From: Synergistales bacterium 54_24
GTDB lineage: Bacteria; Synergistota; Synergistia; Synergistales; Thermosynergistaceae
Reading direction: 5' to 3'
Assembly (NCBI GenBank): GCA_001508935.1
Contig: LGFQ01000002.1
Location: 1-52,614, forward strand
DNA: 52,614 bases
Part shown: one piece after another, positions 1-52,614 of the stretch
Layout of the letters: every line of letters starts with the position of its first letter
How positions within the stretch are numbered: position 1 is the stretch's first letter
Notes under the pieces: model-generated
Seen by the model: only the letters and a program-made list of their open reading frames with translations
The model's database searches: none
Told to the model about the DNA's origin: nothing
Program-made: the position numbers and the translations under genes

Positions 1-594
1 CGACACGTCCATCCGGCCGTGGCACCCGTGATGGAACGCGTCGCAGTGGTTGTGGGCGGGTGTTCGTCCGCCAGCTGTATCCTTGGAGCCAAGCTGGCTG
101 GGATAGAGCCGCAAGGCACGATCCCCCATGCTGCTATTTTGATAGTGGGCGATACCGTCGAGCTGGCCCTTTTGTATGACAAATACATCCCTGAGGAAGA
201 AGCGCGCACCATATTGGTGGACACGTTTAAAGATGAAGCAGAAGAGTCCCTTAGGGTTGCAGAAGCCTTAGGCAGCAAACTTGCCGGCGTAAGGCTCGAT
301 ACGCCTGGAGAACGGGGGGGCGTCACGCCGGAACTGGTGCGCGAGGTGCGGTGGCGGCTCGACAAATCTGGCTTTACCGATGTCAAGATCGTAGTCTCGG
401 GCGGACTTTCTCCCGACCGCATCAGAGAACTGGCCCAGGCTGGAGCCGACTTCTTCGGGGTCGGAAGCTATATAGCCCATGCCAAGGCGATCGACATGAC
501 GATGGATATAAAGATGGTCGATGGAATACCGAAAGCCAAGAGAGGACGGCTTCCCGGCATCGTGGAAAATCCGCTTTTGCGCCGCGTCCTTTGA
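1..594 (+). CDS. nicotinate phosphoribosyltransferase, C-terminal part (5' truncated by window edge)
   Basis: Frame is open from base 1 (RHVHPAVAPVMERVAVVVGGCSSASCILGAKLAG...); IPHA and VSGGLSPDRIRELAQAGADFFGVGSYI resemble the NAPRTase barrel C-terminus. Confidence 0.82.
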   Translation, partial: RHVHPAVAPVMERVAVVVGGCSSASCILGAKLAGIEPQGTIPHAAILIVGDTVELALLYDKYIPEEEARTILVDTFKDEAEESLRVAEALGSKLAGVRLDTPGERGGVTPELVREVRWRLDKSGFTDVKIVVSGGLSPDRIRELAQAGADFFGVGSYIAHAKAIDMTMDIKMVDGIPKAKRGRLPGIVENPLLRRVL

Positions 595-632
595 TCCCAG
601 ACGCTGCGCCGGTATGACCTTTAAACGTGGAG

Positions 633-661
633 TTGACAGAACGGGGCGCCCTTTATAGAAT
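633..661 (+). promoter_or_regulatory. sigma70-type promoter for rplM-rpsI
   Basis: TTGACA - 17 nt - TAGAAT upstream of rplM. Confidence 0.6.
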
Positions 662-711
662 AGTCAAGCCTCGCTTTGTGCGAGTTTTGCTTTTGATAGG
701 AGTGAAGAATC

Positions 712-1149
712 GTGATAGGCAGCCGTACTTATGTAGTTAAAAGAGAGAACGTGGAGCGCAAGTGGTATGTGGTGGATGCTGAGGATGTCCCCCTGGGCCG
801 CTTAGCCGTGTTTGTGGCTCATATACTTGCGGGGAAGCACAAACCGACTTATACTCCCCATGTGGATTGTGGCGATTTCGTGATCGTTATCAATGCCGAC
901 AAAGTCAAGTTGACCGGCAAAAAGGCAGAAAGGTCTGTCATCTACAGCCACAGCGGTTATAAGGGCAGTCTAAAGGCCACATCTTTGGGGACGATGCTCT
1001 CAAAGCGGCCGGAGCGCTTGGTGGAGCGCGCCGTCAGAGGAATGCTACCGCACAATCGTCTGAGGTATGATCGAAAGCTAAAAGTCTATTGTGGGCCAGA
1101 GCATCCTCATGCCGCTCAAAAACCCGAGCCGCTTCGACTTGAAGCTTAG
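712..1149 (+). CDS. rplM: 50S ribosomal protein L13
   Basis: Protein [55 protein letters not shown] is diagnostic of L13. Confidence 0.98.
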
Positions 1150-1167
1150 AGAAAGGAGGTAGAGTGC

Positions 1168-1566
1168 GTGCCGCTATCTACGCCCTATTATTGGGGTACT
1201 GGCAGGAGAAAGACTGCCATAGCTCGTGTGCGATTGCGTCCTGGAGAGGGACAAGTTCTGATAAATGGCAGGCCCGTGAAGGAGTATTTCCCCCGTGTTG
1301 CGTGGCAGCTTCAGGCATTAGCTCCTTTGAAGACGGCCGGAGTTGAGAACAAGGTGGATGTCTTGGCGCAGGCCAAAGGCGGAGGCCTTACCGGTCAAGC
1401 CGGGGCAGTGCGTTTAGGGATAGCCAGAGCCCTCATCAAACTCAACCCAGACTTACGTCCGGTGCTCAAGAAATCTGGCATGCTCACGCGTGACCCGCGC
1501 ATGGTGGAGCGCAAAAAGTTCGGCCTTCGCAAGGCTCGTGCGATGTACCAGTACTCGAAGCGTTAA
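1168..1566 (+). CDS. rpsI: 30S ribosomal protein S9
   Basis: YYWGTGRRKTAIARVRLRPGEG...KKFGLRKARAMYQYSKR; GTG start after aaaggaggt; follows rplM. Confidence 0.98.
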   Translation: MPLSTPYYWGTGRRKTAIARVRLRPGEGQVLINGRPVKEYFPRVAWQLQALAPLKTAGVENKVDVLAQAKGGGLTGQAGAVRLGIARALIKLNPDLRPVLKKSGMLTRDPRMVERKKFGLRKARAMYQYSKR

Positions 1567-1579
1567 GGAAGAGCGTTTA

Positions 1580-1616
1580 AAAAGAGGCGGGGGTGGTTGT
1601 ATCCCGCCTCTTTTTC
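1580..1616 (+). terminator. Rho-independent terminator after rpsI
   Basis: aaagaggcggg...cccgcctcttttt inverted repeat with T-run. Confidence 0.85.
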
Positions 1617-1639
1617 CTTGGTTTTATGTGAATCTGCAC

Positions 1640-1815
1640 CAGGTTTCAACCTGCATTTGTGAGGAGATGGAAATGGTAAGCGGCGATGGTCCGAGTAGTA
1701 TAAGCGCACCATCTAACAGCGTAAGGGAAAGCTCGGACACCGGAATGGCCTAATTTCCCCTTCCTATATTGCCCGCCTCCGGTGTTCGTGCCTTGGGGTG
1801 CGGGCTCATTCTTTT
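1640..1815 (+). promoter_or_regulatory. structured 5' leader of mgtE, riboswitch/attenuator-like, class not assigned
   Basis: Hairpin 1685-1690/1708-1713; possible pseudoknot 1691-1695/1732-1736; antiterminator 1734-1744/1778-1788 (11 pairs, one GU); competing terminator stem 1771-1776/1800-1805 followed by tcattcttttt. Confidence 0.65.
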
Positions 1816-1887
1816 TAATCATCGTAGGCCCACCCTCATGTCAATTTAATATAGATTACATCTTGTGCTCCAAGTGGGGGTGATGTT

Positions 1888-3243
1888 ATGGAGGAGCGCT
1901 GGCAAGAACTTGTGCCCAAGTTTCAAGAGCTTTTGGCCAGAGGGGATTATATGGCCATCAAGCGTTTGTTGTCGAGCATGGAGCCCCCGGACCTCGCCGA
2001 AATGTTGGATGCGATTCCTCCAAGGACGCGCGTGCTCCTATTCAGATTGCTGCCCAAGGACCTGGCAATAGAGGTGTTCGAGCACTTAGAAGGTTCGACT
2101 CGCGAAGAACTCTTAGATCATTTTACGGACGGCGAAATCGCGGAGATCATCGAAGAGATGTCCGATGACGATCGCACTGCGCTCTTCGATGAGCTGCCAG
2201 CTAAGACGGTAAAAAAACTCCTCCTCAAGCTGTCGCCTGCGGAGAGGGATATTGCCAACGAGCTCTTAAATTACCCTGAGAGCTCCGCAGGTCGAATAAT
2301 GACGCCCGAATTTGTGGACCTTAAGGAGTATATGACGGCTGAGGAGGCTATAAGGCGCATACGTCAGCAGGCGCGGAAGAAGGAGACAATATACACGTGC
2401 TTCGTGATAGATAGAGAAAGGCGGCTTTTGGGGGTCGTGAACCTGGAGGACCTTATCATGGCCGAGCCCCAAACTTCAGTGCGCGCCATAATGAACCCCG
2501 ATCCAGTCTGTGTCAGCACCGACACAGACCAGGAGGAAGTGGCTCGGATCATGGCTAGGTATGACCTCCATACCATACCGGTCGTGGACAAAGAAAACAG
2601 ACTGGTCGGCATCATCACATTTGATGATATAATGGATGTCCTTGAAGAGGAGACCACCGAAGATTTCGAGAGGATGGCCGGTATTCAACCTACGGAAGAG
2701 GGGTATCTGGACACCAACGTTTTTACGCTTGCGCGCAAGCGCTTCATGTGGCTTACAATATGCGTTTTAACAGAGACTATAACCTCTTCCGTATTAAAGG
2801 AGTATTCTCTTGAAATACAGCGCGTAGTGGCTTTGACCTATTTTATACCTTTGCTCATAGGTACGGGCGGAAATGCTGGAACCCAATCGGCCACACTCAT
2901 AATAAGAGGCATGACGGTGGGGGAGATCGGTTGGCGCGATCTGTGGAGGGTGTTTGCCCGCGAAACGCTCACCGGCTTGTTGTTGGGCGGTGCCCTGGCC
3001 ATATTGGCTGTTGTAAGGGCTTATATGCTTCATACGGGTCCAGACGTAGCCCTCATCGTAGCCTTTGCGCTTGTTGTTGTGGTGTTGTTGGGTAATTTGG
3101 CCGGGATAGCGCTGCCCGTAATCGCTAAGTTCTTTCGAGTCGATCCGGCCGTCATGTCGGGCCCGTTTATAGCCACTGTCGTAGACGTGTGCGGGCTTAT
3201 TATATATTTCAGGATCGCCAGATTCGTGTTAGGTTTGTCATGA
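1888..3243 (+). CDS. mgtE: magnesium transporter MgtE
   Basis: N-terminal MgtE helical domain, two CBS domains (NPDPVCVSTDTDQEEVARIMARYDLHTIPVVD), C-terminal TM part with PLLIGTGGNAGTQSATLIIRG. Confidence 0.96.
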   Translation: MEERWQELVPKFQELLARGDYMAIKRLLSSMEPPDLAEMLDAIPPRTRVLLFRLLPKDLAIEVFEHLEGSTREELLDHFTDGEIAEIIEEMSDDDRTALFDELPAKTVKKLLLKLSPAERDIANELLNYPESSAGRIMTPEFVDLKEYMTAEEAIRRIRQQARKKETIYTCFVIDRERRLLGVVNLEDLIMAEPQTSVRAIMNPDPVCVSTDTDQEEVARIMARYDLHTIPVVDKENRLVGIITFDDIMDVLEEETTEDFERMAGIQPTEEGYLDTNVFTLARKRFMWLTICVLTETITSSVLKEYSLEIQRVVALTYFIPLLIGTGGNAGTQSATLIIRGMTVGEIGWRDLWRVFARETLTGLLLGGALAILAVVRAYMLHTGPDVALIVAFALVVVVLLGNLAGIALPVIAKFFRVDPAVMSGPFIATVVDVCGLIIYFRIARFVLGLS

Positions 3244-3314
3244 GATCCAAAGACGGTTGCCAATTGTTTTCGCCTATGATAATCTTTTGCTGTCCCACAA
3301 GGGAGGCTAACGGG

Positions 3315-3503
3315 GTGAAGAAGTTGATGGCCTTTATTCGTGAGGCTAGAGCCGAACTCAAGAAAGTTACATGGCCAAGTAGACAACAGGTGTGGTATTC
3401 TACGCTCATAGTGATAGGCGTTACCCTCCTGGTGGCTGCTTATTTGGGCGTGATAGATGCCGTTCTAACTGCCTTCTTCTCAAAAGTTATGAAATTGGGA
3501 TGA
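3315..3503 (+). CDS. secE: preprotein translocase subunit SecE
   Basis: MKKLMAFIREARAELKKVTWPSRQQVWYSTLIVIGVTLLVAAYLG; GTG start at 3315; upstream of nusG. Confidence 0.95.
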   Translation: MKKLMAFIREARAELKKVTWPSRQQVWYSTLIVIGVTLLVAAYLGVIDAVLTAFFSKVMKLG

Positions 3504-4123
3504 TGACTAATAAAATGAGGCGCAATATAGAACTCGCCGAACAGGAGGTGAGGGAGTCGGAAGAGGCTCCCTTGTCGGCGATGAAAGAAAAGCCCGAACG
3601 TCGGTGGTATATAGTACAAACCTACTCAGGTTATGAGAATAGGGTTAAAGCCAACCTCGAGCAGCGCATAGCCTCTATGGGAATGGGAGACAAGATCTTC
3701 AACGTCCTTGTGCCCGTAGAAGAGCGCATCTACGTTAAAGGCGGCAAAGCAAAACATCAGAGGAGGAAAGTCTTCCCGGGCTATGTTTTGGTCGAGATGA
3801 TCCTCGACGATCAGTCGTGGTATGTCGTGAGGCATACGCCCGGCGTTATGGGTTTTGTGGGCACTGGGACCAACGCCGTGCCGCTTTCCGAGAGAGAAGT
3901 CAAGGAGATCTTGGGAAGATTAGACAAAGAGCAGATCAAACCGAGAGTTGAGATAGATCTGAAACCGGGCGATGTCGTCCGCGTCAAGAACGGTCCTTTT
4001 GAGGGTCAAGCGGGGCCCGTCGTTGAAGTTCTTCATGACAAAGGCAAGGTTAAATTCTCCGTGTCTGTCTTCGGAAGGGAGACGGCGGTAGAGGTGGACT
4101 ACAGCGAACTCGAAAAGGTTTAG
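3500..4123 (+). CDS. nusG: transcription termination/antitermination factor NusG
   Basis: RRWYIVQTYSGYENRVKANLEQRI...FPGYVLVEM...TPGVMGFVG and KOW motif VRVKNGPFEGQAGPVVEV; ATG overlaps secE stop. Confidence 0.97.
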   Translation: MMTNKMRRNIELAEQEVRESEEAPLSAMKEKPERRWYIVQTYSGYENRVKANLEQRIASMGMGDKIFNVLVPVEERIYVKGGKAKHQRRKVFPGYVLVEMILDDQSWYVVRHTPGVMGFVGTGTNAVPLSEREVKEILGRLDKEQIKPRVEIDLKPGDVVRVKNGPFEGQAGPVVEVLHDKGKVKFSVSVFGRETAVEVDYSELEKV

Positions 4124-4169
4124 CTGAAGGACGATCTTTGGTTTAAGCAGTTATGGAGGGAAGTAAAAG

Positions 4170-4595
4170 ATGGCTAAAAAAGTAATAGCGCAGATTAAGC
4201 TCCAGTTGCCTGCGGGCAAGGCTACTCCGGCTCCTCCGGTTGGGCCGGCCCTGGGGCAGCATGGCCTCAATATCATGGAGTTTTGTAAGCAGTTCAACGC
4301 TAAGACGGCCGATCAGCCGGGCATGATTATACCTGTAGTGATCACCGTGTATGGCGACCGCACTTTCACGTTTGAGCTCAAAACCCCCCCGGCCAGCGTG
4401 CTCTTGAAAAAAGCATTAGGTATAGAAAAGGGATCAAGCGAGCCCAACAGGGTCAAAGTAGGCAAGGTGACGAGGGAGCAGATCAAAGAGATAGCGCAGA
4501 CCAAAAAGGGAGATCTTAATGCGACCGACATCGAGGCCGCTATAAAGATGATCGAAGGTACAGCGCGCTCGATGGGAATTGAGGTATCAGAATAA
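4170..4595 (+). CDS. rplK: 50S ribosomal protein L11
   Basis: [38 protein letters not shown]. Confidence 0.98.
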
Positions 4596-4646
4596 GCAGT
4601 TGTGGCAGGGCAAAGGGCCCGTTACGACCACTGGGAGGTTGAAAAC

Positions 4647-5357
4647 ATGGCAAGGGTTAGCAAGCGTTATGCTTCTCTTTTGGAGAAGGTGGACAGGAAC
4701 AAGTATTATAGCCTCAAAGAGGCTGTGCGCCTCGTCAAAGAGACCGCCACGGCCAAGTTCGACGAGAGCGTGGAGATGCACATCCGTTTGGGCGTGGATC
4801 CTCGCCACGCCGAGCAGCAAGTGCGAGGGAGCATAATTCTCCCCCACGGCACGGGCACTACCAAGCGGGTCCTCGTCATAGCCTCTGGAGAAAAGATGAA
4901 GGAAGCTCAAGAGGCTGGGGCCGATTACGTGGGCGGCGAGGATATAGTGCAGAAGATCGAAGGGGGATGGCTGGACTTCGATGCCGTCGTCGCGACACCT
5001 GACATGATGCGCGTCATGGGAAGGGTCGGACGCATTTTGGGTCCGAGAGGTCTCATGCCCAGCAGCAAAGCTGGCACTGTAACGCTCGACGTTGCCGATG
5101 CCGTAAGGGAGATCAAGGCTGGGAGAGTCGAATTCAGAGTGGATAAATTTGGGATAATTCATAATGCCATCGGGAAGGCGAGCTTTTCCGAAGATGCGCT
5201 TTTTGACAACGCAAAAGCGTTGCTGCGGGCCGTTTTGAGAGCGCGCCCGTCGACTGTAAAAGGACAATATGTGCGAAGTATCGCTTTGAGCATGACTATG
5301 GGTATCAGCGTTCGCGTCGATCCCTTCACTGCTCAAAAGGAGTTAGTAGAACAGTAA
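4647..5357 (+). CDS. rplA: 50S ribosomal protein L1
   Basis: [43 protein letters not shown]...[21 protein letters not shown] 4647 chosen over the longer ORF start. Confidence 0.97.
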
Positions 5358-5508
5358 GTATAGATTTGGACTACAGACAGTGGGTGCCCAAAAGGGGGCT
5401 TAAATATTTGCCCACCGAGGTCCGCAAGCTCTAACGGCACGCCAATGTTTTTAGATTTTGGTGTCTTTGGGCTCTTGGACCTCATGCGGGTTCAGGGGCC
5501 TTTTAATT
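5358..5508 (+). promoter_or_regulatory. ribosomal protein L10 (rplJL) leader with attenuator hairpin
   Basis: Between rplA and rplJ: GACAG...ttgcccaCCGAGGTccgc element typical of L10 leaders; hairpin 5470-5481/5489-5500 followed by ttttaatttt. Confidence 0.75.
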
Positions 5509-5581
5509 TTGTCGCCTTTGTAATCTGGTTTTGGTTTTTGTGCGGCTTGGGACATAATCCTATGAGTAGGAGGTGAAAAAT

Positions 5582-6118
5582 ATGCCATCGCAGACTAACG
5601 TAGAACAGGTAGCGCGCCTAAAAGAGTTGCTCTCGGACGCTTCGGCGGTCTTCGTGAGCGAATATAGGAGTTTAACGGTCTCACAAATGACAGAAGTTCG
5701 CGCCAAGCTCCGTGAGGCTGGTGGAGAGATGAAGGTGGCCAAGAACACCCTCATGCGCATTGCCATGAAAGAAGCAGGTCTCCCTGTCGTTGAAGATATG
5801 ACCGCAGGCCCTAACGTTTATACTGTAGCCCATGGAGATCCCGTAACGGTTGCAAAAGCTCTCCTGGGGTTTTCCAGACAGAAGGGGAATGAGGCCCTCT
5901 CTATCAAAGGAGGAGTCTTGGGGAAGAAGGTCTTGAGCGCGGCGGAGGTGGAAGCTCTCAGTGCTCTCCCACCGCGAGAGGTGCTTTTGGGGCAGCTCCT
6001 CGGAGCCATTGGTTCTCCGCTTTATGGGCTCGTCAACGTGCTTTCTGGCTCGGCCAGGATGTTGGTTATGTGTTTGAACCAAATTAAGGTGCAAAAAGAA
6101 AAGGCCGCTACGGCCTAA
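5582..6118 (+). CDS. rplJ: 50S ribosomal protein L10
   Basis: MPSQTNVEQVARLKELLSDASAVFVSEYRSLTVSQMTEVRAKLREAGGEMKVAKNTLMRIA; strong RBS taggaggtg. Confidence 0.96.
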   Translation: MPSQTNVEQVARLKELLSDASAVFVSEYRSLTVSQMTEVRAKLREAGGEMKVAKNTLMRIAMKEAGLPVVEDMTAGPNVYTVAHGDPVTVAKALLGFSRQKGNEALSIKGGVLGKKVLSAAEVEALSALPPREVLLGQLLGAIGSPLYGLVNVLSGSARMLVMCLNQIKVQKEKAATA

Positions 6119-6146
6119 AAATTTCCGTTAGGGAGGGTAATTTGCA

Positions 6147-6536
6147 ATGAATAAAGAAGAGATCATTAAGGCTATCGAGGAAATGACGGTTTTGGAGCTT
6201 TCGGAGCTCGTAAAGGAGCTCGAGGAACGCTTTGGCGTATCTGCTGCTGCTCCTGTGGCTGCCATGCCAATGGTCGGCATGGCCGGAGCAGCCGCTGCTA
6301 CAGCAGCACCAGCCGAGGAGGAGAAGACCGAGTTCGACGTGATCCTTAAAGCGGCGGGCTCTAACAAGATAGCGACTATAAAGGCCGTGAGGGAGCTCAC
6401 GAGCCTCGGTTTGAAAGAGGCCAAAGAGTTGGTAGACAATGCACCCAAGCCTGTCAAAGAAGGCGTCTCGAAGGAAGAAGCCGAAGAGGCCAAGAAGAAG
6501 CTCGAAGAGGCTGGTGCCGAAGTAGAGGTTAAGTAG
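6147..6536 (+). CDS. rplL: 50S ribosomal protein L7/L12
   Basis: Ala-rich hinge plus [71 protein letters not shown]. Confidence 0.98.
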
Positions 6537-6627
6537 AGGTTAAATAAAGCGACTTGCCAGACCGCCCATGGGTATGTTCCTGGACGGTCTGGCATTGGGC
6601 TTATATGCTTGGGAAAAGCTTTGAGAG

Positions 6628-7284
6628 ATGATTTCTTACGAAGAAGCCGTTGCGTTGCAAAAAAAGCTGGCCAAAGAGATTCGCGTAGTGCAGAATTCAA
6701 CTATAGGTCGCGCAAGTCTCTTTGGCGGAGCGGATGTGGCCTACGTCCCCAAAAAAGGGAAGGCTATAGCCGCCGTCGTAGCGTGGAACCTCAAGGAGCG
6801 TCAAATTGTAGCTGCAGCTTCGGCCGTCTTGGATATCTCCTTCCCTTATATACCAGGTTTGCTCTCTTTTCGCGAGCTCCCGGTTCTGCTTGAAGCGTGG
6901 AAGAAACTAAAAGACAGACCCGAGGTGTGGTTGGTAGATGGAGCAGGAATAGCTCATCCTCGGCGGCTTGGCCTCGCTTCTCACTTTGCCCTTGCTACAG
7001 AAGAGAAATGCGTCGTGGGCGTTGCCAAAAGTCGCCTCGTGGGTACCCACCTTCCGGTGCCGTGCACCAAGGGTTCCTGGGTGCCGTTAGTCTTCGAAGG
7101 CGAGGTGGTCGGGACGGTGCTCAGGAGTTCAAACGGCGTACGCCCGCTATATGTGAGCCCCGGCAACGGACTTTCCATTATCCAGGCGGCTTCAGTCGTC
7201 CTACGTGCCTGTACTCGCTACCGCTTGCCTGAACCGACGCGCCTGGCCCATGCGCTCGTCACGAAGTTGAGAGGAAGCCTTTGA
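6628..7284 (+). CDS. nfi: endonuclease V (deoxyinosine 3' endonuclease)
   Basis: GGADVAYVPKKGKAIAAVVAWNL...YIPGLLSFRELPVLLEAW...WLVDGAGIAHPRRLGLASHFAL...CVVGVAKSRL. Confidence 0.92.
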   Translation: MISYEEAVALQKKLAKEIRVVQNSTIGRASLFGGADVAYVPKKGKAIAAVVAWNLKERQIVAAASAVLDISFPYIPGLLSFRELPVLLEAWKKLKDRPEVWLVDGAGIAHPRRLGLASHFALATEEKCVVGVAKSRLVGTHLPVPCTKGSWVPLVFEGEVVGTVLRSSNGVRPLYVSPGNGLSIIQAASVVLRACTRYRLPEPTRLAHALVTKLRGSL

Positions 7285-7293
7285 CATCCCTTA

Positions 7294-7887
7294 TCAATAT
7301 CCTTCTTTATCGGAGAGCCATGAAAGCTCCTCGTCGCGGTGGGCCTTACTGGCCGTGGCACGCGTGTCGAGAGCGTATTTCCCCTCGTAGGGAGGGGCAG
7401 GTTCGTTCAGGCGATGAAATACCAGTTGAGCTACGCGCGTTCCAGGATAGAGCACAAGCGGGACTTCTCCCTCGTTTACGAGCTCCAAGGTGATAGAACC
7501 TCGGAAGTTGGGGTCGACAAACGTAGCTGTCGCTATGACGAGGCCGAGCCTTCCCCATGAGGAACGCCCTATGACGTAAGCCATCACGTCGGAGGGGAGT
7601 TTAAAGAATTCCAATGTCGAACTCAAGGCGAACTGACCTGGATGGAGCACGAATACGTCGCCGTATTCGAGCCTCGCGCGATCGTAGTAGTCGGCTATAG
7701 GATGGCGCGATCTTCCGGCATTGAGCGAAGGGATGTATCCGCGTCGAAACAGGACGAATTCGAGCCCTAATCTCACGTCGAGCGAAGCTCTCCCTAACTG
7801 CCTTTTAATATCCAAAAGCGGCGTGACGACGAGGTCACCGCTCTCGAGCATTTCAACGATTTCTCTGGCACTACAGACGCCTTTCAT
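7294..7887 (-). CDS. dcd: dCTP deaminase (dUTPase-fold family)
   Basis: RASLDVRLGLEFVLFRRG...EFFKLPSDVMAYVIGRSSWGRLGLVIATATFVDPNFRGSITLELVNEGEVPLVLYPGTRVAQLVFH. Confidence 0.93.
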   Translation of the reverse strand: MKGVCSAREIVEMLESGDLVVTPLLDIKRQLGRASLDVRLGLEFVLFRRGYIPSLNAGRSRHPIADYYDRARLEYGDVFVLHPGQFALSSTLEFFKLPSDVMAYVIGRSSWGRLGLVIATATFVDPNFRGSITLELVNEGEVPLVLYPGTRVAQLVFHRLNEPAPPYEGKYALDTRATASKAHRDEELSWLSDKEGY

Positions 7888-8773
7888 GTTCGTCTTTCCT
7901 CCTGTTATATGTGGCTACGAATATGCTGGCATCGCAAGCAAAGGCCACAAGCTTTTCCGTCTCTTCAAATTGTCCGATGCGGCCGCCGCTTGAGAGGTAT
8001 GCACAGACCAAAAGCCCAGCGGCCAAGATAGAGACTATCTCTACAGAACTTTCCCCTCTTTGGCATGGAGGGAGGCCCGATAAGAGCTGCGATGAGGCCC
8101 AGCAAATTTGTTCCCACGGCCATGGGGCGATGTCTTCGTCTTCGAACCAGGGAGGGAGAGAAGGCCTTACGAGATTCGACTCTATCCAGCTTTTGACCCC
8201 TTCATCCCACGGGAGCGTCGAAGACGAAGCCCAAGCATAACTGATCCACGGCCAATCCTCCTCTTTTATAGCCAAGGCTGGGGCTAAGAGGAGGCTTCCC
8301 TTCCTTGCGCGATCTTCACCTTCAAGAGACCACGCGAGATCTAAAAGATGAGCCAATGATGTGACGTCGAGCGGCGAATCGTGCACCGTAGGTTCTATCG
8401 GGATGAGCAGATGCTTGCTTCCTCTCGGCCACCATGGCCAAACGGAGGCCATGCGCTCGTGAAAGGAAAACGGCGATTCTATATATGGCAGGGCCAGGCA
8501 GTTGGCCGGCGGACCGTATAAGCGAAGGAGCCGCGATGGCCAATACATAAGGGGCTCCTCAAGAGCTTTAAGCACCAGATCCAACACGAGCAGGTCATCT
8601 GAGGTCAAGCGAGCGCTCTCGAGACACCCCTCCGTCGCCTCGATTCCTTCCTCTATCTCTTGAAGAAGCCCTCTATAGCTTTTGGGAACATTCCTTTCTT
8701 CTAAAAGATTTTTAAGCCTCGCCTTAATGTGAAACCATAGGAGATCTTTTTGGAATTTCTGTCCTCTTTCCAA
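7871..8773 (-). CDS. hypothetical protein, Trp-rich, no recognisable family
   Basis: 300-aa ORF overlapping the dcd start by 17 nt (operon-like), divergent from metH; about 15 Trp including WPWWPRG, WPWISYAW and PWPWEQICW. Confidence 0.7.
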   Translation of the reverse strand: MERGQKFQKDLLWFHIKARLKNLLEERNVPKSYRGLLQEIEEGIEATEGCLESARLTSDDLLVLDLVLKALEEPLMYWPSRLLRLYGPPANCLALPYIESPFSFHERMASVWPWWPRGSKHLLIPIEPTVHDSPLDVTSLAHLLDLAWSLEGEDRARKGSLLLAPALAIKEEDWPWISYAWASSSTLPWDEGVKSWIESNLVRPSLPPWFEDEDIAPWPWEQICWASSQLLSGLPPCQRGESSVEIVSILAAGLLVCAYLSSGGRIGQFEETEKLVAFACDASIFVATYNRRKDEHERRL

Positions 8774-8824
8774 CGGTGCACCCCCTTTTGGGACATTTTA
8801 TGCTATTGTATTTTTTCATGGAAG

Positions 8825-11269
8825 ATGAATGTGGAGGTGGATCGTACATTGTCGCATCTGAATTTGCACACCTGGATCGCCGAGCACGGGTACCCTGCCG
8901 TATTGGATGGAGCCATGGGCACGCTCCTTCAGGAGCGGGGGTGGAACCCGCCGGCCCTGCCTGAAGAGATGAATTTGACCTCTCCCGAGGTTGTCAGATG
9001 CATACATGCAAGTTACGTCGTGGCCGGAGCGAATATCGTCGAGACGAACAGCTTCGGGGCAAATCCGATAAAACTTGCCTCTCGAAACCTCGACGGAAAG
9101 GCGAGAGAGATAAACGCCATCGCAGCGTTGCTTGCCAGAGAGGCCGTAGGCGATCGCCTTTTGGTGGCTGGCTCCATCGGGCCGTTGGGGTTGTTGATCG
9201 AGCCCTTGGGGGAACTTCCTTTTGAGGACGCCGTATCCGCTTTTAAAGAACAGGTTGCCGGGCTTGCCGAGGGCGGTGTGGACTTCATCCTCATAGAGAC
9301 GATGATTGACCTGCGCGAAGCCAAGGCGGCAGTGCTTGCGGTTAAAGAAGTCGCCCCCCACCTTCCTTTCGTCGTGAGCTTTACTTTCGAGAATAACGGA
9401 CGCACGCTCACCGGCACGCCTCCTGAGGTAGCGGCCCACTGGACGAGGACCGTCGGTGCCTCAGCGGTCGGCGTAAACTGTGGGAGCGGTCCAGAGGAAT
9501 ACATAGCTGTCGTAGATTGCTTGGCTCATCACGCTGGTATTCCGATATTTGCCTATCCTAACGCTGGACTTCCTGGATCGCAGGAGTATTGGGATCCGGA
9601 GAGATTTTCGCGCGCTGGCAGACATCTGGTCGCAGCCGGGGCTTCCGTCGTTGGGGGGTGCTGCGGCACCACGCCTCAGCACATAGAAAGCCTTGCCAAA
9701 GCCGTTCGCACTCTTTCTCTGCCCCATATAAAAGAGATTCAAGGCTCGCCGCTCTCTAGCATCTCCCGACTTAGCCTGGCAGGTGCGGAGTATCCCTTGC
9801 TTGTGGTAGGCGAGAGGATAAACGTTTCTCGGCCTTCACTTTTAAGAGAAGAAGTCTCGCGATACGAGTGGAACATTTTGAAGAAGGAAGCGCGCGAACA
9901 AGAAGAAGCGGGGGCGCACGCGATAGATGTTAACGTAAACCTTCCGCAGATCGACAGCTCTCGTGCCATGAGAGAGGCTACATTAGCCGCCGAAAGCGCA
10001 ACTGCGCTGCCGCTATCGCTCGATAGCGATAATCTGGATATGATCGAGGTGGGACTTCGCATCGCTTCTGGCATCCCGCTGATCAACTCCGTCACCGCCA
10101 AGGGTGAAAGCCTTGAGCGGGGTATAGCCTTGGCGGCAAAATACGGAGCCTGCCTTGTGGTCCTCCTTCTGGACGAACGGGGCATCTTGGAAGATGCGGA
10201 TAAAAGGATCTCTGTTGCTAAAAAGGTTTGTGAGTGCGCCGACGCCCTCGGCTTCCCCAGGAAGCGACTTTTCCTCGACGCCTTGACCCTCTCCGTCGGT
10301 TCTGATGATAACGCCGCGCGAGTGACGCTCGAGACCGTAAGGCGCATCAGGTCGTTAGGGGCTTGCTCTATCTTGGGGATAAGTAACGTCTCTTACGGCT
10401 TGCCGCAAAGACCCTTGATCAACAGGACGTTTTTGGCCATGGCGATGGCTGCAGGATTGGATGCCGTAATAGCCGATCCTTTGGATTCGAGCCTGATGGA
10501 GACGATCGCTGCGGGAAATTTGTTGGTCAAGCGCGACAGGAGCGCCACGGCGTTCATCGCCTTCTTCTCGCACAGGGAAGGCAAAAAGGAGGAGAAGGCG
10601 ACAGAAAAAGAAGCGATCCCGCAGGATCAGATGCTCCGTGCGGCGATCATACGAGGAGAGGAGAATACGGCCTCCTCTCTCGCGTCCGCACTCATAGAAT
10701 CGGGCATGCCTTCGATGAAGTTGATCAACGAGGTGCTCGTGCCGGCGCTGAACGTCGTGGGAGAGCTGTACGAGTGCGGCGATTACTTCTTGCCCCAGCT
10801 CATGAATTCGGCCAAAGCGGCTCAAGCTGCCTTCGCTGCGCTCGAAAAGGGTTTTTCTGCCGGCGAGAAATCCTTGCAAAAGGGGACGATCGTGATGGCT
10901 ACCGTGGAAGGAGATCTGCACGACATAGGCAAGAACCTTGTCGTCTTGGTCTTAAGGAGCCATGGCTACAATGTGATTGACTTGGGCAAGGACGTGCCTC
11001 TCGACGCGATTTTAAAGCGCGCTACGGACGAGAGAGCCGATATAGTCGGTTTATCTTCGTTGATGACCACCACGACGAAGGAGATGGCGCGGGCTGTCTC
11101 TGCCGTAAGGGAGAAGAATCTTCCTTTTCGCGTCATCGTGGGTGGTGCCGCCGTGACGGAGGAGTTCGCCAGGCATATCGGAGCAGATGGTTATGCGCCT
11201 GATGCTGTCGGGGCTGTTAAACTTGTGGAGACCTTTTTGGGCGATGTCGAAAGGAGGGAAGGGAAGTGA
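8825..11269 (+). CDS. metH: cobalamin-dependent methionine synthase, short form (Hcy-binding, pterin-binding and B12-binding; no AdoMet reactivation domain)
   Basis: DGAMGTLLQERGW, VNCGSGPEE, GGCCGTTPQH (Zn-Cys motifs); VVGERINVSRPSLL (pterin domain); EGDLHDIGKNLVVLVLRSHGYNVIDLGKDV (DxHxxG B12 motif); ends soon after the B12 domain. Confidence 0.92.
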   Translation: MNVEVDRTLSHLNLHTWIAEHGYPAVLDGAMGTLLQERGWNPPALPEEMNLTSPEVVRCIHASYVVAGANIVETNSFGANPIKLASRNLDGKAREINAIAALLAREAVGDRLLVAGSIGPLGLLIEPLGELPFEDAVSAFKEQVAGLAEGGVDFILIETMIDLREAKAAVLAVKEVAPHLPFVVSFTFENNGRTLTGTPPEVAAHWTRTVGASAVGVNCGSGPEEYIAVVDCLAHHAGIPIFAYPNAGLPGSQEYWDPERFSRAGRHLVAAGASVVGGCCGTTPQHIESLAKAVRTLSLPHIKEIQGSPLSSISRLSLAGAEYPLLVVGERINVSRPSLLREEVSRYEWNILKKEAREQEEAGAHAIDVNVNLPQIDSSRAMREATLAAESATALPLSLDSDNLDMIEVGLRIASGIPLINSVTAKGESLERGIALAAKYGACLVVLLLDERGILEDADKRISVAKKVCECADALGFPRKRLFLDALTLSVGSDDNAARVTLETVRRIRSLGACSILGISNVSYGLPQRPLINRTFLAMAMAAGLDAVIADPLDSSLMETIAAGNLLVKRDRSATAFIAFFSHREGKKEEKATEKEAIPQDQMLRAAIIRGEENTASSLASALIESGMPSMKLINEVLVPALNVVGELYECGDYFLPQLMNSAKAAQAAFAALEKGFSAGEKSLQKGTIVMATVEGDLHDIGKNLVVLVLRSHGYNVIDLGKDVPLDAILKRATDERADIVGLSSLMTTTTKEMARAVSAVREKNLPFRVIVGGAAVTEEFARHIGADGYAPDAVGAVKLVETFLGDVERREGK

Positions 11270-12177
11270 AAATAAAAGGCCTTTTTTCCCATGGAAGGCC
11301 TGTCGTTTCCTTTGAAATATTTCCACCGAAGCGAGACCTCCCCATAGATAGCATATATGCCACCATAGAAGAACTGAAGTCGCTGCAGCCCGACTTCATA
11401 AGCGTCACCTATGGGGCCGGAGGCTCGACGAAAGAGAGGACCGTCGAAATCGCGTCATCCATCCGAAACGTCTATGGCATAAGAGCGCTGGCCCATCTTA
11501 CCTGCGTGGGTACGTCGAAAGAGGAGGCTGATTCGATCTTAAAGGAGCTCCTTTCTTGCGGCATAAGTGATGTCTTGGCCCTCCGAGGCGACCCGCCGGC
11601 CGGCATGGATATAGATTCCGTTCCAAGGCATTTCCGCTATGCTGCGGATCTCGTGGCGCACATAAGGCGCGTCTACGGCGATGCCTTTTCGATAGGAGGG
11701 GCAGCCTATCCAGAGGGGCATGTCGAGTGCGACGATATAGAATTGCGTCTCCTTCATTTGAAAGCCAAGGTGGAGATGGGCGTCGATTTTCTGATCACGC
11801 AGCTGTTCTTTGAAAATGAGGCCTTTTACAGGTTCTTGGAGAAGGCGAGGGGCATTGGTATAAATGTGCCCATATCGGCTGGCATTATGCCGGTAGTCAA
11901 CAAGAAACAGATAGAGCGCATCGTAACGCTGTGCGGTGCCTCTATACCGCCCAAGCTGGCGCGCATCCTTTCCAAGTATGCCGATGCCCCAGAGGCCTTG
12001 GAGGACGCAGGTGTGGCCTATGCCGTAGACCAGATAGTGGATCTGCTTTCGAGCGGTGCGGACGGGGTTCACATATACACAATGAACCGCCCATGGGTGG
12101 CGCGCAGAATAATGGAAAGCATCGCCAGGCTCTTGAGAGAGTTAAAAAAACCGAAGGAGAGGGCCGAAGTGTCATGA
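11266..12177 (+). CDS. metF: methylenetetrahydrofolate reductase
   Basis: VVSFEIFPPKRD...PDFISVTYGAGGSTKERTVEIA...LAHLTCVGTSKEEADSIL...DVLALRGDPP...FLITQLFFE...GIMPV. Confidence 0.96.
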   Translation: MKIKGLFSHGRPVVSFEIFPPKRDLPIDSIYATIEELKSLQPDFISVTYGAGGSTKERTVEIASSIRNVYGIRALAHLTCVGTSKEEADSILKELLSCGISDVLALRGDPPAGMDIDSVPRHFRYAADLVAHIRRVYGDAFSIGGAAYPEGHVECDDIELRLLHLKAKVEMGVDFLITQLFFENEAFYRFLEKARGIGINVPISAGIMPVVNKKQIERIVTLCGASIPPKLARILSKYADAPEALEDAGVAYAVDQIVDLLSSGADGVHIYTMNRPWVARRIMESIARLLRELKKPKERAEVS

Positions 12178-13040
12178 GGGGTGCGGTAGATTGCCACGTT
12201 CATGTTTATCCGCCCGAGGTTATAAGGGATTGGGAGCGGATAGCTCAGAGGGAGCCCTACTTTAAGACGCTCGCCTCTGGGAAAATCCACCGCTGGGCGA
12301 CGGCGGAGGACCTGCTGACCCAGATGGAGACAGATGGCATAGGTGAAAGCTGGATCTTCGGCTTTGCCTTTTCGGATCTGGGCCTGTGTAGGCTTTGTAA
12401 CGATTATGTCATCGAATCGGTAAGGACGTCTTCGGGAAGATTGAAGGGGCTTGCCGTGGTGCCTCCCTTGGCTCCAGGGAGCGCGCGAGAGATCGAGCGG
12501 TGTCGCGAAGAGGGGCTTATAGGCGTCGGTGAGTTATTTCCTTTGGGACAGGGCTTCGACATCGCTGACAAACGCCAGACGTGGCGCTTGGCTGGGATGT
12601 GCCACGAGATGGGGCTCTTTCTCCTCGTCCACGTGGCTGAGCCCGTGGGTCATGATTATCCAGGCAAGGGAAATGTGGGACCGAAGGAAGCATACTGTTT
12701 TTGCTTCAATCATCCCGAGGTGACGACCCTCTTTGCCCACTGGGGTGGAGGGCTTTGGCTTTATGAGCTGATGCCGGAGGTGAAGTTGGCCTTGAGCAAT
12801 GCCTATTACGATACTGCGGCAACGCCCTTTTTATATGGGGCCAAAGTCTTTGACGCTGCAATGAGCGCCGGCGTCCTCGACAAAATCCTTTACGGCAGCG
12901 ATTACCCCATTCTGAGCGCGGAACGCTACAGAAGGTTACTCGAGGGGAGTTCTCTTACCGAGAAAAACAAAGAGGCCCTTCTTAAGCGCAATGCCGAGAG
13001 GTTACTCCAAGGCATTCGTGCAAGCAATAGACGGCGATAA
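12174..13040 (+). CDS. amidohydrolase / TIM-barrel metal-dependent hydrolase (Amidohydro_2-like)
   Basis: AVDCHVHVYPPEV (HxH), LFLLVHVAEP, TLFAHWGGGLWLYELM, ILYGSDYPIL; ATG overlaps metF stop. Confidence 0.8.
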   Translation: MRGAVDCHVHVYPPEVIRDWERIAQREPYFKTLASGKIHRWATAEDLLTQMETDGIGESWIFGFAFSDLGLCRLCNDYVIESVRTSSGRLKGLAVVPPLAPGSAREIERCREEGLIGVGELFPLGQGFDIADKRQTWRLAGMCHEMGLFLLVHVAEPVGHDYPGKGNVGPKEAYCFCFNHPEVTTLFAHWGGGLWLYELMPEVKLALSNAYYDTAATPFLYGAKVFDAAMSAGVLDKILYGSDYPILSAERYRRLLEGSSLTEKNKEALLKRNAERLLQGIRASNRRR

Positions 13041-13069
13041 ATAGCGATAGCAGGAGGAAACGAAAGCAG

Positions 13070-14182
13070 TTGGATCAAACGGGAAGCGTTTTGGAAAAGT
13101 TGGGCGCCGTTGAAATTCCAGAACTCACCCTCGAATCTGGAAAAAGATTAGTCAGCGTCAAGCAAGTCTATGCACAGTATGGCGAACCATCATCAGCGTG
13201 CGACAACGTGGTGTTGGTTTGCCATGCGCTTACTGGCAGCCACCACGTAGCCGGAGATGATGTCGAAGGGCTTCCGCCTGCGTGGTGGCCAAATCTCGTG
13301 GGCCCTGGCAAAGCCATAGATACGTCCTCGCTTTGCGTCATCTGCTTCAACTTCTTAGGGAGCCCATACGGCAGCACGTCGCCCGCGAGCATAAACCCAT
13401 CTACCGGGCGTCCCTATGGCATGAGTTTTCCGGTATTTTCGGTGCGCGACATGGTGCGCGCTCAAGCAGCTGCCCTTCACGAGCTTGGCGTCAAGCGTCT
13501 CGCTGCCGTCGTCGGAGGGTCTCTTGGCGGGATGCAGGCGCTCGAGTGGGCCGTGATGTATCCGCAAGTCGTGGAGCGCGCCGTCGTCATAGCAGCCCCC
13601 CTTTGTCTTTATCCCCAGGCGATAGCCTTCAATGAGGTTCAAAGGCAGGCCATAATGGCCGATCCGGAGTGGAAGGGCGGGGATTACTACCCAGGGCCTG
13701 GCCCGGAGAGCGGTTTGGCCGTGGCAAGGATGCTTGCCATGATCACGTATCGCAGCGAAGCTGTATTCGTGAGGCGTTGGATGCGCCAGTTCGCTTCAGG
13801 CCAACCGTGGGAATGGAACGGTCGCTTCCAGGTCGAAAATTACCTTCATTACCACGGCGAGGAACTGGTCCGCCGATTTGACGCCAACTGCTATATCTAC
13901 CTCACGCGAGCTATGGATCTCCACGACGTGGGCGAAGGGCGAGGAGGAGCAAAATCTGCCCTCTCCAACTTCTCCGGCAAGCACCTTTTGGCAATAGGTA
14001 TCACCAGCGATTGCCTTTTCCCCACGTGGCAGGTTGAGGAGATTTCAACAATTGGCAAGAGTGCCGGTGTAAAGGCATCATACGATGAGATCGAGAGCGA
14101 GAACGGCCACGACGCCTTTCTCATAGATGTCGATCAATTGGACGACATGCTGCGCGAATTCTGGAAAAGGACTGGCCTGTAG
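13070..14182 (+). CDS. metX: homoserine O-acyltransferase (MetX, alpha/beta hydrolase type)
   Basis: LVCHALTGSHHVAG...GPGKAIDT...FNFLGSPYGSTSPASINPSTGRPYG...FPVFSVRDMVRAQ...AVVGGSLGGMQALEWAVMYP...SENGHDAFLID; TTG start. Confidence 0.95.
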   Translation: MDQTGSVLEKLGAVEIPELTLESGKRLVSVKQVYAQYGEPSSACDNVVLVCHALTGSHHVAGDDVEGLPPAWWPNLVGPGKAIDTSSLCVICFNFLGSPYGSTSPASINPSTGRPYGMSFPVFSVRDMVRAQAAALHELGVKRLAAVVGGSLGGMQALEWAVMYPQVVERAVVIAAPLCLYPQAIAFNEVQRQAIMADPEWKGGDYYPGPGPESGLAVARMLAMITYRSEAVFVRRWMRQFASGQPWEWNGRFQVENYLHYHGEELVRRFDANCYIYLTRAMDLHDVGEGRGGAKSALSNFSGKHLLAIGITSDCLFPTWQVEEISTIGKSAGVKASYDEIESENGHDAFLIDVDQLDDMLREFWKRTGL

Positions 14183-14322
14183 ACGAAAGACGTGGTAACT
14201 AAACTATGGTCAACACACAAGAACGCAGAAGATAGGGTTCTCTTTTTCGGAGAAGGACAAGCTTTTACAAGCAAGTATGGTCAAAATTACCTTAGAAGGC
14301 TTGTAAAAGTCATAAACTGTGC

Positions 14323-14351
14323 TTGACGGTGTGCTGTAAGCATTTTATAAT
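14323..14351 (+). promoter_or_regulatory. promoter of tRNA-Leu
   Basis: TTGACG - 17 nt - TATAAT, about 12 nt before the tRNA 5' end. Confidence 0.8.
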
Positions 14352-14363
14352 AGCTTTCACCAG

Positions 14364-14450
14364 GCCGGGCTGGCGGAAGTGGCAGACGCACGGGACTTAA
14401 AATCCTGTGGACTTAGGTCCGTGCGGGTTCGATTCCCGCGCCCGGCACCA
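14364..14450 (+). tRNA. tRNA-Leu (anticodon TAA)
   Basis: GCCGGGC/GCCCGGC acceptor stem, anticodon loop CTTAAAA, long variable arm, GGTTCGATTCC T-arm, encoded CCA. Confidence 0.97.
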
Positions 14451-14632
14451 ATGCAAATATCGCCTGCATTGCTGTTCAGGCTTGCTAAAGAAAAGTAGGA
14501 CCCCTGCGGCCATAAACAAGCACTCTTTCGTAGCCAAAAAGACTAAGGAGGGCGCTTATTTGTGGGCCTCGTTCCGTGAGGTGGCCCCTAAAAATCCTAC
14601 AAAAAATTTACATGATCCACGATCGACGGCAT

Positions 14633-14662
14633 TTGACTATACCCTTGTGGCTGTGCTAATAT
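14633..14662 (+). promoter_or_regulatory. promoter upstream of the tRNA-Met pair
   Basis: TTGACT - 18 nt - TAATAT. Confidence 0.5.
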
Positions 14663-14698
14663 ATACGCGCTATGGAGTGCCGGCATAGGTGTGAAGAT

Positions 14699-14777
<79 letters not shown>

Positions 14778-14778
14778 C

Positions 14779-14855
14779 GGCGGTGTAGCTCAGGTGGCTA
14801 GAGCATGCGGTTCATACCCGCAGTGTCAGTGGTTCAAGTCCACTCACCGCCACCA
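14779..14855 (+). tRNA. tRNA with CAT anticodon (elongator tRNA-Met most likely; Ile2 not excluded)
   Basis: GGCGGTG/CACCGCC acceptor stem, anticodon loop TTCATAC, GGTTCAAGTCC T-arm, encoded CCA. Confidence 0.93.
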
Positions 14856-14887
14856 TCTTGTTATAGCTTATATGGAAACTATCGAAG

Positions 14888-14917
14888 TGGGCGGGAGTTG
14901 TACTTCCTGTCCATTTA
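14888..14917 (+). terminator. likely terminator of the tRNA transcription unit
   Basis: tgggcgggagt-tgt-acttcctgtcca imperfect hairpin with wobbles, followed by tttatta. Confidence 0.45.
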
Positions 14918-14975
14918 TTATATTAGAGTGGTCTATCCTCTAACTTCCTTGCGAAAAGTAGGTTAAAATTAGGAT

Positions 14976-16394
14976 GTGAAGGAGAGAAATATAGGCGATA
15001 AATTATTATATCGTTGTTACCAGCGGCTCATAGAAACTGGCGAGCGTCAGGGGTGGTGGAAAGACAAAGGCCCGATGCTTGTGGCAGTGTCGGGAGGAGG
15101 CGACTCTGTTGCGCTCCTCTGGTTGCTCAAAAAGTTTTGGGATGGGCAGATCGTGGCAGCGCACTTAGAGCATGGTATCCGCGGTGACGATTCCAAAGGC
15201 GATGCGAGGTTTGTTGCCGAGCTTTGCTCTCAATGGGATGTGCCGCTTGTCATGGAGTCCGTCTCTGTGCCCGAGCTACAGCGTCCTGGCGAGGGGCTCG
15301 AAGCGGCGGCCAGAAGAATACGCTACGATTTCTTGAAAAAGGCGATGGAGGGAGCGAGCGCTCGATGGGTGGCCCTGGGGCACACCAAGGACGATTTAGT
15401 GGAGACCGTTTTGTTTAATCTCTTTAGAGGTAGCGGCATTTACGGATTGGCCGGTATCCCCGAGAGGAGAGGCGAGTTGGTGAGGCCTCTCATAGAGATG
15501 CGAAGGGATGAATTGAGAGAACTTCTCAAAGAGCACTCCATTCCGTGGCGCGAAGACTCCACGAATTTCGATGTTCGTTACTCGCGAAACCTTATCCGCA
15601 ACGAACTCGTTCCATGGCTTGAGGAAAAGCTTAATCCCAACGCCTGTGAGCATGTAGCTGCCCTTGCTGCCGAAGCCCTCACCTGGCGTAAGGTGCATGA
15701 TGACCGTTGCGACACAATTCTTGAGACGGTGCGAGCGAAGCTTCCTTTGTCGTTTGTGGCCTGGAGGAGGGCTGCCGTCTTGGCCTTGGCTAATGAAGAC
15801 GTTACGCTGTCCTCTCTTGTGCGACGTGAGGGGATGCACTTAGGTCTTAAGGCGCTGAACCGCGGCAGGACGACGGAGTTGGCCTCGCTCATCGAAAAGG
15901 GAGGAAGATGGCGATTTCAATGGGAGAAAGACATAGAGGTGTGCGGTTCTTCATCGCACATCGCTTGGGTTCGGCGGGATGTGCTAAGAAGTGGTCCTGC
16001 GCCTATTTCTGTGTCTGTCGCTGAGGCTCTGTCGATAAGGACGCTCCAGTGGGGGCCGTGGCGGTTCATTTTTGAGGAAGCGCCACTGGAGGCCGCGCCA
16101 TACGTTGGAACCCATCAAGCCAGAATCTGTTGTAGATCCAAAGATGAGACCGTGGTGGTGACACCTGTGTGTCGTTTCCGCGATGTAGAACGCTTCCGCA
16201 CTTTTGTCCCATGGTGGTTGGAGGCATGGTGGCCAATCTTATCCATAAGTAGTACAATAACTTACTGGATGCCGCTTTATGGCGGTCGTCATGAACCTCA
16301 AAATAGACCAGGGCCGAGAATGAGCATTTGTGTGACTTGCGCTGTCGAAGGGGAAAGGCAATCCGTCAGGGGGAATGATCAGGTTGTCCTTTGA
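14976..16394 (+). CDS. tilS: tRNA(Ile)-lysidine synthetase
   Basis: MLVAVSGGGDSVALLWLL (PP-loop), AAHLEHGIRGDDSKGDARFV, ALGHTKDDLVETVLFNLFRGSGIYGLAGI; tilS-hpt-ftsH order. Confidence 0.92.
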   Translation: MKERNIGDKLLYRCYQRLIETGERQGWWKDKGPMLVAVSGGGDSVALLWLLKKFWDGQIVAAHLEHGIRGDDSKGDARFVAELCSQWDVPLVMESVSVPELQRPGEGLEAAARRIRYDFLKKAMEGASARWVALGHTKDDLVETVLFNLFRGSGIYGLAGIPERRGELVRPLIEMRRDELRELLKEHSIPWREDSTNFDVRYSRNLIRNELVPWLEEKLNPNACEHVAALAAEALTWRKVHDDRCDTILETVRAKLPLSFVAWRRAAVLALANEDVTLSSLVRREGMHLGLKALNRGRTTELASLIEKGGRWRFQWEKDIEVCGSSSHIAWVRRDVLRSGPAPISVSVAEALSIRTLQWGPWRFIFEEAPLEAAPYVGTHQARICCRSKDETVVVTPVCRFRDVERFRTFVPWWLEAWWPILSISSTITYWMPLYGGRHEPQNRPGPRMSICVTCAVEGERQSVRGNDQVVL

Positions 16395-16920
16395 GTTGGA
16401 CAGGATGTTGATCTCAGAAGAGACGCTTCGGTCTCGCGTGAAGGAATTGGCTTACCAAATATCAGCCGATTACACTAACAAAAAGCTCGTGGCCGTGGCT
16501 ATACTCAAAGGTGCGGTAGTCTTTTTGGTCGACCTGATGCGATATCTTGATCCTTCTGTAGAACTTCACATTGACTTCATGGCCGTTTCGTCGTATGGGG
16601 CTTCGACTCAGTCGAGCGGGATTCTCAAAATTACGAAGGATTTGGACGTCGACGTCAAGGGCGAGAACGTCCTCTTGGTCGAGGATATAGTAGATACGGG
16701 GTTGACCCTGTCTTACCTTGTGAGGCTGTTACAGGAAAGAGAACCGTTGAGCCTTAAGGTGTGCGTGCTCTTGGATAAGCCGGATCGCAGGGAAGCAGAG
16801 GTGCAGGTGGATTATCGTGGTTTTTCCATACCGAATGAGTTTGTTGTGGGGTATGGGTTGGATTGCGCCGGAATGTGGCGCAACCTCTCTTCCATATATG
16901 TGGTGAAGGAGAGAGGATAG
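16375..16920 (+). CDS. hpt: hypoxanthine phosphoribosyltransferase
   Basis: VAILKGAVVFLVDLMRYLD...LHIDFMAVSSYG...VLLVEDIVDTGLTLSYLV (PRPP motif)...NEFVVGYGLDCAGMWRNL. Confidence 0.96.
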   Translation: MIRLSFELDRMLISEETLRSRVKELAYQISADYTNKKLVAVAILKGAVVFLVDLMRYLDPSVELHIDFMAVSSYGASTQSSGILKITKDLDVDVKGENVLLVEDIVDTGLTLSYLVRLLQEREPLSLKVCVLLDKPDRREAEVQVDYRGFSIPNEFVVGYGLDCAGMWRNLSSIYVVKERG

Positions 16921-16965
16921 CTTACAGAAATGGTCACCTATGTGAGGTGTTGAAAATTGGGACGA

Positions 16966-18864
16966 ATGGCTAAAAATTTGGGACTTTACCTCGTGTTGAT
17001 CGTGTTGGTCGTCAGCCTGGTCAACATGTTTCTCGCCCCAGTCCAGGGGCCAGAGCAAGTGCGCACGATCAGTTACAGTGAGTTCCTGTCCGCCGTTGAG
17101 GCGGGAAAGGTGCGCTCTGTTCAAATTCAAGGCGACGTTGTCCACGGCCGTTACAGCGATGGCACCGAGTTCAAGAGCTATACCATAGGAGTTGGAGATA
17201 TTGCCAAGGATATAGCTGCTAAGGGTGTAAATGTGGAAGTAATACCTCCGGAGCGCTCACCGTGGTGGGCTGCTATGATGTCCTCGCTCTTCCCGACACT
17301 TCTGCTCATAGGCGCCTGGATATTCATCCTCTATCACATGCAAGGCGGGGGCAGTAAGGTGATGAGCTTTGCTAAAAGTAAGGCAAAGCTTTTCGTAGAC
17401 AATCGTCCGAAGGTCACCTTCGCGGATGTCGCCGGTTGCGATGAAGCGAAAGAGGAACTTGAGGAGGTCGTCGAGTTCCTAAAGAATCCCAAAAAGTTTA
17501 TAGGTCTGGGAGCTCGCATTCCAAAGGGCGTCCTGCTGCTCGGAGCGCCGGGAGTCGGCAAAACCCTCCTCGCGAGGGCTGTGGCTGGAGAGGCGGATGT
17601 GCCATTTCTTAGCGTGAGTGGCTCCGACTTCGTCGAGATGTTCGTGGGTGTAGGTGCTGCGAGGGTGCGCGATCTCTTCGAGCAGGCGAAAAAATATCAA
17701 CCGTGCATAGTCTTCGTAGACGAGATAGATGCTGTAGGACGTCACAGGGGTGCGGGCCTCGGAGGAGGTCATGATGAAAGAGAGCAAACGTTGAATCAGC
17801 TGCTCGTGGAGATGGATGGCTTTGACGTATCGACGGGCATCATAGTGATGGCCGCCACGAACAGGCCTGACATCCTCGACCCGGCATTGCTTCGCCCCGG
17901 GCGCTTCGATCGGCACGTTATCGTGGACAAACCGGACTTCAAGGGGAGGCTTGCTATACTTCAGGTCCATATGAGGGGCAAAGCCCTCGATAAAGACGTC
18001 AACCTGGAGGTCATAGCGAAACGCACTCCCGGCTTTGTGGGAGCCGACCTCGAGAACTTGGTCAATGAGGCTGCCCTTCTTGCGGCTCGGCGAGGCAAGA
18101 AGGCGATTTCCATGGCTGAACTGGAAGAGGCCATAGACCGTGCAATAGCTGGTCCAGAGCGGAAAAGCCGCATAATCAGTCCAAGAGAGAAAGAGATAAT
18201 AGCTTTCCACGAAGCGGGTCATGCGATGGTGGCTAAGATGCTCCCCGGGTGCGATCCTGTACATAAAATTTCTATAATACCTCGTGGCCATAATGCACTG
18301 GGCTATACCCTACAGTTGCCTGAAGAAGATCGTTTTCTCATCTCTAAGGGAGAACTCAAAAACCGAATATGCATCCTTCTCGGAGGTAGGGTAGCTGAGG
18401 AGCTATATTGTGATGACATAACGACTGGAGCTCAGAACGACCTTGAGAGAGCCACTCAAATAGCCAGAGAGATGGTGACGGAGTTTGGCATGAGCGACCG
18501 CCTCGGCCCGGTTCGCTTAGGTCGTAAGCAGCACGAGGTCTTCCTCGGGCGCGACATCATGGAAGATCGCAATTACAGTGAGGAAATAGCCTATGCCATC
18601 GATCAAGAGCTGCGGAGCATCATCGACGATTGTTATAAAATCGTGCGCACCATCTTGACCGAGCAAGGTGAAGCGCTCAAAGAGGTGACCAAAGAGCTCT
18701 TGGCCCGTGAAGTTTTGGAAGGTGACGAGTTGGATAAGCTATTGGAAGGCGTCGAAGCCAAAAAGGGTGAAGGGATGGTCGCCTCTGAAGGCAAAATGAG
18801 ATCCAACTTGAAGGCCGATGCCCCTAAAAGGGATGGGTGGAGGCCATCGGTTGAGCCGGCTTGA
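16966..18864 (+). CDS. ftsH: ATP-dependent zinc metalloprotease FtsH
   Basis: N-terminal [42 protein letters not shown]. Confidence 0.98.
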
Positions 18865-18916
18865 GCCTTTGAGGCTTTTGTGTCTCTTTGGGTTTAGTTA
18901 AAGAGGATCGTTTTTT

Positions 18917-20962
18917 ATGGATGAAGATCGTTTTGTAATGCAAGCCCCGTGGCCCCCTGCAGGCGATCAGCCGAAGGCGATCGAGGCTTTAGTCGAGGGA
19001 CTCAATAGGGCGTATCGATTCCAGACTTTAATGGGGGTAACTGGAAGCGGTAAAACTTTTACAATAGCAAATGTCATAGCTGCCGTCCAGCGTCCTACCT
19101 TGGTAATAGCTCATAATAAAACGCTGGCGGCGCAACTCTACAGCGAGTTCAGGGAGTTTTTCCATCATAACGCTGTCCATTATTTCGTCAGTTACTACGA
19201 CTACTACCAACCTGAGGCGTATGTCCCAGAGCACGACCTTTACATAGAGAAAGATGCCTCCATAAATGAGCGTATAGAGAAGTTGCGCCTTGCCACGACG
19301 AAGTCCCTGTTGGAACGGCGGGACGTCATCGTCGTGGCAAGTGTGTCGTGTATCTATGGGTTGGGCAAGCGCAAGGCTTACGAGGAAGTCGTGATGCGTT
19401 TTTCCGCCGGAGAGCAGTGGGGGCGCAGGCGCTTCATGGAAAAGCTTTTGGAGAACTATTATGTGAGAAATGACCTTATCCTCGAGCCCGGAAATTTCAG
19501 GGTGCGAGGGGACGTGATCGAAGTTTACCCGGCTTATAGCGACAGCGCGCTCAGGATAGCCTTCTTTGACGACGAGATAGAGACGATAGAGGAGTTTGAT
19601 CCTTTGACCGGAAAGAGGATCGAAAGGAAGGAAAGGGCGGCCATCTATCCCGCGCAGCATTATGTCACCTCAAGCGCTGCCATAGCCGACGCCTTGCTTG
19701 CGATAGAAGAAGAGCTGAAGCTTCGGGTTGCGCAATTGCAGTCCGAAGGCAAGTTGGTTGAGGCTCAACGTTTGGAAGCGCGCACGCGATACGACATGGA
19801 GATGATGGCTGAGGTCGGTTACTGCTCCGGAATAGAGAACTACTCGCGCTACCTTGATGGAAGAGCTCCTGGCGAACCGCCGGGGACGCTGCTCGATTTC
19901 TTTCCACACGACTTTCTCATGGTGATAGATGAGTCTCATATCACAGTGCCGCAGATCCAGGGCATGTATAACGGTGACAGGGCTCGGAAGGAGACATTAG
20001 TCGCCCACGGATTTCGTCTCCCTTCCTGTCTCGATAACAGGCCTCTGCGATGGGAAGAGTTTATGCAATATATGAGGCAGGTCATCTTTACCTCCGCCAC
20101 TCCAGGGGATTGGGAGCTGGAGGTTTCGTCGCAAGTGGTAGAACAAATAGTGCGCCCCACGGGCGTCCTCGACCCTGTCGTGGAGGTTGTGCCGGCCAAA
20201 AACCAGGTTGACGACCTTATCGATAAGCTGCGTTCTGTGGTAGAAAAGGGGGAGAGGGCGCTGGTTACGACGCTCACAAAGCGCTCGGCCGAAGACATGG
20301 CCGAGTATCTGGCAGATCTCGGCTTCAAAGTGCGCTATATCCATTCGGAGCTCGACACGTTTGAGAGGGCTGAGGCCATAAGGGACTTGCGCATGGGCGA
20401 GATAAGCGTATTGGTCGGCGTCAACCTGCTGAGAGAGGGTTTGGACCTGCCTGAGGTAACCCTGGTGGCCATACTCGATGCCGACAGAGAGGGCTTCTTG
20501 CGCTCGGGCCGCTCTCTCATTCAGATGATAGGTCGAGCCGCGCGGAATACGGCTAGCACCGTTGTCCTTTACGCCGATGAGGAGACCGGCGGTCTCCGCC
20601 GTGCCGTGGAAGAGACCAGGCGCAGGCGAAAGATCCAAGAGCGATATAACGAAGAACATGGCATAGTGCCCGAGACGATAAAAAAGGCGGTAGTGTCATT
20701 CCTTCCTTCTGAGCTGAAACCTTCAAGCTTCATCGGCAAGAAAACATCTGCAAGAGAGAGCTTGGAAGAAGTATCCATCGCTGAATTGGAGCGCATTATG
20801 TGGGAGGCTGTAGAACGGCTCGATTTCGAGGAAGCGGCCAAAGTGCGCGATCTTATAGCTCAAAAGAGGGGAGGTGACTGGCGGCGTGTTGCAGTGGATC
20901 GAAGTGATAGGCGCAAGGCAACACAACCTAAAAGACATCGACGTGCGCATTCCTCGAGATAG
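18917..20962 (+). CDS. uvrB: excinuclease ABC subunit B
   Basis: [14 protein letters not shown]...[17 protein letters not shown]...[16 protein letters not shown]...[16 protein letters not shown] motif near the C-terminus. Confidence 0.98.
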
Positions 20963-23714
20963 GCTTGTGGTTATAACTGGCCCTTCTGGGTCGGGTAAGT
21001 CGTCCCTCGCTTTTGACACTATTTACGCCGAAGGACAACGCCGTTATGTGGAATCCCTTTCTGCCTACGCTCGCCAATTTCTGGGCGTCCAGGATAAACC
21101 TGATGTGGACGATATTTCCGGCCTCTCGCCCGCGATATCGATAGAACAGAAGGGTGTCTCTCATAACCCTCGTTCCACCGTAGGAACGGTGACCGAGATA
21201 TATGATCACCTGCGCCTCCTCTTCGGGCGGGCAGGTGTGCCGTATTGCCCAAAATGCGGCAGACCGGTGCGTCGCCACACCCTGGATCAAATAGTGGATC
21301 TCATTCTGGATCAGTATGAGGGGCATCGCCTCGAAATACTCTCTCCCTTGGTCCGTGGCAAAAAGGGGGAATTTAAAAATCTGTTCTTACAGCTTCACCA
21401 AAAGGGTTTCCTCCGGATTCGCGTCGATGGGGTCGTCTACTGGCTTGAGGATGAAATTCCCTTGGACAAAAACCAGAGACATTCTATCGAGGTGGTAATT
21501 GACAGGTTACAAGTGCAAAAGGAGAAAAGAGATCGACTCAGCGAAGGCGTGGAATCCGCTTTGAGAGAGAGTGAAGGCTTTGTCCTTTTATTGATAGATG
21601 GCGAAAGAGAAGAGCTTCTCACGGAGAATTACGTCTGCCCGAGCTGTTCCATATCGCTGCCGGAGGTAGAGCCTCGCCTGTTTTCTTTCAATAGCCCTTA
21701 TGGAGCGTGCCCATCTTGCTCGGGTCTCGGCAGCTATCAGTACTTTTCGGCCGACTTAGCCGTTGATCCTGAGCGTTCGATCCTTGAGGGGGCACTCCTT
21801 CCATGGAAGACGAGCCATTATATGCTGCGCAGGCTGGAAGCGCTCGCAAGATACAAGGGTTGGAATTTGAGCCCTCCCTTTCGCGAGCTTCCAAAAGAAA
21901 TTCAGGATGCGATCCTGAACGGCACTCCGGACCGTTTGCCGATGACGTACAGGGAAAGAGGAGAGGAGTATTCGTATATGGGGCGGTACGAAGGGTTACT
22001 GCCATGGCTTGAGCGCCGCTTCAACGAAACAGAATCGGATGCGATACGCGACGAACTGACCACCTATCGCGCCGAAGATGTGTGCGAGACGTGCAAGGGA
22101 TTGCGCCTGCGTCAAGAGGCACTCTCCGTGCGAATAGGCGATTACACCATTGGAGATTGGGTCTCTATGCCAGTTCAGGCGCTCTTGGGCCACCTCGAGA
22201 GGATGAAACTCCCCTCATCGGATTGGTTGATCGCGGAACAAGTGGTGAAAGAGGTCAAAAAGCGCCTTTCGTTTATGGTCGATGTGGGGGTCGGTTACCT
22301 CACTCTTTCGCGAAGGGCCGATACGCTGAGCGGCGGCGAAAGCCAGCGCATTAGGTTGGCTACGCAAATAGGCTCTAAGCTCTCTGGTGTGTTGTATGTG
22401 CTCGATGAGCCGACTATAGGTCTCCACCCTCGGGATACAGGTCGGCTCCTCAATACGCTACGTTCTATCCGCGACTTGGGCAATACTGTCATCGTCGTCG
22501 AGCACGACAGAGATGTTATGATGGCCGCCGACTTCCTCGTGGAGATGGGTCCTGGCGCTGGCGAAATGGGAGGCAAGGTCACGGCAGTCGGCACACCTGA
22601 GGAGGTAATGGAAAATATTCGCTCCCTGAGCGGGCCATATCTGACGGGCGAGAGCTCCGGAGTGGCAAAACCCCCTCACGGCGTGCGAAAACCTTCGGGA
22701 TGGCTAAAGATTTTAGACGCGTCGGAACACAACCTAAAGCACATAGATTTATCCATACCGTTGGGTGTCTTCGCCTGCGTGAGCGGCGTTTCTGGATCGG
22801 GAAAGAGCACGCTCATGTACGATGTGCTCTACAGGGGGCTCAGACGCAAGCTCGACAGGAACTTCAGAGAAAGGGCGGGGGCGCATCGCGATATCATGGG
22901 TTTCGAAGGCATAAAGAAGGTAGTCCTCGTCGACCAAAGTCCCATCGGCAGGACTCCTCGGTCCAATCCGGCCACCTACACCGGAGTTTTTACTCCCATA
23001 AGGGAATTTTTTGCCCAGCTTCCCGAGGCCAAGCTTCGGGGATACGGTCCAGGGCGCTTCAGCTTCAACGTCAAAGGAGGGCGATGCGAAGCCTGTCGCG
23101 GAGAGGGGAAGATGCGCGTTTCCATGCTCTTCATGCCCGACGTGTATGTGACCTGCGAGGTCTGCGGCGGCAGGCGCTATAACAAAGAGACGCTCGAGGT
23201 GCGCTATAAGGGTTTGAGTATTGCGGATGTGCTTGAGCTCACGGTAGACGAGGCCCTTGAGCTATTCAAAGACATACCGAGCATCGCATCCAAGATGAAA
23301 GTGATTCAAGAAGCCGGTTTAGGATATATTCGCCTCGGTCAGCCGGCTACTACGCTGAGCGGCGGCGAGGCGCAAAGGGTAAAGCTTTCATACGAGCTCA
23401 GCAAGCGCTTCACCGGTTCAATTTTATATCTTTTGGATGAACCGACGACAGGCCTTCATTATCTGGACGTTAAAAAACTTCTCATCCTTCTCCACAAGCT
23501 TGTAGATCAGGGGAACTCGCTGCTCGTCATAGAACACAATTTGGATGTCCTGGCCTCGTCAGATTACATCATAGATCTGGGGCCGGAAGGTGGAGACGAG
23601 GGAGGATATATAGTTGCAGAGGGGACCCCAGAGGAGGTCGCTTCCGGCGGAGTGGGATATACGGCAGAGCACCTGGCGCGCTTCTTTGGGCAGCTGAAGG
23701 TGGCCGTCTCTTGA
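20886..23714 (+). CDS. uvrA: excinuclease ABC subunit A (GTG 20874 is an alternative start)
   Basis: [57 protein letters not shown]; two ABC signatures [12 protein letters not shown] and [12 protein letters not shown]; CxxC zinc motifs. Confidence 0.97.
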
Positions 23715-24469
23715 GAAAACCCTTCGAGGACGGAGATCTCTGTTTCGGTCGTCATCCCGTTTTGGATCTATTGAGGGCCGATCCCAAGCGTTGCCTTAAG
23801 CTATATCTGGCTCGCTCAGCAGAGGAGTCGTTCCGTCGGCGCATCCTCGCTATGGCCAAAGGCAGTGGAATACCGGTGCAGCAGGTAGAGATGTCCTTCC
23901 TTGACCGCTTAGCGCCCCTGTCAGTCCATCAAGGCGTGGTCGCGCGGGTGGCGCCGGTTGCACTTCTTGACTTCTGGAAATTCGTGGAGGGCATTCCGCC
24001 TTTGCCCGAACCAGTTCTCGTCGTGCTGTTGGATCATGTGAAAGACCCACAAAATTTAGGAGCCATCGTAAGGACAGCGGAGGCTTGCTGCGCTGCGGGC
24101 CTCCTGCTTCCTAAACGCAGAGCTGCTCTTCCCACGGGGAGCGTGGTCAAGGCGAGTGCAGGTGCCGTCTTTCGCATCCCTATCGTGTCGATCGTCAACG
24201 TCACCAGGGCTATAGACGACTTGCGGGAGCTTGGATTTTTTAGCGTCGGGCTCGATACCGTGGGCGAAAAGTCTCTCTTTGTTGAACCGCTGCCCGAGAG
24301 GTTGCTTCTGGTGATCGGCGAAGAATCGGGCCTTAGCAGGCTTGCGAAGGAGCACTGTGATGAAATTAGGAGGATCCCCATGCGTGGGAAGGGCGAATCT
24401 CTCAATGCTTCCGTCGCGGCTTCTATAGGGATGTACGAGTGGTTTAGGGCCAGGGAAAGCATCTCCTAA
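23711..24469 (+). CDS. rlmB: TrmH/SpoU family RNA 2'-O-methyltransferase (RlmB-like)
   Basis: LCFGRHPVLDLL...VLLDHVKDPQNLGAIVRTAEA...GSVVKASAGAVFRIPI...IGEESGLS...IPMRGKGESLNASVAASIGMYE. Confidence 0.88.
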   Translation: MRKPFEDGDLCFGRHPVLDLLRADPKRCLKLYLARSAEESFRRRILAMAKGSGIPVQQVEMSFLDRLAPLSVHQGVVARVAPVALLDFWKFVEGIPPLPEPVLVVLLDHVKDPQNLGAIVRTAEACCAAGLLLPKRRAALPTGSVVKASAGAVFRIPIVSIVNVTRAIDDLRELGFFSVGLDTVGEKSLFVEPLPERLLLVIGEESGLSRLAKEHCDEIRRIPMRGKGESLNASVAASIGMYEWFRARESIS

Positions 24470-24513
24470 TTATATCGTGATATAATATTAGCATCTAAGA
24501 TAAAAGAGGGACG

Positions 24514-25551
24514 GTGCGCTCTTTGAAGAGGTGGGTCGTCGCACTGATATGGCTATCCTGCCTGGCGTATTTTGCGGATATGGCATTCTTCTTCCCGCAT
24601 AGATGGCAAAAAAGCCTTGTCTACGGCAATGGGCCTGAAATAGGCGTGTACTTGAAGCCCCATATGACGGCGACGGACTTCGCGAGAGAGGTTAAAAGAT
24701 GTAAAGTAGTCGATGATGCCGACTCTCTTGCTCGTTGGCTGAGGCGTCTCGATGTCGATAGACGCCTGATGCCCGGACTTTATCGTTTGCGACGCGGTAG
24801 CCCGTGGGAAGTTGCTCATGAAATAGCCGAAGCCGAACCCGAACTTTTAAATGTCGCGATAGTGCCAGGAGAAGATCCCGAGAGATTTTTGCAGAGATTG
24901 AAAAAAATCTGCTCTTTTCCGGATCCCGAAGTAAGGATGCAGGAAGCACTGCTTAGAGATGAAAACTTCCCGCCTGCTCTTCGGCCGTTTCTGTGTCAAG
25001 ATTGGCGCAACAGGATGGCCTTCCTTGCACCGGAGACATACAGAGTGACTCCATCGCCTGAGGGGCTTGAAGAATTGGTAAAAGGGGCATCTTCTGCCTG
25101 GTGGGAGAGCATATCTGAGCGTGTTCGTGATAAACTGGATCAGCTTTCTGACATTGCCGTATTGGCCTCTATCGTGGAGAAGGAAAGCGCGCGCTCTGAA
25201 GAGAGAGGGAGAATAGCTGGAGTTTTTATGAATCGCCTCAAAGCTGGTATGCCGCTACAATCATGCGCTACAGTGATATTTGCGTGGCGTCTCAATGGTG
25301 AGTCGAAGACTACGCTCACCCATGATGACCTGCGGCTCAGCTCTCCCTATAACACATACCTTCATCAGGGCCTTCCGCCCGGCATCATCGCCATTCCATC
25401 GATAGATTCGTGGAGCGCGGTGTTGGAGCCGGAGGAGCATTCCTATTATTACTTTGTGCTAAAAAGCGATGGGGAGCACCATTTCTCTCGGACGTATCAG
25501 GAGCATTTGAGGGCCCAAAAAGAGGAAGGAAGAAATCAGTCTCATAAGTGA
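24514..25551 (+). CDS. mltG: endolytic transglycosylase MltG
   Basis: N-terminal TM; IVEKESARSEERGRIAGVFMNRLKAGMPLQSCATVIFAW...SPYNTYLHQGLPPGIIAIPSIDSWSAVLEPEEHSYYYFV. Confidence 0.93.
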   Translation: MRSLKRWVVALIWLSCLAYFADMAFFFPHRWQKSLVYGNGPEIGVYLKPHMTATDFAREVKRCKVVDDADSLARWLRRLDVDRRLMPGLYRLRRGSPWEVAHEIAEAEPELLNVAIVPGEDPERFLQRLKKICSFPDPEVRMQEALLRDENFPPALRPFLCQDWRNRMAFLAPETYRVTPSPEGLEELVKGASSAWWESISERVRDKLDQLSDIAVLASIVEKESARSEERGRIAGVFMNRLKAGMPLQSCATVIFAWRLNGESKTTLTHDDLRLSSPYNTYLHQGLPPGIIAIPSIDSWSAVLEPEEHSYYYFVLKSDGEHHFSRTYQEHLRAQKEEGRNQSHK

Positions 25552-26960
25552 ACAGCGCTGTTGATGGGGTGGTCGATTTGAATAGAGAAGAAAGGATAAC
25601 ATCGTCGCTGGTCGATCTGTGCGGAGAGGGGGAGGTCGATTATTCCGATATATTCCTCCAGGCTTCTTGCGGTCACTCGGCCAGTTTTGAAAACGGCTCG
25701 TTGGAAGAGCTCAGCTCGGGCATAACATGGGGATGCGGAGCGAGATGTGTTTCGGGCGATCACGTTATTTTGTCGCATTATCCTTCGGTAATGGGCGATG
25801 AGGTCCATAGATGCCTTGCAGACGCGGCGTCGAAATGTCATCTCTCTCTGCCTCAGCTCGATTTGGGCAGCGCCCCGCTCCTGGAGTTCTCAGATACGGA
25901 AAGAGGCCTTTCATTGGGCGGTCTCGACTTGCTTTACGACATAGATCGCCGGGTGCGGGGGGCGAGCGCGCTCATAAGACAGGTCACCTTGAGATATCGT
26001 GCTTCCCTCGTGAAGGTTGCCATATTTAGAGGTGATGGGGTTGTAAGGTTTGACAGGCGTTGGCGCACCCTCTTCGCCGCAGATGTGGTGACGGAGAAGG
26101 GAGGTCTTCTTCAGAGAGGATATGAAGTTAAGGCTTCGGCTGAGCCGATCGACCAATTTTGGTCGCATGTGGAGCCCCTTGCCGTGGCGATGACGGCGGC
26201 GCAGCGGGCTCTGCTCATGTTAGACGCCTCTCCTTGCCCTGCAGGTCGCATGCCGGTGATTTTAGCCGGAGAAGCCGGCGGAACCATGGTACATGAGGCA
26301 TGCGGTCACGGATTGGAGGCCGATTCTGTGCAGAAAGATTATTCGATCTATCGTGATCGTCTCGGCACGGCGGTAGCCAGTCCGCTCGTGACGTTGGTCG
26401 ACGACGCCACTTTGAAAGGAGCCTTCGGCTCCTACGAGGTGGACGATGAAGGCACGCCAGCCGAGAGGAGCGTCCTCATAGAGAACGGTGTGCTTAAATG
26501 TTATCTTACAGATATCTTATCAGCCAAGAAAGGCGGTCTACCTTTGACGGGAAACGGCCGCAGGGAGTCTTATCGCCATGTGCCCATCCCGAGAATGAGC
26601 AACACCTTTATCCTTCCGGGCAACTGTAGTTTTAGCGAAATCGTCGGGCAGGTGAGGCATGGCCTTCTCGTAAAGAGAATGGGAGGAGGAGAGGTCAACC
26701 CTACATCTGGAGACTTTGTCTTCCACGTCGCCGAAGGCTATTTGGTCGAGGATGGCTCGCTCTCTCCAGTTCGCGGTGCTATTTTGGCAGGCAATGGGCC
26801 ACAGGCCTTGAAAGACGTCTTGGCAGTCGGGGACGATCTCCATTTTGAGCCGGGCGTCTGCGGCAAGTCGGGCCAGGGGGTACCGGTGACTGACGGTCAA
26901 CCCACTTTATTGATAAGAGAGCTTACAGTGGGAGGAAGCGATACGGATCATGGCTTCTAA
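25548..26960 (+). CDS. tldD: TldD-type metalloprotease
   Basis: GGTMVHEACGHGLEADSVQKDYSIYRDRLG (HExxxH), DDEGTPAERSVLIENGVLKCYLTD, GNGRRESYRHVPIPRMSNTFI. Confidence 0.93.
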   Translation: MNSAVDGVVDLNREERITSSLVDLCGEGEVDYSDIFLQASCGHSASFENGSLEELSSGITWGCGARCVSGDHVILSHYPSVMGDEVHRCLADAASKCHLSLPQLDLGSAPLLEFSDTERGLSLGGLDLLYDIDRRVRGASALIRQVTLRYRASLVKVAIFRGDGVVRFDRRWRTLFAADVVTEKGGLLQRGYEVKASAEPIDQFWSHVEPLAVAMTAAQRALLMLDASPCPAGRMPVILAGEAGGTMVHEACGHGLEADSVQKDYSIYRDRLGTAVASPLVTLVDDATLKGAFGSYEVDDEGTPAERSVLIENGVLKCYLTDILSAKKGGLPLTGNGRRESYRHVPIPRMSNTFILPGNCSFSEIVGQVRHGLLVKRMGGGEVNPTSGDFVFHVAEGYLVEDGSLSPVRGAILAGNGPQALKDVLAVGDDLHFEPGVCGKSGQGVPVTDGQPTLLIRELTVGGSDTDHGF

Positions 26961-29157
26961 GAGGAGGAGCCGCTCTACCGCTCCTGGAGCAGCGAAAGAT
27001 AGCTCTTCTAAGGAGAGAAAACTTTTTCGCTTGATAGACGGTGCGGTTTTTTCTGTGCTGCTCATTGATATCTACGCTCTCGCCTCTATCTTCACCAGTT
27101 GGACCGGTGCATGGGGGCGGTATGTCTCGAACTGGTTGCTGAGCGAGCTTGGGGGAGCCTCGCTGCTACTTTTGCTATACGTGGCATATCTTTCGTCTGC
27201 TTACTTGTTGGATAAGCGCGTGCGCAACCTTCGCCGGCAAACGTTGGGAACGCTGGTATTCTACCTGACGACATCTTTGATGTTGGGGATGTTAGAGGCG
27301 AATTCTTTTGACGTTTCGCGATTGTTGAGTCCAGGCAAGGTTGGCCTGTCCTTAGTCTCATTCCTTTACAGAAACATAGGGCCTTTGGGATTGACTCTGA
27401 CGGGCTTGTGCGGAGCCACATTTGCCCTCGTGTCGTATGGCCGCGCCTCTATCAGGTCATATCTTGAGCGGGCCGTGGATGCGGCTCGTAATCTAATGCC
27501 GAAGAGGACAAAAGAGGAGAAGAAAGAGGGACCGACCATCGAAAAAGGGGAAAGGGAGGTAAGCCTCGCGGAGGTGCCCCAACTATCCCATGTTAGTTCT
27601 GGAGAGAGCGAGGTCACGTCGTCATACGTTGCAGCAATGGTAGAAGAGGAGGCCTTCGAGGAAGAAGACGGCTTTGTACTCCCTCCAGAAGTGGAGCCTG
27701 GGCGTTTCCCCCCTCCTGTGGATATCTTGGGAGTGGCTCCCGAGTACGACAGCAGCGGCGATGAGGAGATAGTCGCTAAACAGGGGGAACGCATAGTCGA
27801 GACATTGAAGGAATTTGACATCGATGCCGAGCTGGCCGAAACCGTCTTCGGTCCTACCGTAGTGCAGTTCAGGCTTCAACTTGCGCCAGGGATAAAGGTG
27901 AGCAGGGTGGCAGCCTTGAGCAATGATTTGGCCGTGGCGCTCGCCGTTCCCAGCCTGCGCGTAGAGGCGCCTATCCCCGGCAAACCCTATATAGGCGTGG
28001 AGGTTCCGAACCCACACCGTCGCTATGTCCACTTGAGCCAGGTTATAGGGAGCGAGTTCTTTCAGGGAACATCCGTCGAATTGCCTCTTCCCATGGGAGT
28101 GAGCGTCGAAGGGGTGCCTCTTGTGACAGGGCTGGAAGGGTTGCCCCACCTATTGGTGGCGGGCACGACCGGGTCGGGTAAAAGCGTTTTCATATCGTCG
28201 TGCATCATCGGACTGTGCTTCAAGTGCAGGCCCGACGAACTTAAGCTGCTCTTGGTAGATCCCAAGAGGGTCGAGATGACTTTATACGAACACCTGCCGC
28301 ACACTCTCACGCCTCCCATATGTGATGTGAAGACGGCGGTGCATGCGCTGGCTTGGGCCATCAGAGAGATGGAGCGACGCTATGAGTTATTTGCACGGGC
28401 GAGGGTCAGAAACGTGATGGGCTATAACGAACATGTCCTGCCCAAAGACCGCTTGCCTTACATTGTGATAATCATCGATGAGTTGGCCGATCTCATGATG
28501 ACGTCGCCCAAGGAAGTGGAGGACTATATCTGTAGACTTGCTCAGATGGCCAGAGCCACCGGCATCCACCTCATCCTCGCAACGCAAAGGCCATCGGTGA
28601 ATGTGATAACGGGCCTGATTAAGGCCAACATACCTGCTCGAGCAGCCTTTACGCTCCCTTCGCAGGTCGATTCGAGGACTATTATAGATGTGGCTGGTGC
28701 CGAAAAACTCCTCGGCAAGGGAGACATGCTCTTCGTTACGACTCGGTTTCCCAAGCCAGTGCGCGTTCAGGCTCCGTGGATCGACGAGGATGCGATAGGC
28801 CGATTCATTCAATATATGGTGAGCATCTTTGGCGAACCGGAGCATATAGATCTCGAGGAGCAAGGTGGAAGCAGGGAGATAAGGTCTTCATGCCTCGACG
28901 ACCCGCTCCTCGAGAAGGCTGTGCGGATAACCTTGGAGACCGGCATAGCTTCGGCCAGCAGGCTTCAGCGTCAACTTAGGATAGGCTTTACGCGGGCGGC
29001 CAGGTTGGTGGACGCGATGGAAGAGCTCGGCATAGTAGGGGCACAGGATGGATCCAAACCGAGGGAGATCCTTGTAGACGAGGAGAAAGCTGCGGTTATC
29101 CTGGAAGAAGCTTTGAGGGGAGATAAGAGTGAAGAGGCTTTCTATTCCCGGGATTGA
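26950..29157 (+). CDS. ftsK: DNA translocase FtsK/SpoIIIE
   Basis: N-terminal TM helices; LVAGTTGSGKSVFISSCIIGL, LLLVDPKRVEMTLYEHLPHTLTPPICD, winged-helix gamma domain at C-terminus. Confidence 0.96.
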   Translation: MASKRRSRSTAPGAAKDSSSKERKLFRLIDGAVFSVLLIDIYALASIFTSWTGAWGRYVSNWLLSELGGASLLLLLYVAYLSSAYLLDKRVRNLRRQTLGTLVFYLTTSLMLGMLEANSFDVSRLLSPGKVGLSLVSFLYRNIGPLGLTLTGLCGATFALVSYGRASIRSYLERAVDAARNLMPKRTKEEKKEGPTIEKGEREVSLAEVPQLSHVSSGESEVTSSYVAAMVEEEAFEEEDGFVLPPEVEPGRFPPPVDILGVAPEYDSSGDEEIVAKQGERIVETLKEFDIDAELAETVFGPTVVQFRLQLAPGIKVSRVAALSNDLAVALAVPSLRVEAPIPGKPYIGVEVPNPHRRYVHLSQVIGSEFFQGTSVELPLPMGVSVEGVPLVTGLEGLPHLLVAGTTGSGKSVFISSCIIGLCFKCRPDELKLLLVDPKRVEMTLYEHLPHTLTPPICDVKTAVHALAWAIREMERRYELFARARVRNVMGYNEHVLPKDRLPYIVIIIDELADLMMTSPKEVEDYICRLAQMARATGIHLILATQRPSVNVITGLIKANIPARAAFTLPSQVDSRTIIDVAGAEKLLGKGDMLFVTTRFPKPVRVQAPWIDEDAIGRFIQYMVSIFGEPEHIDLEEQGGSREIRSSCLDDPLLEKAVRITLETGIASASRLQRQLRIGFTRAARLVDAMEELGIVGAQDGSKPREILVDEEKAAVILEEALRGDKSEEAFYSRD

Positions 29158-29836
29158 TGCGCATTATAAAGATGAAGTGCCAGAGATATGCGTGCTTTTG
29201 GTCGCGGGCGGACGCGAGCCGCAAATATCTTGGTTGCAAGAGGCAGCGAAGCGGCACCGCGTTTGGGCTGTGGACAGGGGAGTGGAATCGTGCATGCGGG
29301 CTCATGTGCTGCCCGAGCTGGTGATAGGCGACAGCGACAGCGGGAGCCCAAAGGCGTGGGAGTGGGCTCGTTCTGTGGGAGCCGAGGTCCATAAATTTCC
29401 ACGGGATAAAGACCTTACAGATTTGCAGTTAGCCCTCCGTCAGCTTGCCTCTTTGGGCCTTCCGGTGACGACATTGCTGTGCGGCGGTTGGGGTATGCGC
29501 TTCGATCACGCCTGGAGTAACCTCTTTTCCCTCATTTGGGCGAGCAAATACGGCATCGAGCCCGGTTGTATCTGTGATGAGAAAGAAGTCCTGTTTTTCT
29601 TGCGGGATGGGGACCATGTGGAACTGGAATTCGATGTCGTGCCTAAAGCGATCTCGCTCCTTTCCTTGTCCCCTGTAGCAGAAGGCGTTACCGCTGATGG
29701 TGTAAAATGGCCCCTAAAGGACAAAACGCTGTTTTTGGATGAGCCTTACGCCGTGAGCAATGTCCCTCTGGACGAAAGGGTCGCCTTTGGCGTGAAGTCC
29801 GGTTGGCTCGGGGTATATTGCACCTGGGAAGCGTAA
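29129..29836 (+). CDS. thiN: thiamine pyrophosphokinase
   Basis: VWAVDRGVESCMRAHVLPELVIGDSDSGSPKAWEWARSVGAEVHKFPRDKDLTDLQLAL. Confidence 0.88.
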   Translation: MKRLSIPGIDAHYKDEVPEICVLLVAGGREPQISWLQEAAKRHRVWAVDRGVESCMRAHVLPELVIGDSDSGSPKAWEWARSVGAEVHKFPRDKDLTDLQLALRQLASLGLPVTTLLCGGWGMRFDHAWSNLFSLIWASKYGIEPGCICDEKEVLFFLRDGDHVELEFDVVPKAISLLSLSPVAEGVTADGVKWPLKDKTLFLDEPYAVSNVPLDERVAFGVKSGWLGVYCTWEA

Positions 29837-29840
29837 GCAT

Positions 29841-29876
29841 AAAAAAGGCGGGCCCCTCTAAGGGGTAACCCGCCTT
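29841..29876 (-). terminator. Rho-independent terminator of rpmB, overlapping its last codons
   Basis: Minus strand AAGGCGGGTTACCCCTTAGAGGGGCCCGCCTTTTTT. Confidence 0.85.
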
Positions 29877-30055
29877 ACGAGGCCAGAGCGCAGACAACGC
29901 GTGCAAACCCGCTTCGTTACTACGCTACCGTCACCTGCGATCGTCTTGACATTCTGCAGGTTCACCTGCCAGCGGCGGCGGGTACGTCTGTTAGAGTGGC
30001 TCACGTTGTTGCCGGTAACTGGACCACGACCACATATCTCACAGCGGCGCGACAT
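29858..30055 (-). CDS. rpmB: 50S ribosomal protein L28
   Basis: MSRRCEICGRGPVTGNNVSHSNRRTRRRWQVNLQNV...KRVCTRCLRSGLVRRV; start trimmed from the longer ORF. Confidence 0.96.
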   Translation of the reverse strand: MSRRCEICGRGPVTGNNVSHSNRRTRRRWQVNLQNVKTIAGDGSVVTKRVCTRCLRSGLVRRVTP

Positions 30056-30145
30056 ACTTCCATACCTCCCTATCTTATAGAACGAGCGGATGTATTGTAT
30101 CATGTGTCTGTGCCCCTGGCAAACAGATATGGAAGGAGTTTTCAT

Positions 30146-30370
30146 ATGTCGTTTACTCAAGATATGGAGGAGTTACAGAAGATCGTTCGTCGCCTGGAGA
30201 GCGAAGCGATGCCGCTGGAAGATGCCTTGAGTCTTTTTGAAGAGGGCATAGCCCGCCTGCGCACTTGTCAAGCCTTCTTAAAGGATGCTCGCCAACGGGT
30301 AACGCGACTGAGCAGTGAAACTCTCCAGGAAGAGGAGTGGAATCCGATAAGAGATGAGCAAAGACAGTAA
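30146..30370 (+). CDS. xseB: exodeoxyribonuclease VII small subunit
   Basis: MSFTQDMEELQKIVRRLESEAMPLEDALSLFEEGIARLRTCQAFLKDARQRVTRL. Confidence 0.92.
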   Translation: MSFTQDMEELQKIVRRLESEAMPLEDALSLFEEGIARLRTCQAFLKDARQRVTRLSSETLQEEEWNPIRDEQRQ

Positions 30371-31280
30371 AAATATAGATGAAATTGTTATATATATTGA
30401 AGACCAGATAGCTCGACACAAGGCGCTCTTCGATAGACACCTGGAAGCGGTCTTGGCCGAAGAAGGCCTTGCGCCTCGTCGCCTGAGAGAAGCCATGGGT
30501 TATTCCCTGATGGCAGGTGGGAAGCGATTGCGGCCCACATTGTGCATGACAGCGGCTGAGGTCTTTGGCGCGAGCGCTGAGATGGTTTTGCCGATGGCCG
30601 TCTCCTTCGAAATGATCCACACGGCCTCCCTGATCCACGACGACCTCCCTTGCATGGACAACGACGCGATGCGACGGGGTCAACCGACGAACCATGTGGT
30701 TTTCGGAGAGGCTATGGCCCTGCTCGCCGGAGATGCGTTGCTCGCCTGGGCCTTCTCCCGCTCCTTGAAGGAACTCTCCGCTCTCGGCCATCCTGCAGAT
30801 GTCGTATTGAAAGCCTTGAAGGAGTTCGCAGAGGCCGTGGGGCCGAGCGGTATATGCGGGGGGCAAGTCTTGGACATGGGCATGGAGGAATATGCAAATA
30901 AGGAAGAGCTCGTGTGGAAGACAGCCCTCATGAAGACGGCTACCTTGATCCGCGCTTCGCTGACCACCGGCGGTATATTGGGCGGAGCTTCGCCGGAGGC
31001 AGTGCAATGTTTATACAATTATGGGACACATCTTGGGATGGCCTTTCAAATCACGGACGATATATTGGATGTAACCGGAAACCTTGAGGAGCTCGGCAAG
31101 ACTCCTGGCAAGGACGCAGAGCAGGGCAAGGTGACCTTTGTCTCCGTATACGGTGTGGATGGTGCCGCAAGGCTGGCATCGGAGGAGTCGCAGAAAGCGA
31201 AGGAGGCGATACTGTCCTTGGGCGAGCGCGCCCGTTTCCTCAAAAACCTCCCCGATTATATCGTTAGGAGGACGCGATGA
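30354..31280 (+). CDS. ispA: polyprenyl synthetase (farnesyl/geranyl diphosphate synthase)
   Basis: MAGGKRLRPTL...SLIHDDLPCMDNDAMRRGQPTNH (FARM), GMAFQITDDILDVTG (SARM). Confidence 0.95.
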   Translation: MSKDSKNIDEIVIYIEDQIARHKALFDRHLEAVLAEEGLAPRRLREAMGYSLMAGGKRLRPTLCMTAAEVFGASAEMVLPMAVSFEMIHTASLIHDDLPCMDNDAMRRGQPTNHVVFGEAMALLAGDALLAWAFSRSLKELSALGHPADVVLKALKEFAEAVGPSGICGGQVLDMGMEEYANKEELVWKTALMKTATLIRASLTTGGILGGASPEAVQCLYNYGTHLGMAFQITDDILDVTGNLEELGKTPGKDAEQGKVTFVSVYGVDGAARLASEESQKAKEAILSLGERARFLKNLPDYIVRRTR

Positions 31281-32095
31281 TCTCGGCAATGGCCCTTAAA
31301 GAGCGCGTTGACAAGCTTATTGTCGACAAAGGATTGGCAGAGACACGCAGCAAGGCCCAAGCTTTAATAATGGAGGGTCATGTCCTCGTCGATGGAAAGC
31401 CTGTAGATAAGGCCGGGATGCTCATTCCAGTTACGGCTGTCGTCGAGGTCGTGGAGAGAGAGCCGTGGGTGAGCAGGGGGGCATACAAGCTGCTCCATGC
31501 CCTGAAAGTCTTTTCGGCATCGCCTCGAGGAAAGGTGTGCGCCGATATAGGTGCCTCTACCGGCGGCTTTACACAGGTGCTCTTGGCCATGGGCGCGCAA
31601 AGGGTTTACGCTGTAGACGTCGGATATGGGCAATTGGCTTGGCCTTTGAGGAAGGATCCTCGCGTGATCGCTATGGAGCGGACGAACGCTCGATATCTCA
31701 AAAGAGATGACTTCGCCGAGGACGTCACGTTTATTACCGTTGACGCTTCATTCATCTCCCTTCGCTTGCTCGTCTCGCCTTTGGCGGGGATTTTGCCTGA
31801 TGATGGCGAGATGGTTGCCCTGGTCAAGCCACAGTTTGAGGCGGGGCGTGAGAGGGTGGGCAAGGGTGGCGTCGTGAGAGATGCTGAGACGCACGCCCAA
31901 GTGCTTCGCGAGCTCGGCGATTTTATCAATACGAAGACGCAACTCGCCTTGATCGATGCGACCTTCTCCCCCATCAAGGGGCCCAAGGGGAATGTCGAAT
32001 TCTTTTTCTTCCTCAGAAAAGGAGGCAGACCAGCGCCTTTAGATTTGAACGCTGTAGTTGTAAAAGCTGTAGAAGCCTTAGCTTCAACGAGGTGA
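31277..32095 (+). CDS. tlyA: TlyA family rRNA (cytidine-2'-O)-methyltransferase
   Basis: S4 domain (ERVDKLIVDKGLAETRSKAQALIMEGHVLVDGK) plus VCADIGASTGGFTQVLLAMGAQRVYAVDVGYGQL. Confidence 0.93.
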   Translation: MISAMALKERVDKLIVDKGLAETRSKAQALIMEGHVLVDGKPVDKAGMLIPVTAVVEVVEREPWVSRGAYKLLHALKVFSASPRGKVCADIGASTGGFTQVLLAMGAQRVYAVDVGYGQLAWPLRKDPRVIAMERTNARYLKRDDFAEDVTFITVDASFISLRLLVSPLAGILPDDGEMVALVKPQFEAGRERVGKGGVVRDAETHAQVLRELGDFINTKTQLALIDATFSPIKGPKGNVEFFFFLRKGGRPAPLDLNAVVVKAVEALASTR

Positions 32096-32099
32096 AAAG

Positions 32100-32975
32100 A
32101 TGCACCACATCGGGTTGATCTTGAACACACAAAAACCTATGGCTCTCGAAGTTGCGCGGAGGTTGCTGTCGTGGGCGCCCAAGGCTGACATCGCTTTTCT
32201 TGCGCCATCTCATGAGTCGAGCGTCCTCGGCATTTCTGAGGTCTCTGAAGACGAATGGAGAAATCTCGTGAAGTTTGCTGTTGTGATAGGAGGAGATGGC
32301 ACGTTCCTTCGCGCCGCGCGTTATGTCTTGGAGTGGAGGATCCCGCTTTACGGCATAAACGCGGGAAGGTTGGGATTTTTGGCCTCCGGGGATCCCGATG
32401 AGGCCGAAAGGGACATCATCAGTATCTTGCAGGGGAGGGCAAGCGTAGAGGAACGGCATACGGTCAGGGGCACGATTATCCGCGGCGACCGCGTAGTCCA
32501 CGAACTTTACGCGTTGAACGACCTCGTGGTGACAAAAGGGGCCTTCGCGAGGCTCATTTTCTTGGAGATCGACGTCAACGGTCATTTGCTGAGCTTCATG
32601 CCAGCAGATGGCCTCATACTCTCCTCTCCGACGGGCTCTACGGCTTATGCCCTGTCGGCTGGCGGTCCTATCGTGCCACCTCATCTCTCGACGATGGTCT
32701 TGGCACCGATCTGTGCTCATACGCTTTATGCCCGCCCCGTCGTGGTGGGGGAGCACGATGTCGTGACTATAACGCCCAAGGGCGACCACAGGGAGATATT
32801 TCTCACCCAGGATGGCCAACTTGGCTACGAACTGTTGCCCGGCGATAGGGTGGAGGTGTCTATATCGCCCGATAAACATATCAGAATTTTGACATTGCCC
32901 GAGAGGGACTATTATTACCTGCTTCGTCATAAATTTCAATGGGGGCAGAGCTATTCCGAAGGCTCTGAAGAGTAA
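32100..32975 (+). CDS. nadK: NAD kinase
   Basis: VVIGGDGTFLRAARYV, YGINAGRLGFLA, ALNDLVVTKGAFARLI, PADGLILSSPTGSTAYALSAGGPIV. Confidence 0.95.
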   Translation: MHHIGLILNTQKPMALEVARRLLSWAPKADIAFLAPSHESSVLGISEVSEDEWRNLVKFAVVIGGDGTFLRAARYVLEWRIPLYGINAGRLGFLASGDPDEAERDIISILQGRASVEERHTVRGTIIRGDRVVHELYALNDLVVTKGAFARLIFLEIDVNGHLLSFMPADGLILSSPTGSTAYALSAGGPIVPPHLSTMVLAPICAHTLYARPVVVGEHDVVTITPKGDHREIFLTQDGQLGYELLPGDRVEVSISPDKHIRILTLPERDYYYLLRHKFQWGQSYSEGSEE

Positions 32976-32978
32976 GAT

Positions 32979-34673
32979 ATGACGCTTGAGGAGCTATATG
33001 TGAAAGATATCGGCGGCATAAGGAGCGCGGCAGTAGGGATAAGCGGGCGCTTCACGGTCATCACCGGAGAGAGCGGTTCTGGCAAGAGCAGCCTCATAAG
33101 AGCTCTTGAGCTCATCGCTGGCAGGCGGGCCCAAAGCTCGGTGGTGAGAGGCGGAGAAGAGATAGGCGAAGCGCTTGCCCTTTTTACCGCCAGCAAGATA
33201 CCTGCCCTTCCTGAGGAGCTTCAGCCTCAGGATAACAGCTGGACGGTCCGTCGAACCGTATCCAGGGGTGGGGGAAGCAAATCATATATACAGGAAAAAC
33301 CTGTCCCCTTAAGCCTTCTCGCTGCAGCCATGGCGCCGTGTATGGCCATACAGAGCCAATTCGCGCAGCTTGAGCTGCTCTCTGCCGACAAACAGATGGA
33401 TATAGTCGATGGGTGCGGAGGTCAGGAGCTGTTGGAGTTGCGCGATTCCCTGAGGCGCGCCTTCGAGAGGGCGATAGAGATCGAAAGAGAGCTGGTCGCC
33501 TTAAAGCGCTGGAGGAAGGAAGCGGAGGAGAGGCTCCAGGGAATGGCCCCCGTTATCGATATGGCTAAGTCGCTTGAGCTTTATCCTTCTTGCGAGGAGG
33601 AGTGGGAGAGGGAACTATCCTCTCTCGACGAGCGCATCGGACGCTGCGAGCGATTGGAGCGCGTCTTGAACCGTTTTTACGGCGGCAAAGGAGGGGGCGG
33701 CTTAGTGGAAGAGATCGAAAGCGCATGCCTCGAGCTCTGCTCCTTCATAGATCCATCGAAGGGCGGAGAACCTTCACGCCTTGCAGATTCTGCCGTCGAT
33801 TATCTGCGAAGGTTGTCGCGGTTGGGGCAAGAAGAGGCGTCGAAGGAAAGCATTTCAGAGCTCGAAGATGAGCGCGAAAGGCTCGAAGCCAAGCTCGGTC
33901 GCCTTAAGAAGTGCATGCGTTTGGCCAAGGTCGAAAGCGCCGATGAGCTTATAGAACGCTGTGACGAGGCTGAGCGGGAGATGAAAATGCTGGTCGAGAC
34001 CAGGGGAAAGTCGTCAGAGATGCAAGGGCTCCTGACGGAAGAGAAAAAGAGGGTCAAAGAGTTAGCCATGAGCTTGAGATCGATGCGCATCTCATCGGCT
34101 AAGCGCCTTGAGGAGAGGGTCAACGCGGTGCTCGCTGAGCTCGGCATGGAGGGGTTCAAACTTGTAGTGCAGGTAAACGAACGGGACAAGGTCCGCTCCA
34201 CTGGGGCCGAAGATGTAAATTTCCTGCTCGCCGTAAACGATGAGATGACAGGGCCGGTCAGCAAGTGCGCCTCCGGCGGTGAATTGAGTCGCCTGCTTTT
34301 GGCCTTAGAGATTGCCCTTCCCGATGACCAGCTTCCTTCAGTCCTCGTTTTCGACGAAGTCGAAGCCGGGCTGGGAGGCAGAGCTGCCTTGCTCGCCGGC
34401 TACAAACTCAAAGAGCTCTCGAGGCGATGTCAGGTGATCCTCGTCACTCACGAAGCCACTATAGCCTCTATGGCGGATCAGCACATAGTGGTGCAAAAGG
34501 ATCGCGATGAATCCGTCATAAAAGAGGTGCACGGCGATCAAAGGATCAGAGAAGTGGCGCGCATGCTATCTGGCGACTACGAATCTGAAGAAGCCTTGGC
34601 ACATGCTGAACAGTTGCTTCGGATGGTCTCTTCCGTAGGGACTGACACCGTCCTTTGGCTTGGGAAAAACTAA
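32979..34673 (+). CDS. recN: DNA repair protein RecN
   Basis: [27 protein letters not shown]; coiled-coil middle; ASGGELSRLLLALEIAL...VLVFDEVEAGLGGRAA. Confidence 0.92.
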   Translation: MTLEELYVKDIGGIRSAAVGISGRFTVITGESGSGKSSLIRALELIAGRRAQSSVVRGGEEIGEALALFTASKIPALPEELQPQDNSWTVRRTVSRGGGSKSYIQEKPVPLSLLAAAMAPCMAIQSQFAQLELLSADKQMDIVDGCGGQELLELRDSLRRAFERAIEIERELVALKRWRKEAEERLQGMAPVIDMAKSLELYPSCEEEWERELSSLDERIGRCERLERVLNRFYGGKGGGGLVEEIESACLELCSFIDPSKGGEPSRLADSAVDYLRRLSRLGQEEASKESISELEDERERLEAKLGRLKKCMRLAKVESADELIERCDEAEREMKMLVETRGKSSEMQGLLTEEKKRVKELAMSLRSMRISSAKRLEERVNAVLAELGMEGFKLVVQVNERDKVRSTGAEDVNFLLAVNDEMTGPVSKCASGGELSRLLLALEIALPDDQLPSVLVFDEVEAGLGGRAALLAGYKLKELSRRCQVILVTHEATIASMADQHIVVQKDRDESVIKEVHGDQRIREVARMLSGDYESEEALAHAEQLLRMVSSVGTDTVLWLGKN

Positions 34674-34695
34674 TATCGGAGACTCGATCGTCGGG

Positions 34696-35250
34696 ATGAA
34701 GGAAAAATATTGGCGTATGGGAGAAAAAATTCGCAAAGAACGGCTCAAGTACGGTTTGAGCTTGAGCGATATGGCGTCCAAAATTGGCGTCTCTCCTTCA
34801 TTTTTGAGCCTTTTGGAAAACGGCAAAGCTGTGCCCTCTCTTAAAGTCTTGGACAAGATATCTTCTTTCTTTTCCATGCCATTGGCCGAGCTTTTGGCAG
34901 AGGAAGAAGAGCAGGAGGTCTTTTATTTCCCAAGGGAACGACAAGTAGAAGCCCCTTGCGATTTTGGCATCACATCTCGCTTTCTATTGCCCAAGGATCG
35001 CATCTTCTTCATCGAGCCGTGCCTATTAAGCCTCGCTCCGGGCTCAAGAGATAGGGAGTTTCGCGAGCGCAGCGGCTTAGAGTTTGCCCATGTCCTCAAA
35101 GGGAAGGTGGAGTTTCAGTTTGTGGGGCAGAAGCCGGTCATGTGCGACGAAGGCGATTCTATATTGTATAGGGCTGATCTTTTGCATAGGCTTGCTAACC
35201 CCTCAGGTCTTTCTGCTTTGGTGTTTTTGGTGAACGTGCCGTCGGCCTGA
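34696..35250 (+). CDS. XRE-family HTH regulator with C-terminal cupin domain
   Basis: GEKIRKERLKYGLSLSDMASKIGVSPSFLSLLENGKAVPSLKVLDKISSFF then cupin-like FAHVLKGKVEFQFVGQKPVMCDEGDSILYRADLLHRLANPSG. Confidence 0.88.
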   Translation: MKEKYWRMGEKIRKERLKYGLSLSDMASKIGVSPSFLSLLENGKAVPSLKVLDKISSFFSMPLAELLAEEEEQEVFYFPRERQVEAPCDFGITSRFLLPKDRIFFIEPCLLSLAPGSRDREFRERSGLEFAHVLKGKVEFQFVGQKPVMCDEGDSILYRADLLHRLANPSGLSALVFLVNVPSA

Positions 35251-35279
35251 CTGTCGAGCGGTGGGCGCTTTGAATGCTG

Positions 35280-35308
35280 TTAACATTGAACTTCGATCAT
35301 GATATGAT
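35280..35308 (+). promoter_or_regulatory. promoter for yceD-rpmF
   Basis: TTAACA - 17 nt - TATGAT, with short inverted repeat ATCAT-GAT-ATGAT over the -10. Confidence 0.5.
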
Positions 35309-35380
35309 TTCCCTTCGGGTTTGTCAGGTGTGCCGAGGCCTGTGTTTTACACGATGTCGAATCAGCTTAGATGACGAGAT

Positions 35381-35983
35381 GTGCGAGTGAGCGAAAACGA
35401 AGACGGGGAGGCGGTAATTATGTTGTCTGTCGAGGAAGCGATTGAACTGTGGAAGTTCTGCGTCCCGGCTCTGTCGATCGTTACGGGGAAGGCGGAGGAC
35501 CCTTATTCCAAAAAAGCCGTGCTCCCTTCCGTGGGTGAGGTGTATCATTGGTCGCTCTTATACTCCGTCGTCAAGCCGGTCGATGTCGCCGCTTCGGTCT
35601 TAAAACTTGGAAGCGGGTTGCACGTTCAGTTGACGTTTTCGACGAGGGTCGCCGTTCCGTGCAGCAGATGTTTGGAAGAAACCTCCCTTGCAATTCAGGC
35701 TCAATTCAGCTATCTTTATTTCCTTCGAAGCGAGAAGATCTCGAGCGAGGAAGACTTTCAGGTTCTGTTGGATTCGGATCGGTGGCCCGAGTCGCTCGAC
35801 CTGGCCCCACAGATATGGGAGTCTTTTATCCTCTCTCTGCCTCCGAAGGTCTTGTGTTCGCCCGGCTGTAAGGGGTTGTGCCCTAACTGCGGACAAAACC
35901 TCAATGCGGGTAGATGTTCCTGTAAAGAGGAAGAAGAGGATCCGAGGCTTGCCGTGCTCAAGCTTTATAAGGAGACGTTTTAA
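35381..35983 (+). CDS. YceD/DUF177 family protein
   Basis: VPCSRCLEETSLAIQAQFSYLYF...CSPGCKGLCPNCGQNLNAGRC immediately upstream of rpmF (classic synteny); exact start uncertain. Confidence 0.87.
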   Translation: MRVSENEDGEAVIMLSVEEAIELWKFCVPALSIVTGKAEDPYSKKAVLPSVGEVYHWSLLYSVVKPVDVAASVLKLGSGLHVQLTFSTRVAVPCSRCLEETSLAIQAQFSYLYFLRSEKISSEEDFQVLLDSDRWPESLDLAPQIWESFILSLPPKVLCSPGCKGLCPNCGQNLNAGRCSCKEEEEDPRLAVLKLYKETF

Positions 35984-36010
35984 TTTTAAAAGGAATAGGA
36001 GGAATGGAAA

Positions 36011-36208
36011 GTGGCTCTTCCCAAGAGGCATGTCTCTCACTCAAAGACGCACAGCCGTAAAGCTCAATGGCTTAGGGCAGTGAAGGCTCCGGCTGTTACC
36101 ACTTGCACGCATTGCGGAGAGGTGATCCAATCGTATCAAGCTTGTCCTTCCTGCGGTTATTATCGCGGCAGGAAGGTCCTCCCGAAGACGGAAGAAGGAG
36201 AAGAATAG
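36011..36208 (+). CDS. rpmF: 50S ribosomal protein L32
   Basis: MALPKRHVSHSKTHSRKAQWLRAVKAPAVTTCTHCGEVIQSYQACPSCGYYRGRKV. Confidence 0.97.
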   Translation: MALPKRHVSHSKTHSRKAQWLRAVKAPAVTTCTHCGEVIQSYQACPSCGYYRGRKVLPKTEEGEE

Positions 36209-36217
36209 GATGCATCT

Positions 36218-36247
36218 GGGGGCAGGGTTTTTCCGTGCCCCTTTTTA
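36218..36247 (+). terminator. Rho-independent terminator after rpmF
   Basis: ggggca gggtttttccg tgcccc followed by ttttta. Confidence 0.8.
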
Positions 36248-36256
36248 TTCGGTGGG

Positions 36257-36285
36257 TTGACCCACGGCTTTCTTTGGCATATACT
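36257..36285 (+). promoter_or_regulatory. promoter of the fapR-plsX-fab cluster
   Basis: TTGACC - 17 nt - TATACT. Confidence 0.65.
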
Positions 36286-36387
36286 TTCGATCGTAGTTGC
36301 TAATATGACCAAGTTATAATAACTGGAGATGACCGGAGGTGTCTCAAGGCGCGAAGAGAGACGCGGGAAGTCAGACATAACGAGCTT

Positions 36388-36918
36388 TTGCGCCTCTTAG
36401 AGGAAAATCCGCTATTGAGGGACGAAGACCTGGCCCAAAGGCTGAGCGTCAGCGTCAGCACTATACGCTTGGACAGGGCACTCCTCGGTGTGCCTGAGTT
36501 GCGCGAGCGGATGAGGAAAGCGGTAGAGCAAGCGAGGAGCAGATTGCGCTCGTTGAAACATGAAGAGGTGATGGGAGAATTATTGGCGCTCGAACCCAAT
36601 GCATGGGCCATTTCGGTTATGGTCCCTACAAAAGAGATGGCCTTTCGACATACAGATATGGTAGCTGACCATCACATTTACTCTCAGGCCAGTTCACTTG
36701 CTGTCGCCGTTGTAGAAGCAGATCTCGTGGTGACCGGCGCTGCGCGAGTCCGTTTCAGGGCCCCTGTGCGAATAGGTGACAAGCTCATAGCCAGGGCCAA
36801 GGTCGGCACGCACAAGAGGAACAGCTATATCGTAAGCGTAAGGAGTAAGGTTGACGAGCGCGAAGTTTTTGTTGGTAAATTCATCGTGGTAGTGCTGGAC
36901 GGAGAGAAAAGCGCGTAA
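36388..36918 (+). CDS. fapR: FapR-like fatty acid/phospholipid biosynthesis regulator (start codon uncertain)
   Basis: HTH LLEENPLLRDEDLAQRLSVSVSTIRLDRALLGVPELRERMRKA plus thioesterase-like domain ADHHIYSQASSLAVAVV...GAARVRFRAPVRIGDKLIARAKV; upstream of plsX. Confidence 0.88.
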   Translation: MRLLEENPLLRDEDLAQRLSVSVSTIRLDRALLGVPELRERMRKAVEQARSRLRSLKHEEVMGELLALEPNAWAISVMVPTKEMAFRHTDMVADHHIYSQASSLAVAVVEADLVVTGAARVRFRAPVRIGDKLIARAKVGTHKRNSYIVSVRSKVDEREVFVGKFIVVVLDGEKSA

Positions 36919-36928
36919 AAAGCGCAGA

Positions 36929-37945
36929 GTGGGGAGGATAGTTTTGCTGCTTGCACTCGATGCCATGGGGGGCGATCATGCTCCTTTCGAAATATGCCGC
37001 GGTGCCATCTTGGCGTGTAAAGAACATAGCGATTTGGAAGTGGCCCTTGTAGGCCGAGCTCCGTTGATAGAACAGGAAATCGGGGGCGCTGAGCCCCAGG
37101 TACTTCGAAGGATTCATGTAGTCCATACTGACGAATATATCACTATGGACGAATTACCGGCCGCCGCCATGAGGAAGAAAAAGAAGGCGAGCCTTCGTCT
37201 TGCGATGGAGATGGTCAGAAGTGGAGAGGCGGACGGATGCATCTCTGCAGGCAACACGGGAGCTATAGTGGCCGGAGGGATACTGGTCATAGGACGCATC
37301 GCCGGTATAGATCGGCCAGGGCTGGGCGTTCCTATGCCCGCTTTAAAGCGCTTGACGCTACTCATAGATGTGGGCGCCACCGTTCGATGCAAACCATTGA
37401 ACCTCTACCAGTTTGCCCAGATGGGCAGCTTGTATATGCGTCATGTGATGAACGTCTCAAAGCCCACGGTGGCTCTCTTGTCCAACGGCGAGGAGGAGAT
37501 AAAAGGCGACGAAGTCATCTTCGAAGCGCGGGAGATGCTGAGTAAAAGTTCACTCAATTTCATCGGTTATGTGGAAGGCAAGGATATTCCCTTCGGCACA
37601 GCAGATGTGATAGTGTGTGACGGATTTACCGGCAACGCCATGTTGAAATTCATAGAGGGCACAGGCGAAGCGTTATACGCTTTGTTCAAAGACGAAATGG
37701 GGCAGCGGCTCCTGCCCAAAGTGGGCATTCTCTTCTTCTTGCCCATGCTGAAGGAGTTATGGACGCGTTTTGATTACGAGCAATATGGAGGCACGCCCCT
37801 TCTGGGTGTCAAAGGTGCCGTGATCAAGGCGCATGGTCGTTCAAAAGCGCCGGCTATCGCGAGCGCGTTGAGGGTAGCGAGGAACTTTATAAGGCAGAAT
37901 TGTCTTAAAAGCATCGAAGAAGAGTTGGCTCAAGGAGGGGTGTGA
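36929..37945 (+). CDS. plsX: phosphate acyltransferase PlsX
   Basis: LALDAMGGDHAPFEICRGAI...SCISAGNTGA-like GCISAGNTGAIVAGG...VIVCDGFTGNAMLKFIEG; start may be a few codons downstream. Confidence 0.94.
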   Translation: MGRIVLLLALDAMGGDHAPFEICRGAILACKEHSDLEVALVGRAPLIEQEIGGAEPQVLRRIHVVHTDEYITMDELPAAAMRKKKKASLRLAMEMVRSGEADGCISAGNTGAIVAGGILVIGRIAGIDRPGLGVPMPALKRLTLLIDVGATVRCKPLNLYQFAQMGSLYMRHVMNVSKPTVALLSNGEEEIKGDEVIFEAREMLSKSSLNFIGYVEGKDIPFGTADVIVCDGFTGNAMLKFIEGTGEALYALFKDEMGQRLLPKVGILFFLPMLKELWTRFDYEQYGGTPLLGVKGAVIKAHGRSKAPAIASALRVARNFIRQNCLKSIEEELAQGGV

Positions 37946-38944
37946 ATGCCGCTTTATCAGGGTAGGCCCGTTTCGGTGTTTGGTACCGGGATGTACATGC
38001 CGGAGCGCGTGCTCACGAACTATGACCTGGAAAAGATGGTGGATACGAGCGATGCCTGGATAAAGGAAAGAACGGGGATAAGCGAGCGCCGCATTGCCGC
38101 TCAGGACGAACTGACGAGCGACTTGGCCTTGAAAGCTTCGACAGAGGCGCTGAAGGATGCTTCTATTTCCCCCGAGGCGATCGATATGGTCTTAGTGGCT
38201 ACAAATACGCCGGATAGCATCTTTCCAGGCGTTGCCCCGAAGGTTCAAGGAATGCTCAATGCCTCTCGCGCCGGGGCTTGCGATATTCAGTCCGGTTGCA
38301 CGAGCAGCGTATACGCCTTGTCTATGGCTGCGTCCGGCATAGCTTCGGGTATATGGGATAATGTTTTGGTCATAGGTGCTGAGGTGCTTTCCAGGTTGGT
38401 CAACTGGAGGGACCGTAATACCTGCGTCTTGTTCGGCGATGGCGCTGGAGCGGCTGTGTTGGGCGTAAGTGGAGATGGAAAGAACCGAGTCATCGCGTCG
38501 AGCCTCCGTTCCGATGGAACGAAACATAACCTCATTACCTTTCTCGGCGGGCTCGTCCAGTATCCGGCGACTCACGATACGGTAGATGCTGGGCTACATT
38601 ACATACAAATGAAAGGAAACGAGGTCTTCAAATTTGCCAACAGGACGCTACCGTCGTTTTTGGAAGATTTCTGTCACGATGCGGGCTGTCCAGTTGATAA
38701 AATCGACTGGTGGGTGTTTCATCAGGCCAATTGGCGGATCATAGAAGGGGTGCTGAAGAGGATGGATGTGCCGCTTGAGAAGACCATCGTGAACTTGGAT
38801 AAATACGGCAACACCTCGTCAGCCTCTGTCTTCGTGGCCCTTCATGAAGGCCTACAAAGCGGAAAGATTAGGCGTGGAGACCTGGTTTTGACCGTGAGCT
38901 TCGGGTCAGGCATGACTTATGGAGCAATCCTCTTTGAGGTATGA
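37946..38944 (+). CDS. fabH: 3-oxoacyl-ACP synthase III
   Basis: GTGMYMPERVLTNYDLEKMVDTSDAWIKERTGISERRIA...CTSSVYALSMA...VFHQANWRIIEGVLKRM...NTSSASVFVALHE. Confidence 0.96.
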   Translation: MPLYQGRPVSVFGTGMYMPERVLTNYDLEKMVDTSDAWIKERTGISERRIAAQDELTSDLALKASTEALKDASISPEAIDMVLVATNTPDSIFPGVAPKVQGMLNASRAGACDIQSGCTSSVYALSMAASGIASGIWDNVLVIGAEVLSRLVNWRDRNTCVLFGDGAGAAVLGVSGDGKNRVIASSLRSDGTKHNLITFLGGLVQYPATHDTVDAGLHYIQMKGNEVFKFANRTLPSFLEDFCHDAGCPVDKIDWWVFHQANWRIIEGVLKRMDVPLEKTIVNLDKYGNTSSASVFVALHEGLQSGKIRRGDLVLTVSFGSGMTYGAILFEV

Positions 38945-38954
38945 GGTGAAAAAG

Positions 38955-39911
38955 ATGAGGCCAAATAGAGTTACGTCGCTATTGGGGGTCGAGTACCCTG
39001 TATTGCAGGGCGGAATGGCTTGGGTTGCCACCGCTGAATTGGCTGCCGCTGTTAGCAACGGAGGCGGTTTGGGCATGATCGGCGCCGGCAATATGCCCCC
39101 TGATGTTTTGGATCAAGAACTGAAGAAGATAAAAGAGCTTACGGATAAGCGGTTCGGCCTGAACATAATGTTGCTCTCCCCTACGGCCGACGATGCCATA
39201 GAGCTAGCCGCTCAGCATCGCGTCCCAGTGGTGACAACTGGTGCGGGAAGTCCTGGTAAGGTGATAGAGCGCCTGAAACCTCTTGGCACGGTCGTCATCC
39301 CCGTCGTGGCATCCGTGGCCCTCGCGCAGAGGGTGGAACGACAAGGGGCTGATGCGGTTGTGGCGGAGGGAACTGAATCCGGCGGGCATGTGGGAGAGAT
39401 GACAACAATGGTATTGGTTCCCTTGGTGGCGGATGCCGTAGAAATTCCAGTCATAGCGGCAGGTGGCATCTCAGACGGTCGCGGTGTAGCTGCCGCCTTC
39501 GCGCTTGGCGCTGAAGGCGTGCAGATGGGGACGCGCTTCGTCTGTGCTGCTGAGAGTACGGTCCATGAAGCTTATAAAAGGGAAATACTGAAGGCGCGTG
39601 ATCGCTCTACAGTTGTGACGGGCTACACTACCGGTCATCCTGTGCGCTGCATAAAGAACAAGCTCACTCAGAAGTTCCAGGAGATGGAGAGGGCCGGTGC
39701 GCTCCCTTCGGATCTGGAAGAGCTCGGAACGGGGAGGCTGAGAGCCGCAGTGAAGGATGGCGATGTGGTCTGGGGGTCTGTGATGGCAGGCCAGAGTGCG
39801 GCGCTGGTGAAATCGATTCAGCCTGCTGCGGAGATCATAAGGGAGATCTTCTCCGAGGCCGAGGACGTTATAAGAAATCTCCAACAGTTGCTCGCGCCGG
39901 TCAAAGCTTGA
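38955..39911 (+). CDS. fabK: FMN-dependent enoyl-ACP reductase II
   Basis: LLGVEYPVLQGGMAWVATAELAAAVSNGGGLGMIGAGNM...VVAEGTESGGHVGEMTTMVLVP...PVIAAGGISDGRGVAAAFALGAEGVQMGTRFV. Confidence 0.94.
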   Translation: MRPNRVTSLLGVEYPVLQGGMAWVATAELAAAVSNGGGLGMIGAGNMPPDVLDQELKKIKELTDKRFGLNIMLLSPTADDAIELAAQHRVPVVTTGAGSPGKVIERLKPLGTVVIPVVASVALAQRVERQGADAVVAEGTESGGHVGEMTTMVLVPLVADAVEIPVIAAGGISDGRGVAAAFALGAEGVQMGTRFVCAAESTVHEAYKREILKARDRSTVVTGYTTGHPVRCIKNKLTQKFQEMERAGALPSDLEELGTGRLRAAVKDGDVVWGSVMAGQSAALVKSIQPAAEIIREIFSEAEDVIRNLQQLLAPVKA

Positions 39912-39927
39912 GCTTGGAGGTGCCGAA

Positions 39928-40878
39928 GTGGCCTACGCTATTATTTTCCCAGGTCAGGGTGCTCAAGAAGTTGGTATGGGAAAGGAGTTCTTTGACGAGT
40001 TCAAAGAAGCCCGTGAGGTCTTAGAATTGGCGGATGAGGTCCTTTCTTTTCGGTTGAGCCGCTTGATTTTCGAGGGGCCAGAAGCTGAACTTCAAAAGAC
40101 TGAGTTTACCCAACCGGCTATCATGGCAGTCAGCATAGCTTCGTTCAACGTCTTCTCCTCTCTGACCCCAGGAGGGGTGTCTCCGCTCTTTGTGGCCGGA
40201 CACAGCCTCGGTGAGTATACGGCTCTGGTTGCAGCTCAGGCGCTTTCCTTAGAGGAGGGGTTGCGGTTGGTTCGCCTTAGGGGGCAGTTGATGCAGGAGG
40301 CTGTGCCCGTAGGCGAAGGCGCAATGGCAGCTATAATAGGGTTAGATGAGAGCGTTATTGTCGAGATTTGTAAGGCAGCCTCAAAAGGCGGCAAGGTCTG
40401 CGAGGTGGCCAATTATAATTCAGCTCAGCAGCTTGTGATTTCTGGCCACGCTGCCGCAGTGGCAGAGGCCATGGAAGCGGCTAAAAAGGCTGGCGCCAAG
40501 AGGGCGGTTCCCTTGAGGGTTAGCGCTCCATTCCATTGTTCTCTTATGCGCCCTGTGGCCGATACGCTCTCACGGGCTTTTGAGGCATGTTCGTGGCGGC
40601 GGCCCATTTGGCCTTTAGTGGCCAACGCTACGGCGACTCCCGTGACAGAAATAGGCGAGATTCAAGATGCCCTTCGCCGTCAGACATACAGCCCCGTCCT
40701 GTGGAGGGATTCGATTCAATTCATGGCGAAATCAGGGGCTTCTGCATTTATCGAAGCGGCCCCCGGCAACATCTTAAGCGGTTTGCTCAGGGGATGTGTC
40801 TCCGGCGTCGAATCTTACAATCTGAAGGATATCAAGAGCTTAGAAAAAACCCTTGATTTCATCAAGGGAGGTCTATAA
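39928..40878 (+). CDS. fabD: malonyl-CoA:ACP transacylase
   Basis: AIIFPGQGAQEVGMGKEFF...QPAIMAVSIA...VAGHSLGEYTALVAAQALS. Confidence 0.96.
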   Translation: MAYAIIFPGQGAQEVGMGKEFFDEFKEAREVLELADEVLSFRLSRLIFEGPEAELQKTEFTQPAIMAVSIASFNVFSSLTPGGVSPLFVAGHSLGEYTALVAAQALSLEEGLRLVRLRGQLMQEAVPVGEGAMAAIIGLDESVIVEICKAASKGGKVCEVANYNSAQQLVISGHAAAVAEAMEAAKKAGAKRAVPLRVSAPFHCSLMRPVADTLSRAFEACSWRRPIWPLVANATATPVTEIGEIQDALRRQTYSPVLWRDSIQFMAKSGASAFIEAAPGNILSGLLRGCVSGVESYNLKDIKSLEKTLDFIKGGL

Positions 40879-40879
40879 A

Positions 40880-41626
40880 ATGACTTCGTCTTGTAAGGTG
40901 GCGCTGGTAACTGGCGCTGGTAAAGGGATCGGGTGTGCTATAGCTTTGGAAATGGCGAGGAAGGGTTATCCTGTTGCCGTAAACTACCGGAGTTCAGCCG
41001 TTGGAGCGCGGGAGGTAGTCGGTCAGATCGGGAAAGAAGGCGGCAGGGCAGAAGCCTTTTGTGCTGATGTCTCCGATCCGAACGAGGTAAAGAGACTCTT
41101 CAAAGACATTGCGCTCGAATTGGGCGAGGTCTCCATTTTGATCAATAACGCTGGTATAACGAAGGATAATCTCCTTTTGCGCATGAAAGATGAGGAATGG
41201 GCCGAAGTGATCTCGGTGAACTTGAACTCTGTCTATTATTGCACGAAAGAGGCGCTTCGCTATATGATAAGGGCGCGCTGGGGCCGCATAGTGAATGTAA
41301 GCTCCGTTACAGCGTTGATGGGCAACCCCGGCCAGGCCAATTACGCCGCTGCCAAGGCGGGGATAATTGGCTTCACCAAGAGTGTGGCTCGCGAAGTGGC
41401 CTCCAGGGGAATAACTGTCAATGCTGTGGCGCCCGGTTTTATATCCACCGATATGACGGCTGCTCTGAGCGACCCGATAAAAGAAGGGCTTTTATCGCGA
41501 GTGCCGTTGGGTCGTCCGGGCGCGCCGGAAGAGGTGGCTAAGGCTGTAGCCTTTTTGGCCTCTGACGACGCCGGCTACATAACCGGACAAATCCTCGCCG
41601 TAGATGGCGGCATGACGATGCACTGA
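40880..41626 (+). CDS. fabG: 3-oxoacyl-ACP reductase
   Basis: [25 protein letters not shown]...[16 protein letters not shown]...[34 protein letters not shown]...[12 protein letters not shown]. Confidence 0.96.
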
Positions 41627-41645
41627 GGAAGGGGGTGAATGTTCT

Positions 41646-41897
41646 ATGCAGGCTGATGAGGTTATGAAGCGTCTGAAAGAGATCGTGATGGATCGTTTGG
41701 ATGTGGAGGAGGAGCAGATAAAACCCGAGGCCTCCTTTGTGGAGGATTTGGGCGCCGACTCTTTAGATATCGTGGAGCTGATAATGGGCATCGAGGAGGA
41801 GTTCGATATCGAAATTCCCGACGAGGATGCGGAGAAGCTCACGACTGTCGGCGAGGCTTTTGAGTATGTCAAGGGTAAGTTGGATGTAGAAGAATAG
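41646..41897 (+). CDS. acpP: acyl carrier protein
   Basis: [40 protein letters not shown] (DSL phosphopantetheine site). Confidence 0.97.
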
Positions 41898-41906
41898 AGT
41901 ATACTT

Positions 41907-41946
41907 GAGGTCCCTCTCCGTTTATCGAATTAGAAAGAGGGACCTC
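41907..41946 (+). promoter_or_regulatory. perfect 11-bp stem-loop between acpP and fabF
   Basis: gaggtccctct (41907-41917) / agagggacctc (41936-41946), 18-nt loop, no T-run. Confidence 0.7.
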
Positions 41947-41970
41947 TTCAATTGCGAAGGAGTGACCTCC

Positions 41971-43221
41971 TTGAGGAGAGTTGCGATCACAGGAATAGGC
42001 GTGGTGAGCCCCATCGGCATCGGGAAGGAATCCTATTGGCAGGCGCTCAAAGAGGGTAAAAATGGGGTTGGAATTATCACCCTTTTTGATGCTTCCGAGT
42101 TTCCGGTCAGGATTGCTGCCGAGGTTAAGGATTTTTCCCCGGACAAATGGATGGATCGCAAGGAAGCGCGGCGGAGCGACCGGGTGATCCAGTTTGCCGT
42201 GGCTGCTGCTGACATGGCGATAGAGGACGCCAAACTTGACGTAGGAAGCCTCGATCCTCACAAGTTCGGCGTTTATTTGGGCAGCGGTGAAGGTGGCATT
42301 GCCACGAGCTACGACAATATAAAGGCGCTGGTCGAAAAAGGGCCCTCTCGCGTCAGCCCCTTTTTTATTCCGATGATGATAAGCAATATGCCGGCGGCCT
42401 ATGTGGCGATAAGACATGGAGCTCGCGGTCCCAATCTGTGCGCTGTTACCGCTTGTGCTACCGCGACCCACACGATGGGCGAAGCTTATCACTCGATTAA
42501 GAGAGGCGAAGCCGACGTCATACTTGCCGGCGGCGCCGAGGCCGCCATAACGCCTGTTGGGGTTGCTGGCTTTGCGGCTATGAAGGCTCTCTCCACCCGC
42601 AACGACGCCCCCGAGCGCGCCTCGAGGCCCTTCGATGTCGACCGCGATGGCTTTGTCTTGGGAGAGGGTGCTGGCGTTCTGGTATTTGAAGAGTTGGAGC
42701 ATGCCCTGGCGAGGGGGGCACATATCTATGCGGAACTCGTCGGTTACGGAAATACATGCGACGCCTATCACATCACTGCCCCTGATCCTACCGGCGAAGG
42801 ACCTATTCGGGCCATGGCTTTGGCCGTATTGATGGCAGGCTGGAAGTTGGAGGAGGTCGACCTTATCAACGCCCATGGCACATCTACCCCGCTCAACGAC
42901 GAGATGGAGGCCAAGGCCATTCGAATGCTTTTTGGAGTCCACGCCGATTCCCTATATGTCCATTCTACCAAGTCGATGATCGGCCACGGGTTGGGCGCTG
43001 CCGGGGCGTTAGAGACGATCGCCACCCTGCTCGCCATCGACGAGGGGATCATACATCCCACCATAAATTTGGAGGAACAGGATCCGAATTGCCCGATTCC
43101 CTTGGTGGTTGGACAAGTGAGAGAGGAGAAGGTGTCGAAGGCATTGATGAACAGCTTCGGCTTCGGAGGTCACAACGCAGTTTTGGCTCTGCAGCGCTAT
43201 GAGCGCTCCAAAAATGCTTGA
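41971..43221 (+). CDS. fabF: 3-oxoacyl-ACP synthase II
   Basis: RRVAITGIGVVSPIGIGKESYWQALKEGKNGV...AVTACATATHTMGEAYHSIKRGEADVILAGG...INAHGTSTPLND...HSTKSMIGHGLGAAG; TTG start. Confidence 0.96.
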   Translation: MRRVAITGIGVVSPIGIGKESYWQALKEGKNGVGIITLFDASEFPVRIAAEVKDFSPDKWMDRKEARRSDRVIQFAVAAADMAIEDAKLDVGSLDPHKFGVYLGSGEGGIATSYDNIKALVEKGPSRVSPFFIPMMISNMPAAYVAIRHGARGPNLCAVTACATATHTMGEAYHSIKRGEADVILAGGAEAAITPVGVAGFAAMKALSTRNDAPERASRPFDVDRDGFVLGEGAGVLVFEELEHALARGAHIYAELVGYGNTCDAYHITAPDPTGEGPIRAMALAVLMAGWKLEEVDLINAHGTSTPLNDEMEAKAIRMLFGVHADSLYVHSTKSMIGHGLGAAGALETIATLLAIDEGIIHPTINLEEQDPNCPIPLVVGQVREEKVSKALMNSFGFGGHNAVLALQRYERSKNA

Positions 43222-43246
43222 CTGTGGCCTTTGGAAATGATATAGT
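43218..43246 (+). promoter_or_regulatory. promoter of cold-shock gene
   Basis: TTGACT (overlapping fabF stop) - 17 nt - TATAGT. Confidence 0.7.
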
Positions 43247-43309
43247 AGCGCGGCTTGCGATGGTGCTATCACCTTCGTAAGAAACTAGTAAGTTTTAGGA
43301 GGCAAGGAT

Positions 43310-43510
43310 ATGCGAGGTACTGTCAAGTGGTTTAACGGCACTAAGGGGTATGGTTTCATCACCACAGAAGAGGGCAAGGATGTGTTTGTTCACTATAGCG
43401 CCATCGAGATGCAAGGCTTCAAGACCCTCAACGAAGGTGATAGCGTTGAGTTCGAAGTCGTCCAAGGAGACAAGGGACCTCAGGCAGCGCACGTGCGAAA
43501 GGCTTCTTAG
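43310..43510 (+). CDS. cold-shock protein (CspA family)
   Basis: [62 protein letters not shown]. Confidence 0.97.
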
Positions 43511-43544
43511 AGAGCCGTTTCTTACGCTTGTATAGCTAAAACAC

Positions 43545-45869
43545 TCAGGATGGCAAGATAGGCGAGGGCGCCCCCCTCGCCTTTATGTTGGCCACGCGAC
43601 CCCAGCGAGTTAACCCTACGGCCACCTGGCCGAAGGATACGCATTCGTCGTTGGGCGGCAGGAAGCGATGCACGAGCGGCAATAGTCCTAACCTTCGCAA
43701 AGAAGAGCAGGTCATAGAAAAAAGCCGCCTGTTTTGCCAAGTGCCGCCCGACAAAGCTACATGTTTAAGGCCAAACATTTCGCTCGCGGTAGAACACGCC
43801 TCGGCGAGTGACTTAGATAGGCCATCGTGAAAAGCAGCCGCTATCTTTGCATGCTCCATGTGGCCGAGCCTTTCTAACGTCCATATCACGGCGGGTCGCC
43901 AGTCGATCACGATGTGTTCGTCTTGAGCCACGACAGAAAAAGGGGCAAATTCTCCAGCCCCGCGAGCTATCGCCTCGAGCTCCATGGCGGCTTGAGCGTC
44001 GTAGGTTATCGCATCGCGCACTCCAAGGATTGCTGCAATTCCATCGAAGAGCCTGCCGCAGGATGTCGTAATGGGAGACGCCTTGGCCGATGCCAATACG
44101 GGGCGCGCCAGTCCTTCCTTCTGAGGCCACAGGCGAGAGGCCCATTTTATGGCTTCGTCTTCACCCAAGGCCGTCGCCATTAAGGACAAAGCGTGGCGCC
44201 AAGGCTCCAGCACAGATCGGTCGCCTCCGAGCAATGGAGTTGGCAAAAGGTGTCCGATTCGGCGGCACGACGACAAGCTTCCCGCCAAAAGCTCACCTCC
44301 CCATACGCTTCCGTCTTCGCCGTATCCCGTGCCGTCCATTATTAGGCCCATGGCCTCTTCGTAGTGCCTGTTCTCCTGCAGACAAGCGGCAAAGTGGGCG
44401 AAATGGTGTTGGACGGGTAGGGAATCCTCTATGCCGGTCAGAGATCGCTTAGCGAGGGAGGTGGAGAGGAACTGGGGATGAAGGTCGTATACGAGGAAAC
44501 GGGGGTGCACATTGTAGAGCGCTATCATATGGCTCAAAACCTCCTCGTATAGGGCTAAGGATGGGAGCTCTTTCATATCGCCGAGGTATTGGCTGGTGAA
44601 GATCAGGTGGCCATGGCTCAGCGAAAATGTGGCCTTCATCTCCGCTCCCGCTCCTAAGATCGGCGGCGCCTCGTCGTCAGCTATGAACGGCTGTGGCACA
44701 TAACCCCTGGCGCGCCTCAAAAAAACGGGCCTGTTGCCAGCCATGGACACTACCGAATCGTCTATCCTCACATAGATGTCCCTGTTATGCATGAGAAAGG
44801 CATCAGCTATGCCTCCTAAGGCCTTCAAGGCTTCTCTGTTTCCCGAAACGAGGGGAGAGTCCGAGATGTTGGCGCTGGTCATGATGAGGACAGGCATGTT
44901 CTTCATAATGAGGTGGTGAATTGGAGTATATGGCAACATTATACCTATCGTATCTTGAGCTGGCGCGACTGCCGGTGAAATCTTTGCGCCCTCTCTTTTA
45001 GTGCATATGACTATGGGCCGGCGGGGCGAAAGCAGCAGTTCGCGCGCTGCCGGCGTGATATGAGCCACGGCCTCCGCTTGGTTTAAATCGACCGTCATGA
45101 TGGCAAAGGGCTTGCTCGGGCGGCGTTTTCTCTCTCTCAATTTTGCGACGACGGCATCTGAGGTGGGGTCGCAGGCGAGATGGTATCCGCCTATGCCCTT
45201 TATCGCCACGATCTTGCCGTTTTTCAGTGCGGCTATGGCAACGTCGATGGCTTCATCTCCTGTGGCAGCGACCTCTCCATCTGGGCCTGCGAGCCAAATT
45301 TTTGGACCACAGGCACGACATGCGTTGGGCTGAGCATGATATCGCCTGTTTTCTGGGTCTTCGTATTCCTCGCTGCAAGCCTCACACATTGGAAAACAGG
45401 CCATGGTCGTTTGGGCTCGGTCGTAAGGGAGCGCCCTTATGATCGTGTATCTGGGACCGCAGTTTGTGCAGTTGATGAAGGGGTAGCGATAGCGCCTGTT
45501 CGACAGATCGTCCATTTCTTTAAGGCAATCGTCACAGGTGGCTATGTCTGGGGGAATGAGGACCTCTTGTCTATCTTGTCGTTCGCTCTGCTCGATAGCG
45601 AAGGAGCGATCGGCTTCCTCTGTTGCGATTTGTTTTCTGCTTTTTATTGTGATCTTTTGTATCGAGGCAATGGCGGGATGCTCGTCTTTTAGCCTCCTCA
45701 GGAACTCCTTTATCCCGTCTTCGCTTCCTTGGACCGTGATCACCACGCCAGAGGAGGTGTTTTTTACCATTCCGGAAAGTCCAAGTTCGTGGGCTAACCT
45801 CGCGACGAAGGGTCTAAACCCGACGCCTTGGACCACGCCGGTGACTAAGATGACAAACTCGTTTATCAT
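43545..45869 (-). CDS. hypF: carbamoyltransferase HypF ([NiFe]-hydrogenase maturation)
   Basis: Acylphosphatase domain (VTGVVQGVGFRPFVARLAHELGLSGMVKN), two zinc-finger repeats (CDDCLKEM...CTNCGPRYT; CEACSEEYEDPENRRYHAQPNACRACGP), YrdC-like domain, Kae1-like domain (VQHHFAHFAACLQEN...LSGGTWQNRRLF). Confidence 0.96.
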   Translation of the reverse strand: MINEFVILVTGVVQGVGFRPFVARLAHELGLSGMVKNTSSGVVITVQGSEDGIKEFLRRLKDEHPAIASIQKITIKSRKQIATEEADRSFAIEQSERQDRQEVLIPPDIATCDDCLKEMDDLSNRRYRYPFINCTNCGPRYTIIRALPYDRAQTTMACFPMCEACSEEYEDPENRRYHAQPNACRACGPKIWLAGPDGEVAATGDEAIDVAIAALKNGKIVAIKGIGGYHLACDPTSDAVVAKLRERKRRPSKPFAIMTVDLNQAEAVAHITPAARELLLSPRRPIVICTKREGAKISPAVAPAQDTIGIMLPYTPIHHLIMKNMPVLIMTSANISDSPLVSGNREALKALGGIADAFLMHNRDIYVRIDDSVVSMAGNRPVFLRRARGYVPQPFIADDEAPPILGAGAEMKATFSLSHGHLIFTSQYLGDMKELPSLALYEEVLSHMIALYNVHPRFLVYDLHPQFLSTSLAKRSLTGIEDSLPVQHHFAHFAACLQENRHYEEAMGLIMDGTGYGEDGSVWGGELLAGSLSSCRRIGHLLPTPLLGGDRSVLEPWRHALSLMATALGEDEAIKWASRLWPQKEGLARPVLASAKASPITTSCGRLFDGIAAILGVRDAITYDAQAAMELEAIARGAGEFAPFSVVAQDEHIVIDWRPAVIWTLERLGHMEHAKIAAAFHDGLSKSLAEACSTASEMFGLKHVALSGGTWQNRRLFSMTCSSLRRLGLLPLVHRFLPPNDECVSFGQVAVGLTRWGRVANIKARGAPSPILPS
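43560..43586 (+). terminator. terminator of csp, located inside the hypF 3' end
   Basis: aggcgaggg...ccctcgcct followed by ttatg. Confidence 0.6.
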
Positions 45870-45939
45870 TGACAAGCCTCCAATCAAGAGGCATTTTAGA
45901 GCAAGCGCCGTTATCTTACAATATGTGGGAGGTGAGACC

Positions 45940-46470
45940 GTGCCCGTCCTTGAAAGAGGTTTAATCCATGTCTATACGGGGGATGGAAAAGGAAAGACGA
46001 CGTGTGCACTCGGTGCGGCTTTGAGGATGGCAGGACATGGCGGCAAGGTCGCCATAGTACAATTTCTCAAGGGTTGGAGTTTCTATGGAGAGATAGCTGG
46101 GCTTTCGTATTTGCCGAACGTGAGGCTTGAAAAGACAGGGAGGGCCGAATTTGTCGACAAGCGTGCCCCGCTCTTGGATGATTTTGCAGAAGCCGAAAGG
46201 GGGTTAACCCTCGCGGAGGGATTTCTTGTGAGCGGGAGTTTCGACATGGTGATAATGGATGAAATAAACGTGGCCATCGACTATGGGCTCATTCCGGCGC
46301 GAAGCGTGGTCGGCGCCTTGAGGCGACGGCAACCGTGGGTGGAGGCGATATTGACGGGCCGCAATGCCCCAGGCGAGTTGATCGCGCTGGCAGATGTGGT
46401 CACCGAGATGAGAGAGATAAAACATCCCTTCAAGAAAGGCCTGGCGTCTCGGATGGGGGTAGACTTTTGA
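45940..46470 (+). CDS. cobO: cob(I)alamin / corrinoid adenosyltransferase (CobO/BtuR type)
   Basis: GLIHVYTGDGKGKTTCALGAALRMAGHGGKVAIVQFLKGW...VIMDEINVAIDYGLI...LTGRNAPGELIALADVVTEMREIKHPF; GTG start chosen over the longer ORF. Confidence 0.94.
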   Translation: MPVLERGLIHVYTGDGKGKTTCALGAALRMAGHGGKVAIVQFLKGWSFYGEIAGLSYLPNVRLEKTGRAEFVDKRAPLLDDFAEAERGLTLAEGFLVSGSFDMVIMDEINVAIDYGLIPARSVVGALRRRQPWVEAILTGRNAPGELIALADVVTEMREIKHPFKKGLASRMGVDF

Positions 46471-47504
46471 TAGCATTGGTCGGCATGAGCGGCGGTGTGG
46501 ATAGCTCCACCGCAGCCTTGCTTCTCAAGGAGGCCGGTTGGGAGGTAATAGGGCTCCACCTAATAATTTCTCCGTGGCAGGAAGAAGCTCGTCGCAGGCT
46601 CGAATATGTAGCCGATATGCTTAAGGTGCCGGTCTTGGAGATCGATGCATCCGATCTCTTCGATGAGTTGATCGTCGGACCGTTCCTGGATGCTTATAGA
46701 AAGGGGTTTACACCCAATCCTTGCGTATTGTGCAACGAGCGGTTGAAGTTTGCCATTCTGACCTCGCAGGCCGAGAAGTTGGGCGCAAAATACGCCGCCA
46801 CCGGACACTATGCGAGTATTATGGAAAAAGACGGAGGTCTCTTCCTGGCCAGGGCGAAGGATCGATCGAAGGACCAAAGTTACGTCCTTTACCGCTTGCC
46901 GCGGTCGTGGCTTTCTATGATCATATTCCCGCTTTCGAGTTGGGACAAGGAAATGGTCCGCCGCAAGGCTGGCGAAGCCTTCGGCGACGTCTTTGATGGC
47001 GTTCGCGAGAGCCGCGATATCTGTTTTATCCAGGAAAAGCTTCCTCGTTTTCTGTCGCGCCGCTTGGGCTGCGAGAGGGGGCCCATCGTCACGAAAGATG
47101 GCACGAAACTCGGCGAACATAAAGGCCTTTTCTGTTACACTGTAGGACAGCGCAAGGGATTGAATTTGAGCGGGGGGCCGTGGTATGTGATGCAATTGGA
47201 CTTGGACCGAAATGCTGTAGTGGTGGGGCGTAAAGAGGATTTAACAGTTAGGCGCATAGTCTGTCGCGATTCCCGCTGGCATGAGGAGCCGAAAGGTGAA
47301 AGGATCTATCTGGCACAGCATCGCTATAGGGCCTCTCCCGTCGAGGCAATGGTTCAAAGGGAGGGTTCAGGTTTTTCGGCAGAAGCCGCAAAAGGTTTTT
47401 TCATGGCCGTTGCCCCGGGGCAATCACTGGTGGTTTACGACCAGACAAGGGTGATCGGTGGCGGTATCATAGAACGGAGTGAAAGGGGTGGGGTAAATAT
47501 ATGA
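46467..47504 (+). CDS. mnmA: tRNA-specific 2-thiouridylase MnmA
   Basis: ALVGMSGGVDSSTAALLLKEAGWEVIG...TPNPCVLCNERLKF...DQSYVLYRL...FYTVGQRKGL-like FCYTVGQRKGLNLSGGPWYV; TTG start overlapping cobO stop. Confidence 0.93.
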   Translation: MIALVGMSGGVDSSTAALLLKEAGWEVIGLHLIISPWQEEARRRLEYVADMLKVPVLEIDASDLFDELIVGPFLDAYRKGFTPNPCVLCNERLKFAILTSQAEKLGAKYAATGHYASIMEKDGGLFLARAKDRSKDQSYVLYRLPRSWLSMIIFPLSSWDKEMVRRKAGEAFGDVFDGVRESRDICFIQEKLPRFLSRRLGCERGPIVTKDGTKLGEHKGLFCYTVGQRKGLNLSGGPWYVMQLDLDRNAVVVGRKEDLTVRRIVCRDSRWHEEPKGERIYLAQHRYRASPVEAMVQREGSGFSAEAAKGFFMAVAPGQSLVVYDQTRVIGGGIIERSERGGVNI

Positions 47505-49942
47505 GTTTGATCGATGAACTGAAATTGCCGATAGATAAGCTTCGAACGAAGGCCAGGGTGGAAGAGCTGGGATTTCGGAGTACTGACGAGATCTGCTGCG
47601 AGCAACATTTGATAGGCCAGGAAAGGGCGGTCAGCTCGATCTCTTTTGGGCTCTCTATGGAAAGCAAGGGTTACAATATATTCGTCGTGGGGAACCCTGG
47701 CAGCGGGCGCACGACATATGCGATGAACAGGATGATGGCTCTCGCCAAGGATATGCCGGCCCCTGACGATTGGGTGTATGCGTACAATTTCAGCAATCCC
47801 AGCGCTCCTCTTGCCATAAATATGCCAGCCGGGCAGGGGAGAGAACTGGCTAAGGAACTTGACGAGCTGGTCAAAGAACTGAAGATAGTGTTAAGCAAGA
47901 CGTTCGAGGACAGCCAGTACGAGGATACAAAAGCCCGTTACGTGAAGGAGTTCCAGGAGCAGGTCAACGAGTATATGGAGGAACTTCGTAAGGCTGCCTT
48001 GGAGAGGGGTTTTTCCATAAAGCGCACACCGCAGGGGTTCGTCAACGTGCCGCTCGTTAAGGTAGTGGCGGAAGACGGGAACGTCACTTACAGGGAAATG
48101 CAGCAGGAGGAGTTTGAGGCCCTTGGAGAGGAAGAGCGAAAGGAGCTTCAGGGCAAATCTGAGGAGATATCTCAAAAGACCCTGGAGGTCTTGCGTCGCA
48201 TAAGGGACTTGGAAAAGAGCCTCAGAGAGCGGATAAAGGAGCTGGAGGCTAACATCTGCCGCAGCGCTATAGGGCCGTATCTGAAGGAACTGAAAGACCG
48301 TTTCGGCACCAATGGCAAATTGAGAGGATGGATCGACGAGCTTAGCGAAGACATAATCAAGAATTTCAATATATTCATAGCTGCAGCCCGCGATGAAAGC
48401 GCGGAGGTGGATTTTTCTCGCTATGGCGTCAACGTGATAGTCGAGAATAATCCAGAGGAAGGCGCGCCCGTAATAAGGGAGACCAACCCGACATATTACA
48501 ATCTCATAGGCAAGGTGGAGTATGAGAGCAGACAGGGGTATCTTTACACCGATTTCACAAAAATAGTGGCTGGCGCTATTCACAAGGCCAACGGGGGATT
48601 TTTGATCCTTGAAGCCGAGGAGCTCTTCAGGCATTTCTTATCGTGGGAGGCCCTAAAGCGCGTTCTCAAGACCGGGCAGTTGACGATAGAAAACATAGGC
48701 GAACAGTGGGGTTACATCCCATTTTCGTCGCTCCGCCCCGAACCTATCCCTATGGATGTGAAGGTCGTAATCATCGGGACGCGATGGATTTACTATCTCC
48801 TCAACCTGTATGACCCCGAATTCTCGAAGCTTTTCAAGGTTAAAGCGGACTTCGACGTAGATATGCCCCGCACTGTCAAGGCCGAAAGGGATCTTGCCAA
48901 CTTCGTCGCAGGCTTCACTCAGAAGGAGAAACTGCCCCCCTTCACTGCTGATGCCGTGGGGGAGGTCATCGAATGGGCCTCTCGACTTGCAGATCACGGC
49001 AACCGCATGACGACTCGCTTTAACCAGCTCGCAGAGGTGCTAGTCGAGGCCGCGGCGTGGGCACGCAAGGAAAACGGGGATCGGGTAGCCGCCCCTCATG
49101 TGAGAAAGGCGATCTCGGAGAAGCAGTTCCGCATGAATCTCGTAGAAGAGCGAATGAGGAGGGCCTTTGAAGACGGCACGCTCTATATCGATACGCGGGG
49201 AGAAAAAGTGGGGCAGGTAAATGGCCTCACTGTAGTCGACCTCGTCGATCATAGATTCGCGCACCCTGTGCGGATCACTGCCAATGTCTTCATGGGGCGC
49301 GAAGGCGTCGTAAACATCGAGAGGGAGGTTAAGTTAACCGGGCCGATTCACAACAAAGGCCTTTTAACCCTTTCGAGCTACTTGGGCAGACAATATGCCC
49401 AGGATATGCCCCTGGCGCTTTCGGCTCACTTGGCCTTCGAGCAGGTTTATGGCGGCATAGAGGGAGATAGCGCATCTTCTACAGAACTCTATTGCCTCGT
49501 GTCTGCTCTTTCGGATTTGCCGCTGAAACAGGGTATAGGCGTCACGGGTTCGGTTGACCAGTTTGGGAATGTACAGCCCATCGGTGGCGTCAACGAAAAA
49601 ATCGAAGGTTTCTTCAAGTACTGCAAGGTCCAGGGCTTGACAGGGGATCAGGGTGTAATGATACCCGAAAGCAATGTGGTGCACCTCATGTTGGACCATG
49701 AGGTCATGCAAGCCGTACAAGAGGGCAAATTTCACATATGGGCCATCAGACATGTGGATGAAGGCATCGAGATACTGACGGGCGTTCCAGCTGGCAAGAT
49801 GGACGAGGCTGGCAATTTTCCCGAAGGTACAGTTCATGCTCGGGCGAAGCAGAAGTTGAGGACTTTCATGGAAAGATCTGCCAAGCTCAAGAAAGAGCTC
49901 GGGGAGGAACCAAAGAAAAGTGAAGACGAAGGAAACGGTTAA
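47501..49942 (+). CDS. Lon-like ATP-dependent protease (AAA_32 + Lon C-terminal protease domain)
   Basis: IFVVGNPGSGRTTYAMNRMM (GRT variant P-loop); EGDSASSTELYCLVSALSDLPLKQGIGVTGSVDQFGNVQPIGGVNEKIEGFF (Ser-Lys dyad region). Confidence 0.94.
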   Translation: MSLIDELKLPIDKLRTKARVEELGFRSTDEICCEQHLIGQERAVSSISFGLSMESKGYNIFVVGNPGSGRTTYAMNRMMALAKDMPAPDDWVYAYNFSNPSAPLAINMPAGQGRELAKELDELVKELKIVLSKTFEDSQYEDTKARYVKEFQEQVNEYMEELRKAALERGFSIKRTPQGFVNVPLVKVVAEDGNVTYREMQQEEFEALGEEERKELQGKSEEISQKTLEVLRRIRDLEKSLRERIKELEANICRSAIGPYLKELKDRFGTNGKLRGWIDELSEDIIKNFNIFIAAARDESAEVDFSRYGVNVIVENNPEEGAPVIRETNPTYYNLIGKVEYESRQGYLYTDFTKIVAGAIHKANGGFLILEAEELFRHFLSWEALKRVLKTGQLTIENIGEQWGYIPFSSLRPEPIPMDVKVVIIGTRWIYYLLNLYDPEFSKLFKVKADFDVDMPRTVKAERDLANFVAGFTQKEKLPPFTADAVGEVIEWASRLADHGNRMTTRFNQLAEVLVEAAAWARKENGDRVAAPHVRKAISEKQFRMNLVEERMRRAFEDGTLYIDTRGEKVGQVNGLTVVDLVDHRFAHPVRITANVFMGREGVVNIEREVKLTGPIHNKGLLTLSSYLGRQYAQDMPLALSAHLAFEQVYGGIEGDSASSTELYCLVSALSDLPLKQGIGVTGSVDQFGNVQPIGGVNEKIEGFFKYCKVQGLTGDQGVMIPESNVVHLMLDHEVMQAVQEGKFHIWAIRHVDEGIEILTGVPAGKMDEAGNFPEGTVHARAKQKLRTFMERSAKLKKELGEEPKKSEDEGNG

Positions 49943-50699
49943 GGTCCATCGGGCGGGTATCTCACCCGCCGCCGTTTGTCCGACGGCCTTGACTCTGCCT
50001 GAGCGATCAGTAGTTTTATGGGTCCTCGATGTGCTGGAGAAGGCGTGGGGGATGGGGAAACTCTCTCCCGTGAAGGCTCACGAGGACCCATTGGACGGAC
50101 TGATAGTCACGATACTATCGCAAAATACGAACGACAAAAACCGCGATCGCGCCTTCGCTCAGCTTAAATTGCGTTTTTCGTCTTGGGAAGAAGCAGCGGC
50201 TTCGAGCATCGAAGAGTTGGCTTCTACTATACGAGCAGCGGGGCTGGGCGAGGTCAAGGCCCGCTATATAAATCAGGCGCTTAAGAGGATAAAAGAACGC
50301 TTTGGGGAATATTCGCTTAAAGGTATGAAGTCTTGGGATAAAGACAAAGCGAAGTCCTTTCTCCTAAGCCTTCCAGGAGTGGGCCCGAAGACGGCGGCGT
50401 GCGTTCTTCTCTTCGAGCTGGGCCAGCCTGCCTTTCCTGTGGATACACATATAACGAGAGTCTGCAAAAGGATAGGTTGGGCTCCTCAGAACGCTACGCC
50501 CGAAGATATCCAGTCGATCATGGAGGCGGCTATACCTCAAGAACAATATTATGGTGCCCACCTCAACATCATAGAGCACGGACGCCATATATGCACAGCA
50601 CGCAAACCTGCATGCCCATCCTGCCCCATCATCTCGTGCTGCAGCTTTGCTGGAAAAACGCGAAGAGGAGAGGGTCAATGGCCCCCTCCTCTTTCTTAA
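49920..50699 (+). CDS. nth: endonuclease III-family DNA glycosylase with 4Fe-4S cluster
   Basis: DPLDGLIVTILSQNTNDKNRDRAFAQL...LLSLPGVGPKTAACVLLFELGQPAFPVDTHITRVCKRIGW...CTARKPACPSCPIISCC. Confidence 0.93.
   Translation: MKTKETVKVHRAGISPAAVCPTALTLPERSVVLWVLDVLEKAWGMGKLSPVKAHEDPLDGLIVTILSQNTNDKNRDRAFAQLKLRFSSWEEAAASSIEELASTIRAAGLGEVKARYINQALKRIKERFGEYSLKGMKSWDKDKAKSFLLSLPGVGPKTAACVLLFELGQPAFPVDTHITRVCKRIGWAPQNATPEDIQSIMEAAIPQEQYYGAHLNIIEHGRHICTARKPACPSCPIISCCSFAGKTRRGEGQWPPPLS
50663..50696 (+). terminator. terminator overlapping the 3' end of nth
   Basis: aagaggag-a-ggg...ccc-ctcctctt stem followed by ttct. Confidence 0.55.
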
Positions 50700-50731
50700 G
50701 CTGCGACTAAGCGCTACAAGCGTCCCCGCTC

Positions 50732-51034
50732 TCAGGCACCCTGCTCTTTTAGCCGCTCAAGAACCAACCTGTAGCCATCTGCCCCATACTCAAGGAACTT
50801 CTTGACCCTGCTGATGGTAGCAGTGCTTGCGCCGGTCTGCTGGGCTATCTGTGGGTATGTTAAACCCTCGCTCAGTAGTTTAGCTACTTCGAGGCGCTGA
50901 GCCAATGCTCTGATCTCGCCTATGGTAGCTATATCCTCGAGGAAGTTATAAACTTCCTCCACGGTCTTCAGTGAGAGGATAGCCTTGCAGAGCTGATCCG
51001 TGAGAGAATCTTTCCATTTTTCTGACATAACCAA
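50732..51034 (-). CDS. TrpR-like protein, YerC/YecD family
   Basis: LCKAILSLKTVEEVYNFLEDIATIGEIRALAQRLEVAKLLSEGLTYPQIAQQTGASTATISRVKKFLEYGADGY. Confidence 0.93.
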   Translation of the reverse strand: MVMSEKWKDSLTDQLCKAILSLKTVEEVYNFLEDIATIGEIRALAQRLEVAKLLSEGLTYPQIAQQTGASTATISRVKKFLEYGADGYRLVLERLKEQGA

Positions 51035-51086
51035 ATCGCCTCCTTGTCTTTGTGAGATGTCACATGGTTTCCACGCAACGCACGTT

Positions 51087-51115
51087 ATTATAACATCTAC
51101 CTTTTCCTATTTCAA
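51087..51115 (-). promoter_or_regulatory. promoter of the yerC-like gene
   Basis: Minus strand TTGAAA - 17 nt - TATAAT. Confidence 0.65.
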
Positions 51116-51159
51116 GACTACAGAGGCAGAACCGAATATTTCCACTTCGGAGAAGAGGG

Positions 51160-52260
51160 TTAAACTGTAACTCTGGAACTCGGAAACCCCTCAGCTTGTT
51201 GAGTTAGGTCACTAAAGGCCGAGATTAGAAGCTGCATTTCATTTTCTTTGCCCACAGTGACGCGCATCCATGTGCCCTCCCATGGTACGGAGATGAATTT
51301 GACATGGATCCCTTGTTGCAACAAGAACTCTTCGAGCTGTTGTCTTTGTAGCGGTGCACGCACAGCTACAAAGTTCGATGTGCTCTCGAAGGCTTGCCAG
51401 CCGGGGATACGGTTTACCTCTTCGACGAAGCGGTCGCGAATGTAAGATATGGCGTAAACCCTGCCTTCCATCCATTCCCGGTAGGATAGCATTAGCTTGG
51501 CTATATCCTGGCTCATCACGTTGACGTTGAAGGGGCTTCGCGTCTCGTTGAGGACTTGGGCGACATGTTTGCCGCACATTGCGTATCCCACGCGCATACC
51601 GGCTAAACCCCAAGCTTTTGACATAGTCCTGAGCACTGCAACTTCCCTTGGAAGATCCCCTTTGATCGATTCCAGGATGGAAGTCCTTGAAAATTCGGCA
51701 TATGCTTCGTCTATCAGACATATCCCAGGAGAATGCTCTATCACTTTGAGGAGAAAATCTGACCTCAGGAGCATACCTGTGGGGTTATGGGGAGAATCCA
51801 GCAGCACCAACCGTGGCGAAGCCTCGCGCAGGACGTCCAACACTGCCTCTTCCGAGAAAGAGAAACGCTTCCCATTCACTACGACTGGCACCTTCACTTG
51901 CTCGGCACGGAAGAGCTTGCAGAGATGGTTGTATTCTGAAAAGCACGGCGATAGCGTCAAAACGCGATCGCCCTCTCTGATAAGAGCGGCGAACAGCAAA
52001 AAGAGTATTTCATCTCCTCCATTGCCGACTACTATGCGCTCCGCCGGAAAACCCGTATATTCGGAGAGGGCTGCCTTAAGGGCCTTGGCATCGGGATCTG
52101 GGTAATGGTTGAGCCTCAGGGACGATAAGCTTTTCCTGATCTCTTCCTTCAAGGCTGGTGGAGTATCAAAGGGATTTTCGTTTTTGTTCAAGAATATTTC
52201 CCTTGTTGATGGCATGTTATAAAGCTGCATCACTCGTAAATCCTCCCATGAGTTTATCAT
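51160..52260 (-). CDS. hisC: histidinol-phosphate aminotransferase (class I/II PLP aminotransferase)
   Basis: LNKNENPFDTPPALKEEI...LNHYPDPDAKALKAALSEYTG...VVGNGGDEIL...DSPHNPTGMLL...LIDEAYAEFS...LRTMSKAWGLAGMRVGYA. Confidence 0.94.
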   Translation of the reverse strand: MINSWEDLRVMQLYNMPSTREIFLNKNENPFDTPPALKEEIRKSLSSLRLNHYPDPDAKALKAALSEYTGFPAERIVVGNGGDEILFLLFAALIREGDRVLTLSPCFSEYNHLCKLFRAEQVKVPVVVNGKRFSFSEEAVLDVLREASPRLVLLDSPHNPTGMLLRSDFLLKVIEHSPGICLIDEAYAEFSRTSILESIKGDLPREVAVLRTMSKAWGLAGMRVGYAMCGKHVAQVLNETRSPFNVNVMSQDIAKLMLSYREWMEGRVYAISYIRDRFVEEVNRIPGWQAFESTSNFVAVRAPLQRQQLEEFLLQQGIHVKFISVPWEGTWMRVTVGKENEMQLLISAFSDLTQQAEGFPSSRVTV

Positions 52261-52290
52261 AATGAATTATCACAATAGACTCCGCGACGA

Positions 52291-52319
52291 AGTTTATCAT
52301 GCTTTTTAATCCTCGTCAA
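52291..52319 (-). promoter_or_regulatory. promoter of hisC
   Basis: Minus strand TTGACG - 17 nt - TAAACT. Confidence 0.55.
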
Positions 52320-52486
52320 CCCCCCGTTTTGAGAAATATTGAAAACTCCTGGTCATCTCTTCCTAATAGAATATCAGCAAAGGCTTCTCATCATATTAAA
52401 TGCTCCCATTTCTTTAAGACTAACGGGTCGCTTGGAGGCTACTGCGCCTTTCAGCCTGAGCCATCGGTAATTTCACGTAAATCTGC

Positions 52487-52525
52487 TAAAAAGAAAGAGG
52501 CAACTGCCCAAAACGCAGTTGCCTC
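52487..52525 (-). terminator. Rho-independent terminator of the gene entering from the right edge
   Basis: Minus strand gaggcaactgc-gttttgg-gcagttgcctc followed by tttcttttt; 11-bp perfect stem. Confidence 0.85.
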
Positions 52526-52560
52526 AAAAAATTCAACAAATGTGCCGTTGCGGTGGCCTC

Positions 52561-52614
52561 TTAAGCGCGCTTCAAAACCTTCAGCACTTCCCCTGAGGGG
52601 GAAAGCATTTCGAC
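52561..52614 (-). CDS. C-terminal tail of an unidentified CDS (...VEMLSPSGEVLKVLKRA*), truncated by window edge
   Basis: Open minus frame from window edge to TAA, directly upstream of the terminator. Confidence 0.5.
   Translation of the reverse strand, partial: VEMLSPSGEVLKVLKRA

Follow-up and report, generated by a model that had tools for sequence, protein, structure and literature searches.

The window analysed here, a stretch of 52,614 nucleotides from Synergistales bacterium 54_24, carries rpsI, then mgtE, then secE/nusG/rplK. The mgtE gene (1888..3243, + strand) encodes a Mg2+ channel/transporter of 451 amino acids with matches to Pfam MgtE (PF01769, 4e-35), MgtE_N (PF03448) and CBS, in agreement with the initial annotation of the locus. 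Its leader is bounded upstream by the intrinsic terminator of rpsI (1580..1618, + strand; a stem-loop with a T-run, -20.7 kcal/mol), and no promoter for the leader was recognised in a consensus scan of the window. Elsewhere in the window, a ribosomal protein L10 leader (5353-5515; RF00557, 52 bits) and three tRNA genes (14364-14852; Rfam) were found, all of them ordinary.

A second intrinsic terminator lies within the mgtE leader (1771..1816, + strand; stem 1771-1805, T-run 1810-1816, -21.9 kcal/mol) and was detected by the consensus scan. A DNA search with the whole leader returned one congener (genome G001) as the sole match, the leader of which (L022) is 88% identical to that of the window and contains the same terminator with a better T-run; a second short match (L020) was rejected as a chance match within a coding region. 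Inside the terminator, region 3 (1778..1788, + strand; TCCGGTGTTCG) forms the 3' arm of an antiterminator, making 11 consecutive pairs, one of them G.U, with region 2 (1734..1744, + strand; CGGACACCGGA), as the initial annotation had proposed. The strings on which that annotation was built were all found in place, namely GATGGT (1685-1690), CCGAG (1691-1695), ACCATC (1708-1713), CTCGG (1732-1736) and the terminator arms GCCCGC (1771-1776) and GCGGGC (1800-1805), the latter followed by TCATTCTTTTT. That terminator and antiterminator are mutually exclusive was borne out by the helix list, the terminator scan and folding prediction. Of the helices in the leader, the 11-bp one is the best; since an equally good helix occurred in 46 of 500 shuffles, its credibility comes from its position, in that it overlaps the 5' arm of the terminator, persists in L022 and has counterparts in 18 of 21 leader groups (see below).

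The remaining elements had been read as the aptamer of an undescribed riboswitch, in which the hairpin GATGGT/ACCATC and an H-type pseudoknot between its loop (CCGAG) and CTCGG would bind Mg2+ or another cation, whereupon the terminator would fold. The hairpin is lost in the only close relative (GATGGT...GTGCTTTC in L022), and a 6-bp hairpin with a complement of its 5-nt loop at most 40 nt downstream was present in 220 of 1000 dinucleotide-shuffled leaders. The CCGAG/CTCGG complementarity is better taken as part of an ordinary 8-bp helix between region 1 (1689..1696, + strand) and 1731-1738, which appears in the helix list and the MFE structure, and the region 1 sequence also occurs in L022. 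The overall folding stability of the leader was not unusual (z -0.96). An Rfam/Infernal search gave no match to the M-box (RF00380) in the leader at the gathering score or at E<=10, the same search detecting M-boxes in Clostridial mgtE leaders, and none to NiCo, yybP-ykoY, Na+, Li+ or any other riboswitch among the 4227 Rfam models at either threshold; at E<=10, only weak unrelated matches, mostly on the rpsI terminator, were obtained within 1560-1900. The leader thus falls outside the M-box and every other Rfam class, as had been supposed. In favour of a riboswitch is the real terminator/antiterminator pair ahead of a gene for a Mg2+ transporter, but with a broken aptamer hairpin, a pseudoknot common among shuffles, no Rfam match, no unusual structure, and relatives that conserve a reading frame with third-position variation (see below), this explanation is very improbable. 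What stands of the earlier reading is the sequence elements, the exclusive structures ahead of mgtE, the lack of an Rfam class and a plausible link to cation supply, while the chance-level hairpin and pseudoknot, and with them the ligand-binding aptamer, do not. Given the loss of the aptamer hairpin in the congener and the conservation among relatives of a short open reading frame (ORF) rather than a fold, the input of the switch is more likely to be the progress of a ribosome on a leader peptide than the binding of a cation by the RNA.

The ORF in question, which the initial annotation overlooked, spans all of the elements listed in it except the terminator. This upstream ORF (uORF; 1673..1753, + strand) comprises 26 codons (MVSGDGPSSISAPSNSVRESSDTGMA), starts with the ATG at 1673 and ends with the TAA at 1751-1753. 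By direct reading it is preceded by the Shine-Dalgarno (SD) sequence AGGAG (1662..1666, + strand), located 6 nt 5' of the ATG and kept in L022 and in most of the uORFs of relatives. Region 1 coincides with uORF codons 6-8 (GGT CCG AGT) and region 2 lies within the last seven codons, where it would be covered by a terminating ribosome. In L022, the SD, start, frame, length and stop of the uORF are all retained (peptide MVSSDGPSSLSVLSNSVRKSSDTGTA), and eight of the first nine residues are common to the two peptides. Changes are found mainly after residue 9, and the middle of the peptide varies freely within the genus, with at least six amino-acid changes and one silent change (hand count); as judged from this one congener, within-genus selection appears to be confined to the peptide start.

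Related SD-preceded uORFs were found before mgtE in other genomes. In the Synergistota they follow the theme M-D/E-x-G-x-x-P-L, with MESGSVPL in Acetomicrobium (L023/L091), MEEGASPL in Thermovirga (L025/L092; the same in L024), MDHDSVPLYRP (L026), MDQGAVPL (L029, L032, L033), MDSG[ILT]VPL (L030, L031, L035), MDSGPQ (L048, L049) and MDQHADGIPL with variants (L042, L046, L047); more distant Synergistota mgtE paralogues are preceded by MDAGPG, MDAEPS and MDDVPGSS, among others. Scanning named genomes revealed MDAGSSGNIPGRSS-type ORFs before Clostridia mgtE, and the class sample of Clostridia contained MDSGPLP, MDTGPVP, MDPVPLP, MDYPDPLP, MDTVPLP and MDSSPLP, some of them strikingly similar to E. 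coli MgtL (MEPDPTPLP...). In the sample from one Oscillospiraceae family, an M[DE] uORF behind an SD was present in 26 of 29 mgtE leaders, almost always of the MDAGSS..GRS-like type, and Bacilli of the Erysipelotrichia type had MDEIPK, MDDSPK, MDSYPS and MDGSPS. The uORFs are about 14-40 codons long, and conservation is confined to the first 8-14 residues, the tails varying in sequence and length. Common features are an acid at residue 2, Gly at residue 4 and then Pro.

The frequency of such uORFs was determined with fixed criteria (SD-preceded, 10-60 aa, start M[DE], P or G in residues 3-8), which were set after examples had been seen and applied identically to the controls. As related leaders are not independent, they were deduplicated on shared 9-mers or assigned to groups manually, and the counts refer to genome samples, partly MAGs, with Proteobacteria and Actinobacteria outside the sample (L102, labelled Proteobacteria, is WOR-3-like). 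In the Synergistota, 24 of 60 non-redundant mgtE leaders carried a uORF of this kind, compared with 1 for the antisense strand and 2.5 for shuffles (maximum 5 in 40 rounds); the strict motif is missing from 36 of the 60. For Clostridia the corresponding numbers were 27 of 66 mgtE leaders, 0 antisense and 1.4 in shuffles (maximum 4), and for Bacilli 6 of 18 leaders. Leaders of corA, considered as a second target in the same Synergistota, were at chance level (2 of 29). The corA leader L296 (family f5) has an SD-preceded, MgtL-like MEGDSSSTPVPRQRFATR, possibly by chance, in a family whose mgtE leader is without a uORF. Among ten aligned M[DE]x[GD]xxPL uORFs, the fractions of pairs differing at codon positions 1, 2 and 3 of the G, P and L codons were 0.00, 0.07 and 0.53, respectively, and in the Clostridial MDxGSS ORFs the Asp2 and Gly4 codons vary at position 3 alone. 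This codon pattern, with variation in third positions, indicates selection on the peptide. The uORF of the window probably belongs with a widespread type (M-D/E-x-G...P) that precedes the mgtE genes of Synergistota, Clostridia and a number of Bacilli.

The window peptide is atypical for this class. It agrees in position, SD and the presence of SGDGP, but has Val instead of Asp or Glu at residue 2, a single early acid (Asp5) and a single early proline (Pro7), the acidic, proline-containing N-terminus being clearer in relatives (MDSGPLP, MDPVPLP, MESGSVPL). The family with the MgtE closest to that of the window has the uORF MESGSVPL, in which the second codon, GAA, differs from the GTA of the window by one base. 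Val2, the one early acid and the freely changing middle of the peptide in L022 could mean that the window uORF is a chance ORF or a degenerate remnant in front of a plain constitutive attenuator; this is highly unlikely given the SD, start, frame, length, stop and eight of nine first residues common to L022, and the typical uORFs carried in mgtE leaders by the other Synergistota families sampled.

Composition also bears on whether the attenuator might respond to an amino acid or its tRNA (charging with proline, serine or glycine) and not directly to Mg2+, by comparison with the Pro codons of mgtP and mgtL. Pro is frequent at residues 4-9 in the class, the window peptide is Ser-rich, and sensing through Pro codons has been published for mgtP (PMC3641672). 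Clustered codons of one amino acid, as in attenuators of the trp/his type, are nevertheless absent from the window uORF, the Ser codons of which are scattered over the 26 codons, and no single repeated codon common to the uORFs of relatives was found. Since the members share an acidic residue 2, Gly4 and a following Pro rather than a run of one amino acid's codons, and many of them have one Pro or none within the first ten residues, amino-acid sensing is unlikely, if a more serious candidate than a riboswitch or a remnant.

Whether the RNA around the uORFs has attenuator-type pairing was evaluated with shuffled sequences. In the Synergistota, the uORF's 3' end (its last 15 codons and the 12 nt past the stop) paired with the downstream sequence better than shuffles did in the 18 of 21 leader groups mentioned above (mean z -0.87, t=-4.7, p=1e-4), compared with z -0.11 for the 5' part of the uORF and z 0.00 for the segment upstream of it. 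The Oscillospiraceae leaders are wired differently: direct reading shows uORF codons 4-17 pairing with a segment behind the stop, whose last bases are CTTCC and for which the SD of mgtE is an alternative partner. The pairing of codons 4-17 had a mean z of -2.15 relative to shuffles, and the leaders' own partners outpaired swapped partners in 20000 of 20000 permutations, to which related GC content may contribute. A single RNA fold for the whole class was rejected, as the pairing of codons 4-16 with the post-stop segment averaged z -0.34 over 78 mixed leaders and was strong solely in those of the Oscillospiraceae type. In the MDQHADGIPL group (L042, L046, L047), a post-stop hairpin directly covers the mgtE SD, and folding does not yield a simple polarity in which ribosome drop-off leads to ON. 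A conserved peptide start combined with drifting RNA wiring is as expected for leader-peptide systems. The uORF class, the selection on its peptide and the attenuator-type pairing are computational observations.

Two further observations on these leaders may be added. Leaders L042 and L044-L047 have MDQHADGIPL-type uORFs, and a hairpin that begins at the stop codon of these uORFs masks the mgtE SD. In Oscillospiraceae leaders (L240-L268, L170, L115-L168), the nucleotides of the Arg-Ser codons CGA AGT of MDAGSS..GRS hardly vary. The Gly4-Ser5 codons, GGAAGT, are complementary to an ACTTCC behind the stop, for which the mgtE SD is another potential partner.

Conservation of the N-terminus at the amino-acid level could also be expected of a small peptide with a function of its own, such as regulating MgtE, with the RNA pairings incidental, and a role in trans has been proposed for a conserved M-box-linked uORF in mycobacteria (PMC12810186). 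The first 8-14 residues alone are conserved, however, on peptides with variable tails (14-40 aa), and RNA segments within and behind the uORF pair downstream more than controls, which makes a functional peptide very unlikely indeed.

The closest parallel among known systems is MgtL of mgtA in E. coli and Salmonella, in which ribosomes are reported to be destabilised by an EPDP motif when Mg2+ is low, raising mgtA expression or transcription (PMC11282234; PMC11552253). Like MgtL, the window leader has a short SD-preceded uORF before a Mg2+ transporter gene, and alternative RNA structures that are predicted, by constrained folding and pairing statistics, to be coupled to translation; the mgtE uORFs share with MgtL an acidic, proline-containing N-terminus and, we infer, a tie between efficient uORF translation and the OFF state. 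MgtL differs in that its transporter is a P-type ATPase rather than MgtE, in a different phylum; in that termination is by Rho, where the window has an intrinsic terminator and other mgtE groups have anti-SD/SD pairing; and in being without the Gly4 and SS/GRS motifs of the mgtE uORFs, with no recognisable homology beyond the theme. MgtQ, a uORF between mgtC and mgtB in Salmonella, similarly has early acidic codons (Asp2/Glu5) in a very short ORF, and alternative stems 1:2 and 3:4 versus 2:3 (PMC8092293). It controls translation of mgtB within an operon, whereas the window leader would control transcription termination; the Oscillospiraceae leaders have the same topology as MgtQ and would act on the mgtE SD. 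By analogy, the window leader appears to work like MgtL and MgtQ, but its membership is not demonstrated, owing to the different transporter family and phylum, the intrinsic instead of Rho-dependent termination, and Val2 with only Asp5 and Pro7.

Three further elements were compared. The M-box (ykoK, RF00380) is also frequent before mgtE and has OFF logic, but is not matched by the window leader. The mycobacterial uORF2 (Rv1805A; PMC12810186) is likewise short and conserved, lies in a leader regulated by Mg2+ and keeps its N-terminus and Pro7; it differs, on the basis of its description, in being limited to mycobacteria and reported mainly behind an M-box. The mgtE motif (SRC-65-1; PMC11109978) is another orphan cis element before mgtE and was set apart by its description as a structured riboswitch candidate reported from Thioalkalivibrio only.

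Taken together, the window element is probably an MgtL-like leader-peptide attenuator of mgtE, with translation, polarity and the Mg2+ signal presumed. In constrained folding with a simple ribosome mask, the terminator was predicted with the ribosome absent or at the stop codon, and the 2:3 antiterminator with the ribosome at codon 6. The 26-codon uORF would be translated in the host, and a ribosome reaching its stop would hide region 2, leaving region 3 free to take part in the terminator stem (1771-1805) and T-run, with mgtE OFF. If the uORF were untranslated, region 1 would sequester region 2 and the terminator would form too. Early stalling or break-off near Gly-Asp-Gly-Pro (codons 4-7) would allow regions 2 and 3 to pair, which would abolish the terminator and switch mgtE ON; stalling near codons 4-8 is predicted to free region 2. 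Loss of the ribosome with no stall might let region 1 re-pair with region 2, and a pause or dwell before drop-off would be required. As the signal, low cytosolic Mg2+ is most likely; by analogy with MgtL (EPDP) and MgtQ, it would destabilise ribosomes on short acidic, proline-containing N-termini; at sufficient Mg2+ the uORF would be translated to its end and mgtE kept OFF.

In six Clostridial mgtE leaders (L140, L161, L234, L235, L237, L238), an M-box is followed by an SD-preceded uORF of the MDSSPLP, MDSGPLP, MDTGPVP or MDAS type, possibly representing two Mg2+ sensors in series. The open-access literature searched yielded no report of such mgtE uORFs, and the class seems to be a relative of enterobacterial MgtL that had so far gone unreported, a novelty that is provisional as subscription papers were outside the scope of the search. 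The chances are about even that ribosome-based Mg2+ sensing by acidic Gly/Pro leader peptides extends beyond enterobacteria as a widespread control of mgtE among Synergistota, Clostridia and Bacilli, whether or not the leader also has an M-box, and acting on intrinsic terminators or on the mgtE SD depending on the lineage. If so, orphan mgtE leaders would be explained, and riboswitch searches would be blind to such leaders because what is conserved in them is a peptide. Natural MgtL-like sequences would become available by the dozen for asking which N-terminal residues destabilise ribosomes, and the M-box and uORF in series would constitute a testable two-sensor arrangement. The ribosome would then serve, in several phyla, as a Mg2+ gauge for mgtE, the most widespread bacterial Mg2+ channel family.
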